IMG/VR virus record: IMGVR_UViG_3300035703_000158
Span: 1-43,692 of that record
DNA from: a virus
Length of the DNA: 43,692 bases
Direction: 5' to 3' (one strand)
In this document: one piece after another, positions 1 to 43,692 of the stretch
Layout: each line of letters opens with the position of its first letter
Position numbering within the stretch: position 1 is the stretch's first letter
Position numbers and translations under genes: made by a program
Notes under the pieces: generated by a model
What the model saw: only the letters and a program-made list of their open reading frames with translations
What the model was told of the DNA's origin: nothing
The model's database searches: none

Positions 1-1058
1 GCTGCGCCCTCGCAGCGGTCGCGCTGCGCCTTCAGGCGTTGTCGCTGGTAGTCCTTAAAGGCCTCAGACCCGAGCAGCTCCTGCGGCCGCGGCGGATCCT
101 CGAGCGGGTCGCGGGTGACAGGGAACAGGCCGCGGATGTTGTGGTCCCAAGCGCAGCGCTGCAGCTCAACCATGGCTGGGTCGATGCGCAGCTCCTGCTG
201 CTGCAGCTGGTTCACAGCCTTGAGCACCGGGGCCAACGCCGCCGGCGTCAGGTGGCTGAGATCCAGCCCGGCACGGCTGCGCACCAGCGGCTGCTTGTTG
301 TCCAGGTGCCCGCCGCCGTGCATCCCCTCCCATGGCCGCGGCGGCACAAGCATTGGCAGCCGGCGTGCCTGAAAAGGCCGCGGCGGGTTGGCCTTGATCA
401 CAGCCTCCGCTGTTGCAGTGGGCCGCACGGTGCAGCGCAGCCGACCATTGCGGCTGGTGGTGCCCACCTCCACCAGATCGGTGTTGCCCAGGATCACCTG
501 CAGCAGCAGGTTGCCCACCTCCACCTTCTCTGTGTGTGTCCAGCCGCTGCAGTCCAGGCGCAGCTGCTCGAGCACCTTGGTGTCGCTCAGCGCCCGTGCC
601 CCTTTGCGTTTGCGGATCAGCCGCATCAGGTCAGGGCTGGCCTGCTCGATCCGTCCGGCTTTGAGCTCGTCCTGCAGGGCCTTGCCGATGGCACCGGCCA
701 GGCGGCGCTGCTCAGGGCGCTGGCTGATCTGGTCGATCACCACACCCAGGGCGATGGCAGCAATGGACCTTGGTCCTCGGTTGGTGACGTGCAGCAGCAG
801 GGGCCAGGCGGCGAAGTGCGGGCCCGGCTTGTTGGGGTTGGCCAGCAGCTCCTCGAGCAGCAGGCCCAGGGCCACCGTCACCTGCTCGGCGTACTGGGTG
901 AACAGGGCCCGGCCGTACTCAGTGACGCTCTCTTTGCCCTGCGCTTTCAGCTTGGCTCGGGCATTGATTGCATCCCATTTCGCCCGCTCTCTTTCCCTCT
1001 CCTCCCTCTGCTTCTGCAGTTTGTCCACAGGGGTGGACGCGGGATTTCTGGGTTTCAA
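1..1058 (-). CDS. T7-like RNA polymerase, N-terminal part, second copy (cut by window edge)
   Basis: This is the first ~352 codons of a single-subunit, T7-family DNA-dependent RNA polymerase, which would transcribe phage middle and late genes. It aligns codon for codon with the 5' part of the complete gene at 40794-43205, with mostly silent changes and a few conservative replacements such as Lys/Arg. The assigned start is a TTG at 1058, the same position as in the complete copy; an ATG a few bases upstream is out of frame. The catalytic C-terminal half lies outside the window. The gene points away from the tRNA-like att site and integrase, as expected where attP separates int from rpo. Confidence 0.85.
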   Translation of the reverse strand, partial: MKPRNPASTPVDKLQKQREERERERAKWDAINARAKLKAQGKESVTEYGRALFTQYAEQVTVALGLLLEELLANPNKPGPHFAAWPLLLHVTNRGPRSIAAIALGVVIDQISQRPEQRRLAGAIGKALQDELKAGRIEQASPDLMRLIRKRKGARALSDTKVLEQLRLDCSGWTHTEKVEVGNLLLQVILGNTDLVEVGTTSRNGRLRCTVRPTATAEAVIKANPPRPFQARRLPMLVPPRPWEGMHGGGHLDNKQPLVRSRAGLDLSHLTPAALAPVLKAVNQLQQQELRIDPAMVELQRCAWDHNIRGLFPVTRDPLEDPPRPQELLGSEAFKDYQRQRLKAQRDRCEGA

Positions 1059-1092
1059 CTCGCATTTTTGGGTGCTTTCAGCAGTAATTCCA

Positions 1093-1106
1093 CCCCACCT
1101 GTGCAG
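1093..1106 (-). promoter_or_regulatory. CTGCA-type motif upstream of RNAP (copy 1)
   Basis: On the minus strand this reads CTGCACAGGTGGGG, a half-degenerate member of the CTGCA-N4-TGCAG family found upstream of capsid, tail and DGR genes. It lies 35 bp before the RNAP TTG start. It is identical in the second copy at 43240-43253, although the adjoining spacer has diverged. Confidence 0.45.
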
Positions 1107-1147
1107 AGATGGCTAACTCGTTGCTGCGGCTGATGGATGCGAGTGCT

Positions 1148-1161
1148 CTGCAGGGGTGGAA
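1148..1161 (-). promoter_or_regulatory. Inverted partner of the RNAP-upstream motif (copy 1)
   Basis: The minus strand reads TTCCACCCCTGCAG. This is the same motif as at 1093-1106 in opposite orientation, placed between the att-like tRNA fragment and RNAP. It is unchanged in the other copy at 43295-43308. The 20 bp at 1121-1140 between the two motifs carry six transitions between copies, so the motifs look selectively conserved. Confidence 0.4.
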
Positions 1162-1170
1162 TGACATTTT

Positions 1171-1214
1171 TCGGATTTTAAGTCCGCTGCGTATACCAAT
1201 TCCGCCATGCTCCC
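1171..1214 (-). other. attP-like 5' half of tRNA-Leu(UAA)
   Basis: The minus strand from 1214 reads as the acceptor strand (GGGAGCA), D-arm and complete anticodon arm of a tRNA-Leu, with loop CUUAAAA (anticodon UAA) closed by CGGA/UCCG. Similarity to a tRNA then stops: no variable arm, T-arm or 3' acceptor strand follows, so this is not a functional tRNA gene. The fragment sits about 120 bp from the gene block that ends with the integrase. The T7-like cyanophage P-SSP7 carries a 42-bp piece of its host's tRNA-Leu beside its integrase, so this is very probably the phage attachment core. It is a 5' rather than the usual 3' tRNA segment. Confidence 0.8.
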
Positions 1215-1251
1215 GCCTGTGACCGCAAGGGATCTCAGGGATTCAGCCGTC

Positions 1252-1285
1252 TGCGGAGACTGCCGAACCCAAGCAGTCTGCCGCA
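1252..1285. other. Hairpin between att-like site and the integrase-side genes
   Basis: An inverted repeat of 12 bp with one bulged base (arms 1252-1263 and 1273-1285, 9-nt loop) lies just beyond the stop of the 1336-1566 gene. There is no T-run, so an intrinsic terminator is doubtful. The inner seven pairs persist in the diverged second copy near 43399-43432 while the outer pairs weaken. It could be an arm-type recombination site or an RNA structure. I see no gene between 1215 and 1335. Confidence 0.35.
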
Positions 1286-1335
1286 GCGAGCAGGCAGAGA
1301 ACCCGATCCGGTGGACGCATCCACAACGGCAGGCG

Positions 1336-1566
1336 TCACTGGCTGAAGACGGGCAGCGGGGCAGGGCCAGCGGGTTCAGCCCGCACACCGCCGGGTGAGA
1401 AGGGGTCCATGCGCAGGCGGGTGCGGTAGTTCCCGTTGAAGTCCGGCACGGTGCAGCCGGTGAAGAGCGCGTTCTCTGGTGTGATCTCGACGCCGTAGTT
1501 CCAGCCGCAGGCCGGGCCATAGAGCTGGGCGATGAGGGTCAGCGCAAGCACCGGCGTGTCCTCCAT
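1336..1566 (-). CDS. Conserved 76-aa protein of unknown function beside att
   Basis: The product has no family I recognise. It has a short hydrophobic N-terminus (VLALTLIAQLYG) and two cysteines in a Trp/Tyr-rich segment (CGWNYGVEITP, FTGC), so a small exported or membrane-linked protein is possible. The ATG at 1566 lies inside the 3' end of the 1539-1775 gene, a 28-bp overlap that suggests translational coupling. The second copy at the right window edge keeps the frame with few amino-acid changes (for example Glu/Gln, Val/Ile), which supports real coding. It is the last gene before the att-like site. Confidence 0.6.
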   Translation of the reverse strand: MEDTPVLALTLIAQLYGPACGWNYGVEITPENALFTGCTVPDFNGNYRTRLRMDPFSPGGVRAEPAGPAPLPVFSQ

Positions 1567-1775
1567 GCCCAGTGGAGGAACAGCCCGATCGCAGCGAAGG
1601 GGGCAACAGCCCCCAGCGCAGTGATCACAAAGGGCAAGGCGATCAGGCCAATGCCGCTGATGGCGATGCAGGCCAGCAGGTAGGCGGCCAGCTCGATGGG
1701 CTTGGGCTTCCTGGCCGGCGGCCTGTCAGGCAGGAACTCGAAGGTGTTGTCGGGGTAGATGACCAGGCGGGTCAT
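1539..1775 (-). CDS. Small two-helix membrane protein downstream of integrase
   Basis: This is a 78-aa protein with a polar N-terminus (residues 1-27, ending in a Pro/Lys-rich stretch) and two adjacent hydrophobic segments around residues 28-48 and 50-70, then a basic tail (WRTRRCLR). That architecture is an integral membrane hairpin. The ATG at 1775 lies four bases after the integrase stop, so it is in the integrase operon. A superinfection-exclusion or other lysogenic membrane function is conceivable from position alone; sequence shows only membrane character. Confidence 0.6.
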   Translation of the reverse strand: MTRLVIYPDNTFEFLPDRPPARKPKPIELAAYLLACIAISGIGLIALPFVITALGAVAPFAAIGLFLHWAWRTRRCLR

Positions 1776-1778
1776 TGA

Positions 1779-2774
1779 TCAGTCCTCCAGGGCGTTGACG
1801 CAGGCGGCCAGCGCATCGGTGTGCAGGTGCAGGTAGCGCTGCACTGAAGCCAGGCTGGTCCAGCCGCCGTAGGCCATCAGCTGATGCAGCGGGATGCCGC
1901 GGCTGGCCAGCTTGCTCGCGCAGGTGTGGCGTGTGGTGTGGATCGACAGGGCACGGTCATCAGCCAGGCCCAGGGCGGCCTTGCCCAGGTTGAACAGGTG
2001 CTGATAGCGGGTGTAGCGGTAGGGCCAGACGCGATGGCCCGGCACTGCAGGCAGGTGCCCCTCCAGGGCCTCGATGGCACGGCGGGTGAGCGGCACTGAG
2101 CGGGGCTTGCCGTTCTTGGTGGCCCAGAAGGTGACGCGCCCCTTCACCAGGTCCACGTCCTGGCCCTTGAGCCGTTCAGCCTCACCCCACCGGCAGGCGG
2201 TCTCGAGCAGGAACACCAGCAGATCGGCTGCTGCAGGCTCACCGATCTGGCGGAAGTAGTGGCAGAAGCGATCGCGCTCTTCATCGCTGATCACCCGGTC
2301 CTTGGTGTTGGTCAGCCGCATCTGTTGCGGCATCCGCGGCAGCTCCTGCAGGTGCCCGTGCAGGTGGGCATCGGAGAGCATGGCTCGGATGGCTGCGACC
2401 TTCTTGTTGATGGTGCTGGGCCTGTTGCCTTTGGCCTGCAGCTTCTGGCGCCAGCCATCAACCAGGGCAGCGGTCACGTCGGTGACAGGGAAGTAATCAC
2501 CGAAGAACTCAACGGCCTCGCGGCTGTAGATGGCAGCGGTGCGCTCGTAGGCAGTGCCGGCCCAGCGGATGCGCATCGACAGCGCCCGAGCCTCCTTGAG
2601 GGTGAACGGTGGCGTGGCTGATGGCTTGGCCTCGCGTTGCAGCAGCAGCTCGAGCAGCTCACGCTTGCGGGCCAGGGCCTCGGCTCTGGTTTTGCATTTG
2701 CCTGTGCGGCGGGTGCCGTTGACGGTGACATCGGCAACCCAGCCATCGGCAACCTTTCGGATGCTTCCTGCCAT
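1779..2774 (-). CDS. int: Tyrosine recombinase / phage integrase
   Basis: This 331-aa site-specific recombinase should integrate and excise the phage at the tRNA-Leu site about 560 bp downstream. The C-terminal catalytic domain shows the first Arg in CRWGEAERLKG (about residue 195), HTTRH at 279-283, Trp305 in YGGW replacing the third His, and the nucleophile Tyr314 in RYLHL. A basic N-terminal arm and a SAM-like core domain (about residues 50-150) precede it. Length is normal for the family. The start is the ATG at 2774 behind a CA-rich leader with no Shine-Dalgarno sequence. The gene shares an orientation with the MarR-like regulator upstream (35-bp gap). Confidence 0.95.
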   Translation of the reverse strand: MAGSIRKVADGWVADVTVNGTRRTGKCKTRAEALARKRELLELLLQREAKPSATPPFTLKEARALSMRIRWAGTAYERTAAIYSREAVEFFGDYFPVTDVTAALVDGWRQKLQAKGNRPSTINKKVAAIRAMLSDAHLHGHLQELPRMPQQMRLTNTKDRVISDEERDRFCHYFRQIGEPAAADLLVFLLETACRWGEAERLKGQDVDLVKGRVTFWATKNGKPRSVPLTRRAIEALEGHLPAVPGHRVWPYRYTRYQHLFNLGKAALGLADDRALSIHTTRHTCASKLASRGIPLHQLMAYGGWTSLASVQRYLHLHTDALAACVNALED

Positions 2775-2809
2775 GGGACTGGTGGTGGTGGTTGTTGTGG
2801 GGTGAGGGC
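2775..2809 (-). promoter_or_regulatory. CA-rich SD-less leader of the integrase
   Basis: On the minus strand the gap before int contains CAACAACCACCACCACC ending six bases before ATG. There is no purine-rich ribosome site. The same leader type precedes the genes starting at 3916, 4403, 5447, 5846 and 6611. This copy lacks the hairpin seen in several of the others. Confidence 0.55.
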
Positions 2810-3127
2810 TCAGATGCCCTCGAGTTGCCTGACCAGGGCCTTGCCCTTGGCCGTCAGGCGAACCATGAAGCGGCGGCCTTCATCGGGATCCCTGAAGGTC
2901 TCGAGGAGGCCATGGCCGTCGTATCCCTTGCGGTGCTTGTCGCCCAGGGCATGGACGGTGCGGGACACGGTGGAGTTGGAGAGGTTCAGGGCCTCTTCCA
3001 GCTCCTCGTAGGTGCAGCGCCCTTGGGCGGCCACCACCAGGAAGACTTGCGCGTGGTGGATCGGGAACTGCGTGGGGTTGAGAACGGAGAAAGCAGCCAG
3101 AGCCCTCTCCAGCTGACGTAGATCCAT
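2810..3127 (-). CDS. MarR-like winged-helix transcriptional regulator
   Basis: This 105-aa protein has a single winged helix-turn-helix: helices in TYEELEEALNLSNSTVSRTVHALGD (residues about 39-63; the recognition helix is the NSTVSRTVHAL part) and a wing (LLETFRDPDEGRRFMVRLTAKG) ending in LTAKGKALV, the typical MarR C-terminal helix entry. It should bind DNA as a dimer. A perfect 14-bp palindrome (GACTCCTAGGAGTC) lies 17 bp before the ATG, suggesting autoregulation. It is directly upstream of int, so it is a candidate lysogeny or excision controller. No Shine-Dalgarno site is visible. Confidence 0.8.
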   Translation of the reverse strand: MDLRQLERALAAFSVLNPTQFPIHHAQVFLVVAAQGRCTYEELEEALNLSNSTVSRTVHALGDKHRKGYDGHGLLETFRDPDEGRRFMVRLTAKGKALVRQLEGI

Positions 3128-3143
3128 GGGCCAAAACGCCTGC

Positions 3144-3157
3144 GACTCCTAGGAGTC
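3144..3157. promoter_or_regulatory. CCTAGG operator A (perfect palindrome)
   Basis: GACTCCTAGGAGTC is a perfect 14-bp palindrome 17 bp upstream of the MarR-like gene. The core ACTCCTAGGAGT recurs exactly at 7384-7395 before another winged-helix gene, with degenerate copies at 7369-7380 and in 40755-40790. This is a likely operator for one of the phage regulators. Confidence 0.65.
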
Positions 3158-3257
3158 TGGCACCGGTGGAGCCATAGGCGCTTGGCACTGCCGATGGTCT
3201 CGACATACAGCGAAAGCCCGTACCGGCACTGGCCTGCGGGGATTTCGATGGAGGCAA

Positions 3258-3668
3258 TCAGGCAGATAGACACTGGCTTTTCTCGTCGCAGGTGGATAGC
3301 TGGACACCTAGGGCTTTAGTACAATCGTACTGCCCAAAATAGTTGCGGATGAGCTGTTCTCCCGCCTCACTCAGCTGCAGCTGCAGCCCACGCCGGTGCG
3401 GGTGAGGCCTCACCTCAAGCAGGGAGTAAGGGCTCTCCACCCAGGCGCCTTGGCTGTAGCGGGCCCGGCCCCTGAGCAGGGAGATCAGGCGGCTGATGGT
3501 GGCCGGTGGCAGGTCGTTGCCATCGGCATCTCTCATCGCCCGTTGCAGGTCAGGGATGTTGTCGATCCCGGAAGCGATCAGCAGCAGGGCCTCGGCGGCA
3601 TTGATCGGCACTGCCCTGTTTTTCTGGCGCAGGGCACCAAGGAAGCCAGCCAGGTTGGTGGTGTTCAT
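3258..3668 (-). CDS. Winged-helix regulator, 136 aa
   Basis: The protein resembles the MarR-like neighbour in plan: an N-terminal helix pair (INAAEALLLIASG), a helix-turn-helix with DLPPATISRLISLLRG (about residues 50-68), a wing (SPYSLLEVRPHPHRRGLQLQLSEAG) and LSEAGEQLI leading to the last helix. It is probably a DNA-binding dimer of the MarR/PadR-like fold. The ATG at 3668 overlaps the stop of the preceding 83-aa gene (ATGA), so the two are translationally coupled. A LexA-box-like sequence lies inside its 3' end. The target is unknown; the CCTAGG and GTGGAGAACA sites are candidates. Confidence 0.7.
   Translation of the reverse strand: MNTTNLAGFLGALRQKNRAVPINAAEALLLIASGIDNIPDLQRAMRDADGNDLPPATISRLISLLRGRARYSQGAWVESPYSLLEVRPHPHRRGLQLQLSEAGEQLIRNYFGQYDCTKALGVQLSTCDEKSQCLSA
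3318..3331 (-). promoter_or_regulatory. Cyanobacterial LexA (SOS) box candidate
   Basis: The minus strand reads AGTACGATTGTACT, a full match to the cyanobacterial SOS-box consensus RGTACNNNDGTWCB described for Anabaena LexA. It sits inside the 3' end of the 3258-3668 gene and about 190 bp upstream of the MarR-like gene, so it could place that gene and int under host DNA-damage control. Single short match; no promoter mapped. Confidence 0.45.
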
Positions 3669-3916
3669 GCCGCCACCTGCTGCTGGGCGTTGCGCACCTT
3701 CATCAGCGCTGCATTGGCAACGGCCAAGGCGTCAGCTGTATCAGCCCAATCAGCGCAGCCCTGAGGGCAGTGCTGCACCTGCAGCTCGAGCAGTTCGGTG
3801 AGCAGGTGGGTGCGGGGCTTGAGCAGATCAGCGATCAGGGCCGCTTCATCTGCAGAGATGGAGAGTTGCAGCACAGGTCTGCACTGGTGGTGAGTTGTTG
3901 TTGTCAGTGTCGGCAT
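3665..3916 (-). CDS. Hypothetical 83-aa protein coupled to the winged-helix regulator
   Basis: No family recognised. The N-terminus is Thr/His-rich (MPTLTTTTHHQ), echoing the MxTTTT starts of other genes in this arm; the body is a predicted helical protein (LSISADEAALIADLLKPRTHLLTELLELQ) with two Cys (CPQGC). The ATG at 3916 was chosen because it directly follows the CA-rich leader and the terminator-like hairpin; the longer open frame upstream runs through that hairpin. The stop overlaps the next start by four bases. Confidence 0.65.
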   Translation of the reverse strand: MPTLTTTTHHQCRPVLQLSISADEAALIADLLKPRTHLLTELLELQVQHCPQGCADWADTADALAVANAALMKVRNAQQQVAA

Positions 3917-3960
3917 GGGTGGTGGTTGTTGAAAAGGGCAGCACCGGCAAGGCGCTGCCC
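3917..3960 (-). terminator. Intrinsic-terminator-like hairpin plus CA-rich leader
   Basis: On the minus strand GGGCAGCGCC pairs with GGTGCTGCCC (10 bp including one G-U, 5-nt loop TTGCC; 3936-3960), followed by TTTT (3932-3935) and then CAACAACCACCACCC right before the ATG at 3916. A terminator would end the transcript from the ribbon-helix-helix gene before the next gene; the alternative is an attenuator or RNA-processing hairpin controlling it. Confidence 0.6.
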
Positions 3961-3968
3961 GATGGCCA

Positions 3969-4148
3969 TCAGTCAGTGGCAGGCATCCCCACCTCGAGCA
4001 CGTGAGCGCAGAGGTTGGAGAGGCTGCGGCCCTGCTCAAGTGCTGTGTTCAACAGCCTCTGGTGCAGTGCGTAGCTGATGGTGATCGTGATGCGCGCAGG
4101 GGATCGCTTGGCGAAGGCCACGCGGTCACGTAGCGAGAGAGGTTCCAT
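3969..4148 (-). CDS. Ribbon-helix-helix (Arc/CopG-type) small regulator
   Basis: This 59-aa protein is missed by a 60-codon cutoff. After a basic N-terminus (MEPLSLRDRVAFAKRSP) comes the pattern of a ribbon-helix-helix repressor: a beta strand with alternating residues (ARITITIS, about 18-25), helix A (YALHQRLLNTALEQG), a short turn (RSLSN) and helix B (LCAHVLEVGM). Such proteins bind operators as dimers of dimers. Unlike most genes in this arm it has a good Shine-Dalgarno site (GAGGAG, about 6 nt before the ATG at 4148). It sits just upstream of the terminator-like hairpin at 3932-3960. Confidence 0.7.
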   Translation of the reverse strand: MEPLSLRDRVAFAKRSPARITITISYALHQRLLNTALEQGRSLSNLCAHVLEVGMPATD

Positions 4149-4220
4149 GGGATCTCCTCGGTGGATACAGGGCAGAGCCCTGCAGGTGGCCGAGCCTCTG
4201 GGCCCGGCCGCGGGCAGAGA

Positions 4221-4403
4221 TCAGGGGCCCGGGAAGGCGGTGAGGGTGCTGCGGTCCGGTATCGGCTGCGGTGCTGGCTGCACTGCGCTGATGGGACTGG
4301 CCAGGCGTTGCGGTGCCTGCTGCGGCGGCTGCGGTTGTGGCCAGGCCAGGGCAGCCAGGCCCCAGCCGAGCACCACAAGCGTGCAGTAGTCAGAGAGTTT
4401 CAC
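4221..4403 (-). CDS. Small membrane-anchored Pro-rich protein
   Basis: This 60-aa product has one N-terminal hydrophobic helix (residues 5-20, YCTLVVLGWGLAALAW) followed by a Pro/Gln/Ala-rich tail without secondary structure. No family recognised. The start is a GTG at 4403, accepted because it follows the arm's usual leader (CAACAACCACCGCC) after a strong hairpin at 4444-4475. Between its stop and the next gene (4149-4220) there is only a short CAGGGC/GCCCTG hairpin. Confidence 0.5.
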   Translation of the reverse strand: MKLSDYCTLVVLGWGLAALAWPQPQPPQQAPQRLASPISAVQPAPQPIPDRSTLTAFPGP

Positions 4404-4478
4404 GGTGTTGGCGGTGGTTGTTGTGGCAGGCAGAGGCCTGCAGGGGCACCACCGGCAAGGCGCCGGGAGGTGCCCGGG
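4404..4478 (-). promoter_or_regulatory. Hairpin plus CA-rich leader cassette
   Basis: After the ardC-like stop the minus strand forms a nested hairpin (outer GGGCACC/GGTGCCC at 4444-4450 and 4469-4475, inner CCGGC/GCCGG), then CAACAACCACCGCC before the GTG start at 4403. The stretch GCGCCTTGCCGGTG is shared with the hairpin at 3936-3960, so the two are related copies. Confidence 0.5.
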
Positions 4479-4484
4479 CAGGCG

Positions 4485-5447
4485 TCAGGCGTCGGCCTCT
4501 ACGTCAGGGCCACAGATGGCATTGGCCGCGGCTGAGGCCTGGCCCAGGGCCTTGAAAAGCGCCTTAGGGCCCTCGCGCAGCACACCGGCCCAGCTGCCCA
4601 GATAGGCGGCGTGGTTCTCGGTGCTGCTGCTGATCTCAAGCCGGTTACAGATCAGGAAGGCGGCGAGCTCTGCCACCAGCTCCTCGCGGGCGTAGTCCGC
4701 GGTTCCCTTGCCGGTGCCCAGCTTGCGGTTGAGCCTGCTGCTGTGGCCGGTGCTGTGGGCCTGCTCGTGCGCCCAGGTGGCGTAAAGGCCTTCGGCGGTC
4801 TCGAATTGGGCCCTGGTGGGCATGGTGATCTGATCAGCGCTCGAGCTGTAGAAGGCGCGATCACCGCCCCAGGTGGTGGGCACCGGCCAGGCACCGAGCA
4901 CCTGCTCGGCCAGGGCCAGCCTTTCCGGCTCGGGCTTCACCACCACGGCACCAACGGCCGCGGCGATCCGAGCCTCGAGGGCCTGCTGTGCCTCTGGTGT
5001 GCTGCCCACCAGGTCGGCCACGTTGAACACGCAAACCGGTTTGAAGCTGACCCAGGCAGCCACCAGCGGCGAACCATCCGGGCCGGTGACGGGCTTGCCC
5101 TGCTCGTCTTGCTGCTCGCGCTTGTTCAGCTGTGGCCGCAGCACGTAGCAGCCTTTTGAGCCCTTGCGAGGGTGCCAGCCCTCAGCCTTGGCTTGAGCGC
5201 TACCCAGCCACAAGGGCAGGGAGAACCCGCGGCAGGCTGCCCACATCTCGAGCAATGCAGGGTTACTGCCCCGGTAGGGCTGGCCGGTGATCAGGTTGCG
5301 GTGCTGGCCCTGGTGGCCGTGTTGGGCCCAATCCCGGCGCCAGGGGTTGACCCCCTGCTCGAGCAGATCAACTAGGGCCTGGCACAGCTTCTCTTCAGCT
5401 GTGGGACCGTCGTACGTCTTGCGGGCCTTGGTGGTGGTGGTGGCCAT
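4485..5447 (-). CDS. ardC: ArdC-like antirestriction protein (ssDNA-binding + metallopeptidase)
   Basis: The 320-aa product matches the ArdC/TraC-type family: an N-terminal ssDNA-binding domain (about residues 15-150, with YRGSNPALLEMW and WVSFKPVCVFNVADL) and a C-terminal zincin-like domain with HEQAH at 227-231 plus His235, and a downstream helix (YAREELVAELAAFLIC) carrying the conserved Glu cluster. Family members protect incoming DNA from restriction; several ride on plasmids and phages. Length is typical. The start is the ATG at 5447 (MATTTT), preceded by the CA-rich leader and no Shine-Dalgarno site. Position in the early arm fits expression on entry. Confidence 0.85.
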   Translation of the reverse strand: MATTTTKARKTYDGPTAEEKLCQALVDLLEQGVNPWRRDWAQHGHQGQHRNLITGQPYRGSNPALLEMWAACRGFSLPLWLGSAQAKAEGWHPRKGSKGCYVLRPQLNKREQQDEQGKPVTGPDGSPLVAAWVSFKPVCVFNVADLVGSTPEAQQALEARIAAAVGAVVVKPEPERLALAEQVLGAWPVPTTWGGDRAFYSSSADQITMPTRAQFETAEGLYATWAHEQAHSTGHSSRLNRKLGTGKGTADYAREELVAELAAFLICNRLEISSSTENHAAYLGSWAGVLREGPKALFKALGQASAAANAICGPDVEADA

Positions 5448-5529
5448 TGGTGGTGGCGTGGTGGTGGTTGTTGTTGGGCAGCCGTGAGGGCTGCAGAGAA
5501 GGCCCGCAGGCCCTCAGTGCAGCCGTCAC
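5448..5529 (-). promoter_or_regulatory. Repeated intergenic cassette, copy 1 (hairpin + CA leader)
   Basis: A 45-bp unit at 5485-5529 recurs at 5878-5922 with a single mismatch. On the minus strand it begins at the upstream gene's TGA stop, forms a long hairpin (outer GGCTGCA/TGCAGCC), and is followed by CCCAACAACAACCACCACC and then ATG. Gene stop, hairpin, leader and start therefore form a reusable module. Confidence 0.7.
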
Positions 5530-5846
5530 CAGATCGCGCAGTCACCGTCACGGATCGCAGCAGCGAGGGCCCCGGCTGCGGCCTTGGCTTCGGGCCCCTG
5601 GGCCACGGCTTGGTAGTTGGTGAGGGCCGATGCGGCCATCCAGTCGGTGCGGGCTAGGTGGCGGCGCTTGGTGGTTGTCCAGTAGGGCCGCACCCGGCCC
5701 ATGCGCAGGGCCCAGAGCTCACGGCGGCCGGCCTCATCCCAATCCGGGATCAGCGACATCTCGAGGGCCTCGGCTGCAGCCACTAGCAGCCGTTGGGAAT
5801 CAGGGCCGCAGGGGATCGGCATGGCGGCGGCGGTGGTGGTTGTCAT
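5526..5846 (-). CDS. Hypothetical 106-aa protein
   Basis: No family recognised. The protein begins MTTTTAAAMP, the Thr-run start shared by three neighbours, and continues as an Ala-rich, mostly helical protein with several Trp (ELWALRMGRVRPYWTT, TDWMAASALTNYQAVA). It lies between the sliding-clamp-like and ardC-like genes, separated from each by near-identical 45-bp hairpin units, so it is probably an early-expressed accessory protein. The start is the ATG at 5846 right after the CA-rich leader; an internal ATG nine codons in is possible. Confidence 0.6.
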   Translation of the reverse strand: MTTTTAAAMPIPCGPDSQRLLVAAAEALEMSLIPDWDEAGRRELWALRMGRVRPYWTTTKRRHLARTDWMAASALTNYQAVAQGPEAKAAAGALAAAIRDGDCAIW

Positions 5847-5922
5847 CGGTCGGTGGTGGTTGTTGTTGGGCAGCTGGTGAGGGCTGCAGAGAAGGCCCGT
5901 AGGCCCTCAGTGCAGCCGTCAC
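5847..5922 (-). promoter_or_regulatory. Repeated intergenic cassette, copy 2 (hairpin + CA leader)
   Basis: This is the second copy of the 45-bp stop-plus-hairpin unit (5878-5922), followed by CCCAACAACAACCACCACC before the ATG at 5846. Its one difference from copy 1 (5507 versus 5900) lies in the hairpin loop region. Confidence 0.7.
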
Positions 5923-6611
5923 TTACGGATCTGAACCGGCATCAGCAGGTACTCGAGCTCGCAGCCCTCGAGGCCCGGCAGTTCGCAGCTGCAGGCGAAC
6001 ACCATCGGGTTGTGGGCCCCGTTGCACTCCATGCGCACAACGCCGTTGTGGCTGTAGCGACTCACCTCAGCCAGGAACTGGCCCAGATAGCTGGCGTTCC
6101 ATGCGATCGGTGCACCCGGCTGATGGGTGAAGCGATCAGGCCAGAGCTGATCGAGGTGCGGGAACTGGTAGCAGTCGGCCTCGTGCTTCCAGGGCCTGGC
6201 CTCGATCAGATCGCCGGGAGGGAATTTGCCGCCCTTGGCAACACGGCCGCCGAGCACCTCCACAACGCCGTCATCGCGCAACACAGCCCAGTGCCCATAG
6301 GTGATGCGCTTGCGCAGTGCTGCAGCGCTGATCAGCACTTGATCGGGCACCAAATACCAGTGCTCGCCAGCCGGTAGCCGGAAGCGAAAGGCCCGGTGCC
6401 CATCAGTGCTCTCGATCGTGATCTGCGCATCACCAGAACGCCGCACGCTCACCAGCTGCAGCGCTTGCTTCGCCTCATCCCTGCTGGCGAACTGCGCAGC
6501 TACGTAGAGCACCTGCGCAGGTAGGCAGGCCACAGCAGCGCAAGCGCTCGCACGGTGCAGCGCCTGCAGCTCACCTGCGCTCGCCGTCATCAGTTCGGTG
6601 GTGGTGGTCAT
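5919..6611 (-). CDS. DNA polymerase sliding-clamp (DnaN)-like protein
   Basis: This 230-aa protein reads like a shortened bacterial beta clamp. It has a strand pair ending in a TDGHR motif (LQLVSVRRSG...ESTDGHRAFRF, about residues 66-90), a YQFPHLDQLWP segment like the clamp's inter-domain linker, an ASYLGQFL helix, and the C-terminal LEYLLMPVQIRK resembling the MPM/MPV-(R/Q)-(L/I) end of DnaN. Bacterial clamps have about 370 residues in three domains, so this has room for two. The start is at 6611 (MTTTTEL) by analogy with neighbours; 6590 is an alternative. Inverted GTGGAGAACA sites lie upstream. A clamp would recruit the host polymerase, which matters because no phage polymerase is seen. 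Confidence 0.6.
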   Translation of the reverse strand: MTTTTELMTASAGELQALHRASACAAVACLPAQVLYVAAQFASRDEAKQALQLVSVRRSGDAQITIESTDGHRAFRFRLPAGEHWYLVPDQVLISAAALRKRITYGHWAVLRDDGVVEVLGGRVAKGGKFPPGDLIEARPWKHEADCYQFPHLDQLWPDRFTHQPGAPIAWNASYLGQFLAEVSRYSHNGVVRMECNGAHNPMVFACSCELPGLEGCELEYLLMPVQIRK

Positions 6612-6640
6612 CAGTCCGGTGGTGGTGGTGGTTGAACCGT
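6612..6640 (-). promoter_or_regulatory. CA-rich SD-less leader of the clamp-like gene
   Basis: The minus strand reads CAACCACCACCACCACC shortly before the ATG at 6611, matching the leader class of this arm. There is no hairpin here; the GTGGAGAACA inverted repeat lies immediately upstream instead. Confidence 0.5.
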
Positions 6641-6649
6641 TCCCCACAC

Positions 6650-6688
6650 GTGGAGAACAGTTCCCACGTCCTAGCACGTGTTCTCCAC
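6650..6688. promoter_or_regulatory. Inverted GTGGAGAACA operator pair
   Basis: GTGGAGAACA (6650-6659) and its exact reverse complement TGTTCTCCAC (6679-6688) are separated by 19 bp, about two helical turns arm to arm, some 40 bp upstream of the clamp-like gene. A third copy (40734-40743) lies 14 bp before the SSB start. This is a likely operator pair controlling replication genes. Confidence 0.6.
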
Positions 6689-7368
6689 AGGTGGAGGTTT
6701 TGGGGTGGTGGCGTCAGTCGCTATCTGTAACAAAACTTCATAAGCCCCAGGGGCCAGTACTCCGCAGCCGGGCCACCTGCCCAGGCCTTGAGAACAGGAA
6801 TGAGAATCGTTCTCACGGGAAAAGGGGCCAGCCACCAGGCCCGCCAGCCCGCCGCCACCACGGCCAGCGGATCAGCAATCCGCAAGAACACCAGCCACCA
6901 CCAGGGCCAACGCCGCGCACACCTGCCCCGGCTGCAGCCACACCGCGCAGCAGGCCCCCAGAAGGGCCAGGAAGGGCGTCCCACCATCTCGCCTAGGGGA
7001 AGACACCGGCCGCCCCTCCAGCAGCCCCCAGAGGACGAGCAGGGGGCCACGGGGGGTCTTGCCCGGCGCGCGTCAGGGACACACCCCCACAAGACGCGAC
7101 CCAAAAATGGAAATTGGGCTTCGGGTCTGCAGAGCGTTTCGATGCCCCCCCTTTTCTGTGAGGTGCCCGCTTCACCGGGGCGCTGTTGGGCTGTCGCAGG
7201 TTCGGGTGGGTGTCCTGGGTTTTCGGTCTCTGACCAGTAGAGAAATCAGAGGAGCCGGTAGGAGGGGCAGTGGCGAGAGGGGTTGCTCTCCACCTGTGTT
7301 GCTCTGTGGTTAATCTGGGCTTGTCCAAACCCATTGCCCCCACTGGGTTGCGTCCAGAAGGGGCAAGT
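6689..7368. other. Divergent control region without a confident gene
   Basis: About 680 bp separates the minus-strand left arm from the plus-strand block. It contains a perfect TGAGAA-TCG-TTCTCA inverted repeat (6801-6815), a related GAGAACAG word at 6790-6797, and CTCTGA/TCAGAG arms around 7225-7251. Two minus-strand frames look weakly protein-like: 6721-6987 (88 aa, ATG, Trp-rich and hydrophobic) and 6872-7006 (44 aa, GTG, two hydrophobic segments). They overlap in different frames, so at most one is real. Other open frames here look like antisense shadows. A promoter cluster, a replication origin or both are possible. Confidence 0.4.
6801..6815. promoter_or_regulatory. TGAGAA-TCG-TTCTCA palindrome
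   Basis: This is a perfect inverted repeat with 6-bp arms in the divergent control region, sharing the GAGAAC core with the GTGGAGAACA sites 110-150 bp away. It may be an extra binding site for the same regulator or a small RNA hairpin. Confidence 0.35.
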
Positions 7369-7395
7369 CACTCCTAGGTGTCCACTCCTAGGAGT
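7369..7395. promoter_or_regulatory. CCTAGG operators B1 and B2 (tandem)
   Basis: CACTCCTAGGTG (7369-7380) and ACTCCTAGGAGT (7384-7395, perfect palindrome) have centres 14 bp apart and end about 30 bp before the ATG at 7427 of a winged-helix gene. The second is identical to the core of operator A at 3144-3157. A tandem arrangement fits cooperative repressor binding over a promoter. Confidence 0.65.
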
Positions 7396-7426
7396 CGGGT
7401 CCGTCAGCATCACCGGTACTGACTGC

Positions 7427-7801
7427 ATGAAGCCTAGAGAAGACGGTGACGAGAACTTCGTGATGGTCCACCAACGCGATCTCGATTCGACCATTGCCCT
7501 GCTGGGTGAACGGAAGCTGGAGCTGCGGGATGCCGCGGTCTTCCTGGTCCTGCTCAACTACGTCAACTGGCGCAGTGGCAGAGCCCATGTCTCAACCAAG
7601 TACATCGCTGAACGGTTGAACGTGAAGCTGCCGGTGGCGGTGAGCGCCATCACCCGCTTGCGCAAAGAGAACCTGGTGCGGCGAATCATTGATCAACGCA
7701 CCGGTGAGGCCTACTTCCTCATCAACCCTTTCCTTGCCTCGGTGGGAGGCCCTAAGCGCCGCGGCCATCTCTGGCAGCAATTCACTGATTCACTGGAATG
7801 A
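7427..7801 (+). CDS. Winged-helix DNA-binding regulator, first gene of the plus-strand block
   Basis: The product is 124 aa from the ATG at 7427. Residues about 29-95 form a winged helix: an N-terminal helix (KLELRDAAVFLVLLNYVNW), a helix-turn-helix of the 'stay in place, attack' type (STKYIAERLNVKLPVAVSAITRLRKENLVRR) and a wing (IIDQRTGEAYFLINPFLAS). This resembles phage and plasmid RepL/MarR-like proteins, so it may be a repressor or a replication initiator. Tandem CCTAGG operators precede it. The open frame extends further upstream, but the 7427 start is preferred because the extension crosses the operators; an ATG at 7463 (MVHQRD) is an alternative. Confidence 0.75.
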   Translation: MKPREDGDENFVMVHQRDLDSTIALLGERKLELRDAAVFLVLLNYVNWRSGRAHVSTKYIAERLNVKLPVAVSAITRLRKENLVRRIIDQRTGEAYFLINPFLASVGGPKRRGHLWQQFTDSLE

Positions 7802-7843
7802 CATCTGCTGTCTGGGTAGCCTTCTCCCATCTGCTCTCCACGC

Positions 7844-8074
7844 ATGTATCTCTCAAACGACGAGCGGATTCGTCTTGGCCTTCAACACTACGGAAGTGAT
7901 GTCCCTGAAGATGTTGTGGCCGCTGCTGAAGCCGCTCTGGCAGCGCCTTGTGGAGGTGCTTGCCCTGCCCCAACGCCGAAGACCACAAAGGCACGTGCGC
8001 GTAACAAGAAGGGGGAGTTTGAGGGTGATAACCCCGAGACATCGCAGGTGAATGAGGCTTGGGTTGACGGCTAA
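7844..8074 (+). CDS. Small lysine-rich conserved phage protein
   Basis: This 76-aa protein has an N-terminal helix (SNDERIRLGLQHYG), an Ala-rich middle and a basic, flexible C-terminus (KARARNKKGEFEGDNPETSQVNEAWVDG). Its end resembles the short 'KGEF-GDDPxTPxVNEAW' proteins I know from cyanophage genomes, whose role is unknown; DNA or virion association is a guess from the charge. It lies between the winged-helix gene and terL on the same strand. Confidence 0.6.
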   Translation: MYLSNDERIRLGLQHYGSDVPEDVVAAAEAALAAPCGGACPAPTPKTTKARARNKKGEFEGDNPETSQVNEAWVDG

Positions 8075-8122
8075 GGTTGCGATGCCAACCCAGGTGGTGC
8101 TGGGAGGTTCACTGCCAGTCAT

Positions 8123-8182
8123 TGCGGCTGGTGGTGGTTGTTGGGAGAGCCCTTCTGCGTCCTCGGATGTAGGAGGGCTCTC
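8123..8182 (-). promoter_or_regulatory. Orphan hairpin + CA-leader cassette in front of terL
   Basis: Read on the minus strand this is GAGAGCCCT/AGGGCTCTC (8174-8182 and 8145-8153; 9 bp, 20-nt loop) followed by CCCAACAACCACCACC and an ATG at 8122. That is the same cassette that precedes left-arm genes, yet the frame behind this ATG runs antisense to 7844-8074 and does not look like protein. On the plus strand the hairpin's 3' arm overlaps the terL Shine-Dalgarno site (AGGAGG, 8171-8176), so it may limit terminase translation. Confidence 0.5.
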
Positions 8183-8185
8183 TTG

Positions 8186-9994
8186 ATGCGATGGGATCCC
8201 CTCCCGCCTGAGCTTTGGCCCTTTCCGCATTTCCTCTGCTACCTGCTGCGGGAACTGAACCTGGCCGACACGCCCACCCTCCGGCAGCTGGAGGTGGCGC
8301 ATTGGCTGGAGACCGGCCCCGACCGTTCCATCACCACCGCTTACCGCGGCCTGGGGAAGAGCTTTGAGTCTGGTGGCTATGCCCTCTGGCGTCTGCGGCA
8401 TGACCCCTTCACCGAGAAGATCCTGATCCCGGCGGCCACCGCGGAGAAGGCTGAAGAGGTGGCCACCTTCATGGCCCGCTGCATCCGCGACGTGGACATC
8501 CTGCGTTGCCTCGAGCCTCGACCTGATGGCCGGTCCTCGATCAAGGCCTTTGATGTGGGGCCAGCGGTGATCGACCAGAGCCCCAGTGTCCGCACTGTGG
8601 GAATCCTGTCGCCATCCCTCACCGGCAAACGCTGCACCCTGGCGCTACCGGACGACATCGAGACGCTGAACAACTCGATCACGCCGCTGAAGCAGGAACG
8701 GCTGGCTCAGGCCGTCACCGAGCTCGAGGCGATCATCAAGCCCGATGACCCGGGGTTTGACCCTGAGGCACCTAGGGATTACACGCAGGCGGGCCTACGG
8801 CAAATCTTCCCAAGACAGATCCGGTATCTGGGAACTCCGCACCTTGAGAGTTCGCTGTACCTACGCCTGGTGCGTGAACGGAACTACGCGATTCGGTTCT
8901 GGCCGGCGCGATTCCCGGACCCGGCTGACCCTGATGAGTGGGATTGCTACGAGGGGAACCTCTCGCCGGAGATCGCTGAAGCGGTGCAGGGCAACCCGGC
9001 CCTGGCGGGGGATCCAACCGACCCTGAGCGCTTTGGCCACCACGAGCTGCTGAAACGCGAAACGCGGATGACGCGGGCTGCGGTGCAGCTGCAGTACCAG
9101 CTCAACTGCAGGCTGAGCACTCTGGATCGCTACCCGATCCGGCTGGGTGATCTGCTGGTGATGGACCTTGACGGCAAGGCCCTGCCGGAGGTGGTGGTGT
9201 GGGCCACGGGGCCTGAGCAGCGCATCCAGGATCTGTTGTGCGTCGGCCTGGGGGCTGATCGCTACTACCACCGTCCAGCGGTGGTGAATGGCTGGGTGCC
9301 GCAGGAGGAGACGTGGCGCTGCGTGTTGGCGATCGACCCATCCGGCCGCGGCAGTGATGAGCTGGCCTGGGCGGTGATTGCTGAGCTGAACGGCAACTTC
9401 TTCCTGCTGGAATCAGGCGGCACCACGCGGGGCTATGAGCCGGAGGTGTTGACGATGCTGGCCAGCAGGGCCAAGCGCTGGCAGGTGAACTACTGCGTGG
9501 CTGAGAGCAACATGGGCGACGGCATGTTCACCGCACTGCTGTCACCAGCGATGGCGAAGGTGCATCCGGTGTCGATTGAGGAGGTGCGTGTCAGCCAGCA
9601 GAAGGAACGTCGCATCGTCGATACCCTCGCGCCATTGGTGCAACAGCACCGGCTGGTGGTGAGCACTGAGTTGATCCGGCGCGATTATCACGACGCGGAG
9701 CGTGATCCAGAAACAGGCCACCAGCGCTCGCTGATGTATCAGCTCAGCCGCATCACGGTGGACCGGGGTTCACTGACCTTTGACGACCGGATCGACGCGC
9801 TGGCGTTGGGTGTCAAGTTCTTCACTGATGCTGCTGCCCAGGATCAAGAGAAAGCCAAGGCCGCCCGTCAGGACGAGCTCGAGGAGACGATGCGGCAAGC
9901 CTGGTTTGATGAGACAGGCGCCAGTATCGACGCACTGGCGATGGGTTGGAAGCCGCAGCCGAAGGGCAAGGCCTATGGCGGTGTCACGCGGTAG
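8186..9994 (+). CDS. terL: Terminase large subunit (T7 gp19-like)
   Basis: The motor-nuclease packages phage DNA into proheads through the portal. The 602-aa protein carries a Walker A-like P-loop, YRGLGKS (about residues 53-59), Walker B LALPDDIE (about 151-158), and an RNase H-like nuclease domain with acidic motifs LAIDPSGRG, CVAESNMGDG and FDDRIDALALG. Length equals that of T7 gp19. The start is the ATG at 8186, nine bases after AGGAGG; the longer frame upstream would include the hairpin. It is on the plus strand, opposite to all structural genes, and its 3' end overlaps the antisense small-subunit gene by 11 bp. Confidence 0.92.
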   Translation: MRWDPLPPELWPFPHFLCYLLRELNLADTPTLRQLEVAHWLETGPDRSITTAYRGLGKSFESGGYALWRLRHDPFTEKILIPAATAEKAEEVATFMARCIRDVDILRCLEPRPDGRSSIKAFDVGPAVIDQSPSVRTVGILSPSLTGKRCTLALPDDIETLNNSITPLKQERLAQAVTELEAIIKPDDPGFDPEAPRDYTQAGLRQIFPRQIRYLGTPHLESSLYLRLVRERNYAIRFWPARFPDPADPDEWDCYEGNLSPEIAEAVQGNPALAGDPTDPERFGHHELLKRETRMTRAAVQLQYQLNCRLSTLDRYPIRLGDLLVMDLDGKALPEVVVWATGPEQRIQDLLCVGLGADRYYHRPAVVNGWVPQEETWRCVLAIDPSGRGSDELAWAVIAELNGNFFLLESGGTTRGYEPEVLTMLASRAKRWQVNYCVAESNMGDGMFTALLSPAMAKVHPVSIEEVRVSQQKERRIVDTLAPLVQQHRLVVSTELIRRDYHDAERDPETGHQRSLMYQLSRITVDRGSLTFDDRIDALALGVKFFTDAAAQDQEKAKAARQDELEETMRQAWFDETGASIDALAMGWKPQPKGKAYGGVTR

Positions 9995-10277
9995 CAGCGT
10001 CGTCTGAGCGGACGATTGGCACCACGTTGCCCTTCTCCTTGAGTGCAGAGAAGTCGAGCTTGCCGGCCATCTTTGAGCGCAGCTTGGCGGTGTCGCTTTC
10101 GGCCAGGTTGGCGGTGACGCTGTTCTGCTTAAGCAGCTGTAGGGCAACGCGCAGGTCGTCATTGCTGGTGGGCTTGAGGTTGCCCTCGTCGTCATAGCCG
10201 CCCTTGTCGATGCGCTCGCGCACAGCGCGGACAACTGAGGTGTGAAGCTCCTCAAGTTCCTTTGCGAGATCGGCCAC
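9984..10277 (-). CDS. terS: Terminase small subunit (T7 gp18-like)
   Basis: This 97-aa, mostly helical protein (AKELEELHTSVVRAVRERID...NDDLRVALQLLKQNSVTAN) matches the size and pattern of T7-type DNA maturase A: an N-terminal helix, a 'DGNLKPTSNDDLRVALQLLKQN' type DNA-binding middle, and a tail ending near a hydrophobic patch (LDFSAL). It would recognise concatemer DNA for TerL. It lies antisense between terL and the endolysin, head-to-head with the latter (27-bp gap), and overlaps the terL end. It must be transcribed by the leftward late transcript reading through the rightward block, or from its own promoter. Confidence 0.75.
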   Translation of the reverse strand: MADLAKELEELHTSVVRAVRERIDKGGYDDEGNLKPTSNDDLRVALQLLKQNSVTANLAESDTAKLRSKMAGKLDFSALKEKGNVVPIVRSDDAATA

Positions 10278-10303
10278 GGTTACATGGGTGGAGAGCTGTC
10301 TCC

Positions 10304-11428
10304 ATGATGCCGATACAGGATGTGCAGTTCACCGATGAACGGTGGCTGCAGTTTTGGGACAACTACAAGGGGCTTGAGCATCAAGCCAAAGCGATCGTCA
10401 AGCTCGGCCAGCAGATCAAGCAGGCGGACCCCGGCTTGTTGACGGAATCATCGGACTGGGTAGGTGACTGGCAGGGCCAGGGGGACATCGACAACACCTG
10501 GGGTGGCATCGAGGCCGCGGCCAGGAAGTACGGCAGTCGTTACCCAGAGCTCGTGGCTGCGCAGTGGAAGTTGGAGAGCGGCAGCGGGAATCTCATGAGC
10601 GGCCGCAATAACCCGTTTGGCCTGAAGGGTCCGGGCAGCGTTAAGCGGACGCATGAGTATGTCAACGGCTGGAGAGTCTCGATCGACGACTCCTTCATCA
10701 ACTTCGACTCGCTTGATGCAGCGGTGAAGTATCTGGTCGAGCGCTGGTATCTCGACTGGAAAGAGCACAAGGGCATCAACCGGGCACCCAATCGCAACGA
10801 GGCGGCCAAGGAGCTGCAACGCCAGGGCTACGCCACCTCGCCGGCCTACAGCGAGCGCCTGATCGCGCTGATGGATCAGGAGCGTCCGATCAAGCTGCCG
10901 GCATTGCTCAAGAACCCGCTGTCGGTGAAGTGGCAGAGCCAGCTCGACAACAAGAGCGGCACTGGCTACCGCGAGTGCTTCTCCTCCAGCTGCGCCATGT
11001 TGGCAATGTTCTGGGGCAAGGTTGCCAATGACGATGCCTTCAACAACGTCCGAAGCAAGTACGGCGACACCACGTCAGCCGAAGCGCAGCTGGCTGCACT
11101 GCGGGCCCTGGGACTGAAGGCCGACTTCCACACCAACGGCACCCCTGCGGCCCTGGAGCGTGAGATCAACCAGGGCCGGCCTGTGGCAGTTGGGTGGCTG
11201 CATCAAGGGCCCGCCACGGCGCCCAGGGGTGGCGGCCATTGGACCGTGATCATTGGCTACACCGATGCCGCCTGGATTCACAACGACCCCAACGGTGAGG
11301 CACTGCTCGTCCAGGGCGGCTACAGCAAGAACACCAAGGGCGCTGGCCTGGCCTACAGCCGCAAGAACTGGAACCCCCGTTGGATGCCCGGTGGCAGCGG
11401 CGGCTGGTATCTCACCTGCCGGCCATGA
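10304..11428 (+). CDS. Two-domain endolysin: glucosaminidase-like + C39-like peptidase
   Basis: The product is 374 aa. Residues about 65-190 look like a GH73/flagellar-type N-acetylglucosaminidase, with the candidate catalytic Glu91 in WKLESGSGN and the NNPFGLKG motif. Residues about 205-374 look like a papain-fold C39-type peptidase: Cys225/Cys230 in YRECFSSSCAM, His in GGGHWTVIIGY (about residue 312) and NDPNGE. No signal peptide is visible, so it would need a holin. The start is the ATG at 10304 after a GGAGAG site; an ATG directly follows it. The combination cuts both glycan and peptide parts of peptidoglycan. A bacteriocin-type leader peptidase is unlikely because no transporter is present. 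Confidence 0.75.
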   Translation: MMPIQDVQFTDERWLQFWDNYKGLEHQAKAIVKLGQQIKQADPGLLTESSDWVGDWQGQGDIDNTWGGIEAAARKYGSRYPELVAAQWKLESGSGNLMSGRNNPFGLKGPGSVKRTHEYVNGWRVSIDDSFINFDSLDAAVKYLVERWYLDWKEHKGINRAPNRNEAAKELQRQGYATSPAYSERLIALMDQERPIKLPALLKNPLSVKWQSQLDNKSGTGYRECFSSSCAMLAMFWGKVANDDAFNNVRSKYGDTTSAEAQLAALRALGLKADFHTNGTPAALEREINQGRPVAVGWLHQGPATAPRGGGHWTVIIGYTDAAWIHNDPNGEALLVQGGYSKNTKGAGLAYSRKNWNPRWMPGGSGGWYLTCRP

Positions 11429-11655
11429 GGAGAGAACGGCTGCACCTGGGGCCGGGCACCACGGTCGAAACCGGCAAGGATTGGAACGGGCGGTACTTCA
11501 TCGCCTACACCAAGGGCGCCAGCGTCTTCCTCCGCTGCCCGGTGGAGGTGAGGCGGTGGCTCAAGCTGCCGGCCAAGATCCCATCAAGGGAGGCTTTCGA
11601 CAGCTGGATTGCTTCGCTGGAAGCAGCAGATAAGGGCGATCAGCCTTTGCCTTGA
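11425..11655 (+). CDS. Hypothetical 76-aa protein coupled to the endolysin
   Basis: The ATG at 11425 overlaps the endolysin stop (ATGA), giving tight translational coupling. The small basic protein (MRRERLHLGPGTTVETGKDWNGRYFIAYTKG is its start, abbreviated here by features) has alternating beta-type segments followed by VEVRRWLKLPAKIPSREAFDSWIASLE. No membrane segment, so it is not a holin. No family recognised; its coupling suggests a lysis-related or structural helper. Confidence 0.6.
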   Translation: MRRERLHLGPGTTVETGKDWNGRYFIAYTKGASVFLRCPVEVRRWLKLPAKIPSREAFDSWIASLEAADKGDQPLP

Positions 11656-11657
11656 CC

Positions 11658-11822
11658 GTGGCGTTGCTTCCGGCCATGGCTGGGCTTGCTGCCGCGGCCA
11701 TTGCCCTGGCGCGTCTTCTTGCAGATCGGTTCGCGGTGGATCTGCTGCTGGTTGCTCTTGGGCTTGGTCACCGCTTAACCCGCGGGCTGATGATGCCGGC
11801 CAGGATCTCGATTGCTCGGTAG
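11658..11822 (+). CDS. Possible small membrane protein (holin candidate)
   Basis: A GTG-started 54-codon frame opens three bases after the preceding stop. It encodes two hydrophobic, Ala/Leu-rich segments (LLPAMAGLAAAAIALARLLA and FAVDLLLVALGLG) joined by ADR and a basic end (RLTRGLMMPARISIAR). Size and topology fit a two-helix holin, and it directly follows the endolysin block. Against it: weak start, no clear ribosome site, and its 3' third overlaps a minus-strand gene (11768-11953). An internal ATG lies at 11676. Confidence 0.3.
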   Translation: MALLPAMAGLAAAAIALARLLADRFAVDLLLVALGLGHRLTRGLMMPARISIAR

Positions 11823-11953
11823 GCCTTCACCACTGCACGGGTGTAGCCATCCAGTGCTTCGTTGTCCTTTGGAGTAGGGGTCAGGTTCACTACCGCCAAG
11901 GCCACGCCATGGACGGCAACGGCGAGAGCGATGTAGTCAGCAAGGTGTTCCAT
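11768..11953 (-). CDS. Small single-helix membrane protein (lysis-module candidate)
   Basis: The 61-aa product has an N-terminal hydrophobic helix (DYIALAVAVHGVALAVVNL, residues 5-23), then TPTPKDNEALDGYTRAVVKAYRAIEILAGI. The T-P-K-D segment after a helix is familiar from small proteins near lysis genes of T7-like cyanophages, but I cannot name the family. Its ATG overlaps the stop of the 11953-12129 gene (TGATG), so the pair is coupled. Together they may form the holin/spanin part of lysis. It is the last minus-strand gene before the convergent plus-strand block. Confidence 0.6.
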   Translation of the reverse strand: MEHLADYIALAVAVHGVALAVVNLTPTPKDNEALDGYTRAVVKAYRAIEILAGIISPRVKR

Positions 11954-12129
11954 CAGGTGCGCTCGAGGTCGCGGAGCCTGGTCTCGTGGTCCTGCAGCAT
12001 CGTCTGCACCCCTTCGAGAATTGTTGTGGTGCGCGACTCAAATCGCCCCAGCCCGTTGGCAATCTTCCAGAGCGCGGCCACACCTGAGCCGCCTAAACCG
12101 ATGAGGGCAAGGATGGTGGCCGGGTCCAC
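11953..12129 (-). CDS. 58-aa membrane-anchored coiled-coil protein
   Basis: A GTG start at 12129 opens a 58-aa frame: a hydrophobic helix (ATILALIGLGGSGVAALW, residues 4-21) followed by an amphipathic coiled coil (TTTILEGVQTMLQDHETRLRDLER). An N-terminal anchor plus periplasmic or cytoplasmic coiled coil resembles i-spanin or XhlA-like lysis proteins. The stop is shared with the next ATG (TGATG). A CTGCA-family motif ends 10 bp upstream of the GTG, supporting the start. Confidence 0.6.
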   Translation of the reverse strand: MDPATILALIGLGGSGVAALWKIANGLGRFESRTTTILEGVQTMLQDHETRLRDLERT

Positions 12130-12139
12130 AGGGGCGCTG

Positions 12140-12153
12140 TTGCACCCCTGCAG
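12140..12153 (-). promoter_or_regulatory. CTGCA-family motif before the small membrane genes
   Basis: The minus strand reads CTGCAGGGGTGCAA, the family motif in the reverse of its usual orientation, 10 bp upstream of the GTG at 12129 and between two convergent-free minus-strand genes. Confidence 0.45.
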
Positions 12154-12171
12154 AGTAACCGGCCTCGAGTT

Positions 12172-12423
12172 TCAGGCTAGGGCCGTCTCAATTTCTTCCC
12201 GGTTGCTAAATCCCCAGGCTGCAGCAGCACCCGCGTTCCACTCTTTCCGGATGACGGGGGCGACGTAGCCGTTATCACCCGCCTGCAGGTTTCGGTCGTA
12301 GTTCTCGGGATAGACCGCATCATCGAAGGTGATGTAGTCGTTCAACAGGCTGTTGAGAAAGGCGGTGCGTTCAGCGCCAGCCTCGGTAGCGACCAGATCG
12401 GACGGAGTGTTGATGATCAGCAT
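12172..12423 (-). CDS. Hypothetical 83-aa protein overlapping the DGR reverse transcriptase
   Basis: The ATG at 12423 overlaps the RT stop by seven bases (ATGCTGA), so translation should be coupled to RT. The protein is acidic (LLNDYITFDDAVYPENYDR) and ends NREEIETALA; an aromatic and Gly/Ala middle (VAPVIRKEWNAGAAAAWGFSN) is distinctive. No family recognised. It could be an uncharacterised accessory factor of the retroelement or an unrelated late gene that simply follows it. Confidence 0.6.
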   Translation of the reverse strand: MLIINTPSDLVATEAGAERTAFLNSLLNDYITFDDAVYPENYDRNLQAGDNGYVAPVIRKEWNAGAAAAWGFSNREEIETALA

Positions 12424-13391
12424 GGTGCAGCAAGCCCCAGAGAGACAAGGCCATTCTGTCCGTCACCATGGCGCAGATGCCCCATCCAGGCAATCTGCGA
12501 GCATTTCCACCCTTCGTAATCTCCGTGCTGCAGCAACAACTTGAGTTTTCTGCGCTGGCGAATCATGGACTGACGTTTGATTAGCTTGAACTTGCGGCGG
12601 ATGCGAAAGCCGCAGAAGGTGATGCCGCAAGCCACTGGGCCTAAACTCCACTTGCCAATCCGCTGTCCCATTTCGTTGGCGACAAAGGAGCAAATCTCAT
12701 CCTTGAGCTGCAGCCCATCGTCTTTGCTCTGCACAATCACAGCCGCATCATCCATGTAGCGCACGAAGCTGCCGATGCCCTTTGATGCGATGAAGCGATC
12801 CAACCGGCCGCCCCAGTAGTTGGCGAAGGTCTGGCTGGTGAGCGCACCAATCGGCACGCCACCGGGCTGCACGCTCAGCACCTGCTCGATCAACAGCAGC
12901 GTGCGACGGCAGGTGAGCTTCTTGCTCAAATGCACCAGCAGCAGATCCTGGGGGATGGTCGGGAAGAACTTGCTGAAGTCCACGTGCAGCACCCAGCCAT
13001 CAGGGTTTTGCCGCATCAGCTGCTGCATCCGGTTCACGCATTTGTGCGTACCCAATCCCACCCGACAGGCGAACACCTGGGGCATCATCGCGGCGTCGAG
13101 GATCGGCCCCACCACCTGGATCAAGGCGTGGTGCAGCACGCGATCACGAAAGCTCTGGCAGCTGATTGTGCGCTTCTTGGGGTCGATGATGTCGAACTGC
13201 AGCTGCGGATCAGGCCGCCAGCCGCCTTCAATCAACCGCAGCTGCAGCTGCCGCAGATTGGCCAGGTAATACTCCTTGAACCGCAGGTAGGAGCTGCTGT
13301 AGGTCTTGCCGCGCCGCGCCTCTGCATAGGCTGCAAGCAAGTTATCCCACTGGTAGATCTGTTCGTACAGGTTGCGAAACTTCTTGCCCAT
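12417..13391 (-). CDS. DGR reverse transcriptase
   Basis: The 324-aa enzyme has the retroelement RT core: motif 3 VDFSKFFPTIP (about residues 140-150), the DGR-diagnostic motif 4 IGALTSQ (about 182-188; introns and retrons typically have QGxxxSP), the catalytic YMDD (about 211-214) and motif 5-6 (GITFCGFRI). Group II maturase and endonuclease domains are absent, as in DGR RTs. It would copy the TR transcript error-prone at adenines and drive cDNA transfer into VR. The ATG at 13391 lies 157 bp after the end of TR, a spacing like that in the BPP-1 element, where the spacer is part of the RT-associated RNA. Confidence 0.95.
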   Translation of the reverse strand: MGKKFRNLYEQIYQWDNLLAAYAEARRGKTYSSSYLRFKEYYLANLRQLQLRLIEGGWRPDPQLQFDIIDPKKRTISCQSFRDRVLHHALIQVVGPILDAAMMPQVFACRVGLGTHKCVNRMQQLMRQNPDGWVLHVDFSKFFPTIPQDLLLVHLSKKLTCRRTLLLIEQVLSVQPGGVPIGALTSQTFANYWGGRLDRFIASKGIGSFVRYMDDAAVIVQSKDDGLQLKDEICSFVANEMGQRIGKWSLGPVACGITFCGFRIRRKFKLIKRQSMIRQRRKLKLLLQHGDYEGWKCSQIAWMGHLRHGDGQNGLVSLGLAAPC

Positions 13392-13668
13392 CAGAAGGTA
13401 GCGGCAGGTTTCGATGATCTACTCCCTGCCATTGCCACCACTCGGCCCTGAGTTCGCCGAAGCCGGACTTGATGGCTGGCACCTGGTTGGCACCGGCCTG
13501 CTGCCCCATGGAAACAGCAGAGCGTAGTGGTGTTTGGCAGTGGCCACGGCCGCAAAACGCGCCCCAATGTTGTTGTTGGAGTTCCAAGGAGTGTTGTTCC
13601 AGTTGGCACAACGTGAGCCGGAATTGGATCCGTTGTTCCAGTTGCCCCCGAGGATGACGGCGCTCCCA
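13392..13668 (-). ncRNA. DGR template RNA (TR plus spacer)
   Basis: The whole Avd-RT gap is occupied by the template repeat (13548-13663) and a 156-bp spacer reaching the RT start. In characterised DGRs the transcript of exactly this span is the structured template and primer for cDNA synthesis. A frame is open through it (13419-13742) but encodes the Asn-rich template and is not expected to be a protein. Confidence 0.6.
13548..13663 (-). repeat. DGR template repeat (TR)
   Basis: This 116-bp segment aligns without gaps to VR at 14121-14236. On the coding strand it has 27 adenines, mostly in 10 AAC codons and one AAT. VR differs at 21 of the 27 adenines but at only 1 of the 89 other positions. 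The 3' end (GGGGCGCGTTTTGCGGCC) is identical in both and is the IMH-type initiation segment. TR lies between Avd and RT, the canonical location. Confidence 0.95.
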
Positions 13669-14073
13669 TCAAGCCCGCTCCAGCTTTGCGCATTTCTTCT
13701 GTTCTTGCAGCCGTTTGATCCAACCGCCGAGCATGGCGCCAACCTCGCCCACCAGGGCCTGGGCTGTTTCCAGCTGGTGCTCGGTCATCAGCTTGCGTTT
13801 GTGGTGGACCATGAAGCGCATCAGCAGCCGCAGCTGGCTCAAGCTGCCGTCGAGCACATAGCAGCGGCTGAGCTGGTTGGCCTTGATGGCGTCGTTGAGG
13901 TGCTCGGCCACCAGGAAGAGCTGCCGGATCAGCAGCTCTCGGAAGGTGCCGTGCTTGCGGGGGATCGTTTGCGCGAGCGGGTAGAGGTAGTCGATCACCC
14001 GCTCGTAATTCTCGACCATGTAGAGGCCATGAGCCTCCTTGGATGGATCCGCGGAGGCTCGCTTGCTTGTCAT
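13669..14073 (-). CDS. avd: Avd-like accessory variability determinant
   Basis: This 134-aa helical protein (YERVIDYLYPLAQTIPRKHG, LLIRQLFLVAEHLNDAIKAN, LSQLRLLMRFMVHHKRKL, LVGEVGAMLGGWIKRLQEQ) has the four-helix-bundle layout of the Avd/S23 family; Avd forms a positively charged pentamer that binds RT and template RNA. The start is the ATG at 14073, chosen over a frame extending into VR. The gene lies between the variable protein and TR with the same orientation. The stop adjoins the TR 5' end. Confidence 0.85.
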   Translation of the reverse strand: MTSKRASADPSKEAHGLYMVENYERVIDYLYPLAQTIPRKHGTFRELLIRQLFLVAEHLNDAIKANQLSRCYVLDGSLSQLRLLMRFMVHHKRKLMTEHQLETAQALVGEVGAMLGGWIKRLQEQKKCAKLERA

Positions 14074-14083
14074 GCGGAGAGTC

Positions 14084-14097
14084 GGCGCTGCCGCGCC
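14084..14097 (-). other. GRNA-tetraloop hairpin downstream of VR
   Basis: The minus strand forms GGCGC-GGCA-GCGCC: a 5-bp stem with loop GGCA, which fits the GRNA tetraloop described for DNA hairpins that promote retrohoming downstream of VR in phage DGRs. It begins 23 nt after the VR end, within the gap between the variable-protein stop and avd. No matching hairpin follows TR, as expected for an element marking the recipient copy. The stem is shorter than in BPP-1. Confidence 0.55.
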
Positions 14098-14099
14098 TC

Positions 14100-15194
14100 C
14101 TAAGCAAGCACCAGGTGCCCGGCCGCAAAACGCGCCCCAAAGCTGCCGGCGGAGAACCAAGGAGTGTAGCCCCAGTCGGCACAACGCGAGCCGGAAAGGG
14201 AACCGAGGTTCCAGCCGCCCCCGAGGCAGACGGCGCGAGAGAAGCCGCTGTCGTAGACGTCACCGCGACCTTCAGTGACCCCTGTGGTCCATGCGGCCGG
14301 GTTGCCGGCCAGGGCGTAGTCAGCGCCCCATTGCCACATCACGCCAGTCGCCTGCGCCAGGCCGAACTTGCTCGCTCGCTCCCAGGTCACGGTGCCTGGA
14401 TCAGAACCACGGCTGGTGGCTTCTGGGGCGCCATAGGCGGCCGCCGCAAACTCGGCATAGAACGGCAGCCGCTTGCCAAAGCTGGCCGCCATCTCAGAGG
14501 CCTCGAACCAGGTGAAGCTGCCGTAGGTGGTGCTGCCGTTGCCGCCGTATTGCGCGGGCACCAGCGGCGCGCTGGAACCGTCAGCGATGGTCAGGCCGAT
14601 CTTGCTGCTGGGCACCGCAGAGAAAGTGGTGCCGGCATAGCTGGTGGCGCCTGCCAGGTACAGGTCAATCCAGAACGCATCGTTGATGCAAGCCATCCCG
14701 CGAGGATCCGGGCAACTAGGGCGCCAGGTGAGATCCCAGAGGCTGAACTCAAGGATTTCGGCTGCTGCTGTGGGGCTGCCGTTGTTAATGGCTGTGGGGC
14801 GTCCGCTGGGGATGTAATGGAAGCCACCCACCACCGAGCCGCCGGTGGCTCCTGCCGGCGCTGTTGTGAAGCTGGCATCGGCCACCAACGCCCCCGTGGT
14901 GGGGTGCTGCCAAATGGCGTAGTCGGTGTTGTTGCTGAAGCTGCCGGGCATCGTCACGGCAGTGGCGGCGAGATACCACATCCCGCCAAGCACAGAGTTG
15001 GCAGCAATGCTCAGGGCTGTGGCTGCTGTTTTCTGGAATAGCGAGCCGCGGTGACCTGACGGACGGAAGTTCTGAAACGCAGTCGAGCCTGCGATCTGGA
15101 CGGGAACAGGCCCGCCCCCGGGGCCAATCACGGTCGTGTTCCCGTAGAGCGGGTAAACAGTCATGGAAGTACGGATAAGGTCCGGTGTTTCCAT
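14100..15194 (-). CDS. DGR variable protein, C-type-lectin/FGE-like, receptor-binding tip candidate
   Basis: The 364-aa protein ends in a formylglycine-enzyme/C-type-lectin-like domain (about residues 150-364: FTWFEASEMAASFGKRLPFYAEF, GVMWQWGADYALAG, GDVYDSGFSRAVCLGGGW, GSRCADWG, GARFAAG), the fold used by Mtd and other DGR targets. Its last part (residues about 320-358) is VR, with the hypervariable residues on the GGW...GARFA ligand surface. The N-terminal half is Gly/Ala/Thr-rich beta structure that may attach to the fibre. It follows the tail-fibre gene by 52 bp. A CTGCA-family motif ends one base before the ATG at 15194; an internal ATG 10 codons on is possible. Role inferred: adhesion to the host surface. 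Confidence 0.9.
   Translation of the reverse strand: METPDLIRTSMTVYPLYGNTTVIGPGGGPVPVQIAGSTAFQNFRPSGHRGSLFQKTAATALSIAANSVLGGMWYLAATAVTMPGSFSNNTDYAIWQHPTTGALVADASFTTAPAGATGGSVVGGFHYIPSGRPTAINNGSPTAAAEILEFSLWDLTWRPSCPDPRGMACINDAFWIDLYLAGATSYAGTTFSAVPSSKIGLTIADGSSAPLVPAQYGGNGSTTYGSFTWFEASEMAASFGKRLPFYAEFAAAAYGAPEATSRGSDPGTVTWERASKFGLAQATGVMWQWGADYALAGNPAAWTTGVTEGRGDVYDSGFSRAVCLGGGWNLGSLSGSRCADWGYTPWFSAGSFGARFAAGHLVLA
14121..14236 (-). repeat. DGR variable repeat (VR)
   Basis: VR is 116 bp, ungapped against TR at 13548-13663, with 22 differences. Twenty-one are at template adenines (for example AAC to GGC, CTC, TAC, TTC, GCC, AGC); the one other change lies beside the 5' edge. Non-adenine template positions are otherwise unchanged. 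Confidence 0.95.
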
Positions 15195-15195
15195 T

Positions 15196-15209
15196 CTGCA
15201 GGTGTGCAG
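15196..15209 (-). promoter_or_regulatory. CTGCA-family motif before the variable-protein gene
   Basis: CTGCACACCTGCAG on the minus strand, separated by a single base from the ATG at 15194. If it is a promoter, the transcript from here covers the variable protein, Avd, TR and RT; a start this close to ATG would make a nearly leaderless mRNA unless the ATG ten codons on is used. Confidence 0.5.
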
Positions 15210-15245
15210 AGAAACGGGCTAGCCGCGTCTCTATTCCACTGATCG

Positions 15246-16130
15246 TCAGGCCAACTTGCGAATCAAGACATCGGCAAAGACATCGGTGGTGCCGGTCGCT
15301 GCGGTTGGAAGACCCTGGCCATAGCTTGTCCCAATAGATGTCGAGACGTCTGCCCAGTGTTCTAGGCGCACGACAGATGTCGAGGCAATGACAAACCTGG
15401 CCCGCACATGGCTCTTGGTAGTTGATCGCAATGTGTAGAGGCTTCCGGTGGATGTGTAGCCAGCAAACTCGTTGCTGCCATACGCAATCGACGCGCCTGA
15501 TCCGATGTTGAGGCGCACCTGGTTGGCACCAGCGACAAATGCAATAGCGTAAGCATCGGCTTCATAGGTTCCGGCAGGAAGATAAATGTCTCCCCCTGCC
15601 ACCGTGGCCCCTGGGATCGTGGCAGTTGTCACATCATTCAAGATCCTTTGGGTCCAAGTGCTCGCAGGGAGTGAGCCGCTGGTGTTGACTTGACGAGCTT
15701 GCAAGATTTGCGGCAGGCCAACGGAAGCGAGCGCCGCCGCGGCATCCGACTGCGCCTGGATTGCTAGCGCAACAGCGGCGTCAACTCGATCTTGCTGTTC
15801 TTGAACAACAAACAGGTTCTGGAGATCAGCCGTGTCCAGATCTGTGGCGATTAAATTGCTGCCATCGTTCCAGTCAACGAGCCTGGCATTGCTAGGCGTC
15901 TCTCGTTTGATTGTTAGCGTGACGGCGATAGCGGGCGCAACTGTTGTTTGCACCTGCGTGTCGCTAACCCAGGTGAAGTCGCTGCCCTCAGCCAGTTGCG
16001 TGGCGTAGCTGCCAGTGGCTGGCACATAGCCCGTGTAGAGCTTGACGTGCGCTTTCAGCAGATACGGGAACGGGACCGAGAAGGTCGTCGTGGACCCGTC
16101 GCCCGCGTATTGCGCGTATGAGAAGGGCAC
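15246..16130 (-). CDS. Tail fibre (T7 gp17 N-terminal-like)
   Basis: Residues 1-140 match the N-terminal particle-binding domain of T7-type fibres (MPFSYAQYAGDGSTTTFSVPFPYL...VTLTIKRETPSNARLVDWNDGSNLIATDLDTADLQNLFVVQEQQDR), followed by an Ala-rich helical linker and a beta-rich C-terminus of about 150 residues. At 294 aa it is about half the length of T7 gp17 (553), so a distal tip must come from another protein, plausibly the variable protein encoded next. The start is GTG at 16130, eight bases after a CTGCA-family motif. Confidence 0.85.
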   Translation of the reverse strand: MPFSYAQYAGDGSTTTFSVPFPYLLKAHVKLYTGYVPATGSYATQLAEGSDFTWVSDTQVQTTVAPAIAVTLTIKRETPSNARLVDWNDGSNLIATDLDTADLQNLFVVQEQQDRVDAAVALAIQAQSDAAAALASVGLPQILQARQVNTSGSLPASTWTQRILNDVTTATIPGATVAGGDIYLPAGTYEADAYAIAFVAGANQVRLNIGSGASIAYGSNEFAGYTSTGSLYTLRSTTKSHVRARFVIASTSVVRLEHWADVSTSIGTSYGQGLPTAATGTTDVFADVLIRKLA

Positions 16131-16138
16131 TGATCTAG

Positions 16139-16152
16139 CTCCACCTGTGCAG
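16139..16152 (-). promoter_or_regulatory. CTGCA-family motif before the tail fibre
   Basis: CTGCACAGGTGGAG on the minus strand, 8 bp upstream of the GTG at 16130. It shares CTGCACAGGTGG with the motif at 1093-1106 in front of RNAP. Confidence 0.5.
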
Positions 16153-16172
16153 TCCTTATGTTATGGGGCCTG

Positions 16173-19100
16173 CTACTGGCGACCAACTCCCAGGCCCGAC
16201 AACTCTTCCATTCGAGTTCTGAGCTCATTGGATCGGTACTTGACCATGGCTCCGTAACGCTGGGCAAAGCCCTGAGCGACAGGATCCTCGTTAGTAAGCA
16301 GCTGAATCAGCGCAGCACGGTCGTAGTAGTCGATGATGTCTTGAATTGGCCGATACAGCTCGCTGTCCTTGCGCACCGAAAACTTGGCCTTGTTGACCCG
16401 TTGATCAGGCCCCATCGGATCTGAGGCCAGCAGTTTCTGATAGCCAGGGCTGTTCTTCAGCGCGCGGAGTGCGCCACGGAGATCTTTGCCCTGAATGAAG
16501 CCATCAATCGGGATGTAGGTGTCACGGCCAAGCATGGCGGTTGCCGGGATTTCAGCCTTGATGCTGCGCATCTGCACGCGATAGAAAGCCTCCTCGTCGT
16601 TGGTCATGGTGAGGCCGACATCGCCCTGGCCAGTGGGGCTTGGTAGCGCCACCTGTCCATTCGGCCGTGGTTTGGTCGTCACCCCTGCATCACTCAGCCA
16701 CTGGTACAGATCGTCCTGGGGCTGAATCACAGGCATGAACGGAATCACCGCCTCTGCCGGGATGCCAAAGGGCCGCTTGATCTCGCTGCCCAGCCAGTCG
16801 AAGCGAGTGGGGGCTTTCAGCGCTTGGTTCAGGACAGGGATGGGGCGGGCCCATTTCTCGCCAACCTTCTGCAGGAACTCGAGCACCGGCGCGATGTTCT
16901 CGACATAGATCGGATCCATCTCGAGGGCCTTCTTCTCGTCAGCCGACAGGAACCGCCGGCGATCTGTGGCCTCGAGCGGGGCGCGGCCAGCCCGGGCCAG
17001 CATTGAGGTGAGGCCAGAGAGGGGAAGTAGGCCGCCCATCTGCGTGGCCAGGATGTCGGCCATGTCTGCCCTGTCCGGCTGCGTAATGGCGTTCAGCACC
17101 GTGGTGGTGTTGAGCAGGCTGGCCTTGTTGTTGGCCATCCGCGAGAGCGCGATCGCAAGGCCAGTGGTGGCTTGCTGGAGATCGCCATCGCTGATGCCTT
17201 CTTCAATCACCAGCTGCTGGATGTCGGCATAGAGACCCAGGATGTCGATCGGGTCGATGCCCCCAAAGCGGAACCGTGCCGCTGGGATGACCTTGCCAAA
17301 CAGCTGGAAGCTGTAAGGAGTGTTGAGACGGCGCCAGCGGGCGTATTCCTCTGGGTCAGACGGGCCGCCACCAACAAAGCCGCCTGAGGCGATCATCGCG
17401 CTGCCGGCCGTCAGAAAGCCCAGCGAGACGATGGCCTGGGCCCGGGCCTGAGCCAGCACCTCGGGCGGCGCGTTTTCCATCTGGGCGCCCAGTGCCTTGA
17501 TCACAGACGGCACGATCGTGCGATCCACACTCCACAGCAGCGAGTTGAGTGGTGTCTTGAAGAACGGCAGCTGCCACGCCACAAAAGCGTTCTGCCGGGT
17601 CAGGCCAAGACCCTGAATGATTGGATCCTTGATCGTGTTGGTGAAGGTCACGTTGGCTGCACGCTGCAGGCCGATCGCACCCAGTTCGGTATCAGCCCTC
17701 GGGACACCTTTGAGATCGTTGAAGGCCTGCAGCCGCAGCACGTCATCAGGCAGCTCATCGCCCAGGGGGATACCCCGCTCACGGCGGAACTTCACCAAGT
17801 CTTCCTCGCTCATGTAGCCGCTGAAGAGTGAGCCCTCAGCCATCTCCTCAGCACGCCGGGCGACGGCATCGGAGTTGGCGCGGGGGCCGCCCATCTCGTC
17901 GAACGCCCGGAGGTAAGCCTCATGGTTCACCTTCCACGAGTAGGCAAGCGATCGGATTGCCTCATCACCAGCGCCCAGCAGCCGGAAGGAGGGCAGGTAG
18001 CCGCCGTTCCATCCGAGGAACTTCTCGCCGAGGTTTCCGAGCGTGAGGCTGGTGGCTGCGTTCAGCACGTTCATTAAGGTCACGGCCGGCCCAGCGCCAG
18101 CGGTGTTGCGCCAGTAGCTGGGGTCCAGCAGCAGATCGAACCCGGTGGTGAGCGCATCAACGATCTGTTGCTTCTCGTTCTGGATCAGATCAGGCGCCAC
18201 CTCCATGGCGTTGTCGAGGCCCATGACGGCACGGCCGGTGCCCAGGTAGGTGGTGGCGTTTTTCCATGCCATCTGCCACGCACCAAGGGTGGCCCGGTTG
18301 GCGAAGGCCGCAGCCCGCAGGCCATCCATCGCGCCAACGCGAAGGCCGCCCTCGATGATGTCTTCAACGCCGTGGTGGAACGCCACCAGCGCACCGCTCA
18401 CCGGGTTGCGGGCCAGCCAGGTGCCGGGCGACAGCAGCATGTTGTTGCGCCGGAAGTTGTTGAGCAGGTGAACCTGCGACATGAACCGGCTGCTGTTGAG
18501 GTTCGTGCGCGTGATGTTGTTCGTGCGAACGACGGCTGCCAGCTGCTTGAGCTTCAGCGCATCACCCTTCTCGACGTGCTCAAGCGTTTGGCCAAGCAGG
18601 GTCTCGCCTTTGATGTCCTCGATGGTCAGCCTTGCCCAGTTGGCGTCCGGGCTGATCAGCTCGAAGTCGGTGCCATTCATGCCGAACTGCAGGCCACGCA
18701 GCGACTGGCCAATGCGGCGGCGCACGGCGGCATCGAGGTTCTCGAAGAAATGCGCCCACTGAGCGGCATGGCCCAGCTGCAGCCTGAGCTCATCGGTCAA
18801 GGCGCCAGCTTCCAGGGCGCTGGCCACCTCCTCGAGCTTGTCGGCGTACTGGCTGACTGAATCCCATCGGGCCTTGGCAGCCTGCACCACAGCACCGGGC
18901 AAGCTGTCGATGCCACGGAAACGGCGGCCCAGGGCGCCAGCCAGCTCGCGCACATCGCCACCGGTCTCACGTGCCATGCGCATCAGGCCCTGCATGGCCA
19001 CTGATTCGCTGAACGGCTTCTTGAGCTCAATGCCCTTCTTGGTGTTGGCACGCTTGAGCCCCATCACCTCGAGCAGGGCCGTGATGTTCTCCTCTTCCGG

Positions 19101-19439
19101 GGGGAGCTCGCTGTAATCAACGCCGTATTGGCGGTAGTTGACCATGCGGCCGCTGCTGCCGCGAGGGCCTTCGTTGTTGCGGAAGCCCATCTCCACGAGA
19201 TCGCGGATGGCCTTGGTGCCTTTGGCAATCAGGTCGCTTTCGCCCTGTTTGATCCAGGCCTCATTGGACACACCAACTTCCTCGCCGGTGTAGGTGCGCA
19301 ACCGGGCCACGCTCTTGCCGGCGGCCGGGATGTCTTCCACCTCAAGGAGTGACCTTGCTGTGGCTTCCATCTCATCGAGTTGTTGGAGCTTCGCCTCGAT
19401 CTCTGCGATCTGTTGGGCGAGGTTGTTGCAGTCAGCCAT
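16173..19439 (-). CDS. Internal virion (core) protein, gp16-like
   Basis: This 1088-aa protein occupies the place of T7 gene 16 just before the fibre gene. The N-terminus is helical (NNLAQQIAEIEAKLQQLDEMEATARSLLE); the middle has long helical stretches and hydrophobic pieces (AIVSLGFLTAGSAMIASGGFVGGG), suggesting insertion in the envelope during DNA ejection. T7 gp16 is longer (1318 aa) and carries the transglycosylase; here that domain is in the 22498-26097 protein. The ATG overlaps the previous stop (TGATG) with AAGGAGG upstream. Assignment rests on position, size and composition. Confidence 0.75.
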   Translation of the reverse strand: MADCNNLAQQIAEIEAKLQQLDEMEATARSLLEVEDIPAAGKSVARLRTYTGEEVGVSNEAWIKQGESDLIAKGTKAIRDLVEMGFRNNEGPRGSSGRMVNYRQYGVDYSELPPEEENITALLEVMGLKRANTKKGIELKKPFSESVAMQGLMRMARETGGDVRELAGALGRRFRGIDSLPGAVVQAAKARWDSVSQYADKLEEVASALEAGALTDELRLQLGHAAQWAHFFENLDAAVRRRIGQSLRGLQFGMNGTDFELISPDANWARLTIEDIKGETLLGQTLEHVEKGDALKLKQLAAVVRTNNITRTNLNSSRFMSQVHLLNNFRRNNMLLSPGTWLARNPVSGALVAFHHGVEDIIEGGLRVGAMDGLRAAAFANRATLGAWQMAWKNATTYLGTGRAVMGLDNAMEVAPDLIQNEKQQIVDALTTGFDLLLDPSYWRNTAGAGPAVTLMNVLNAATSLTLGNLGEKFLGWNGGYLPSFRLLGAGDEAIRSLAYSWKVNHEAYLRAFDEMGGPRANSDAVARRAEEMAEGSLFSGYMSEEDLVKFRRERGIPLGDELPDDVLRLQAFNDLKGVPRADTELGAIGLQRAANVTFTNTIKDPIIQGLGLTRQNAFVAWQLPFFKTPLNSLLWSVDRTIVPSVIKALGAQMENAPPEVLAQARAQAIVSLGFLTAGSAMIASGGFVGGGPSDPEEYARWRRLNTPYSFQLFGKVIPAARFRFGGIDPIDILGLYADIQQLVIEEGISDGDLQQATTGLAIALSRMANNKASLLNTTTVLNAITQPDRADMADILATQMGGLLPLSGLTSMLARAGRAPLEATDRRRFLSADEKKALEMDPIYVENIAPVLEFLQKVGEKWARPIPVLNQALKAPTRFDWLGSEIKRPFGIPAEAVIPFMPVIQPQDDLYQWLSDAGVTTKPRPNGQVALPSPTGQGDVGLTMTNDEEAFYRVQMRSIKAEIPATAMLGRDTYIPIDGFIQGKDLRGALRALKNSPGYQKLLASDPMGPDQRVNKAKFSVRKDSELYRPIQDIIDYYDRAALIQLLTNEDPVAQGFAQRYGAMVKYRSNELRTRMEELSGLGVGRQ

Positions 19440-22400
19440 CAGCAGGAGCCTCCTTGGGATTGTTTGCGCAGCTCCTCCAGCTGCCTGGCGAGCTCAGCTC
19501 GCGCCTTGGGGATGTCGGCCAGAGCCTGCTTGGCGGCCTGGGCCTCAGCAGTGGTTGGCTTGGGCTGTTTCTTGCCCTTGCCTGGCCCCTTGGCTGGGGC
19601 TGGCACCGCTTCCTTGGGCACCACCACGGCCTCGCCGTTGATGCTCGCCATCACCGTCTTGGTGTCGTAGACGGCTGGCTTGCGGTCTGGCTTTGGCTGC
19701 AGCTCTGGGTTGAACTGCGGTGTGCCATCGGCCGGTGCTGAACCCTCCCCGCGATAGGGCTGCGGCGCACGCTCACCGGTGACTGGCAGCTCTGGGTTGA
19801 ACTCAGGCGTGCGTGGCCGCACGCGATCAATCGCGCCGCCGAGCTCGTAGCGGTTGTAGGCAAACATGCCGCGGCCCATCAGCCCCAGCCGCTTCTTCTC
19901 ATCCCAGCTGAGGCGATCCCAGCCGTTGGCCGCCATCAGCGCATCCTTTTGCGCCTGCATGGCTTTGGCATCGAGCAGGTTGTACTCGAAGCGCAGACGC
20001 ATCTCGTCGATCAGCGCATCAGCGTTCCGCCCGCCGGCCTTGTAAGGGGGCAGTGCGTCGGTGTTGAAGGCCATCGCCAGCTGGCCGGTTTCATCGCTGA
20101 ACAGGTCATCCACGAAGTTGCCCTGCTGGAAGAAGTCCGGCGCTTTGGGGCGATTGGGGATTGGCGTCACCGGTGCCTGCACCTCGCCGTTGTCGATGGC
20201 ACGGCGGAGGATCTCGGCCTTCATCTGCTCGCGTGCCTGAGGATCCAACCCACGGGGCTGGAACTCGCTCAGCGGCACCGCCATTGGGTTGCCATCAGCG
20301 TCCACCACCTGGCCCATCGGCGAGCCCGTGGACAGATCAGCGGGCACATCGAGCAGCGGTGCATCTGCAACGCCGGCCACGTTGGTTGTCAACGGCATTG
20401 CCAACTGCTCTGCCTCAGGAGGCAGGTAGCGGCCGCGGCGTTGGCTGAGCTCAACCAGTGCGTCGATGATGTCGCTCTTCTTGGCGTTCCACACGCGGCG
20501 GCCGGTGCGGGCCTTCACCAGTGCTGCCACTTCTGGCGACGACTCCGGCATGGCGAGCCGGCGCAGCAGATCGCGGTTCCAACCCTCCAGGGCTGCGCGG
20601 TACTCATCAGGAGTGCGGTAGCCGAACTCGCTGGCGGTGCGGGTGAACTGCTCGAGGGGTGGCAGCTGGATCTCAGCGGCCAGATCGAGGCCCAGCTGCT
20701 GCGGCAGCACCATCTCAAGCTGATCGCCAACCAGGCTCTCGGGAACGGCCATGCGCTGCTGCACGGCCTGCAGCTGCTGTTGGGCAACAGCCAGCTCGCG
20801 CTGCACCTTCGTCACCTGGCCCTTGGCCCCGCGGGGGGTGAGCTCACCGGACTGCTGGCGGGCGTCGATCTCAGCCAGCCGCTGGTTCAGGCCGTTGATC
20901 TGGTCCTGGGCTACCTGAAGTTCGTTGGCATTGCGTTCGGCGCCGATCTCGCGCCACACGCGGGAGTGGATCTCGCGCAGCTGGCTGTCGTCGAGCTCAT
21001 CCAGCTGAGCCAAGAACGTGTCGATCTCAGGCCTGGTGTCGAGGTCAAGCTCGCCCTGCCTGCTGCTGCGTGGTGCGAGGAACTGCTCAGTGGTGCCGCT
21101 CAGGTTGAGGTCGGCCACCTGCTGGTCGATCTGGTCGATCTGCTGCAGTAGTTGCTCAGCAGTTGCCTCGTCCACGTTCGGCACCTGGGCCAGCAGCTCA
21201 CCGCGTTGCATCGAGAGCTGCTCGATCTCGCCGCGAACGGATGGATCGCCGGTGGTCACCCTGAGCTCGAGCTGACCGGCTTCGCCCTGCTGAACAAGGC
21301 CCATGGACTGCAGGCGCTGGCGCTGGGCTTCCACCTGGCGGATCTGGGTGGCCTCATCGAGGTAGCGCTCGATGGCGCTGCCATTGGGCACGGCAGGAAC
21401 GATGGCGCCGCCGGTTTGGTATGGCGGCAGGGCCGGCGCCCCCGGCGCATCGCCTGGCAGTGATCCGCCTGGGGTTGCCTGATCAATCCGCACCGGCGTG
21501 ATCGGCCCGCCTCCAGCAGCGGCCTGCATCTGAACGCTGGGCAGCTGGGGGATGTCGGCCCCGGGCGGCAACTGCGGCGCATCGGTGCCCCGGTACATGT
21601 AGGGCGCCAGCTCGGCGTCGGCGATCTCGTCGAGCAGCGACACGCCACCGTCAAACATGGCGCGGCGCGTGGGACCGAACATGCTCAGCGCACCAATCAC
21701 GGTGAGCGGTGCGGCCAGGCCCTCAACCAACAGACCCTTGCCGAACTTGGTGAGGTAGTTGTCGGTCTCGTCGGCACGGCCGGGCAATCGCCAGCCAGCC
21801 AGGTCGCCAAGGTTGGCGAGGTTGCCGTCGTCTTGATTGATGAAGGGTGCCGCCAGAGTGGTGCCAACCAAGGCCTCGCCAACTCGGGTGCCGACAGTGA
21901 GGCCCGTGCGCAGGGCCGGGTTAGCCCGCTGCGCTACGGCCAGACTGCGGACGGCGCGCGTTGCTTTCAGGGCATCGGCAGCACGCTTCACCTGGGCCAG
22001 CTGGCCGACCCTCTTGATCAGTGATGCGCCGGTGACAGCACCGATGACCTCAGCGCCAATGGCGCCGCCGACCTCTAGGCCGGGCTGGTCAGCTGGTGTG
22101 ACCTCTTGGCCGATGCCGATGCGGAAGGGGTTGTACTGACGGGCCACCTCGTCGGGGATGGTCCATGCGTCTTTGACGTCGATGGTCTTGTGCTGGACAA
22201 GATCACCAACGGCATTGCCCAGCTTGCTGATTGCATTGATGGGCCCCACCACAAGGCCCGCCTTGGTGTCAGGCGAGGCCAGCACATTCATCAGCTGACC
22301 GAGTGGCTTGAGCGGGCCGAGATTGTTCTCGAGCCTGCTGTTCATCTCGGCCCTAGTGGGCTTGCGGCCTTGCGGCTTGGCTTGTGTTGGTGCTGCAGAA

Positions 22401-22483
22401 CCACCACCTGCTGTGGGTTCAGTTGGAACGACTGGATCAAAGGCCGAGTCGTCTTCGATTGGAGCCAGGTTGAAAGCAGGCAT
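19439..22483 (-). CDS. Internal virion protein, gp15/16-module member
   Basis: The 1014-aa protein is Pro/Gln/Ala-rich with several low-complexity linkers. Residues about 130-290 contain hydrophobic stretches (EVGGAIGAEVIGAVTGASLI, LLVEGLAAPLTVIGALSMF) that could insert in membrane; residues about 370-600 are coiled-coil (EIEQLSMQRGELLAQVP, LLQQIDQIDQQVADLNL, VTKVQRELAVAQQQLQAVQQRM). The C-terminus is Lys-rich then helical and coupled to the next gene (TGATG). Position between the two other large core proteins makes it a component of the ejection channel. T7 has two large core proteins, cyanopodoviruses often three smaller blocks. Confidence 0.7.
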   Translation of the reverse strand: MPAFNLAPIEDDSAFDPVVPTEPTAGGGSAAPTQAKPQGRKPTRAEMNSRLENNLGPLKPLGQLMNVLASPDTKAGLVVGPINAISKLGNAVGDLVQHKTIDVKDAWTIPDEVARQYNPFRIGIGQEVTPADQPGLEVGGAIGAEVIGAVTGASLIKRVGQLAQVKRAADALKATRAVRSLAVAQRANPALRTGLTVGTRVGEALVGTTLAAPFINQDDGNLANLGDLAGWRLPGRADETDNYLTKFGKGLLVEGLAAPLTVIGALSMFGPTRRAMFDGGVSLLDEIADAELAPYMYRGTDAPQLPPGADIPQLPSVQMQAAAGGGPITPVRIDQATPGGSLPGDAPGAPALPPYQTGGAIVPAVPNGSAIERYLDEATQIRQVEAQRQRLQSMGLVQQGEAGQLELRVTTGDPSVRGEIEQLSMQRGELLAQVPNVDEATAEQLLQQIDQIDQQVADLNLSGTTEQFLAPRSSRQGELDLDTRPEIDTFLAQLDELDDSQLREIHSRVWREIGAERNANELQVAQDQINGLNQRLAEIDARQQSGELTPRGAKGQVTKVQRELAVAQQQLQAVQQRMAVPESLVGDQLEMVLPQQLGLDLAAEIQLPPLEQFTRTASEFGYRTPDEYRAALEGWNRDLLRRLAMPESSPEVAALVKARTGRRVWNAKKSDIIDALVELSQRRGRYLPPEAEQLAMPLTTNVAGVADAPLLDVPADLSTGSPMGQVVDADGNPMAVPLSEFQPRGLDPQAREQMKAEILRRAIDNGEVQAPVTPIPNRPKAPDFFQQGNFVDDLFSDETGQLAMAFNTDALPPYKAGGRNADALIDEMRLRFEYNLLDAKAMQAQKDALMAANGWDRLSWDEKKRLGLMGRGMFAYNRYELGGAIDRVRPRTPEFNPELPVTGERAPQPYRGEGSAPADGTPQFNPELQPKPDRKPAVYDTKTVMASINGEAVVVPKEAVPAPAKGPGKGKKQPKPTTAEAQAAKQALADIPKARAELARQLEELRKQSQGGSC

Positions 22484-22497
22484 TGATCAGCGTCCTC

Positions 22498-25400
22498 CTA
22501 TTTGCTGGGTGAGAGAACTTGCACCCGGCCATCCGGGTAGACCCTGAGCCGGTATCTGAATGGTGTCCCGTGGCCGCCCGCAACCAGGCGGTTGGCCTGT
22601 TGCATTGGATCTATGGTCAATGGGGACCCCATGCCGAACAGCTTTGCCCTCTTGTCGTCGCCACCCTTGCTACTAGGCGCGTAGCCAAAGTTAAAGTCTT
22701 CGGTAATCACAAACGAGCCATCCTTTTGGGGTTCTGCCCAGAACCTGCCAAGCGAGTTGCCGACTTCTTGATTGTCGGCGGCGTAGCTGTAAACCGGAAT
22801 CATCCCCTTGGCAATCTGCCTCTTGTAAGAAGCTGCAGCCGCGGGAGCCATGTTCTGCTCAGCCCATCTGATGTGTTCGGGCGAATCCCTGCGGCGGTTT
22901 TTGATGCTTTCAAGAATCCTCACACCCTGCTCTTGGCTGACGGACAGCCCTTTGGCGCCGACACCTGAGATGTAGCGGAGGAAGAGATTGACGGGAAGGT
23001 CGTATTGATTGGCGACCTGCGGGTTCTTCGTATAGAACCGCCGAACCAGCTCAACGTCGTTGGCGTTACCACCAAGGAATCCGGTGATGGACGCGCCGGC
23101 CTTGTTGATGGCGTCAAGTCCGTTCTGAAAAGAACCCTTGTCCGCAAACTGCCCAGGGTTTGCTGCCCATGGCTTCCGCTGAACAGCAGGGCCAGCAGTG
23201 TCCTCATAGCCCTGCTCATTACTCAGCTGAGCGACTAGCTGATTGGCCAGATCTGAATCAGGTTCAGCAGCTGATCGACGCCCCACCTCGCCGCCATTGC
23301 GCTTGTACGACTCCCAGATCGCCTGGGTGTATTCAGCGATGGATGGATAGCGCCGGCCTTTGTAGAACTGCGGCTTGGTGTCGTTCCACAGTTTCGCCTG
23401 GCCCGAGTACCAGACAGATGCCGCCCTTCGGATCGCCTGTTCACCGCTGTAACCAGCTGCTTTCTGATCAGCGAGCATGTCGCGGAATCGGCCATTGATC
23501 ACCGTGTCCTGCGCATCGCGATCACGCAAGAACTGCTGCGGTGTCAGCCGTCTCCCCAGATACTTCTGCGTCCAGGGCCCCACATTGTTTGGCATGACCT
23601 GGCCAATGCCAAGCGCACCGGAGTCCGGGTTTACGGCGCTGTAGTTGCCGCCTGATTCCTTGCCGATGATTGCAGCGCGAAAGGCGCCGATGCTTCCGCT
23701 TGGTGCTGGCTGCCCTCCAGATGGTGCCGACAAAGATGGCGGCAGCGTTGCTGCAGCGGCGGGCGGCGTGAGTATCCGCATGAGCCAGCCGCCAGGCCGC
23801 AGTGGGTTGTACCCAACCGGCATTATTCCCAGCCCTGAGCCCTGCAGGCTGGGCAGCTGGCTGCTCGACACCGTGTTGTTCGCACGAGACTGCTTGACCT
23901 TCTCCTGCAACCAGCGCTTTGCATCGCCGTTGGGGTCGAGGTTGGGGTAGAAGCGCAGCTGCTCGAGCAGATAGCGGAACGTGCTGGTGTTGGCACGCTT
24001 GGCCATGTTGTAGAGCTCAGCGCTCACCGGCTTGTTGTTCTGCAGGCTGACCAGCTCAGAGCGCAGCCACCGGCCATCCATCACCGGCCGGCGCTGGTAG
24101 GTGCGGATCGTCTCGTCAGACAGCGATGCGGCCCCGGCCTTGGGCACCCCACGAGCAGCAGCAGGGTCAGTGCCAACGGTTTGTGGCCCCACCTCGCCAG
24201 GCTTGCGGCCGGTGAGCTCGGTCATCACCTTTGCCCACTCCGGCGTCTTGCGCACCGCCGCCTCGGCTTCAGCCATCACCACGCTGCGGGCGGCCGGGCT
24301 CATCACCTGACCGGGCCGCTCTGCCTTCCAGGAGCGAATCGCCTTCGACAGCTCCCGTTCGTAGAGGTTGGTCAGCCGATTGGCGGCCGCCGTCAGCTTG
24401 GTGTTCTGGTACGCCGCTGAGATCGCGGCTGTTGCTGTTGCGCCACCTGCCAGCTGTTGCGCCACCACCTGGGCCAGCGCATCACCGCTGCGGCCATTCA
24501 CCTTCTGCTGGCTCTTGAGCTCACGCACGGCCTGGCTGTCGAGATCCTGCAGCACGGCGGCAGTGACCTTCTCCTTCACACCAGGGTCAAACTCAGCCGC
24601 TGAATCACGGGCCTTGTTGATGGCGGCCACCATGCGCTGGTAGTCATCGCGCCGACCCTCAGGGGTGGGGTTAAGGCTGGCGATCTGCCTGGCCTGTTGC
24701 AGGGCGTTCTTGTAGGCGCCAGGGTCATCGGTCCACGTGCTGGGACCGACTGCTTCCATCTGAACGATGAAGTCTTCCACCTGGAACGGATCCGGCGGCC
24801 GCACCACCTGGGTGAACTCGCTTTGATCCTTGGCCCGCTGGGCGATGTACTCCTCAGGCTTGAGGTAGCCCATGCCCAGGGCTTGATTGCGGAACTCCAG
24901 CAGTGCAGCGGGATAGCCGGGGTCCGCTGGGTCGAACTGGCCCGGGCCTGAATACCAGAGCCGATCAAGCGTCAGCTCGATGTTCTTCTGCCGCAGGTCA
25001 TGCGTCTTCTGCACAGCCTCCTGCCCGCGCACCTGCAGCTCGAGGGTCTCGAACGGCGCCATCGCGCCCCAGGTCGGCCGCTTCTCGTATGGCATGGACG
25101 GGTCGCCGGCCCTGATGTTTTGCAGCACTGCACCGGCAACCGGGTCACTGCCGTAGGTGCCGATGATCTGCTCGCGCAGGAACTGCACCGTGCGCTTGCG
25201 GGCATCGGGGGCCAGCAGCTTCAGCTGTTGATCCAGCGCAAAGGTGATCGCTGCAGCGCCGTATTGGGTGAACTCGGGAGTGCCGGGCTTGAAGGTCACG
25301 CCTTGGTGCGTGTACCCCTTGGTCATCAAGTCCTCCATCACCGCGGCTGTTGCGGCCACCGTGCTGTTGCGCGTCGATTCCTCAACAGCGGCGTCGTAGA

Positions 25401-26097
25401 ACTTGCGCTGCTTGTCGCGGTATTGATCCCAGGCCTGGTTCAGCTTGGGCGTCACATAGAACTGCACCTCTGGTTCATCACCCGTCAGCTGAAACCGGTT
25501 GAGCACCTGTGAGGTCAGCTGCACCTGGCGCTTCGTGAGCTCTGGGCTGTCGGGCCGCAGGGTGCTCAGCATCCCCGCATTGGCGCTCAGGTCGTCTTCC
25601 AGCGCGTTGGAAATCTCAGAGCCAGCCAGCTGCGCCAGGGCCCGCCGGCGGCCGATCAGCTTCCACGGGTTCGACTCATTCAGCAGCTGAGCTGCAATCG
25701 GATCAACCTTCTCGAGTTGCCCGATCTGGCTGGCAGCATCGGCTGCGCCGGCCTCGGCCTGCACCTGCAGCGACAGGATGGCCTTGGCCTGCTGGTTCTT
25801 GAGCTCGGCGTAGTAGCCCTCTTCGATCTGCCCTTTGCGCAGCGACAGATAGCCCTGCCCGGCGACATCCATCAACGCCTTGTTGAATGGCGCCAATGCA
25901 GTGGCGAGCTGCTCGTACTGGTTGAAGCCAGCGACATTGCCGCGAGCTCCGATCTGGATCGTGCTGATCCCGCTCGGGTTGTCGAGCTGCACCGGCCTGG
26001 CCGGCGCGGCGGGCTGCGTTTGCGCCGCCTGCACAAAGGCCCCGATCGGCCGGGCGACCGGCGTGATCTGACCAAGGGGAAGGTTTCTGTCTGCCAT
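22498..26097 (-). CDS. Internal virion protein with lytic transglycosylase domain
   Basis: This 1199-aa core protein is the largest gene product here. Residues about 800-925 form an SLT-type lytic transglycosylase: catalytic Glu in AAIIGKESGGNY (about 815), then GALGIGQVMPNN and a closing helix (AIRRAASVWYSGQA). It should cut peptidoglycan locally at infection. The N-terminal 780 residues are helical repeats typical of T7 gp15-like proteins; the C-terminal 250 residues are beta-containing (YSYAADNQEVGNSLGRFW...). In T7 this activity is at the N-terminus of gp16, so the domain has a different position here. The ATG is at 26097, seven bases after the gp14-like stop. Confidence 0.8.
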   Translation of the reverse strand: MADRNLPLGQITPVARPIGAFVQAAQTQPAAPARPVQLDNPSGISTIQIGARGNVAGFNQYEQLATALAPFNKALMDVAGQGYLSLRKGQIEEGYYAELKNQQAKAILSLQVQAEAGAADAASQIGQLEKVDPIAAQLLNESNPWKLIGRRRALAQLAGSEISNALEDDLSANAGMLSTLRPDSPELTKRQVQLTSQVLNRFQLTGDEPEVQFYVTPKLNQAWDQYRDKQRKFYDAAVEESTRNSTVAATAAVMEDLMTKGYTHQGVTFKPGTPEFTQYGAAAITFALDQQLKLLAPDARKRTVQFLREQIIGTYGSDPVAGAVLQNIRAGDPSMPYEKRPTWGAMAPFETLELQVRGQEAVQKTHDLRQKNIELTLDRLWYSGPGQFDPADPGYPAALLEFRNQALGMGYLKPEEYIAQRAKDQSEFTQVVRPPDPFQVEDFIVQMEAVGPSTWTDDPGAYKNALQQARQIASLNPTPEGRRDDYQRMVAAINKARDSAAEFDPGVKEKVTAAVLQDLDSQAVRELKSQQKVNGRSGDALAQVVAQQLAGGATATAAISAAYQNTKLTAAANRLTNLYERELSKAIRSWKAERPGQVMSPAARSVVMAEAEAAVRKTPEWAKVMTELTGRKPGEVGPQTVGTDPAAARGVPKAGAASLSDETIRTYQRRPVMDGRWLRSELVSLQNNKPVSAELYNMAKRANTSTFRYLLEQLRFYPNLDPNGDAKRWLQEKVKQSRANNTVSSSQLPSLQGSGLGIMPVGYNPLRPGGWLMRILTPPAAAATLPPSLSAPSGGQPAPSGSIGAFRAAIIGKESGGNYSAVNPDSGALGIGQVMPNNVGPWTQKYLGRRLTPQQFLRDRDAQDTVINGRFRDMLADQKAAGYSGEQAIRRAASVWYSGQAKLWNDTKPQFYKGRRYPSIAEYTQAIWESYKRNGGEVGRRSAAEPDSDLANQLVAQLSNEQGYEDTAGPAVQRKPWAANPGQFADKGSFQNGLDAINKAGASITGFLGGNANDVELVRRFYTKNPQVANQYDLPVNLFLRYISGVGAKGLSVSQEQGVRILESIKNRRRDSPEHIRWAEQNMAPAAAASYKRQIAKGMIPVYSYAADNQEVGNSLGRFWAEPQKDGSFVITEDFNFGYAPSSKGGDDKRAKLFGMGSPLTIDPMQQANRLVAGGHGTPFRYRLRVYPDGRVQVLSPSK

Positions 26098-26103
26098 TGA
26101 TCG

Positions 26104-26937
26104 TTAGCCGGGTGTGCCGGGGCCGCTGGGGGATGAGGGCCTCTTCAGCCCTTTGACTGCGCCGGCCATCGAGACGGCCGACTGCACGCCACCAAGCACT
26201 GCGGTGCCGATGTTCAGCGCTGCCGCCGCACCGCTTGGACCTGCACCCGTCATCGACGGGGGCGGCGGAGTCAGCAGCGTTGGCAGCGGTGCAAACGGTG
26301 GGATCGGGTCGATGTAGGGCTGCTCTTCGTAGAACTGCTGGCTGTTCCAGCGGTTCAGGTACTGAGCCACCTGGCCCGCTTGCTCCCGGGTGTACTGGCG
26401 GGTGCGCAGTCCGCGGTTGATCGACTGCAGCGTTTCGTAGTCGCCTACCTGGCGGGCGTAGTCGTTGACGATGCGATCAACGGAACGGCCTTCCTGGCCC
26501 ATGGCCTGGACAGATGCACGCGCCTGCAGTGCTCTCCAGCGGTATTGCTGCATCGCCACGGCCTCCTGCATCGAGGCCTCCTGAAAGGCCTGGCTCATGG
26601 CATCGCTGTCTTGGACGTAGGCCGCGCCAGCCGCTGCCCGTGTCTGCCCCACAACCTCCGCCTGTCGGATGCTCTTGACCAGCTCGAAGTTTCTCAGCGA
26701 GTTGGTGTAAGCCAGCTGCTGGTTGTAGTTGACCGTCTCCGCCCAATACTTTTGCTGGGCATTGGCATCAGTCACCCGGGCGTTGAAACCCGCCTGCCAT
26801 TGAGCAAAGCGCCCGTTGGCATCCTGAAAGGCCTTTTGGTTTTCGTAGTCCTGGCGCTGGGCGGCGTTGCTGGCGCCGGCTCCCAGGATCCCCATGCCGG
26901 CGTTGGCAACGCCAAACGCAATCGAAAACGGATCCAT
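26104..26937 (-). CDS. Internal virion protein gp14-like
   Basis: This 277-aa protein begins with a Gly/Ala-rich hydrophobic segment (AFGVANAGMGILGAGASNAAQR) and then long amphipathic helices (NAQQKYWAETVNYNQQLAYTNSLRNFELVKSIRQAEV), as in T7 gp14, which leaves the core first and forms the outer-membrane pore. The C-terminal part is Pro/Gly-rich with another hydrophobic stretch (AAAALNIGTAVLGGVQSAVSMAGAV). The ATG overlaps the gp13-like stop (TGATG). Order gp13-gp14-core proteins is that of T7. Confidence 0.8.
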   Translation of the reverse strand: MDPFSIAFGVANAGMGILGAGASNAAQRQDYENQKAFQDANGRFAQWQAGFNARVTDANAQQKYWAETVNYNQQLAYTNSLRNFELVKSIRQAEVVGQTRAAAGAAYVQDSDAMSQAFQEASMQEAVAMQQYRWRALQARASVQAMGQEGRSVDRIVNDYARQVGDYETLQSINRGLRTRQYTREQAGQVAQYLNRWNSQQFYEEQPYIDPIPPFAPLPTLLTPPPPSMTGAGPSGAAAALNIGTAVLGGVQSAVSMAGAVKGLKRPSSPSGPGTPG

Positions 26938-27383
26938 CAGCGTGCCCTCCAGAAGTGACAGAACAGCTGAGCGCTGCGCCCCCTGGGCGCTGGTGTGTCG
27001 ATCGTGAAGCCCAGGTGCTCAAGCCAGCGCAACGTGGCCTGATTGGATGCCAGGGCCCAGTTCTCGAGGCAGCCGGCGCCATCGCGCAGCAGGCCATCCA
27101 CCCACACCCGGCCGCCGCGAATGAACTGGCGGCGATGGCTGGCCGTGGCGAGCAGCTTGTCGGTGCCCAGCAGCCAGATCAGCGATCCATTGACGCCGCA
27201 GATGCCCACCGGCTCACCATCATCTGCATCTATGCAACGACAGATTGAGCTGCTTTTCCAGCTCCCGATCACGGCCTCTTCCCCTGTGATCCCATGGCTA
27301 TAGAGCACTTCAAGCTGGTCTTGATAGCGAACTCGACTTGCAATGCGCTGCACTCGTGCAGGAGTTGGTTCAGACCAGTTCAT
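26937..27383 (-). CDS. gp13-like internal virion assembly protein (GNAT-fold)
   Basis: The product is 148 aa from the ATG at 27383, preceded by GAGGAG and overlapping the tail-tube B stop (ATGA). The protein has the acetyltransferase-like layout of T7 gp13: EPVGICGVNGSLIWLLGTDKLL resembles the central strands, and WALASNQATLRWLEHLGFTID is the typical C-terminal GNAT helix-strand. T7 gp13 is required for assembly of infective virions. The catalytic role is unproven in the family. A longer in-frame start at 27422 is less likely because it lies inside the upstream gene. Confidence 0.75.
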   Translation of the reverse strand: MNWSEPTPARVQRIASRVRYQDQLEVLYSHGITGEEAVIGSWKSSSICRCIDADDGEPVGICGVNGSLIWLLGTDKLLATASHRRQFIRGGRVWVDGLLRDGAGCLENWALASNQATLRWLEHLGFTIDTPAPRGRSAQLFCHFWRAR

Positions 27384-30154
27384 TGCAGGCTCCTCGCTTG
27401 GCTTGTGATCAGGCCCACCCACTCGCAGGTACTGAACTTGCAGGGGTGGATGGTGTCGTTATGGATCTCGACAATGCAGTTTTCGCCCTTGCTGGCAATC
27501 GGGATCTGGAACACTCCCTCGAAATACCGGTTGGTCTCGGGGTCGTAGCCATTCGGCATTGCACTGCCGAGCGAGGAGTTGCGGCTACCGAGCACCGTGC
27601 CATCGAACTTGTAGACCGCCGTGTCACGGCGTTCTGCCATCACGTAAATCTCGAAGTACGAGGTTTCGTGATACCGGAGCTTGGCGTGGCGAACCTGCGT
27701 CCGCTCAACGTTGGCCGCGGCTTTCCCTCCTCCAATCTCCTTGTAGAGCTTGAAGCGGGTGAAGCGATACGCGAAGTCGTACACCTCACCAAAAAACACC
27801 GGTGCAGCCGACCAGTCGCCGTTGGCAACGATCGTGTTGCCACTGCTCGCGGCTCCCAGCAGCACGCCGCCATTGCTTGTCATGCCGTAACCGGACCAAG
27901 CCTGCGTAGGCGCCTTGATTGTGTACGGCAGCGTCCAGGTGGTTGTCTTGGTGATTGGGTTGTATGTGCCGGCTGCCACGCGAATCGCCGCCGGTGTTTG
28001 GGTGGTGGTTGAAATCCTCCTGTCCAGCAACAGGGGGTAGGGGTTGGGGGTGACATCACTCAGCCGATCGGCGACCGGCATCTTCTCCAGCCATACCTCA
28101 GCGCCGTACTCCACCAGCAGGTACATCACCTCCTGCACGCAGAGGATCTGCAGGATCCGATCAGCACCATTGAGCTTCCAATGGCTCCAGCTGCTCTGCG
28201 CTCGCTCAGCCCCGCCGCCAGTGTTCCGGTAGAAGTATTTGTAGACGTAGATCCGATCAGCAAAACCGCTTTTGCCTGACAACGCGAACCAACTGTTCCC
28301 CGTATCATTCCCGGTCATGCCGAACACTTCGGCCGGGATGTAGCTGCTCACATAGCTGGTCAGATCAGCCGCATCGGCCACCAGCGCAGTCCCCGCCCCG
28401 CGAACGCTGAACTCGCGGAACTGGCTCCACTGGCCATTGTCCTGACAAAAGATGATCGCCCCCTGCACGGGAAGTGGCCGACAGTTTGGATCAATCTCGT
28501 ATTGCGTCAGCACTGTGATCTGCGCTGTCGATGGCGTCAGAACTGTCTCCGCCGCGTTAAAGCGAAACTGGATCTGATCGGAAAAGATGATCAACTCATC
28601 CTGGTACGGGATCGCATAACGCAGCACTGACACCCGGTTATTACTGGCTGTCAGGTCGATTGGATCCGTGTCCAACACTGCCGTCACAGTCTCCGGGAAG
28701 AACTCAAAGAAGTCCCGGGTGCGGCTCAGGATGACGTTCTCATCCGCCAGAAAACCGAGTCGGTTCTTGTAGATGAAGACGTCCTGGATGGGATAGCCAA
28801 TGAAGCTGGGGTCCGGCGCTGTGTCGTAATCACCTGCAGTGCGCTCACCCCAGGTGGGGATCGTCACCCCACCCTGTGTGCTGCCATTGGCAGGGCCGAA
28901 ATAGAAGGTGCCGTCCGGCAGCCGCACCAGCAGGTGAGGCATTGTCACCGGGTCGATCTTGTACTCCACGCCGGGGCTGACGGTCTCCTGCCATGAGCCC
29001 TCGCCAAAAGTGCCGGCACCGCTGCGAGGAACAAAACTGACGTAGTAGCCGTCAAACTTGTTGCCTGGGTCGCCCACCACCTCAACCTGGTAGCCCTGTG
29101 GCGCAATGGTCGGGAGCTCGGTAAAGGCCTGCACGCTGCTGGTGATGGCCGTGATGTCGGCGTTGGCTCGGGCGTCCGATGCAGCAACCGTGATTGCGCT
29201 GCTGCTTGTCAGGTGCAGCACCGATCCACTGCGGTTGATCGTCACCCCGGACAGAGGCCCTGCGGTGGCCGTTGCCACAGTCGCCACATGCACCGGGGTG
29301 GTGTCGGTGCCACCTTGCAGCAGGCTGCGGGCCACAAAGATCTTGTCGCCGGGCCGATAGCCAGCACCCGCAGCGCTCACGGCCACCGCTGTGACCGCCG
29401 TGCCATTGCCGGTCACATTCACTGTCAGCCCAGCACCGCCCTCATCGGTGGTGGTCGCCACGCTGCTGACCGTGGCGTTCAAGGTGGTGGCAGAGCCGAC
29501 AACCGTCAGCGTCAGCACTGGCCCCCCAACCAGAGCCCCCCTGATCTGACTGGCAATCTCGGCTGTGCTGATTCGGTTCTCGGTTGTTGTCGCACCACTG
29601 ACAACCACAGGCGCTACGGCCGTGCTGATTGTGACCTGGCTGCTATTGACGTTGACGATGTACTTCTGGCCATAGTTGGCGGCCTTTACCCAGACCAGCG
29701 CTTCGTGCGCGGCGGGCCGAGCAACAGCAGGGGCCAGCGAAGCGTCCATCGCAGGCACAGCTTTGGTGTTGCTGATGAACGTGTAGTCGGCAATGGTCGC
29801 AGCCCTGATGTCGCTCTTGGCGCTAACTACCGACGACAGGTAGCCGTAGCCCGACGGGGCATTGACGGTCTTCTCGTTGCCTTCCAGGTCAAACACCTTG
29901 ATGGCAGTCTTGCCAACAACCACCAAATACTTCTCACCTGCATCACGCAAGATCTGGTGGAAGTAGACGTCGCCAAAACTGCTGTTGCTGACTTTGGCGA
30001 TGACCTGCGTGGATTCACGCTTGCGCAGACCCTCGGCCAGGGAGCTCATCCCATTGATCTGGATCTCGCCTTGGCTCGGTTCGCGTTGCGCGTCCGGTTG
30101 CTGGCTGATCCCCTGAATCAGGTTGGGGATGGTGTAGCTGACGAGGTTAGCCAC
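27380..30154 (-). CDS. Tail tubular protein B (T7 gp12-like nozzle)
   Basis: The 924-aa protein forms the tail nozzle hexamer. The N-terminus (VSYTIPNLIQGISQQPDAQREPSQ) is the family hallmark, followed by beta-propeller-like repeats and a large insertion (about residues 150-340) of Thr/Val/Gly-rich beta structure that lengthens it relative to T7 gp12 (794 aa). The C-terminal portion (MAERRDTAVYKFD..., GYDPETNRYFEGVFQIP) is typical of cyanophage homologues. I prefer the GTG at 30154, which overlaps the tail tube A stop, over an ATG 11 codons upstream. Confidence 0.9.
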   Translation of the reverse strand: MANLVSYTIPNLIQGISQQPDAQREPSQGEIQINGMSSLAEGLRKRESTQVIAKVSNSSFGDVYFHQILRDAGEKYLVVVGKTAIKVFDLEGNEKTVNAPSGYGYLSSVVSAKSDIRAATIADYTFISNTKAVPAMDASLAPAVARPAAHEALVWVKAANYGQKYIVNVNSSQVTISTAVAPVVVSGATTTENRISTAEIASQIRGALVGGPVLTLTVVGSATTLNATVSSVATTTDEGGAGLTVNVTGNGTAVTAVAVSAAGAGYRPGDKIFVARSLLQGGTDTTPVHVATVATATAGPLSGVTINRSGSVLHLTSSSAITVAASDARANADITAITSSVQAFTELPTIAPQGYQVEVVGDPGNKFDGYYVSFVPRSGAGTFGEGSWQETVSPGVEYKIDPVTMPHLLVRLPDGTFYFGPANGSTQGGVTIPTWGERTAGDYDTAPDPSFIGYPIQDVFIYKNRLGFLADENVILSRTRDFFEFFPETVTAVLDTDPIDLTASNNRVSVLRYAIPYQDELIIFSDQIQFRFNAAETVLTPSTAQITVLTQYEIDPNCRPLPVQGAIIFCQDNGQWSQFREFSVRGAGTALVADAADLTSYVSSYIPAEVFGMTGNDTGNSWFALSGKSGFADRIYVYKYFYRNTGGGAERAQSSWSHWKLNGADRILQILCVQEVMYLLVEYGAEVWLEKMPVADRLSDVTPNPYPLLLDRRISTTTQTPAAIRVAAGTYNPITKTTTWTLPYTIKAPTQAWSGYGMTSNGGVLLGAASSGNTIVANGDWSAAPVFFGEVYDFAYRFTRFKLYKEIGGGKAAANVERTQVRHAKLRYHETSYFEIYVMAERRDTAVYKFDGTVLGSRNSSLGSAMPNGYDPETNRYFEGVFQIPIASKGENCIVEIHNDTIHPCKFSTCEWVGLITSQARSLQ

Positions 30155-30806
30155 GCAGATACCCCCGGTTCCTGCCCAGCAGGCCAAGGCCCGGCGAGTA
30201 GGTCGGCATCGGCCTGAGTCCTGGCCCGCCAGTCAGGCTGTTGGGTTGCGCCTGTTCGATCTCGACGCGCTGCAGTTCCACCAGCGCCATCTGCTCATCC
30301 AGCGCGGTGTACTTGAAGATCGCGTCAGAGCCCAGCACACGGTTGCTGAACACCCGCGCTGAGCGGATCACGATCCAGCGATTGAACACCTCTGGACACT
30401 CATCCCAGGGCAGCAGCCAGACCACATCCGCTTCAAGACTGGGGATGTCTGCGCCCAGGATGTAGGTGCGCTTCTCGCGGTCATAAACCCGCTGGCCGCG
30501 CAGCTGGAATCGCCCGGCCCACTGATAGGCATCAGGCGCGAAGGAGACGACGTTGGCTGGCACCACGATCTGGTTGGTGCCGGAGTCCTTCACGAACTCG
30601 TAGCCCTGCTCGCTGTTCCAGCTCCACCCTCTCGTTTGCCCTTCCTTGTGGAACTCGAGGATGGTGCGCTCAGCCATGGTCGCTTCCACGACCTGCTGGT
30701 TCTCAAGGCTGTTGACGGGTTGCTCGCCGATGTTCTGCAGGCAGATGTTGACCGCCTCGAGCAGGGTTGTCCTGCCGGGAGTTGTTCCCTGGTTTGCGAG
30801 GCCCAT
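30147..30806 (-). CDS. Tail tubular protein A (T7 gp11-like gatekeeper)
   Basis: The 219-aa protein has the conserved TTLLEAVNICLQNIGEQPVNSL start region and TRGWSWNSEQGYEF, AYQWAGRFQLRGQRVYD segments of the gp11 family. It joins portal and nozzle. The start is the ATG at 30806; the longer frame upstream would cross the promoter-like motif at 30813-30826, which ends seven bases before this ATG. Length compares with 196 aa in T7. Confidence 0.9.
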   Translation of the reverse strand: MGLANQGTTPGRTTLLEAVNICLQNIGEQPVNSLENQQVVEATMAERTILEFHKEGQTRGWSWNSEQGYEFVKDSGTNQIVVPANVVSFAPDAYQWAGRFQLRGQRVYDREKRTYILGADIPSLEADVVWLLPWDECPEVFNRWIVIRSARVFSNRVLGSDAIFKYTALDEQMALVELQRVEIEQAQPNSLTGGPGLRPMPTYSPGLGLLGRNRGYLRG

Positions 30807-30812
30807 CCGAGC

Positions 30813-30826
30813 ACTGCAGGGGTGCA
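30813..30826 (-). promoter_or_regulatory. CTGCA-family motif between capsid terminator and tail genes
   Basis: CTGCACCCCTGCAG, a perfect-arm copy of the family, lies between the capsid terminator and the ATG of tail tube A. Transcription would have to restart here, so this is the clearest promoter candidate of the set. Confidence 0.6.
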
Positions 30827-30849
30827 GTACTAATGCTATCGGCAGACAC

Positions 30850-30882
30850 AAAAAAGCCCCCCGCCAGGAGCGGCAGGGGGCT
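30850..30882 (-). terminator. Intrinsic terminator after the major capsid gene
   Basis: The minus strand forms an 11-bp stem AGCCCCCTGCC/GGCGGGGGGCT (one U-G pair, 6-nt loop GCTCCT) followed by six T. It lies 22 bp after the capsid stop, the same position as the T7 terminator after gene 10. Confidence 0.92.
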
Positions 30883-30904
30883 ATCCCGGTTCTCCCAGCT
30901 AAGG

Positions 30905-31912
30905 CTACGGGAGCTCAATCACACCTGCACACTCAGCACGCAGGACACCCATGCCGATCGCCATACGGCTGACCATCAGGCTGGCCTGGTACATGATGTT
31001 GAAATCACCGCCCTGAGGGGTGACTTGCAGGCTGGGGCTGCGCAGAGTCAGCACACCGATGGCATCGCGGTGGAACACGATTGCCTTGTTCTTCGACAGA
31101 TCCTGCTGATAAGCGGTGTTCTTGTCGTAGGCGCCATTGGTGTAAGCAGCCTGGGTGACGTGGTTCGACTCGATCACGGGGATGCCCTTCACGCGCAGCA
31201 CACGGCCGCTGGCGAAGGATCCGTTCTCGCCGCTGGCTCCATTGAAGTCCGCGTTGATGGCGCGGGTGGAATCCAGCAGCACGTCGTACTCATCGGGACC
31301 CACCACACAGAGGAGATCCTCGGTGGGCACGTCCTTCTTCTTCATCGCCACCTTGAGGGCGCTGATCTTGGCGATCAACTCGTCCCCTTTCGCCGCTGAA
31401 GTGGCAGCGGCATAGCCAGCCGAGAGGGTCTGGGTCTGACCGATGCGACCGGCGTTGCCGGCTTTGGCCAGGGGTTCAGTGGCAGTCTTGGCAGCCGCGT
31501 ACAGCACACGTGCAGCACGCTTGTCCCACTCCCGGGCGAGGGCTTGACCCAGCTGATGGGTGACGTCCTGGCGGACGTCGTAGTAGTTCATCAGCTCGTC
31601 CAGGTCATAGATCACCTGGTCGGCAATCATCAGACCATCGAGGTTGATGATCTGCTCATTGCGGTCGCCGGGGCTGTTGGTGGCGCCCAGGATCGGGGTG
31701 CCAGGAACGTGGTAGCCGGCTTCTGCCTTGCCGCTGACAGGGAACGCAGCGGACTTGCCACCGCGAATGTTGCGCTCACGCACTTTGCCCTTGAAGACGC
31801 AAGCGCGATCGAACGCAGACAGCAGCTCGGCAATACCGAGTTTGAGGAACAGGGCATCAACTGCACCTGCGCCTTTAATTTGACCAATCCGGTCGAGAGA
31901 AGCGTTGGCCAT
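30905..31912 (-). CDS. Major capsid protein (T7 gp10A-like)
   Basis: The 335-aa HK97-fold shell protein shows the podoviral pattern: RNIRGGKSAAFPVSGKAEA near residue 47, the N-arm/spine helix region with ILGATNSPGDRNEQIINLDGLMIADQVIYDLDELMNYYDVR, and the C-terminal RDAIGVLTLRSPSLQVT...GFN-type ending. It sits between scaffold and terminator with its own promoter-like motif 73 bp upstream. No frameshift extension like T7 gp10B is evident because the terminator follows closely. Confidence 0.92.
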   Translation of the reverse strand: MANASLDRIGQIKGAGAVDALFLKLGIAELLSAFDRACVFKGKVRERNIRGGKSAAFPVSGKAEAGYHVPGTPILGATNSPGDRNEQIINLDGLMIADQVIYDLDELMNYYDVRQDVTHQLGQALAREWDKRAARVLYAAAKTATEPLAKAGNAGRIGQTQTLSAGYAAATSAAKGDELIAKISALKVAMKKKDVPTEDLLCVVGPDEYDVLLDSTRAINADFNGASGENGSFASGRVLRVKGIPVIESNHVTQAAYTNGAYDKNTAYQQDLSKNKAIVFHRDAIGVLTLRSPSLQVTPQGGDFNIMYQASLMVSRMAIGMGVLRAECAGVIELP

Positions 31913-31985
31913 TGGCCTTTAGGGATAGCGAGCTTCTGTCCGTTGTTTGGCTGAGTGGGGTGTCTCCCTAGGAAGGCCCAATCAG

Positions 31986-31999
31986 TTGCACGGGTGCAG
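31986..31999 (-). promoter_or_regulatory. CTGCA-family motif before the capsid gene
   Basis: CTGCACCCGTGCAA lies in the scaffold-capsid gap, 73 bp before the capsid ATG. The core GCACCCGT is also present in the promoter reported for the Syn5 cyanophage RNA polymerase (ATTGGGCACCCGTAA), which supports a promoter role. Confidence 0.6.
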
Positions 32000-32018
32000 A
32001 ACAACTCATGTCCCGACC

Positions 32019-32909
32019 TTACATAAAGACATTCGACCTGGCGAGGGTCTTGTCGTACCACTGGCGGTATTTCGGATCGACCTCATACAGGACCTTGCCG
32101 TTCTTGTCCCGCTTGCCACGGGCATCAACAGCCTGCTGATCGCTCTCGAACACGTCGGTCTTCACGGCGCTGCCGCCACCGATCAGCTTCGGCTCCTGGC
32201 TGCCGGCGCTGGCCCGGGCTTGAAGCTGCTTGATGGCGAAGCGAGCCGCGGCCTTGTTTCCGCTGTCCACTGCGGCGTTGTAGTCGGCCAGTTCCTGCGG
32301 GTCGAGGTTGCTCATCGCCCACTGGCTGAGCTGTTGGAACTGCTGCTCACCGCCGACCATGCCCTTCAGCTCAGCCACGTCGGCATCGGTGAGACCCGGG
32401 GCTGAACTATCTGGAACCGCCGGAGAGTTGCCCTTCGCCGGTGCCACGCCCTGCAGATAGGTCTCCACCACCTCGCGGGGCAGGCCGCCCTTCTCCACCA
32501 GGGCATCGACATAGCTGCTGACGTCCTGGCCGGCGTAGACCTTCTCCGCCATCTCGAGCGGGTTGATCTCTGCTGCCTCGATGGCGGTCGCCACCGTGTC
32601 GCCGTACAGCTGCTTGCCCAGTTCAGGGGTGTACTGATCAGGGGTGATCGCAGGCTGCGGCTCGGGCTCACTCTGCGCTGGCTGCTGGCCCCGCTGGCTG
32701 ATCAGCTTCTGCGCCTCGAGGTAGGCCTTCTCCAGTTCCTCAGTGCTCTTGAACTTGCCGGCCAGCAGCGCCTCGCCCTCATCCGTTGATTCGGGCTGGG
32801 TGTTGAGTTGCTGCTGTTCCTGCTCGAGCTCCTGCAGGAACCCGTCAATGAGATCTTCCTGGCCAGGTGCCACCAGGTCTTGCAGCTCGGGGCTTGGTGT
32901 TGCGGTCAT
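32019..32909 (-). CDS. Scaffolding protein (T7 gp9-like)
   Basis: This 296-aa acidic, Gln/Glu-rich protein is mostly helical (FLQELEQEQQQLNTQPE, FKSTEELEKAYLEAQKLISQRG) with the FKS-xEELExAYxEAQ signature common in T7-like scaffolds, and a C-terminus (YRQWYDKTLARSNVF) of the capsid-binding type. It chaperones prohead assembly and is released on packaging. The ATG overlaps the portal stop (ATGA). Confidence 0.88.
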   Translation of the reverse strand: MTATPSPELQDLVAPGQEDLIDGFLQELEQEQQQLNTQPESTDEGEALLAGKFKSTEELEKAYLEAQKLISQRGQQPAQSEPEPQPAITPDQYTPELGKQLYGDTVATAIEAAEINPLEMAEKVYAGQDVSSYVDALVEKGGLPREVVETYLQGVAPAKGNSPAVPDSSAPGLTDADVAELKGMVGGEQQFQQLSQWAMSNLDPQELADYNAAVDSGNKAAARFAIKQLQARASAGSQEPKLIGGGSAVKTDVFESDQQAVDARGKRDKNGKVLYEVDPKYRQWYDKTLARSNVFM

Positions 32910-34537
32910 GCGGGTGGTTGTTCAGTGGGTTGGGGTTCAGCCATCTGCTGGCTGGCGGCCGCGGCATTGGCCAGCTTCTGCGGGTCGGCCATGCCGGCCG
33001 CCATTGCTTGCTGAACCATTGCGGCCTGCTGCTGGGCTTGCTGTTCCTGCGCCAGCTGCTCTTCCGTCTTGACCAGGCCGATGATGTCCATGCCCATGGC
33101 ACCGGCCAGGCGGCGGATCAGCTCGGCTGGCATCACGTAAGTGGCGATGCCCTCGGGCCCCAGCGACTGCTGGAGGATGGTCATGAAGCGAGCAGTCTTC
33201 TCAAGGTCGTTGCCGCGGCCAACAGCCGCCAGGCCAACGCTGACCACCGGTTGCACCAGCCCTTCCGGCAGCTTGGGCAGCTTGCCTCTGCGGGTCAGGA
33301 TCGCCAGCTTGCGCGCCACGTAGGGCTGCTGGAACTCAGTGGTGAGGATGGCGTAGATCGAGCCGAGTGAGTTCTCGATCTGCAAGGCCTGCAGCCTCAC
33401 CTCTTCTGCGGTGGTGCGCTCTGAGTCGCGCACGTCGGCAAGCATGAAGGCCTGAGCCAGCCGGGCCTCAATCCGTGCCAGGCCCTGGGCCGCGACGTTG
33501 AGATCGGCAGCCTTGTTCACCTGGATGGTGAAGACGTCATCAGGGTTGCCGGGCAGGTAGGCGCCGTTGGGTGCCTCGGCCAGCTTCTTGGGATTGGCGA
33601 TGCCGCTGGGCTTGACCAGGTGCTTCACCTGGGCCGACACCAATGAGCCCTCGGCAATGGCCTGGCTCAAGGCCTCAGCGGTTTGCAGGTCCGCGATGCA
33701 GGCCGCCTCGACGTAGCCAGGGGAGTAGCCCTGCCCGTCGATCCGGTACATGCGCAGCGGTAGCCAAGGCGATTCGCTGACGCTTGCTGTGCCACGTGAG
33801 CCAGGGATCTCCTGATCCTTGATCTCCTGATACCACTTGACCTTCTTCCCTTCCCACTCGATGTGGGTGTAGAGCCGAACAGTGCGCTCGTACTCCGGGG
33901 TCACGTCGTCATCAACGATCCCCTGCACCTCGCCATCTTCCTCCTCGAGCAGTTGCCGTGCGTTGCTGGGCAGCGATTCAACCGACAGCTGTTCGCAGAC
34001 AATCGCCTCGATAGGGTTGCCCATCAGGTCGCGGCGACAGACGTAGCGGTTGAGGTGGAAGCACTTGAGCCCCTCATCCGACACGTACATCAGCACGTTG
34101 CCGCTGATGATCAGGTGCAGCAGCATCTCGTGGACTGCCACGCGGTCGTTGCTGGTCTCGATGCTGCGCAGCACCGCCCGCTCGAGCCTGGCCAGCGCCA
34201 AGTCGAACTCGCTTTTGGAACGGCCCAGCTCTTCAGGCGTGGCCCCGGCAGCCTGCATCTGCTGCTCGTTCTTGGCCATCTCGATCTCGTCGATCGTGAA
34301 GCGGAAGAACGTCTCAGTGGGTGGCAGCAACGCCAACAGCAAGCGGCTGGCCAGGTTGTGAACACCCCGGGCACCAATGCCATTCCACGGCAAAGGGAAA
34401 GTCTGGTTGTCGTTCGGGTAAGGCTCGTCGCTCAGCGGGATCAGGTAGGGCAACGTGAGCCGTGAAGCGGTGCGGGCTCGCTCGAGGTAGTAGTTCCGGT
34501 CTGACTCCAGGGCCCGGTAACGCTTTTCGCAGCTCAT
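32906..34537 (-). CDS. Portal (head-tail connector, T7 gp8-like)
   Basis: The 543-aa protein forms the dodecameric DNA channel and terminase dock. Diagnostic segments: RTASRLTLPYLIP near the start, ARGVHNLASRLLLALLPP, TSNDRVAVHEMLLHLIISGNVLMYV, and TTAEEVRLQALQIENSLGSIYAILTTEFQQPYVARKLAIL. The C-terminus is a Gln/Ala-rich tail. Length matches T7 gp8 (536). Confidence 0.93.
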   Translation of the reverse strand: MSCEKRYRALESDRNYYLERARTASRLTLPYLIPLSDEPYPNDNQTFPLPWNGIGARGVHNLASRLLLALLPPTETFFRFTIDEIEMAKNEQQMQAAGATPEELGRSKSEFDLALARLERAVLRSIETSNDRVAVHEMLLHLIISGNVLMYVSDEGLKCFHLNRYVCRRDLMGNPIEAIVCEQLSVESLPSNARQLLEEEDGEVQGIVDDDVTPEYERTVRLYTHIEWEGKKVKWYQEIKDQEIPGSRGTASVSESPWLPLRMYRIDGQGYSPGYVEAACIADLQTAEALSQAIAEGSLVSAQVKHLVKPSGIANPKKLAEAPNGAYLPGNPDDVFTIQVNKAADLNVAAQGLARIEARLAQAFMLADVRDSERTTAEEVRLQALQIENSLGSIYAILTTEFQQPYVARKLAILTRRGKLPKLPEGLVQPVVSVGLAAVGRGNDLEKTARFMTILQQSLGPEGIATYVMPAELIRRLAGAMGMDIIGLVKTEEQLAQEQQAQQQAAMVQQAMAAGMADPQKLANAAAASQQMAEPQPTEQPPA

Positions 34538-34539
34538 AA

Positions 34540-35049
34540 TCAGCCTCCGATGTTGATGCCAGCGCCAGCCCCGGCAGCGGTCTGGCCGATGCGTAGAGAG
34601 CTCATCGCGCCGGTGGCGCGAGGCGATGCCGGCTTGCGGCGAGTGAGTGGGGCAGTTGGCGCTGTGGATGACGGAGCCGAAAGAATCTTGAGAGATGCGG
34701 CGGCCGCATTTGTCGCCATTCGCGCTTGATCCAGCTGCTGGCGCTGTCGCACACTTTGCGCGGCCAGCTCCGCCATTTGTCCCTGATGCTGGTTCGCCAG
34801 TGATTGCTGCCGATTAAAGTTATTGACATAAAGGCTGTAGCCTTGGTTAAAGCTGCGCAGCCAGTCATCGTAATAGCCGCCGCTCAGAAGATTGTCAGAG
34901 CTGTTTCTAACAATCAAGTCCTTGACTTGAGCTGATGGCTTCGCGCCAAAATGCGAGATCCAGCTTTTGTACGGCGATGACGAAAACCATTGCTGGTCGT
35001 AGAAGTCAGCACGGCTAAGCATCGACTGCAAATCATTGGCCATGCTCAT
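34540..35049 (-). CDS. Small head/virion protein with GINI C-terminal signature (1 of 3)
   Basis: The 169-aa product has an aromatic N-terminal half (ADFYDQQWFSSSPYKSWISHFG), a Gln-rich coiled-coil stretch (NRQQSLANQHQGQMAELAAQSVRQRQQLDQ) and a tail SSLRIGQ...AGAGINIGG. The tail pattern (hydrophobic-basic-I, then a Gly/Ala run, then G-INI) is shared with the next two genes. The ATG overlaps the upstream stop (ATGA). Location next to the portal suggests a virion or connector-associated role; no function is established to my knowledge. Confidence 0.65.
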   Translation of the reverse strand: MSMANDLQSMLSRADFYDQQWFSSSPYKSWISHFGAKPSAQVKDLIVRNSSDNLLSGGYYDDWLRSFNQGYSLYVNNFNRQQSLANQHQGQMAELAAQSVRQRQQLDQARMATNAAAASLKILSAPSSTAPTAPLTRRKPASPRATGAMSSLRIGQTAAGAGAGINIGG

Positions 35050-35444
35050 ACACCAATGTTGATACCGGAGCCGGCCGTTGACTGTGTAGCGCCAGGCGCG
35101 ATTTTGAGGCTGGTCTTGCTCTTTTCCTTTGGCTTGGCTGCGGTGGTTGTCATCGCTCCAGCAGGCGCTTCGCTCTGCGTTGCCGTGGCGGCGTAGGTGC
35201 CTGTCTGCATGGCGGCTATCTCTGCTGAGGCCGCTTTCTGCTCAGCCTCTAGAGATGCCCGCTGCTCATTGGCGCGTGCGTTTGCTTCGTCGATCTGCGT
35301 CTGCAGTTGCTTGGCAAAGGCCTCTTGCTGAGCCGATAGCTGCTGGCTGTATCGGTCCATAGCAGCGCGATTCGCTGCAATGTCAGCCTCGCTTGGCCCT
35401 TGGTAGACAAGCTGAGGGGGCTGAGGGGCGCTTCCGAAACACAT
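35046..35444 (-). CDS. Small head/virion protein, MCFG start and GINI tail (2 of 3)
   Basis: The 132-aa product starts MCFGSAPQPPQ, contains a long charged coiled coil (IAANRAAMDRYSQQLSAQQEAFAKQLQTQIDEANARANEQRASLEAEQKAA) and ends KTSLKIAPG...GSGINIGV. Both end signatures recur in the neighbouring 35447-35848 protein, so the two are paralogues. MCFG-starting proteins of this plan are common before the portal in T7-like phages of aquatic bacteria; their role is not known to me. Confidence 0.65.
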   Translation of the reverse strand: MCFGSAPQPPQLVYQGPSEADIAANRAAMDRYSQQLSAQQEAFAKQLQTQIDEANARANEQRASLEAEQKAASAEIAAMQTGTYAATATQSEAPAGAMTTTAAKPKEKSKTSLKIAPGATQSTAGSGINIGV

Positions 35445-35446
35445 GG

Positions 35447-35848
35447 CTATGAGGTGGTGATGTTGAGGCCAGTGCCTGCGGCCTGACCAGTTGCTGTTTT
35501 GCGCTCAATGCGCAGGTCGCGCTTGCCCTGTGGACTGGCCACGCCTTGCCGGTCACGCCCAACCACGGGAGCGCGGGCCGTCTTCTCTGGTGGCGGCGTC
35601 CCAATCAGCGCTGCCATGCGAGCTGCGTTGGCTTGTGTCTCATTGGCTCGCTGGACCTTGAAGTCGCGCAGCTCTGCCAGGGCGCTCTGCTGACCCTGTA
35701 GTGCCTGGTTCAGCTCCATCTGCTTAATGCCCATGACACCTTGCTGCTGCTGACGCATCAGCTCGATCTGCATGTCCGCCTGCCGGTCATAGGCAGACGT
35801 GTCGGGCATCGTGATGGTGGCTGCGCTGCCGCCTCCCCCGAAGCACAT
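35447..35848 (-). CDS. Small head/virion protein, MCFG start and GLNI tail (3 of 3)
   Basis: The 133-aa product starts MCFGGGGSAATITMP, has a Gln/Met-rich helix (QADMQIELMRQQQQGVMGIKQMELNQAL) and ends KRDLRIERKTAT...GTGLNITTS. It is a paralogue of 35046-35444. The ATG at 35848 shares bases with the upstream gene's stop. Confidence 0.65.
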   Translation of the reverse strand: MCFGGGGSAATITMPDTSAYDRQADMQIELMRQQQQGVMGIKQMELNQALQGQQSALAELRDFKVQRANETQANAARMAALIGTPPPEKTARAPVVGRDRQGVASPQGKRDLRIERKTATGQAAGTGLNITTS

Positions 35849-36033
35849 CAGAGTTCCTCCAGGTTGAGCGGATCTGACTGCTGTTCCTCCCGCAGTTTCA
35901 CCAGGTAGCCGATCACTTCTTGTGTGCCGATCCAGTGATCAATCTCCCGGTGGGACATTGAACGACTGGGGACATCAGGGAAGACGCCCCGCAGCTTCTC
36001 GATCAGCTCTTCAGTAACGATGGGCTGTAACAC
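35848..36033 (-). CDS. Hypothetical 61-aa helical protein
   Basis: This acidic small protein (TEELIEKLRGVFPDVPSRSMSHREIDHWIGTQEVIGYLVKLREEQQSDPLNLEEL) has no recognised family; it corresponds in place to the short gene before the portal region in many T7-like genomes. I chose the GTG at 36033, immediately after the CTGCA-family motif, over an ATG at 36075 whose frame would run through that motif. Confidence 0.6.
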   Translation of the reverse strand: MLQPIVTEELIEKLRGVFPDVPSRSMSHREIDHWIGTQEVIGYLVKLREEQQSDPLNLEEL

Positions 36034-36046
36034 TGCAGGAGTGCAG
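36033..36046 (-). promoter_or_regulatory. CTGCA-family motif at the exonuclease/head-gene boundary
   Basis: CTGCACTCCTGCAG, a perfect-arm copy, lies at the transition from DNA-metabolism genes to virion genes. If it is a phage RNAP promoter it would start the head operon. Confidence 0.55.
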
Positions 36047-36053
36047 AACACCC

Positions 36054-36794
36054 TCAGGCTACCGGTGGCTCCCATAGCAGGGGAGTGTTGCTCGTCAAGT
36101 CGTACTCACCTGCGCGAAGGATGCGAGCGCAACGGGCTTGCTGGATGACATAGGGCAGGCCGTAGCCCTTCTTCTCAAACGCCTTGAGCGTCTGATCCCA
36201 CATCTCCACCTCTGTTGTGCAACCAGCCAACAGCCGATCAGCACCAACCGCACCGATGCCAGGGCAGCCGGGGTAGTTGTCGCTGGTGTCGCCGGTCAAT
36301 ACCTGGCTGTAGAAGCTGCGATCGGCCTGCAGTCTGCTGACCTCGAGGATCTCGCCATCACGCAGATGCAGTCCCGGTAGGGTGAGCATGTCCTTGTCGA
36401 TGCTGACGATCACGTCGCCCTCTTCGTAGAGGACGCCGAGCACGTCATCGCCTTCGATGTCCGGCAGCCGCTTCACCTGCCAGCCCCTGGCCGGGGCTGC
36501 CTTGTCCACCCACTCCACCAGCTGCCGGTAGCCGGCGGGCTTGCGGTACTTCTTGCGGTTGGCCTTGTACTGGGGCCAAACGCCATAGCGAAAGCTCACC
36601 CGATCCGAGAACACGAGCACGGGATCGTGATCGGGAAGGGTGTCGCGGATCTCGCCGATGGCGTTTTGGAACAGGGCCTGCGCGTCGCCATGCCGGCAGA
36701 GGTAGGTCCAGTCATCTGGCGCCCATTCGGCCTCGTATTCACTGGCCGCGGCGGCACGGTAGAGATACACCTCGGTGTCGATCAGGGCCTTCAT
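36054..36794 (-). CDS. 5'-3' exonuclease (T7 gp6-like, FEN family)
   Basis: The 246-aa nuclease degrades DNA and removes RNA primers in T7-like replication. Metal-binding acidic motifs are visible: LIDTEVYLYRAA at the N-terminus, VKRLPDIEGDDVLGVL (about residue 112), VSIDKDMLTLPG and LTGDTSDNYPGCPGIGAVGADRLL, the helix-3-turn-helix region. Its ATG overlaps the previous stop (ATGA). It is the last DNA-metabolism gene before the head operon. Confidence 0.88.
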   Translation of the reverse strand: MKALIDTEVYLYRAAAASEYEAEWAPDDWTYLCRHGDAQALFQNAIGEIRDTLPDHDPVLVFSDRVSFRYGVWPQYKANRKKYRKPAGYRQLVEWVDKAAPARGWQVKRLPDIEGDDVLGVLYEEGDVIVSIDKDMLTLPGLHLRDGEILEVSRLQADRSFYSQVLTGDTSDNYPGCPGIGAVGADRLLAGCTTEVEMWDQTLKAFEKKGYGLPYVIQQARCARILRAGEYDLTSNTPLLWEPPVA

Positions 36795-36991
36795 CCTTCA
36801 CACTCCCGGACCAGCCGATCGGCCACCTCATTGATCGCCAGGTAGGAGATGCGGGCCTGGCCTTCATCCGGCGCCCAGCTGCGAACACGCTGGCTGATCT
36901 CAAACACAACAGCCTTCATCCGGCGGCGGTCGTCGATGCTGTATTCACCCAGGCCCCAGTAAAGCTCGGTCAAGTCATTGAGCAGTGTCAT
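36791..36991 (-). CDS. Hypothetical 66-aa protein coupled to the exonuclease
   Basis: A small helical protein (TLLNDLTELYWGLGEYSIDDRRRMKAVVFEISQRVRSW...) with no recognised family. The ATG at 36991 was chosen; the longer frame runs into the neighbouring gene. Overlap with the exonuclease start (ATGA) indicates coupling. Confidence 0.6.
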   Translation of the reverse strand: MTLLNDLTELYWGLGEYSIDDRRRMKAVVFEISQRVRSWAPDEGQARISYLAINEVADRLVRECEG

Positions 36992-37008
36992 GTTTTTAGT
37001 TGATCGGA

Positions 37009-37236
37009 CTAGGAGGGCCAGTTTTCGTTCAGCTTGTGGTCGCCGCACCAGTCGTTGACGAAAACAACCGGATAGCCGTTCATAGTCGGCGCATGGCGGC
37101 GGCACCTGCCAATGTCAGTGATTCCGTCTGCTCGCTCTTTTGGGGCAAACCACATGCAGGACTTGCAACGCATCCCGTCAGCGCGGTGCATCCAGGGATC
37201 GCGGTCTTTAACGGGAGTGGGAATGGTTTCGTTCAT
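37009..37236 (-). CDS. Small Cys-rich metal-binding protein
   Basis: The 75-aa protein has a CKSC pair, then CRRHAP and DWCGDHK, giving a four-Cys/His arrangement (C-x2-C-x20-C-x18-C type) that could bind zinc or an iron-sulfur cluster. Such 'CxxCxWF...GxCRRxxP...DWCGxH' proteins are widespread in phages; function unknown to me. Same operon and strand as its neighbours. Confidence 0.65.
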   Translation of the reverse strand: MNETIPTPVKDRDPWMHRADGMRCKSCMWFAPKERADGITDIGRCRRHAPTMNGYPVVFVNDWCGDHKLNENWPS

Positions 37237-37253
37237 GGTGGTAGTGACGTTGA

Positions 37254-37631
37254 CTAACAGGGCAGAGATTCAATAGCTCGGCGAAGATCCGAGATGATCT
37301 CCGGCAGGTAATGGCCGTCTCGCTCCATGACTTCTAGATGCTTCAGGTTCAGTTCCTTCAAGCTCGGCGGCTTGGGGCGGCGACCTTCTTGCAACGCAGC
37401 GCCCCACCAAGGGTTTTGGTTGCTGATCAACCATCCCACGCACGCCTCTAGCTCTTCATCCCTCGCCTCTTGCAGCTCATTGAAAACGCTGGCATCGCGT
37501 TGGTGCCAGCCCCAGTTTGCGGCTTGGATGGCGATCACGCGAGCATCAGGACCAGGTGGCTGACCACTTGCCTCGTGCATCCACTGCTGTACCAACTCGT
37601 CTGGCGGGGTGATCAGGTGTTCTTGAGTCAT
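37254..37631 (-). CDS. Hypothetical 125-aa protein
   Basis: An acidic helical protein: PPDELVQQWMHEASG near the start, a Trp-containing middle (AIQAANWGWHQRDASVFNELQEARDEELEACVGWLI) and a C-terminal helix pair (SLKELNLKHLEVMERDG, IISDLRRAIESLP). The C-terminal pattern is familiar from short cyanophage proteins between the polymerase and exonuclease genes. Function not known. The start overlaps the upstream stop. Confidence 0.6.
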   Translation of the reverse strand: MTQEHLITPPDELVQQWMHEASGQPPGPDARVIAIQAANWGWHQRDASVFNELQEARDEELEACVGWLISNQNPWWGAALQEGRRPKPPSLKELNLKHLEVMERDGHYLPEIISDLRRAIESLPC

Positions 37632-37855
37632 TCGATCACCTCAGCAGTGCAGTCGGGCCAGCGGTTTTTGCAATACAGCAGGGCCTTGGTCTTGTTTGGG
37701 GCAGGGATTGTCACTCGCATCGCAGGCGACGTTGTCTGCCTGACGTGAACCCTGAATAGTCGTGTTGACTCATCAGGCTTTGGCCGACTGACGCCAGGGC
37801 CAAGGTTTGGTTCCAGCCAGCCAGGCGGGATGCTGTCGGGCTTGAGGCCCATCAC
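37628..37855 (-). CDS. Hypothetical 75-aa protein
   Basis: A Pro-rich N-terminus (LKPDSIPPGWLEPNLGPGVSRPKPDE) is followed by a beta-type segment (TRLFRVHVRQTTSPAMRVTIPAPNKTKALLYCKNRW). No family recognised. It overlaps both neighbours by a few bases in the same operon. Confidence 0.55.
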   Translation of the reverse strand: MMGLKPDSIPPGWLEPNLGPGVSRPKPDESTRLFRVHVRQTTSPAMRVTIPAPNKTKALLYCKNRWPDCTAEVIE

Positions 37856-38025
37856 TCGTCCTCCATTTCGATGATGTGTTCCAGGGCCCGGATGTATCCG
37901 TTCCAGTAGCCCTGCGTAAAACTGCCGTCCACGGTCTCGTCGTAATGACGCAGCGCCATCTCCCTTAATCGAACAAGGGCGCGTCGGGAGACGTCGACTG
38001 GCTGTTCTCCTTTTCTGGTTGCCAT
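37852..38025 (-). CDS. Hypothetical 57-aa protein
   Basis: A small basic-then-acidic protein (MATRKGEQPVDVSRRALVRLREMALRHYDE...YIRALEHIIEMEDE). The ATG at 38025 lies within the 3' end of the 37965-38186 gene (61-bp overlap in another frame). No family recognised; its existence is supported mainly by tight packing and helical regularity. Confidence 0.5.
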   Translation of the reverse strand: MATRKGEQPVDVSRRALVRLREMALRHYDETVDGSFTQGYWNGYIRALEHIIEMEDE

Positions 38026-38186
38026 GGCGTTACGTTGCGTTGGTCGTGGATGTTGACGTAGCCGTATTTGCCGAGGAACACCATCAGGCTTCTGACCCTG
38101 CGAGAGACAACAGCGCCGCGGCGCCATGCCCCCTGGTAGTAGCCCTTGATCTCCTGGCCGATTTCGTACTCGTGGGTCCAGCTCAT
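37965..38186 (-). CDS. Hypothetical 73-aa protein with SH3-like beta segment
   Basis: MSWTHEYEIGQEIKGYYQGAW leads into RRGAVVSRRVRSLMVFLGKYGYVNIHDQRNVTPW, an alternating beta pattern like a small SH3/Tudor-type barrel. The start is the ATG at 38186 overlapping the previous stop. No function can be assigned. Confidence 0.55.
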   Translation of the reverse strand: MSWTHEYEIGQEIKGYYQGAWRRGAVVSRRVRSLMVFLGKYGYVNIHDQRNVTPWQPEKENSQSTSPDAPLFD

Positions 38187-38380
38187 CCGTGGTGTTTGCG
38201 AAAGGCCTCCATGTCCCTGAAGTCCATCTCCTGAAACTGCGGGTGCTGTGCCAGGAATCCAGGGCTGGGCAAGATCACATCCCGCCCGCTCTTGTTGAAC
38301 TGCAGGGTTGACCACTTGCCGGTAAGCAGTCCTCTCTCGAGGATTCCCTGCAGCTCGTGCCTGTCGATCAGCGGCTCCAT
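38183..38380 (-). CDS. Hypothetical 65-aa protein
   Basis: A short protein (MEPLIDRHELQGILERGLLTGKWSTLQ..., ending FQEMDFRDMEAFRKHHG). Start at the ATG at 38380, which overlaps the preceding stop (TGATG). No family recognised. Confidence 0.55.
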   Translation of the reverse strand: MEPLIDRHELQGILERGLLTGKWSTLQFNKSGRDVILPSPGFLAQHPQFQEMDFRDMEAFRKHHG

Positions 38381-38913
38381 CACTGGGCCTCGAGTCGAGC
38401 TGCCTCCTGCTGCGCCCATTGCAGATAGTCGTTCCACTTCTCCGGTGTGAGCGGGCTGTCTTCCTTGGCAGGCGGCAGCAGTGGATGCTCATTGCTCTCG
38501 AAGGGCACGTAAGCCTGGGAGTTGTGCGGGTCTGGCGCTGCGATCAGCGACCGGCGCGTCGTTGGCAGCTTCTCCAGTTGCCAGCCGGCAGGGCGACAGA
38601 AGGCAGGCAGCTCCTCGCGGAAGCCCCAGCTTCGATTCGCCATGCCGTTCTCTGTTCGATACAGCGGTGCCATCAATTCCTTCCAGGTGGGGTAGCGCTT
38701 GAACGTGTTGGGCTCGAGGCCCTGAATCCATTGCTCTGCTGCCCACATGAATTGCGGTTCAGTGATCTCGGGGAACTCACTGGTGAAGCTGTGAAACTTC
38801 AGCCGGCAAACGTGTGGGCTCCAGCGGTCGCTGTCTTTGATGCGCAGGTGGGCTGCGATCATTTCGGCAACCACCAGAAATGTCTCGGCGGTCAGGCTGA
38901 TTGGCTTGGCCAT
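38380..38913 (-). CDS. Hypothetical 177-aa protein of the DNA-metabolism operon
   Basis: A mainly helical protein: SLTAETFLVVAEMIAAHLRI at the start, a Trp-rich middle (EPQFMWAAEQWIQGLEPNTFKRYPTWKELMAPLYRTENG) and a Pro-rich C-terminal third ending NDYLQWAQQEAARLEAQ. The middle resembles segments of phage replication-loader or primosome helper proteins (Trp/Pro spacing), but I cannot place it in a family. It overlaps the NrdR-like gene by 22 bp. Confidence 0.6.
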   Translation of the reverse strand: MAKPISLTAETFLVVAEMIAAHLRIKDSDRWSPHVCRLKFHSFTSEFPEITEPQFMWAAEQWIQGLEPNTFKRYPTWKELMAPLYRTENGMANRSWGFREELPAFCRPAGWQLEKLPTTRRSLIAAPDPHNSQAYVPFESNEHPLLPPAKEDSPLTPEKWNDYLQWAQQEAARLEAQ

Positions 38914-39467
38914 TGCTCGAGCGCGGCAAGCATCCGCGGGTCTTGGGGCATTGGCCGGCCCAGGGCAGTGGGCTTGGCCAGCTCTTCTTTGAGGTACTCA
39001 GGCTTCAATGCCTGCCAGCCGTGCTCGACGCCAGCTGCGCACAACGCAACCTGCTGCCATTCGGGCAAGCGTGCGATGCGATTGCAGGTGGCAAGCCATG
39101 CCGCCTCTGTCCAAGTGGCATTGCCTTTGTGCTTTGAGCGGCGGCTCTCGTTCCACCACTGCAGCAGCAGCGGGGCAGCCTCCTCGCACACACCGTCAGG
39201 CACGGTGCTCATCTGCCAGGCCGGCGGCGCAGCTCGCTTGGCTGCTGGCCTTTCCTCTTCTTCAAGATCAGGCACCGCCGCAAGAAACGGTGCGGGTTGG
39301 CCGGCTTCGATGTAGCCAACCGCCCGGCCAGCAAACACGCAGACACGTTCAAGTGTCTGAAATGTTTTGCCGCAGCTCTGGCACAGCCTGATCCTGCGAT
39401 CAGCTTCGGCAGATGAGCGTGTCTCAGTGACGCGGCTCTTTTCGTTGCCGCAGTGAGGGCACTTCAT
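38892..39467 (-). CDS. NrdR-like zinc-ribbon protein
   Basis: The first 45 residues form a zinc ribbon (CPHCGNEKSRVTETR...IRLCQSCGKTFQTLERV) close to the N-terminus of the ribonucleotide-reductase repressor NrdR, including the SRVTETR and the C-x2-C spacing. NrdR's ATP-cone does not follow; instead there is a Pro/Glu linker and a Trp-rich helical domain (LLLQWWNESRRSKHKGNATWTEAAWLATCNRIARLPEWQQVALCAAGVEHGW). It may be a DNA-binding replication or regulatory protein. The ATG at 39467 was chosen so the ribbon begins the protein. Confidence 0.65.
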   Translation of the reverse strand: MKCPHCGNEKSRVTETRSSAEADRRIRLCQSCGKTFQTLERVCVFAGRAVGYIEAGQPAPFLAAVPDLEEEERPAAKRAAPPAWQMSTVPDGVCEEAAPLLLQWWNESRRSKHKGNATWTEAAWLATCNRIARLPEWQQVALCAAGVEHGWQALKPEYLKEELAKPTALGRPMPQDPRMLAALEQWPSQSA

Positions 39468-39670
39468 TCGCCTCCCTCCGCCTCGACATACACCCAGCTG
39501 CCGCACCAGCTCTCGTGGTAAACGGTTGGCCAGCGAGGATGAAAGCGAGTGCTGTACTCCGGTGGTTTGCAGCAGCACTGAAGAAGCTCATGCTTCTCGT
39601 AGACAAAGCCGCGTGCGTATCTGCAGTTGCTGCAGCATTGGCTACGCAGCGGCAGGGTGTAATTCGTCAT
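39464..39670 (-). CDS. Small Cys-rich protein
   Basis: The 68-aa product contains CCSNCRYARGF, ELLQCCCKPPEY and WCGSW, a putative metal-binding cluster of at least five cysteines, similar in character to the 37009-37236 product. Such C-x2-C-R-x...CxxxP proteins occur in phages and often bind Fe-S or zinc; role unknown. It overlaps the RusA-like gene. Confidence 0.6.
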   Translation of the reverse strand: MTNYTLPLRSQCCSNCRYARGFVYEKHELLQCCCKPPEYSTRFHPRWPTVYHESWCGSWVYVEAEGGE

Positions 39671-40031
39671 TCCAAATGACCTTGAGGTGAATCGACTGGT
39701 TGTTCTTGGGTTGCTGCTGCCACTGCGCTTCGATTCGCTGCAGCACCGTCACTCGGTCATCGGCCCAGACAATCCCGTTGCCGGCGTCCATCACGGCGCC
39801 AGCGAGGTTGTCCAGATCAGATGTCCCAGGCCCGCAGAACGTGAGATGCAGCGCCACTACCTGACCTTTCTCAAGCGGTGGGACAGTCCACCACTCGCTG
39901 AGGATTGCCCGAACGCTGTCGGCCCAGGTGCGGTACTTGGTGTCCTTGTAGGCAGAGCCCCGCCCAAAGCGAGGCCGTGCCTTGGGCTGCAGCGGCACCG
40001 GCAATACGAAGTCGGCGGTGCGCAACGCCAT
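39642..40031 (-). CDS. RusA-like Holliday-junction resolvase
   Basis: The 129-aa protein shows the RusA family pattern: N-terminal FVLPVPLQPKARPRFG, YKDTKYRTWADSVRAIL, and the acidic core SDLDNLAGAVMDAGNGIVWADDRVTVLQRIEAQW (DxDN and DD residues bind metal). It would resolve branched replication intermediates before packaging, the task done by endonuclease I (gp3) in T7. The start shares bases with the SSB stop. Confidence 0.88.
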   Translation of the reverse strand: MALRTADFVLPVPLQPKARPRFGRGSAYKDTKYRTWADSVRAILSEWWTVPPLEKGQVVALHLTFCGPGTSDLDNLAGAVMDAGNGIVWADDRVTVLQRIEAQWQQQPKNNQSIHLKVIWNDELHPAAA

Positions 40032-40720
40032 CAGAAGGGGATCTCCTCGGCGTCGGCTTTGGCCAGTGCAGCCGGGGCATCAGCCTTTACCTGGGCGGCG
40101 CGGGCCCGGATCTGCTCGGCCATGCTCATCGGCTGGGCTGGCTCTTCTGCAGCGAACGGTGTCTGGGCAGCAGGGGTCTCGGCCACGTAGCCGTCTTCCT
40201 CGCCGAAGGCAGACGCTGCATCAACGCGCTCGTAAGGCACCAGGTCGATCACCTGCAGCGACTCGAGCGTGAGGCTGATGCCCTTGGCACCGCTGCGCTT
40301 CTCGGTCCAGCCCCAGGCCGAGAACGCCACCTTCACCTTGGAGCCGTTGCCGATCAGGCAGTCCTGGGGCCAGATGTTCTTCTTGCTATCGACGATCACC
40401 GGCGGGGACATCAGGTTCCCCTTGGCACTCATCTCGGTGCGCTTGAACCGGAAGCGGATCTTGCCGGTGGGGTTCTTGTCCTTGTCCATCTGATCGGCAA
40501 ATGGCCAGGCGTTCTTGGCCTGCTTGGCGCCGGGGCCATTCACCTCAACAAACAGAAGCTCGATTTTTTCGATGAAAGCAATGGTCTCGGGGTCGGCCGG
40601 GTCCAGGGCCAGCTCGATCGACCAAGCGCGAGGGTCGCCTTCTTCGTAGCCATCAGCGGGCTCGAGAACCTTGGCCCACCAGGCCTCGCCAAGCGGGGAA
40701 ACATGGAGCTGTCGCGGCAT
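40031..40720 (-). CDS. Single-stranded DNA-binding protein (T7 gp2.5-like)
   Basis: The 229-aa product contains an OB-fold (WSIELALDPADPETIAFIEKI, GKIRFRFKRTEMSAKG, NIWPQDCLIGNGSKVKVAFSAWGWTEKRSGAKGISLTLESLQVI) and an acidic tail ending DAEEIPF, like the C-terminal tips of SSBs that recruit replication partners. It covers ssDNA during replication. The promoter region has a GTGGAGAACA site 14 bp before the ATG and two CCTAGG-type sites, so it is the best-supported target of the phage regulators. Confidence 0.88.
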   Translation of the reverse strand: MPRQLHVSPLGEAWWAKVLEPADGYEEGDPRAWSIELALDPADPETIAFIEKIELLFVEVNGPGAKQAKNAWPFADQMDKDKNPTGKIRFRFKRTEMSAKGNLMSPPVIVDSKKNIWPQDCLIGNGSKVKVAFSAWGWTEKRSGAKGISLTLESLQVIDLVPYERVDAASAFGEEDGYVAETPAAQTPFAAEEPAQPMSMAEQIRARAAQVKADAPAALAKADAEEIPF

Positions 40721-40733
40721 TTGTGCGCCACAT

Positions 40734-40743
40734 GTGGAGAACA
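40734..40743. promoter_or_regulatory. GTGGAGAACA operator before SSB
   Basis: An exact 10-bp copy of the arms found inverted at 6650-6688, 14 bp upstream of the SSB start and in the same plus-strand orientation as the 6650 arm. Links control of SSB with the clamp-like gene. Confidence 0.55.
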
Positions 40744-40754
40744 GCGCGACCTTA

Positions 40755-40790
40755 GGTACCTAGGAGTGCTACGGCAAGACACCTAGGAGA
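40755..40790. promoter_or_regulatory. CCTAGG operators C1 and C2 between RNAP and SSB
   Basis: Two degenerate members of the CCTAGG family, GTACCTAGGAGTG (centre 40761/40762) and ACACCTAGGAGAG (centre 40784/40785), are spaced 23 bp apart in the 73-bp gap between the RNAP stop and SSB start. Confidence 0.55.
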
Positions 40791-40793
40791 GTC

Positions 40794-43205
40794 TCACGAG
40801 AAGCAGTGTGGGTTCTGGCCGATCTCTCCATGGCACAGATCTCCCACCTGCGGTGCGGGCGGAAGGTTCTTAAGCCCTGCAGCATCTGCGATCTGGGCCG
40901 CCATCTCCGCTAACCAGTCAGGCGCGTAAAGCCCCCTGAGCTCGTCATGCAGGGTGTGATGCAGCCAGCCTGCACGGGATGGAATTGTCGCAAAGCAGTC
41001 GTGATTGGTTAGGAGCTGCGCACCTTGCTCTCCACTCTTCTCAATGACCAGCTGGCACAGGGCCGCATCAAACGAGTGGACCGTGTTGGCGGTCACGGCC
41101 CGGTTGGTGCTGCGTGCAGACAGCTCTCCTTCTTTGGCCTCGTCAGACCACGCCTGCCACCGCCGCCGGCCATGGGCCAGGGTCGTGACGGTGGTGCGTG
41201 GGTCCAGGGCATCGCCCAGTCGGATCGGCAGGCCCATTGGGCTGGTCCACTGCACCGCCTTGCCCTCGGCCAGCACTGTCCTGGTCACGGTGCGCAGCCA
41301 GGTCTGCAGATCGAGGCAGCTCTTGAGCTCAGCCCCCAGCAGCACGCCCAGCTTGCGGGCCAGGTATCGGGCCGGGGCCAGGTAGGCGTACTCCCACTGG
41401 TGCAGCTTGAGCCCGGCCTGCCGTTCCTCCAGCGCTGCCACCAGCCCCTCGACCACACCCAGGAACTGGGCGCCATAGATGGTCGTCATCACTGGGCCTT
41501 TGCACAGCGAGCGATCGACGCCGAACTCAAGCCACAGCTGGGCCATGCGCTGCTCGCGCTCGGTGCCGTTGCTCAGGTCCAGCCTCAGCAGTCGCTGCAG
41601 TTCGCCTGCGATGTGGCTGTAGAGATCGCGGTGGCTTTTGCCGGCGATGTTGGTGAGCTTGGCCAGCCTGCGATCACGCACCAGGGCAGATGCGATGCCG
41701 ATGCCGCTGCAGGTTTGATCGAACCGCACCGGTGTGGTGCAGCTGCTGCTCGGGTCAGCCACCTGCTGCGCAATGGCACGGCACAGCTGCAGGTACTGCC
41801 ATGGATCCTTGGCGTCACGCCACAGCTCAAGCCGATCCAGCGGCGCCTCGGCTGCACCGCACATCTCCATCAGGTGATTGCGGCCCCACTCCAGTCGGGC
41901 TTGCCAGTTGCCCCGGATCCCCCAGTGGCTGGCTGCACCTTTGAGCAGCCACTCAAACGCCTCAACCGAGCAGGTCTCGCCGTGGCTGAAGTGAACGGCA
42001 GCCTTCTCCCAGTCCGGGCCCTGGTGGGTGGCGTAGCGGTTGGAGGTGTAGAGCCGGCCCCGGAAGTCACTGCAGTAGGCGAACCAGATCGGCATCCCGG
42101 CCACCTCCTCGCACTGCCGGATGGTCTGCTCAATCCGGTTGCGTTCTGCTGCGCCCTCGCAGCGGTCGCGCTGCGCCTTCAGGCGTTGTCGCTGGTAGTC
42201 CTTAAAGGCCTCAGACCCGAGCAGCTCCTGCGGCCGCGGCGGATCCTCGAGCGGGTCGCGGGTGACAGGGAACAAGCCGCGGATGTTGTGGTCCCAGGCG
42301 CAGCGCTGCAGCTCGACCATCCCTGGGTCAATGCGCAGCTCTTGCTGTTGCAGCTGGTTCACGGCCCTGAGCACTGGGGCCAGCGCCGTTGGCGTCAGGT
42401 GGCTGAGGTCCAGCCCGGCACGGCTGCGCACCAGCGGCTGCTTGTTGTCCAGGTGCCCACCGCCGTGCATCCCCTCCCACGGCCGGGGCGGCACCAGCAT
42501 TGGCAGCCGGCGTGCCTGAAAAGGCCGCGGCGGGTTGGCTTTGATCACAGCCTCCGCTGTTGCAGTGGGCCGCACGGTGCAGCGCAACCGGCCATTGCGG
42601 CTTGTGGTGCCCACCTCCACTAGGTCGGTGTTGGCAAGGATCACCTGCAGCAGCAGGTTGCCCACCTCCACCTTCTCTGTGTGTGTCCAGCCGCTGCAGT
42701 CCAGGCGCAGCTGCTCGAGCACCTTGGTGTCGCTGAGCGCCCTTGCCCCTTTGCGCTTGCGGATCAGCCGCATCAGGTCGGGGCTGGCCTGCTCAATCCG
42801 CCCGGCCTTGAGCTCATCCTGCAGGGCCTTGCCGATGGCACCGGCCAGGCGTCGCTGCTCAGGGCGCTGGCTGATCTGGTCGATCACCACACCCAGGGCG
42901 ATGGCAGCAATGGACCTTGGGCCTCGGTTGGTGACGTGCAGCAGCAGAGGCCAGGCGGCGAAGTGCGGGCCGGGCTTGCTGGGGTTGGCCAGCAGCTCTT
43001 CAAGCAGCAGGCCCAGGGCCACCGTCACCTGCTCGGCGCACTGGGTGAAGAGGGCCCGGCCGTACTCAGTGACGCTCTCTTTGCCCTGCGCTTTGAGCTT
43101 GGCTCGGGCATTGATCGCATCCCATTTCGCCCGCTCTCTTTCCCTCTCCTCCCTCTGCTTCTGCAGTTTGTCCACAGGGGTGGACGCAGGATTTCTGGGT
43201 TTCAA
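40794..43205 (-). CDS. Phage single-subunit RNA polymerase (T7-like), complete
   Basis: The 803-aa polymerase is complete. Catalytic motifs: A, RFDQTCSGIGIASALVRD (T7 Asp537 equivalent, about residue 495); B, DRSLCKGPVMTTIYGAQ (Lys631 and Tyr639 equivalents, about 566-574); C, NHDCFATIP (Asp812 equivalent, about 734). T7 RNAP has 883 residues; the N-terminal promoter-binding domain is shorter here. It should read promoters that host polymerase ignores, and the CTGCA-family motifs are the obvious candidates. The start is a TTG at 43205; no ATG in frame lies nearby. Its 5' part is duplicated at 1-1058. Confidence 0.95.
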   Translation of the reverse strand: MKPRNPASTPVDKLQKQREERERERAKWDAINARAKLKAQGKESVTEYGRALFTQCAEQVTVALGLLLEELLANPSKPGPHFAAWPLLLHVTNRGPRSIAAIALGVVIDQISQRPEQRRLAGAIGKALQDELKAGRIEQASPDLMRLIRKRKGARALSDTKVLEQLRLDCSGWTHTEKVEVGNLLLQVILANTDLVEVGTTSRNGRLRCTVRPTATAEAVIKANPPRPFQARRLPMLVPPRPWEGMHGGGHLDNKQPLVRSRAGLDLSHLTPTALAPVLRAVNQLQQQELRIDPGMVELQRCAWDHNIRGLFPVTRDPLEDPPRPQELLGSEAFKDYQRQRLKAQRDRCEGAAERNRIEQTIRQCEEVAGMPIWFAYCSDFRGRLYTSNRYATHQGPDWEKAAVHFSHGETCSVEAFEWLLKGAASHWGIRGNWQARLEWGRNHLMEMCGAAEAPLDRLELWRDAKDPWQYLQLCRAIAQQVADPSSSCTTPVRFDQTCSGIGIASALVRDRRLAKLTNIAGKSHRDLYSHIAGELQRLLRLDLSNGTEREQRMAQLWLEFGVDRSLCKGPVMTTIYGAQFLGVVEGLVAALEERQAGLKLHQWEYAYLAPARYLARKLGVLLGAELKSCLDLQTWLRTVTRTVLAEGKAVQWTSPMGLPIRLGDALDPRTTVTTLAHGRRRWQAWSDEAKEGELSARSTNRAVTANTVHSFDAALCQLVIEKSGEQGAQLLTNHDCFATIPSRAGWLHHTLHDELRGLYAPDWLAEMAAQIADAAGLKNLPPAPQVGDLCHGEIGQNPHCFS

Positions 43206-43239
43206 TTCGCATTTTCGGGCGCTTTCAGCAGTAATTCCA

Positions 43240-43253
43240 CCCCACCTGTGCAG
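43240..43253 (-). promoter_or_regulatory. CTGCA-type motif upstream of RNAP (copy 2)
   Basis: Identical to 1093-1106 (minus strand CTGCACAGGTGGGG), 35 bp before the RNAP TTG start. Confidence 0.45.
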
Positions 43254-43294
43254 AGATGGCTAACTCGTTACTGCAGCCAATGAATACGAGTGCT

Positions 43295-43308
43295 CTGCAG
43301 GGGTGGAA
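43295..43308 (-). promoter_or_regulatory. Inverted partner motif upstream of RNAP (copy 2)
   Basis: Identical to 1148-1161 (minus strand TTCCACCCCTGCAG), placed between RNAP and the tRNA-Leu fragment. Confidence 0.4.
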
Positions 43309-43317
43309 TGACATTTT

Positions 43318-43361
43318 TCGGATTTTAAGTCCGCTGCGTATGCCAATTCCGCCATGCTCCC
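43318..43361 (-). other. attP-like 5' half of tRNA-Leu(UAA), copy 2
   Basis: Same tRNA-Leu 5' half as at 1171-1214 with one substitution (A1195 versus G43342), which changes the D-loop GGUAUA to GGCAUA. The anticodon arm is unchanged. The two units may therefore match slightly different host alleles. Confidence 0.8.
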
Positions 43362-43482
43362 GCCTGTGACCGCAAGGGATCTCAGGGATTCAGCCGTCTG
43401 CCGAGACTGCCGAACCTAAGCAGTCTGCCGCAGCGAGCAGGCAGAGAAACCGATCCGGTGGACGCATCCACAACAACAGGCG

Positions 43483-43692
43483 TCACTCACCGAAGACGGG
43501 CAGCGGGGCAGGGCCAGCCGGTTCAGCCCGCACACCGCCGGGTGAGAAGGGGTCCATGCGCAGGCGGGTGCGGTAGTTCCCGTTGAAGTCCGGGATGGTG
43601 CAGCCAGTGAAGGGGGCGTTCTGCGGCGTGATCTCGACGCCGTAGTTCCAGCCGCAGGCCGGGCCATAGAGCTGGGCGATCAGGGTCAGCGC
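43483..43692 (-). CDS. Second copy of the 76-aa att-side protein (5' cut by window edge)
   Basis: The C-terminal 69 residues of a homologue of the 1336-1566 product, ending VFGE instead of VFSQ. The frame is open to the window edge, and replacements are few (Glu/Gln, Leu/Pro, Val/Ile), which supports the reality of both copies. Confidence 0.6.
   Translation of the reverse strand, partial: ALTLIAQLYGPACGWNYGVEITPQNAPFTGCTIPDFNGNYRTRLRMDPFSPGGVRAEPAGPAPLPVFGE

Follow-up and report, generated by a model that had tools for sequence, protein, structure and literature searches.

Gene-junction modules and a co-varying anti-leader in the terL 5' UTR point to a possible RNA switch in T7-like cyanophages

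Trans-acting small RNAs of the GcvB type use a G/U-rich seed to pair with the C/A-rich ribosome-loading regions of many mRNAs. In cluster K mycobacteriophages, a short repeat termed SAS lies close to start codons, and about half of its copies have imperfect inverted repeats upstream; its function is unknown (PMC3203893). The associated ESAS is a 17-bp imperfect inverted repeat with a variable spacer of 4–13 bp (PMC3203893). T4 and other phages carry intercistronic CUUCGG hairpins, one of which, at the 5' end, stabilises the gene 32 mRNA (Tuerk 1988, as summarised in PMC8948821). Finally, the T7-like phage LUZ100, which has temperate features, encodes MarR and an integrase in one operon and produces an unexplained antisense RNA in its structural region. 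SAS/ESAS are the nearest gene-boundary repeats to those described below, CUUCGG hairpins the nearest hairpins and GcvB-like seeds the nearest pairing logic, but none of these systems, LUZ100 included, combines the features found here.

The window, i.e. the whole stretch of DNA analysed (43,692 bp; IMG/VR virus record IMGVR_UViG_3300035703_000158), belongs to an integrase-bearing T7-like cyanopodovirus lineage. Like GcvB, it sets one G/U-rich antisense stretch against many C/A-rich leaders. Unlike GcvB, this putative antisense tract lies in the 5' UTR of a phage mRNA, and seed and targets switch together between lineages. The leader repeat resembles SAS in standing directly upstream of many starts (six in the window and most early genes in the relatives) and in being specific to a phage lineage (PMC3203893). 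The junction hairpin, here termed R1, differs from ESAS in its UGA:UCA base and UNCG loop and does not fit the ESAS consensus (PMC3203893). Moreover, the absence of Shine-Dalgarno (SD) sites, the stop codon in the stem, the covarying stems and the complementary anti-leader all set this locus apart from SAS and ESAS. As far as the CUUCGG hairpins are described in PMC8948821, R1 shares with them a UNCG-type cap and a position between phage genes; it differs as a defined family with a built-in UGA, a 2x2 loop, an alternative P3 pairing and a leader, placed at consecutive junctions. The LUZ100 antisense RNA differs in location from the terL-UTR tract. Synechococcus phage S-SRP02 (MW822601) agrees with the window in its early-arm layout, and it too has the hairpins, the CA leaders and the tract in the terL UTR. 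The first-pass annotation of this DNA, which had described a reusable gene-boundary cassette, missed the stop codon within the hairpin, the mutually exclusive alternative fold and the co-varying anti-leader in the terL 5' UTR.

Stop, hairpin and leader at the early gene junctions

Leftward from position 6611 on the minus strand, the early arm encodes a DnaN-like protein, a 106-aa protein, an ArdC-like antirestriction protein and several small proteins including an RHH protein, and further along a MarR-like regulator, a tyrosine integrase and the start of a T7-type RNA polymerase. The DnaN-like product is similar to sliding clamps of DNA polymerase (PHROG processivity factor, E 5.5e-8) and is annotated in S-SRP02 as DNA polymerase III beta subunit. 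S-SRP02 (locus L018) is the nearest isolate, with 79.5% nucleotide identity over 66% of the first 12 kb; farther relatives are marine uvMED phages, e.g. Stopalavirus S38C3. The early-junction features all lie on the minus strand:

6612..6634, minus: CA leader of the DnaN-like gene (start 6611); no R1 hairpin
5919-6611, minus: DnaN-like gene, first gene of the leftward early operon
5870..5921, minus: junction hairpin 1, with the stop UGA of the DnaN-like gene, a UACG loop and the alternative P3 arm
5847..5869, minus: CA leader of the 106-aa gene (start 5846); no SD; unpaired 0.83
5526..5846, minus: 106-aa gene, bounded by two cassettes
5478..5528, minus: junction hairpin 2, with the UGA of the 106-aa gene and a UGCG loop (R1 model 75.9 bits; z -5.3)
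5448..5477, minus: CA leader of the ArdC-like gene (start 5447)
4426..4487, minus: junction hairpin 3, long form, with the UGA of the ArdC-like gene
4404..4425, minus: CA leader of the 60-aa gene (start GTG 4403)
4168..4222, minus: diverged R1-like hairpin at the 4221/3969 junction, then an ordinary SD leader (dG -8.7)
3936..3960, minus: different hairpin, intrinsic-terminator-like, then UUUUC, at the 3969/3665 junction before the leader of 3916
3917..3931, minus: CA leader of the 83-aa gene (start 3916)
2775..2797, minus: CA leader of the integrase (start 2774); no R1 hairpin

The sequence CAACAACCACCACC, with at most one mismatch, occurs ten times in the window, always on the minus strand, against an expectation of 0.03; none of 100 shuffles reached ten. 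Nine of these matches lie at the starts at 2774, 3916, 4403, 5447, 5846 and 6611, always on the coding strand, which bears out the leaders that the first-pass annotation had placed at these six left-arm starts. The tenth (8130-8143) is the complement of the tract in the terL 5' UTR. The leaders consist of A and C only, free of G and U, and contain no SD. In the window, the SD duplex dG of their genes ranges from -2.6 to +2.9, whereas late genes show means of about -5 and -6.3; the late genes thus have the ordinary SD sites ascribed to them on average, not in every gene. With the window and S-SRP02 combined, CA-leader and late genes differ in SD (p = 0.002) and in A/C content (p = 0.001). This test is conservative because the early set includes three left-arm genes without a CA leader (4148, 3668 and 3127, the first of which has an SD with dG -8.7). 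The repeat had also been thought to run into coding sequence in four products beginning M-(A)-TTTT: three do so exactly (6611, 5846, 5447) and the fourth (3916) reads MPTLTTTT.

SD-independent initiation, as suggested previously, receives indirect support from the lack of SD sites in CA-leader genes, the SD sites that late genes have on average, and the A/C-only composition retained in other lineages with other leader sequences. Lack of leader conservation had been set beforehand as a possible refutation of the cassette, and it was not observed. Among 20 host-lineage genomes, the exact leader motif occurred in one, with no excess over a reversed control, and a host-derived habit was rejected as its origin. 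The dominant RNase E signature in Synechocystis has a U at +2 (PMC10989929). As A/C-only leaders lack such a U, nuclease avoidance may also play a part.

The R1 hairpin is built from a UGA:UCA base, a 1x1 mismatch, a 7-bp stem (GGCUGCA/UGCAGCC in the window), a 2x2 pyrimidine loop and an upper stem that usually ends in a UNCG loop. Two nearly identical units had been noted, and 5484-5529 and 5877-5922 are indeed 98% identical over 46 nt. Their sole difference, C/T on the plus strand, reads UGCG versus UACG in the RNA; since the differing base is the N of C(UNCG)G, the tetraloop is kept in both copies. Of 26 distinct short upper stems, 19 are C(UNCG)G with N being A, G or U, and UUCG itself is in the minority. 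A long form, found in S-SRP02 and at 4426-4487 in the window, has an extended upper stem. Hairpin 1 scores 78.6 bits with the R1 model and folds at -34.2 kcal/mol (z -5.4), and hairpin 3 scores 24 bits and folds at -41 kcal/mol (z -4.6); across the three family members, fold z-scores range from -3.7 to -5.4. The hairpins reported before several leaders therefore resolve into one family (before 5846, 5447 and 4403) and a different hairpin (before 3916), while the leaders at 6611 and 2774 have no R1 hairpin. The counterpart of the 4221/3969 junction in the relative L009 gave E 0.39 with R1.

Comparison across lineages shows strong covariation. In 18 distinct elements, 98.7% of cells are paired and seven pairs have changed on both sides; in 23 distinct elements from several lineages the values are 97.2% and nine, with 0 of 500 shuffles on every measure. 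Unselected element extraction mis-anchors some long elements, which lowers the pairing score, and alignment counts were used alongside. In most of 62 junctions the UGA that opens R1 is the in-frame stop of the upstream gene, with the next start 17-36 nt after; in several, the gene already ends 5-8 nt before the element, and the UGA is still retained. On this comparative evidence, R1 is a real RNA element.

The 3' stem arm of R1 is followed, after a gap of about 5 nt, by a second complement (GCAGCC-CUCAC-GGCUGC), which defines the alternative stem P3. Its variants co-vary as GCAGCC/GGCUGC, GCAGGC/GCCUGC, GCAGGG/CCCUGC, GCAGUGC/GCACUGC and GCUGG/CCAGC. P3 stems of 5-7 bp are present in 25 of 25 elements, a mean reached by none of 2000 shuffles. 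P1 and P3 are mutually exclusive, the full hairpin being far stabler (-34 to -37 versus about -12 kcal/mol).

Several known types of element were considered for R1. A terminator scan found none at the R1 hairpins, which are followed by GGCUGCCC-AACAAC without a U tract, and only 3936-3960 has UUUUC; an intrinsic terminator, which calls for a G+C-rich hairpin with a U tract behind it, was rejected. Rfam 15, scanned over window positions 1-9000, returned no family above the gathering score; a tRNA fragment below threshold and two miRNA matches due to chance were all that emerged, and a known Rfam RNA was likewise rejected. On inspection only, the integron attC box GCCCAAC is present at some junctions and absent at others, no GTTRRRY partner was seen, and the phage integrase was assigned to ordinary phage integrase families.

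The R1 model, built from 18 elements, matched about 60 early-strand junctions; loci that had not contributed to the model added about 20. The proposed search of cyanophages with a cassette profile has thus recovered the element at about 80 junctions in relatives, including lineages unused in building (L118, L122, L139, L120, L086, L100, L102). S-SRP02 carries R1, and Stopalavirus S38C3 has one match (E 3.5e-7). In host-lineage genomes, searched with stricter filters than the phages, R1 was found in 0 of 60, versus 8 of 10 phage records positive by the same search, and a host-encoded hairpin was rejected; an exact-pattern scan of genome contigs for the hairpin was empty. The marine Oinezvirus and Nohivirus loci (L067, L068) have no R1 above 0.001 and no R2, the terL 5'-UTR element described below, at terL; an R2 match in L068 falls inside terL and was taken as chance. 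An R1 match of 27.9 bits at 1580-1627 (minus strand), inside a small coding gene, recurs in L020 and weakly in S-SRP02, and is probably a coding-sequence hairpin. None of the words promoter, terminator, hairpin, Shine-Dalgarno and intergenic appears in the main text of the paper on S-SRP02, which thus leaves the feature undescribed.

The terL 5' UTR and its anti-leader tract

On the plus strand, rightward genes lead to terL, which is preceded by a structured RNA:

7427, plus: winged-helix gene
7844, plus: 76-aa gene
8070..8188, plus: terL 5'-UTR structured RNA (R2), with H1 at 8084-8108, H2 at 8109-8137 and H3 at about 8144-8182
8129..8146, plus: anti-leader tract UGGUGGUGGUUGUUGGG, reverse complement of the early CA leaders
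8186..9994, plus: terL (terminase large subunit), SD buried in H3

The terL product is 93% identical in amino acids to S-SRP02 DNA maturase B (tblastn). R2 scores 107.7 bits in the window, and its model detects it in almost every terL relative, including those in which the gene that follows is another small gene or a different one (L106, L107, L111, L038, L039, L046). The H1 loop GUGGU is conserved, and the 3' arm of H2 overlaps the tract. H3 comprises 16-19 bp and, in every lineage examined, buries the terL SD (unpaired probability 0.00); translation of terL must therefore depend on this hairpin being opened. In H1 and H3, 18 of 24 consensus pairs show compensatory changes across high-GC (about 60%) and low-GC (38-41%) lineages, and the plus-strand hairpin is stabler than its minus-strand counterpart in every lineage. 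No conserved leftward ORF uses the tract at 8130, whereas the rightward gene before it is conserved; a role as leader of a leftward gene was rejected. In L116, near 5310-5450, the SD-burying H3 is present twice in tandem before terL.

In the window, the tract matches all eight leader-like runs found, each over 10-15 nt exactly. The 80 terL relatives that we fetched include lineages with other leaders. These lineages use ACACCAACCAACC, CAACCACCAACC, ACCAACCACC, CCCAACCACCACC, CACACCACC, AACAACAACCAACC, AACAACCACCAACC and CACCACCACC, and every one of them has a terL tract complementary to its own leader. Across nine lineages, which we grouped according to leader type, every tract is best matched by its own leaders, and this identity assignment is the single best of 362,880 pairings. 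Even a deviating base is shared: a T in the leader of L107 (CAACAACCACTA) is mirrored by an A in the tract. Because A/C against G/U is of low complexity and some foreign matches reach 8-14 nt, it is the lineage-specific order that carries the signal. In L102 and L103, the tract matches its own leaders over a short stretch (5-8 nt), and some loci have only one or two identifiable leaders. Relatives without R2 (L113, L140, L143, L146) have 0-1 leader-like runs, some of these loci being short. The tract thus shows the complementarity to several leaders, maintained by co-variation, of a putative trans-acting antisense RNA.

In L077, L087 and S-SRP02, complementarity runs 18-21 nt into the 5' arm of H3. 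The leader that matches into H3 is that of the integrase (seen for L022, L034, L035 and L018), hinting at a possible cross-talk between integrase and terminase.

Gene order around the modules

The 106-aa family follows the DnaN-like gene in the window, L012, S-SRP02 and L022, precedes that gene in L033 and follows ArdC in L044; in L046, the 106-aa family stands directly before ArdC, with no DnaN-like gene. The family is thus found in at least four contexts. It is missing in L009 and L020, where one module replaces two. This single module has TACG like the window's first copy and CACGGCTGCC like its second, as expected of recombination between modules, although L012 has TACG in both copies, which makes the loop base by itself weak evidence. 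ArdC is preceded by the DnaN-like gene, the 106-aa gene, family 15, family 32, another gene or the promoter itself, precedes many different families among the relatives, and is missing in S-SRP02.

In contrast, the block from 0 through MarR to the integrase, which has no R1 hairpins, is found in the same order in about 17 of 20 relatives. That R1-separated genes are reordered and the hairpin-free block is nearly fixed supports the gene-shuffling idea, and with it modules as likely exchange points for early genes. The first-pass annotation had called for such a gene-order comparison, and in about 20 relatives cassette-bounded genes do change neighbours. A literature search on boundary-repeat recombination in phages found nothing.

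Proposed mechanism and its rivals

A leader shared by a gene block, together with its matching mirror-complement, points to a so far undescribed RNA switch that would act on the whole block. In the proposed module, the UGA stop of the upstream gene is placed in the hairpin base, the 3' arm and the next segment can form an alternative short hairpin, and the A/C leader would load ribosomes without an SD and run on into the first codons. A ribosome finishing at the UGA would cover the 5' arm, so that P3 could form; processing of the 5' arm could likewise release P3. As stop and start signals both lie within the module, genes can be gained, lost and reordered via recombination between modules, and as the leader is common to the block, one antisense sequence can address all of it. 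From the comparison we infer that terL RNA base-pairs with the early leaders. Such terL transcripts, or a processed piece of them, may block translation at the onset of late expression. The pairing probably serves early-gene shut-off, a purpose favoured because the tract would pair immediately ahead of the start codon. Part of the tract is taken up by H2 (unpaired 0.10-0.47 for matches of at least 10 nt), so H2 must open for pairing, and terL mRNA would have to be abundant enough for several mRNAs. We regard the module of stop, hairpin and SD-free leader, combined with a terL antisense tract that shuts off early genes, as the best joint explanation and a fairly probable one. That one shared ribosome-loading leader and one co-evolving terL antisense allow modules to be freely shuffled while expression and control are preserved is an extension we put forward with some hesitation.

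The main rival is concerted evolution without function: the tract would be only an inverted leader copy, homogenised by recombination and without a role in trans, and the modules would still be boundaries and recombination sites. Some homogenisation does occur, since leaders are near identical within a genome despite unrelated genes, and near-identical long hairpins stand at junctions of different gene pairs. However, the tract always stands at the same position, within a structured plus-strand RNA that evolves by compensatory changes, and there is no leftward gene that it could serve. It is kept even in lineages down to 38% GC, and is flanked by H2/H3 stems that are lineage-specific rather than copied along with it. 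We consider this account unlikely. We also give a low probability to ordinary hairpins acting as intercistronic stabilisers, terminators or RNase III sites, with leaders as unstructured spacers and neither switch nor trans pairing. CUUCGG-type hairpins between phage genes have varied functions including mRNA stabilisation (PMC8948821), and the U-free leaders, set against the Synechocystis RNase E signature (PMC10989929), suit such spacers. The missing U tracts and empty terminator scan at R1 speak against terminators, and the conserved UGA:UCA, 2x2 loop and alternative P3 exceed what a stabiliser needs. The stabilisation of mRNA ends suggested by the first-pass annotation is possible.

Pairing might also work in the reverse direction, with early mRNAs, above all the integrase leader, binding the terL UTR, altering H2/H3 and tuning terminase translation, which could serve e.g. 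the lysis-lysogeny choice. The fully buried terL SD and the long integrase-leader match into the H3 5' arm in L077, L087 and S-SRP02 fit this reading, but in the window and most relatives the match ends at or near the H3 base and is too short to open 16-19 bp, and we find it rather doubtful. A double-stranded DNA site for a lineage-specific protein (operator, replication or phage RNA polymerase), with incidental orientation, would co-vary within a lineage too. The motif's fixed position just before start codons, its A/C-only strand always coding for early genes, its extension into codons, its lack of palindromy and its varying repeat length and phase make such a site very improbable.

If the preferred reading, leaders controlled by a terL antisense tract, is true, the locus would represent an RNA-level operon code of interchangeable gene junctions and one antisense key. 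It would give T7-like cyanophages with an integrase, about whose regulation little is known, a post-transcriptional switch from early to late expression or between lysis and lysogeny. The natural SD-free leaders and the many co-evolved leader/anti-leader pairs offer test material for RNA-RNA recognition, and the modules for how phages shuffle genes without breaking regulation.

Two further observations concern the integrase and the regulators. A tRNA-Leu-like fragment at 1153-1214 (minus strand) adjoins the integrase; it scores 27 bits with the Rfam tRNA model, just under threshold, and is probably the attP for integration into a tRNA gene. Palindromic ACTCCTAGGAGT-type sites at 3146-3160 and 7370-7397, upstream of the MarR-like and the rightward winged-helix genes, are candidate operators of a phage repressor and are present at both places in S-SRP02 as well.

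Follow-up and report, generated by a model that had tools for sequence, protein, structure and literature searches.

CCTAGG-centred palindromes are probable operators of a MarR-type regulator in a T7-like cyanopodovirus

The genome of an uncultured T7-like cyanopodovirus carries five CCTAGG-centred palindromes at three places: before the gene of a MarR-type regulator (marR), before a RepL-like gene, and between the genes of the phage RNA polymerase (RNAP) and the single-strand DNA-binding protein (SSB). The sites are conserved among relatives, one pair of them is framed by a host-type promoter, and where their sequences change, they change in a coordinated manner. Judged from sequence, the palindromes are best explained as candidate operators of the MarR encoded at 2810-3127. 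We consider it likely that they are operators, with the consensus GACWCCTAGGWGTC, of a dimer of this MarR, and that they form a circuit with three targets. Both the identity of the binder and the repressive effect of binding are inferred.

The window analyzed here is the whole 43,692-base sequence of IMG/VR virus IMGVR_UViG_3300035703_000158. Because the contig ends repeat, the genome is approximately 42.1 kb long. The overlapping ends, positions 1-1545 and 42148-43692, are only about 95% identical, as if two strains or variants had been joined in the assembly. This T7-like cyanopodovirus has the order MarR-Int-attP-RNAP-SSB, preceded on the minus strand by a paralogue of MarR. It encodes the single-subunit RNAP and T7-type large terminase characteristic of Autographiviridae (Pfam), as well as a gp2.5-like SSB, an ArdC-like antirestriction protein, and a tyrosine integrase (Pfam and PHROG). 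The marR gene is positioned beside the integrase gene and upstream of the T7-type RNAP gene, as in the MarR-int module of temperate T7-like phages. Among cultured phages, Synechococcus phage S-SRP02 (MW822601) is the nearest, with an RNAP that is 67% identical. Its marine relatives are MedDCM phages S38-C3, S31-C1, and S37-C6, followed by P-SSP7 and HTVC019P. The genes and attachment site relevant here are:

1172-1214, minus strand: putative attP, the 5' half of a tRNA-Leu gene, assigned from sequence and at the same place as in P-SSP7
1779-2774, minus strand: tyrosine integrase, directly after marR (Pfam/PHROG)
2810-3127, minus strand: MarR-type regulator, the best candidate binder (Pfam HTH_27/MarR, PHROG 9665)
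2986-3273, minus strand: small conserved unannotated ORF of about 95 amino acids, carrying a candidate operator in its codons
3258-3668, minus strand: second winged-helix protein, a distant MarR paralogue, upstream of marR
7427-7801, plus strand: RepL-like winged-helix protein, putative regulated gene (Pfam RepL)
40031-40720, minus strand: gp2.5-like SSB, leading the putatively controlled replication segment (PHROG 112)
40794-43205, minus strand: T7-type single-subunit RNAP (Pfam RNA_pol, RPOL_N)

A second attP copy near 43319-43361 falls within the terminal overlap. The tRNA-Leu 5' half is present by sequence between int and RNAP in the window and in many relatives. The lineage of L008 (G001:C1) and L084 (1-125) carries at the att position a tRNA-Thr gene and the 3' half of tRNA-Tyr instead of tRNA-Leu. 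A 117-nt direct repeat (13547-13663 and 14120-14236, 81% identity, 573 bp apart) is located in minus-strand genes after the terminase block.

The original prediction placed perfect copies of ACTCCTAGGAGT at 3145-3156 and 7384-7395, and both are present. The degenerate copy assigned to 7369-7380 exists as ACTCCTAGGTGT, with one mismatch, but its true position is 7370-7381. Both copies at the RNAP/SSB junction were found; the first shifts to 40756-40767 (GTACCTAGGAGT, three mismatches), and the second is ACACCTAGGAGA at 40779-40790 (two mismatches). The observation itself is confirmed, with small coordinate shifts. With at most one mismatch, the 12-mer occurs at three places only in the window, and the reversed control pattern at none. 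Counting at up to three mismatches is uninformative, as the counts alone barely exceed chance (15 seen with three mismatches, 9.5 expected). The hexamer CCTAGG occurs nine times in the window against 5.8 expected. An independent 14-bp matrix, trained on 48 sites from 12 other phages with the window excluded, ranks exactly the five predicted sites first to fifth in the window, at 22.3, 21.4, 20.9, 17.2, and 15.5 bits. Matches of at least 14 bits number five, compared to 0.07 expected in 43.7 kb. In S-SRP02 the matrix identifies four sites of 20-22 bits, of which one precedes marR, one follows RNAP, and two precede the RepL-like gene. The candidate operators and the associated promoter of the window are:

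3144-3157: O_M, GACTCCTAGGAGTC, perfect 14-bp palindrome with the best matrix score, in conserved codons
7369-7382: O_R1, CACTCCTAGGTGTC, in the leader of the RepL-like gene, third matrix score, kept in relatives
7383-7396: O_R2, CACTCCTAGGAGTC, 14 bp after O_R1, second matrix score, kept in relatives
40749-40777, minus strand: putative host-type ssb promoter, TTGCCG (40777-40772), 17-bp spacer, TAAGGT (40754-40749)
40755-40768: O_S2, in the 17-bp spacer of the ssb promoter, 15.5 bits, same position in relatives
40778-40791: O_S1, abutting the -35 element at the RNAP stop codon, 17.2 bits

The sites are confined to the three places, with none before late genes. CCTAGG is absent from positions 1-1778 and 40794-43692 of the window, and there is no operator between int and RNAP.

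The comparison covered about 80 loci, most of them on viral contigs, which represent 41 distinct marR loci. Most of the latter, S-SRP02 included, have CTAG-centred dyads at the three places, and the conservation reaches beyond CCTAGG. The marR-proximal CTAG is mostly at -28. The dyads of the RNAP/SSB gap are mostly at -69 and -46; the resulting spacing of 23 bp is that of O_S1 and O_S2. The dyads before the RepL-like gene are 13-14 bp apart in near relatives. The motif is retained in relatives with MarR proteins 54-96% identical, rather than being lost while the regulators are kept. In L065 and L072-L076 the marR-proximal CCTAGG is shifted from -28 to -11, which indicates turnover of the site and not mere common descent.

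O_M precedes the marR start codon by 18 bp. All sites had been predicted to occupy promoter-type gaps; however, this one is inside the conserved ORF 2986-3273 on the minus strand. The ORF overlaps the marR start by 141 nt in near relatives, and is without annotation in S-SRP02. In 19 related sequences, the codons of the ORF that form the operator are nearly fixed (ACT 18/19, CCT 19/19, AGG 19/19, AGT 14/19). Elsewhere in the ORF, the amino acids are conserved, and the codons change synonymously. Proline is encoded by CCT in 19/19 sequences at the operator, whereas another proline is encoded by CCC in nine, CCT in seven, CCA in two, and CCG in one. Since the operator codons are fixed while their neighbors vary synonymously, the constraint acts on DNA. 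Neither the operator at marR nor those at the RepL-like gene could be linked to an adjacent promoter.

The RNAP/SSB sites are located in a promoter-type gap, as predicted, but the gap lies within one transcription unit, downstream of RNAP, and is not divergent. The arrangement TTGnnn-N17-TAnnnT around the CTAG site is present in 9 of 24 distinct SSB leaders by a strict rule and in 17 of 24 by relaxed rules. The strict rule is satisfied in 0.47% of shuffles that keep the site. A further relative, L084, has TTGCCA-N17-TACTGT, and in S-SRP02 the counterpart of TAAGGT is TACCTT. A scan with the E. coli-type consensus does not flag the ssb promoter, which scores poorly against it, and the promoter assignment is therefore based on conservation. 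Because the spacer has the optimal length of 17 bp, a dimer bound to it should exclude the sigma factor. From this geometry we infer that bound MarR represses the ssb promoter.

Among other dyads, a second type, roughly CTSCACNNGTGSAG, is mostly intergenic, with some copies preceding late genes, and often follows a CATGAGTTG-like sequence. It is found in the window at 1090-1105, 6640-6700, 7284-7300, 16139-16150, 31985-31998, 40726-40740, and 43240-43252, and in S-SRP02 (L037) at 26, 6038, 18959, 27246, and 28441. At SSB its form varies by lineage (CCACATGTGG, TGCACATGTGCA, TGCAGATCTGCA, TGCATNNATGCA). This dyad is a candidate promoter of the phage RNAP or a candidate operator of another regulator. 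HTVC019P (L042) has a strong 18-bp palindrome, AGTGCATTCGAATGTACT, at 3352-3369, shortly upstream of the pelagiphage marR; it does not recur within the first 12 kb and is possibly an operator of the MarR of that phage.

The MarR encoded at 2810-3127 matches HTH_27 above the Pfam cutoff and MarR_2 below it. Its predicted structure (pLDDT 91) has E. coli MarR and relatives as the top PDB matches (E 9e-6). Residues S55-R56 of the recognition helix are invariant in 26 sequences. In the homolog pMarR, the substitution R67A of the conserved recognition-helix arginine abolishes DNA binding (PMC9692554). Lineages with ACTCCTAGGAG-type marR sites keep a recognition helix that reads SRTV[HQNM]AL or nearly so. 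In L020 (AGTCCTAGGACT/TGTCCTAGGACT) and L081 (AGTCCTAGGACA/GGTCCTAGGACT), the sites have changed together at marR and SSB, and the MarR helix of both is SRIAQSL, not SRTVHAL. L061 has also changed its sites together, to CACTAG.../...CTAGTG at both marR and SSB. That its helix, SRTVNAL, differs little counts against MarR as the binder, as does the absence of CCTAGG sites before the RepL-like gene in L020 and L081. The RepL-like protein (7427-7801) is ruled out in practice as the binder: it falls to 42-58% identity in L024, L026, L036, L050, and L051, yet the sites are unchanged, whereas it is 81% identical in L020, where the sites changed. Since the motif is kept while the RepL-like protein diverges, it follows MarR.

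The prediction of an operator set of a phage repressor is strongly supported in its first part, by the conservation at three places, the coordinated changes, and the promoter geometry; the repression itself is conjectural. We propose that MarR bound to O_S2 in the spacer and to O_S1 at the -35 element would keep the host RNA polymerase off the SSB and replication genes. Binding to O_M would provide negative autoregulation of marR-int. The O_R1/O_R2 pair in the RepL leader, downstream of any likely start, may damp the rightward RepL-terminase unit. The phage replication functions would be held down for as long as MarR is abundant.

The purpose of such a circuit can be read in two ways. In the first, with a probability somewhat below even, the circuit times lytic growth, and MarR made early shuts host-polymerase promoters once the phage RNAP takes over. 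This agrees with the presence of an operator in a host-type promoter that directly follows the RNAP gene and with the essentially lytic behavior of the studied relatives (PMC8776855). The linkage of the integrase to marR and the presence of attP, however, speak for a possible role related to integration. In the second reading, that of the original prediction, MarR silences a prophage in a true lysis-lysogeny switch by blocking the SSB, marR-int, and RepL units. This is plausible, though on balance doubtful. The integrase directly after marR and the tRNA-Leu attP between int and RNAP suggest it, and MarR-based control of lysogeny has been proposed for phages LUZ100 and Pasto in the LUZ100 paper (PMC10134795). 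On the other hand, no operator separates int from RNAP, and marine T7-like cyanophages integrate at tRNA-Leu without a repressor homolog having been found and without stable lysogeny (PMC8776855). Furthermore, a scan of genome contigs from 84,980 species genomes for prophages found no relatives of the RNAP and no prophage of the clade. An alignment search of the contigs with MarR gave one match, a 5-kb contig of a Cyanobium metagenome-assembled genome. The near-identical phage L008 repeats the att-site stretch at its two contig ends and is therefore a circular phage, so the Cyanobium contig is not evidence of a lysogen. Service to lysogeny rather than to lytic timing is thus a possibility only.

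The paralogue encoded at 3258-3668 might bind the palindromes either by itself or as a competitor of MarR, and the operators would then serve two winged-helix proteins in the manner of CI and Cro. We regard this as unlikely. The gene is present in every CCTAGG phage checked except S31-C1, which has a weak match, and immediately precedes marR in almost all motif-bearing phages; S37-C6 seems to be without both the paralogue and the CTAG sites. Its predicted helix, however, varies strongly in L060, L067, L068, L070, and L062-L075, which keep CCTAGG and the MarR helix, and it is therefore the weaker candidate binder. In addition, the regulator-adjacent site precedes marR and not the gene of the paralogue. 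We speculate, with little confidence, that MarR and the paralogue compete for or divide shared operators and that, together with the small protein encoded across the marR start, they form a decision circuit resembling CI/Cro that consists of MarR components and acts on the SSB promoter downstream of the phage RNAP in freshwater picocyanobacterial T7-like phages.

It is highly improbable that the palindromes function at the RNA level, as hairpins or attenuators, or that they are phage RNAP promoters or CCTAGG restriction sites. The two RepL-leader sites can pair as RNA (z -3.4), but folding does not stand out at the remaining two places (z -1.3 and -0.8), there is no T tract or terminator, covariation is lacking in the RepL leader, and the sites are restricted to three places, away from late genes, with conservation beyond CCTAGG. 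The RepL leader (7330-7427) also contains a conserved stem TTGCCCC..GGGGCAA and, just before the ATG, an invariant GTCAG...CTGAC with a loop of 7 to 12 nt, which suggests an RNA hairpin near the start codon. The stems of the leader are conserved with essentially no covariation.

The preferred reading, that of MarR operators, can be compared with known systems. P-SSP7 pMarR (gp0.7, PSSP7_011) is a DNA-binding dimer that needs a conserved arginine (PMC9692554). It is homologous to the MarR described here (about 37% identical), is encoded directly before int and RNAP, and has the conserved Ser-Arg of the recognition helix. However, pMarR activates the host rne promoter from downstream of the start site, and its binding is ladder-like and loosely specific (PMC9692554); both the activation and the low specificity count against our explanation. 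Furthermore, P-SSP7 is without the RNAP/SSB gap and has no CTAG site at marR or SSB. S-SRP02 agrees with the window in gene order and carries the same operators at each of the three places; the paper describing it (PMC8790148) names the MarR gene, and the terms promoter and palindrome are absent from its text.

MarR control next to int has already been proposed in temperate T7-like phages, for LUZ100 (PMC10134795) and for Pasto (Boeckman et al. 2022, as cited there). As described in the LUZ100 paper, these phages have the order MarR-int-RNAP, and MarR is proposed to repress phage transcription via specific sites that flank a promoter upstream of RNAP. In contrast, the phage studied here has no sites upstream of RNAP; its sites follow RNAP and precede marR and the RepL-like gene. 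Strict palindromes were not found near marR, RNAP, and SSB of Pasto.

The predicted difference from the lambda CI/Cro type holds: the regulators are MarR-like, and the SSB, marR, and RepL sites are separate, without a divergent PRM/PR pair. The likeness to lambda consists of repeated operators controlling early genes and the gene of the regulator. Here, however, a MarR-type winged helix takes the place of a CI-type repressor, and the SSB promoter is part of a T7-like genome containing its own RNAP. A literature search on CCTAGG palindromes in phages returned nothing relevant. What appears to be new is the sequence of the operator, its occurrence downstream of RNAP, within the spacer of a promoter, and in protein-coding codons, and the joint changes across lineages, with Boeckman et al. 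2022 compared as represented in the LUZ100 paper.

The long-debated question of whether T7-like cyanophages have a real circuit for the control of lysogeny becomes directly testable. A whole freshwater clade, including the cultured S-SRP02, now has a candidate repressor, defined operators, and a defined target promoter. The coordinated operator changes provide natural specificity variants of a MarR protein.

Follow-up and report, generated by a model that had tools for sequence, protein, structure and literature searches.

A complete BPP-1-type diversity-generating retroelement in a T7-like cyanophage, with trimmed relatives and relatives on other backbones

Diversity-generating retroelements (DGRs) are well known in phages. 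In phage BPP-1 the cassette is arranged in the order mtd-avd-TR-brt-bbp4, and its RT, Avd and TR RNA have been co-expressed in E. coli (PMC12875486). For the DGRs of Pseudoalteromonas phages ACA1/ACA2 and of Vhmlvirus the isolates are known to differ in VR (PMC10612066). Synechococcus phage S-SRP02 has been described as a freshwater cyanopodovirus (PMC8790148). No description of a DGR in cyanophages, Autographiviridae or Synechococcus phages was found in the open literature. The DGR reported here is itself an already known kind of machine, and its cyanophage setting is new and informative.

The window analysed, the whole 43,692-nucleotide viral record IMGVR_UViG_3300035703_000158, carries a complete BPP-1-type DGR (Table 1). 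The first-pass annotation had placed a complete DGR at 12417-15194, and all four parts (VP, Avd, TR and RT) were indeed detected there, on the minus strand and in the order that it gave. Its interval for VR, 14121-14236, was essentially right, with the start displaced by one nucleotide (VR is 14120-14236). Three elements that it had not listed were added, i.e., the hairpin downstream of VR, the Phage_DGR RNA and a bbp4-like ORF, hereafter orf84. On its upstream side VP is adjoined by the tail fibre gene, the product of which is presumably the attachment point of VP. The relatives used for comparison include 45 viral loci, whose encoded RTs are 75-91% identical.

Table 1. Features of the DGR cassette and of the phage backbone located in the window
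Feature	Position	Strand	Evidence or remark
DGR cassette including orf84	12172-15194	-	VP, hairpin, Avd, TR, Phage_DGR RNA, RT, orf84
Tail fibre, T7 gp17-type N-terminal domain	15246..16130	-	Pfam Phage_T7_tail 1.6e-27; PHROG tail fibre families
VP, Mtd-like receptor-binding protein	14100..15194	-	C-terminal C-type-lectin region holds VR
VR	14120..14236	-	~39 codons near VP 3' end; 81% identity to TR
Hairpin downstream of VR	14084..14097	-	GGCGC-GGCA-GCGCC; target-recognition element of phage DGRs
Avd, accessory variability determinant	13669..14073	-	NCBIfam NF033474; bAvd
TR	13547..13663	-	117 nt; pairs with VR
Phage_DGR RNA, spacer after TR	13397..13523	-	Rfam RF03022
DGR reverse transcriptase (RT)	12417..13391	-	BPP-1 RT match; PHROG 1423
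orf84	12172..12423	-	83 aa; bbp4-related; phrog_30757; profile match to bbp4
Single-subunit T7-like RNA polymerase	40794..43205	-	Pfam RNA_pol 3.8e-45
Tyrosine integrase	1779..2774	-	Pfam Phage_integrase 2.1e-19
T7-type terminase large subunit (TerL)	8138..9994	+	93.6% to S-SRP02

VP matched BPP-1 Mtd (Mtd-P1, 1yu0) over residues 49-363, covering the second and lectin domains (E 4e-52), and the Pfam family mtd_2nd (1.4e-19). The lectin assignment is this sequence match to Mtd; an AlphaFold2 model of VP (pLDDT 36) was discarded. Avd matched Pfam bAvd at 1.8e-20, which passes the Pfam cut-off, and the NCBIfam model NF033474 (DivGenRetAVD) at 84.5 bits against a cut-off of 80. The spacer between TR and RT belongs to Rfam RF03022, Phage_DGR (69.1 bits against a gathering threshold of 50; E 5.9e-11), and is strongly conserved among relatives, with a mean column identity of 86%, BPP-1, which is partly alike, being included. 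The hairpin of phage DGRs was described as a GC-rich stem of 7-10 bp with a GRNA loop (PMC3240598); here the stem has five perfect pairs as against the described 7-10, and the loop, GGCA, fits GRNA. Pairing of the stem is conserved with covariation, being maintained in 28 of 28 distinct sequences and one G-C pair being replaced by C-G in 10 of them, while the loops of some relatives deviate from GRNA (GCCA, GTCA and GTTA).

A search with VP revealed loci in which orf84 comes right after VP, or after fragments. Clear deletions, with fragments of avd or RT kept, were found at four junctions (S-CBS1/S-CBS3, L071, L082 and L080). At the S-CBS1/S-CBS3 junction the hairpin is joined to the last ~45 codons of RT; in L071, whose VP is 89% identical, the start of avd is fused to the end of RT. 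VP and the hairpin are retained in S-CBS1/3, L071, L080 and L082. Several relatives, including the cultured phages S-CBS1 and S-CBS3, have lost avd-TR-RT and kept VP and orf84. Relatives of the S-CBS phages with the whole DGR also exist (L012, L027 and L046), L027 being ~95% identical to S-CBS1 on both flanks. At other loci (L079, L084, L093, L096 and L098-L101) VP-orf84 is found without any DGR remnant, and there the DGR could have been lost or may never have been present.

The start of orf84 overlaps the stop of RT, and its product is strongly conserved, with 19-20 invariant columns. The orf84 profile scored 17.4 bits against BPP-1 bbp4, the best of 2,000 shuffles reaching 8.1. Its fold was predicted with confidence (pLDDT 93.9), and searches of PDB and BFVD with this model yielded nothing significant; in the open literature no paper on bbp4, and no described function for it, was found. 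The gene that follows RT in ACA1/VP58.5 was also compared with orf84, and the comparison gave no support for homology. Since orf84 is conserved, is kept beside VP without RT and is related to bbp4, which occupies the same place, the simplest reading is that its partner would be the Mtd-type protein rather than RT. Its position directly after RT with an overlapping start, bbp4 likewise following brt in BPP-1, would fit a role in the retrohoming machine instead of the receptor-binding module. This role is unlikely, however, because orf84 remains next to VP at loci with avd, TR and RT missing or disrupted (S-CBS1/3, L071, L079, L082, L084, L093 and L096-L101), and because in three relics the breakpoint on the RT side lies just ahead of the orf84 start. 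There is an even chance, in our judgement, that VP and orf84/bbp4 form a two-gene Mtd-type receptor-binding module, which fits both T7-like and siphovirus tails, is exchanged by cyanophages and has been switched in evolution between a hypermutating form (with avd-TR-RT) and a fixed form (without it). If true, Mtd-type proteins would have in orf84/bbp4 an essential partner that has so far gone unrecognised, for instance a tail adaptor or an assembly chaperone.

The cassette was found on phage backbones of different types, including T7-like contigs with RNA polymerase and integrase (G001, G003, G007, G011, G012 and G016), S-CBS-type siphovirus contigs (L012, L027 and L046) and lambda-like siphoviruses with a gpJ gene (G009, G004, L030, L041 and L042). 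How closely two RTs are related does not mirror the relatedness of their backbones. Compared with the window, L010 is 90% identical in RT and 43% in MCP, and L020 is 94% identical in MCP and 82% in RT. On the RT tree the backbone labels need 8 changes, the minimum being 3 and shuffled labels averaging 9.6. Contigs G009 and G010, otherwise unlike, have in common only a 3,006-bp module at 99.6% identity, which ends near the end of orf84. Long near-identical modules such as this could be mis-joined, both ends of the shared block being visible only for some contigs, and a near-identical stretch of 4.2 kb (L003/L004) occurs twice in one 58.6-kb contig, a kind of repeat that misleads assemblers. Mis-assembly in place of transfer is nevertheless quite improbable, since the RT tree shows discordance among sequences of 80-95% identity as well, a level at which assemblers are unlikely to mis-join, and since it extends to the cultured S-CBS1/S-CBS3 and their relatives with intact DGR (L012, L027 and L046). 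That DGRs pass between genomes has been reported on a coarse scale (PMC8144416); the cyanophage cassette is a fine-scale case of it inside one phage guild.

The TR and VR of the window align without gaps over 117 nt with 22 mismatches; 21 of these lie at adenines of TR, which has 27 in all (Fisher p = 8e-17). These adenines are spread across 16 codons, 11 being AAC or AAT, and no stop codon can be reached by A-to-N change in any of 31 TRs, that of the window included. For 31 distinct TR/VR pairs, differences were counted at 480 of 840 TR adenines (57%) as against 25 of 2,787 other bases (0.9%). Between near-identical cassettes most differences lie within VR, nearly always at TR adenines. The pair L018/L019, from one metagenome, has 3,006 bp in common at 99.6% identity, with TR and RT identical; among its 13 differences, 8 are within the 117 positions of VR, all at TR adenines, as against 5 in the 2,889 positions outside. 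L033 and L032 differ at 7 positions over 6.8 kb (VR 4/104, all at TR adenines, versus 3/6,698 outside), and VR holds 17 of the 42 differences between L045 and L091, 16 of them at TR adenines. For the DGR-less pair L099/L098, the region matching VR carries 0 differences in 118 positions as against 124 in 7,145 elsewhere. This VR-specific change at TR adenines indicates that the DGR works in close relatives and that VR is rewritten in nature within the clade.

Because an exact TR search of viral_contigs found no second VR of the window phage, the activity of its own copy is judged from that of its kin, which suggests that this copy is active. A recent inactivation, in which the parts remain intact after retrohoming has stopped and VR has become fixed in the window phage, would agree with the repeated loss of DGR among relatives and with the single known VR of this phage. 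Such an event is quite improbable, given that none of RT, Avd, TR, RNA and hairpin is damaged in the window and that changes confined to VR are seen in sibling cassettes whose parts are intact.

With respect to RT, both motifs pointed out in the first-pass annotation are present, IGALTSQ (the DGR-type IGxxxSQ motif) and YMDD. Its top solved relative is the BPP-1 RT (8ub7; E 3.6e-68, 233 bits), far ahead of group II RTs (E 1e-17) and the retron Ec86 RT (E 0.16). The identity of RT as a retron, group II or defence (DRT) enzyme next to an unrelated duplication, to which PADLOC and the NCBIfam group II and DRT models lend above-chance scores, was rejected as having a negligible probability, since the NCBIfam scores are far under the cut-offs as against 233 bits for the BPP-1 RT, and since the DGR anatomy with Avd and an Mtd target, the nearly adenine-only TR/VR differences and the Phage_DGR RNA family match all stand against it.

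We hold with high confidence that the cassette is a complete DGR of BPP-1/Mtd type that is probably functional, and that it also acts as a receptor-binding module moved between backbones and sometimes trimmed. By analogy with BPP-1, RT-Avd would copy the RNA of TR plus spacer into cDNA, inserting random bases opposite template adenines. With the hairpin and the GC-rich 3' end of VR as guides, this cDNA would then take the place of the VR sequence at the Mtd-like gene's 3' end, while TR would be left unchanged. As the outcome, around twelve surface residues on the receptor-binding tip would vary. On the same analogy the DGR may affect the host range of the window phage. The whole array from VP through hairpin, avd, TR, RNA and RT to orf84 would constitute the receptor-binding module, which recombination would move between T7-like and siphovirus cyanophage backbones, and its occasional trimming to VP-orf84 would leave the binding protein fixed.

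As to the phage itself, the T7-like backbone, integrase and single-subunit RNA polymerase noted at first reading were all borne out by Pfam and by comparison with S-SRP02. Its designation as a cyanophage agrees with the identity to S-SRP02 of TerL (93.6%) and MCP (91%) and with a Cyanobium MAG contig carrying an MCP of 95% identity; freshwater picocyanobacteria are supported as the host. The phage, called temperate at first reading, is likely so by its integrase gene; no lysogen was found by RT or MCP searches of genome_contigs. The MCP search detected the above Cyanobium MAG contig (7.8 kb; 95%) and a Sphingomonadaceae MAG contig (65%), and the fetched stretch of neither contained RT, VP or integrase. 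The window includes a MarR-like gene, and no tRNA marking an attachment site was found in it. The two ends of the window match each other over 1,545 bases at 95% identity, which leaves ~42.15 kb of unique sequence, a length like that of S-SRP02.

No DGR was found in the closest cultured relative of T7-like type, and from two cultured Synechococcus siphophages, which share the target gene, the DGR has been deleted. Such pairs with and without the DGR occur naturally in a host system open to laboratory work, and on them one can ask how much a phage gains from hypermutating a receptor-binding protein. The locus also draws attention to a gene that accompanies Mtd and in BPP-1 is bbp4. Beyond the identity of the DGR, the analysis adds evidence that the DGR is active in close relatives and that the module shuttles among cyanophage backbones, as well as cultured isolates with the DGR deleted and a conserved companion gene; a mobile on/off cassette together with a companion protein is the interesting part.

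In comparison with known systems, the DGRs of ACA1/ACA2 and Vhmlvirus (PMC10612066) resemble the present cassette in the antireceptor-avd-RT order and in a small extra gene after RT, but are carried on a P2-like backbone, and the extra gene, gp45, showed no relation to orf84. S-SRP02 (42.1 kb) is alike in its backbone gene order and integrase as well as in TerL and MCP, its RNA polymerase being 67% identical, whereas six other genes occupy the slot after its tail fibre; no DGR or Mtd was found in S-SRP02, which has no annotated RT and is absent among the related-RT phage matches listed. The Synechococcus siphophages S-CBS1 and S-CBS3 have VP of 60% and 76% identity, respectively, together with the hairpin and an orf84 homologue, but differ in having a siphovirus backbone and in being without avd, TR and most of RT. 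In BPP-1, the DGR of which is the closest, the genes follow in identical order down to the small ORF behind RT, and VP, Avd, RT, TR and spacer RNA are homologous, with identities of ~38% for RT, 38.5% for VP (Mtd) and 46% for Avd (bAvd). Unlike BPP-1, the window phage has a T7-like backbone with its own RNA polymerase, a picocyanobacterial host and a shorter hairpin stem.

Across the 31 TR/VR pairs of the DGR-bearing relatives (loci L002-L046), T-to-G replacement accounted for 18 of the 25 differences at positions other than adenine. The T residues that follow a changed adenine were themselves changed in 7 of 66 cases, while none of the 54 that follow an unchanged adenine was altered, and the T changes next to changed adenines are perhaps linked misincorporations. 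The template repeat itself also varied, the TR of L014 (4729-4845) lacking adenines that are retained by its siblings, as compared with L013 (785-901), and the TRs of L021 and L035 likewise lacking some adenines present in sibling TRs, as if mutated cDNA had entered the TR. Between the near-identical contigs L026 and L024, the VR was shorter in the former (about 4218-4274) than in the latter (2895-3011), and this short VR would apparently be a retrohoming product with internal skipping.

A single 58.6-kb contig (L003/L004) carried two copies of the module, 99.5% identical over 4.2 kb and set in different T7-like flanks, indicating either an assembly join or a very recent transfer. Both ends of the window record (1-1545 and 42148-43692) overlapped without gaps over 1,545 bp at 95.1% identity. 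The record is probably the entire genome of about 42.15 kb with its ends assembled from two variants, and a portion of the RNA polymerase gene would for this reason occur two times in the record.

Features in window coordinates
Feature	Position	Relation
Glucosaminidase and C39-like peptidase domains, one protein	10262-11428	adjoins terminase gene
RT-side breakpoints of three deletions (window equivalents)	12467-12500	44-77 nt before orf84 start

The RT-side breakpoints of three different deletions, found in the relic loci L071 and L082 and in the cultured Synechococcus siphophages S-CBS1/S-CBS3, all fell within 33 nt, as if the translation start region of orf84 had to be kept.
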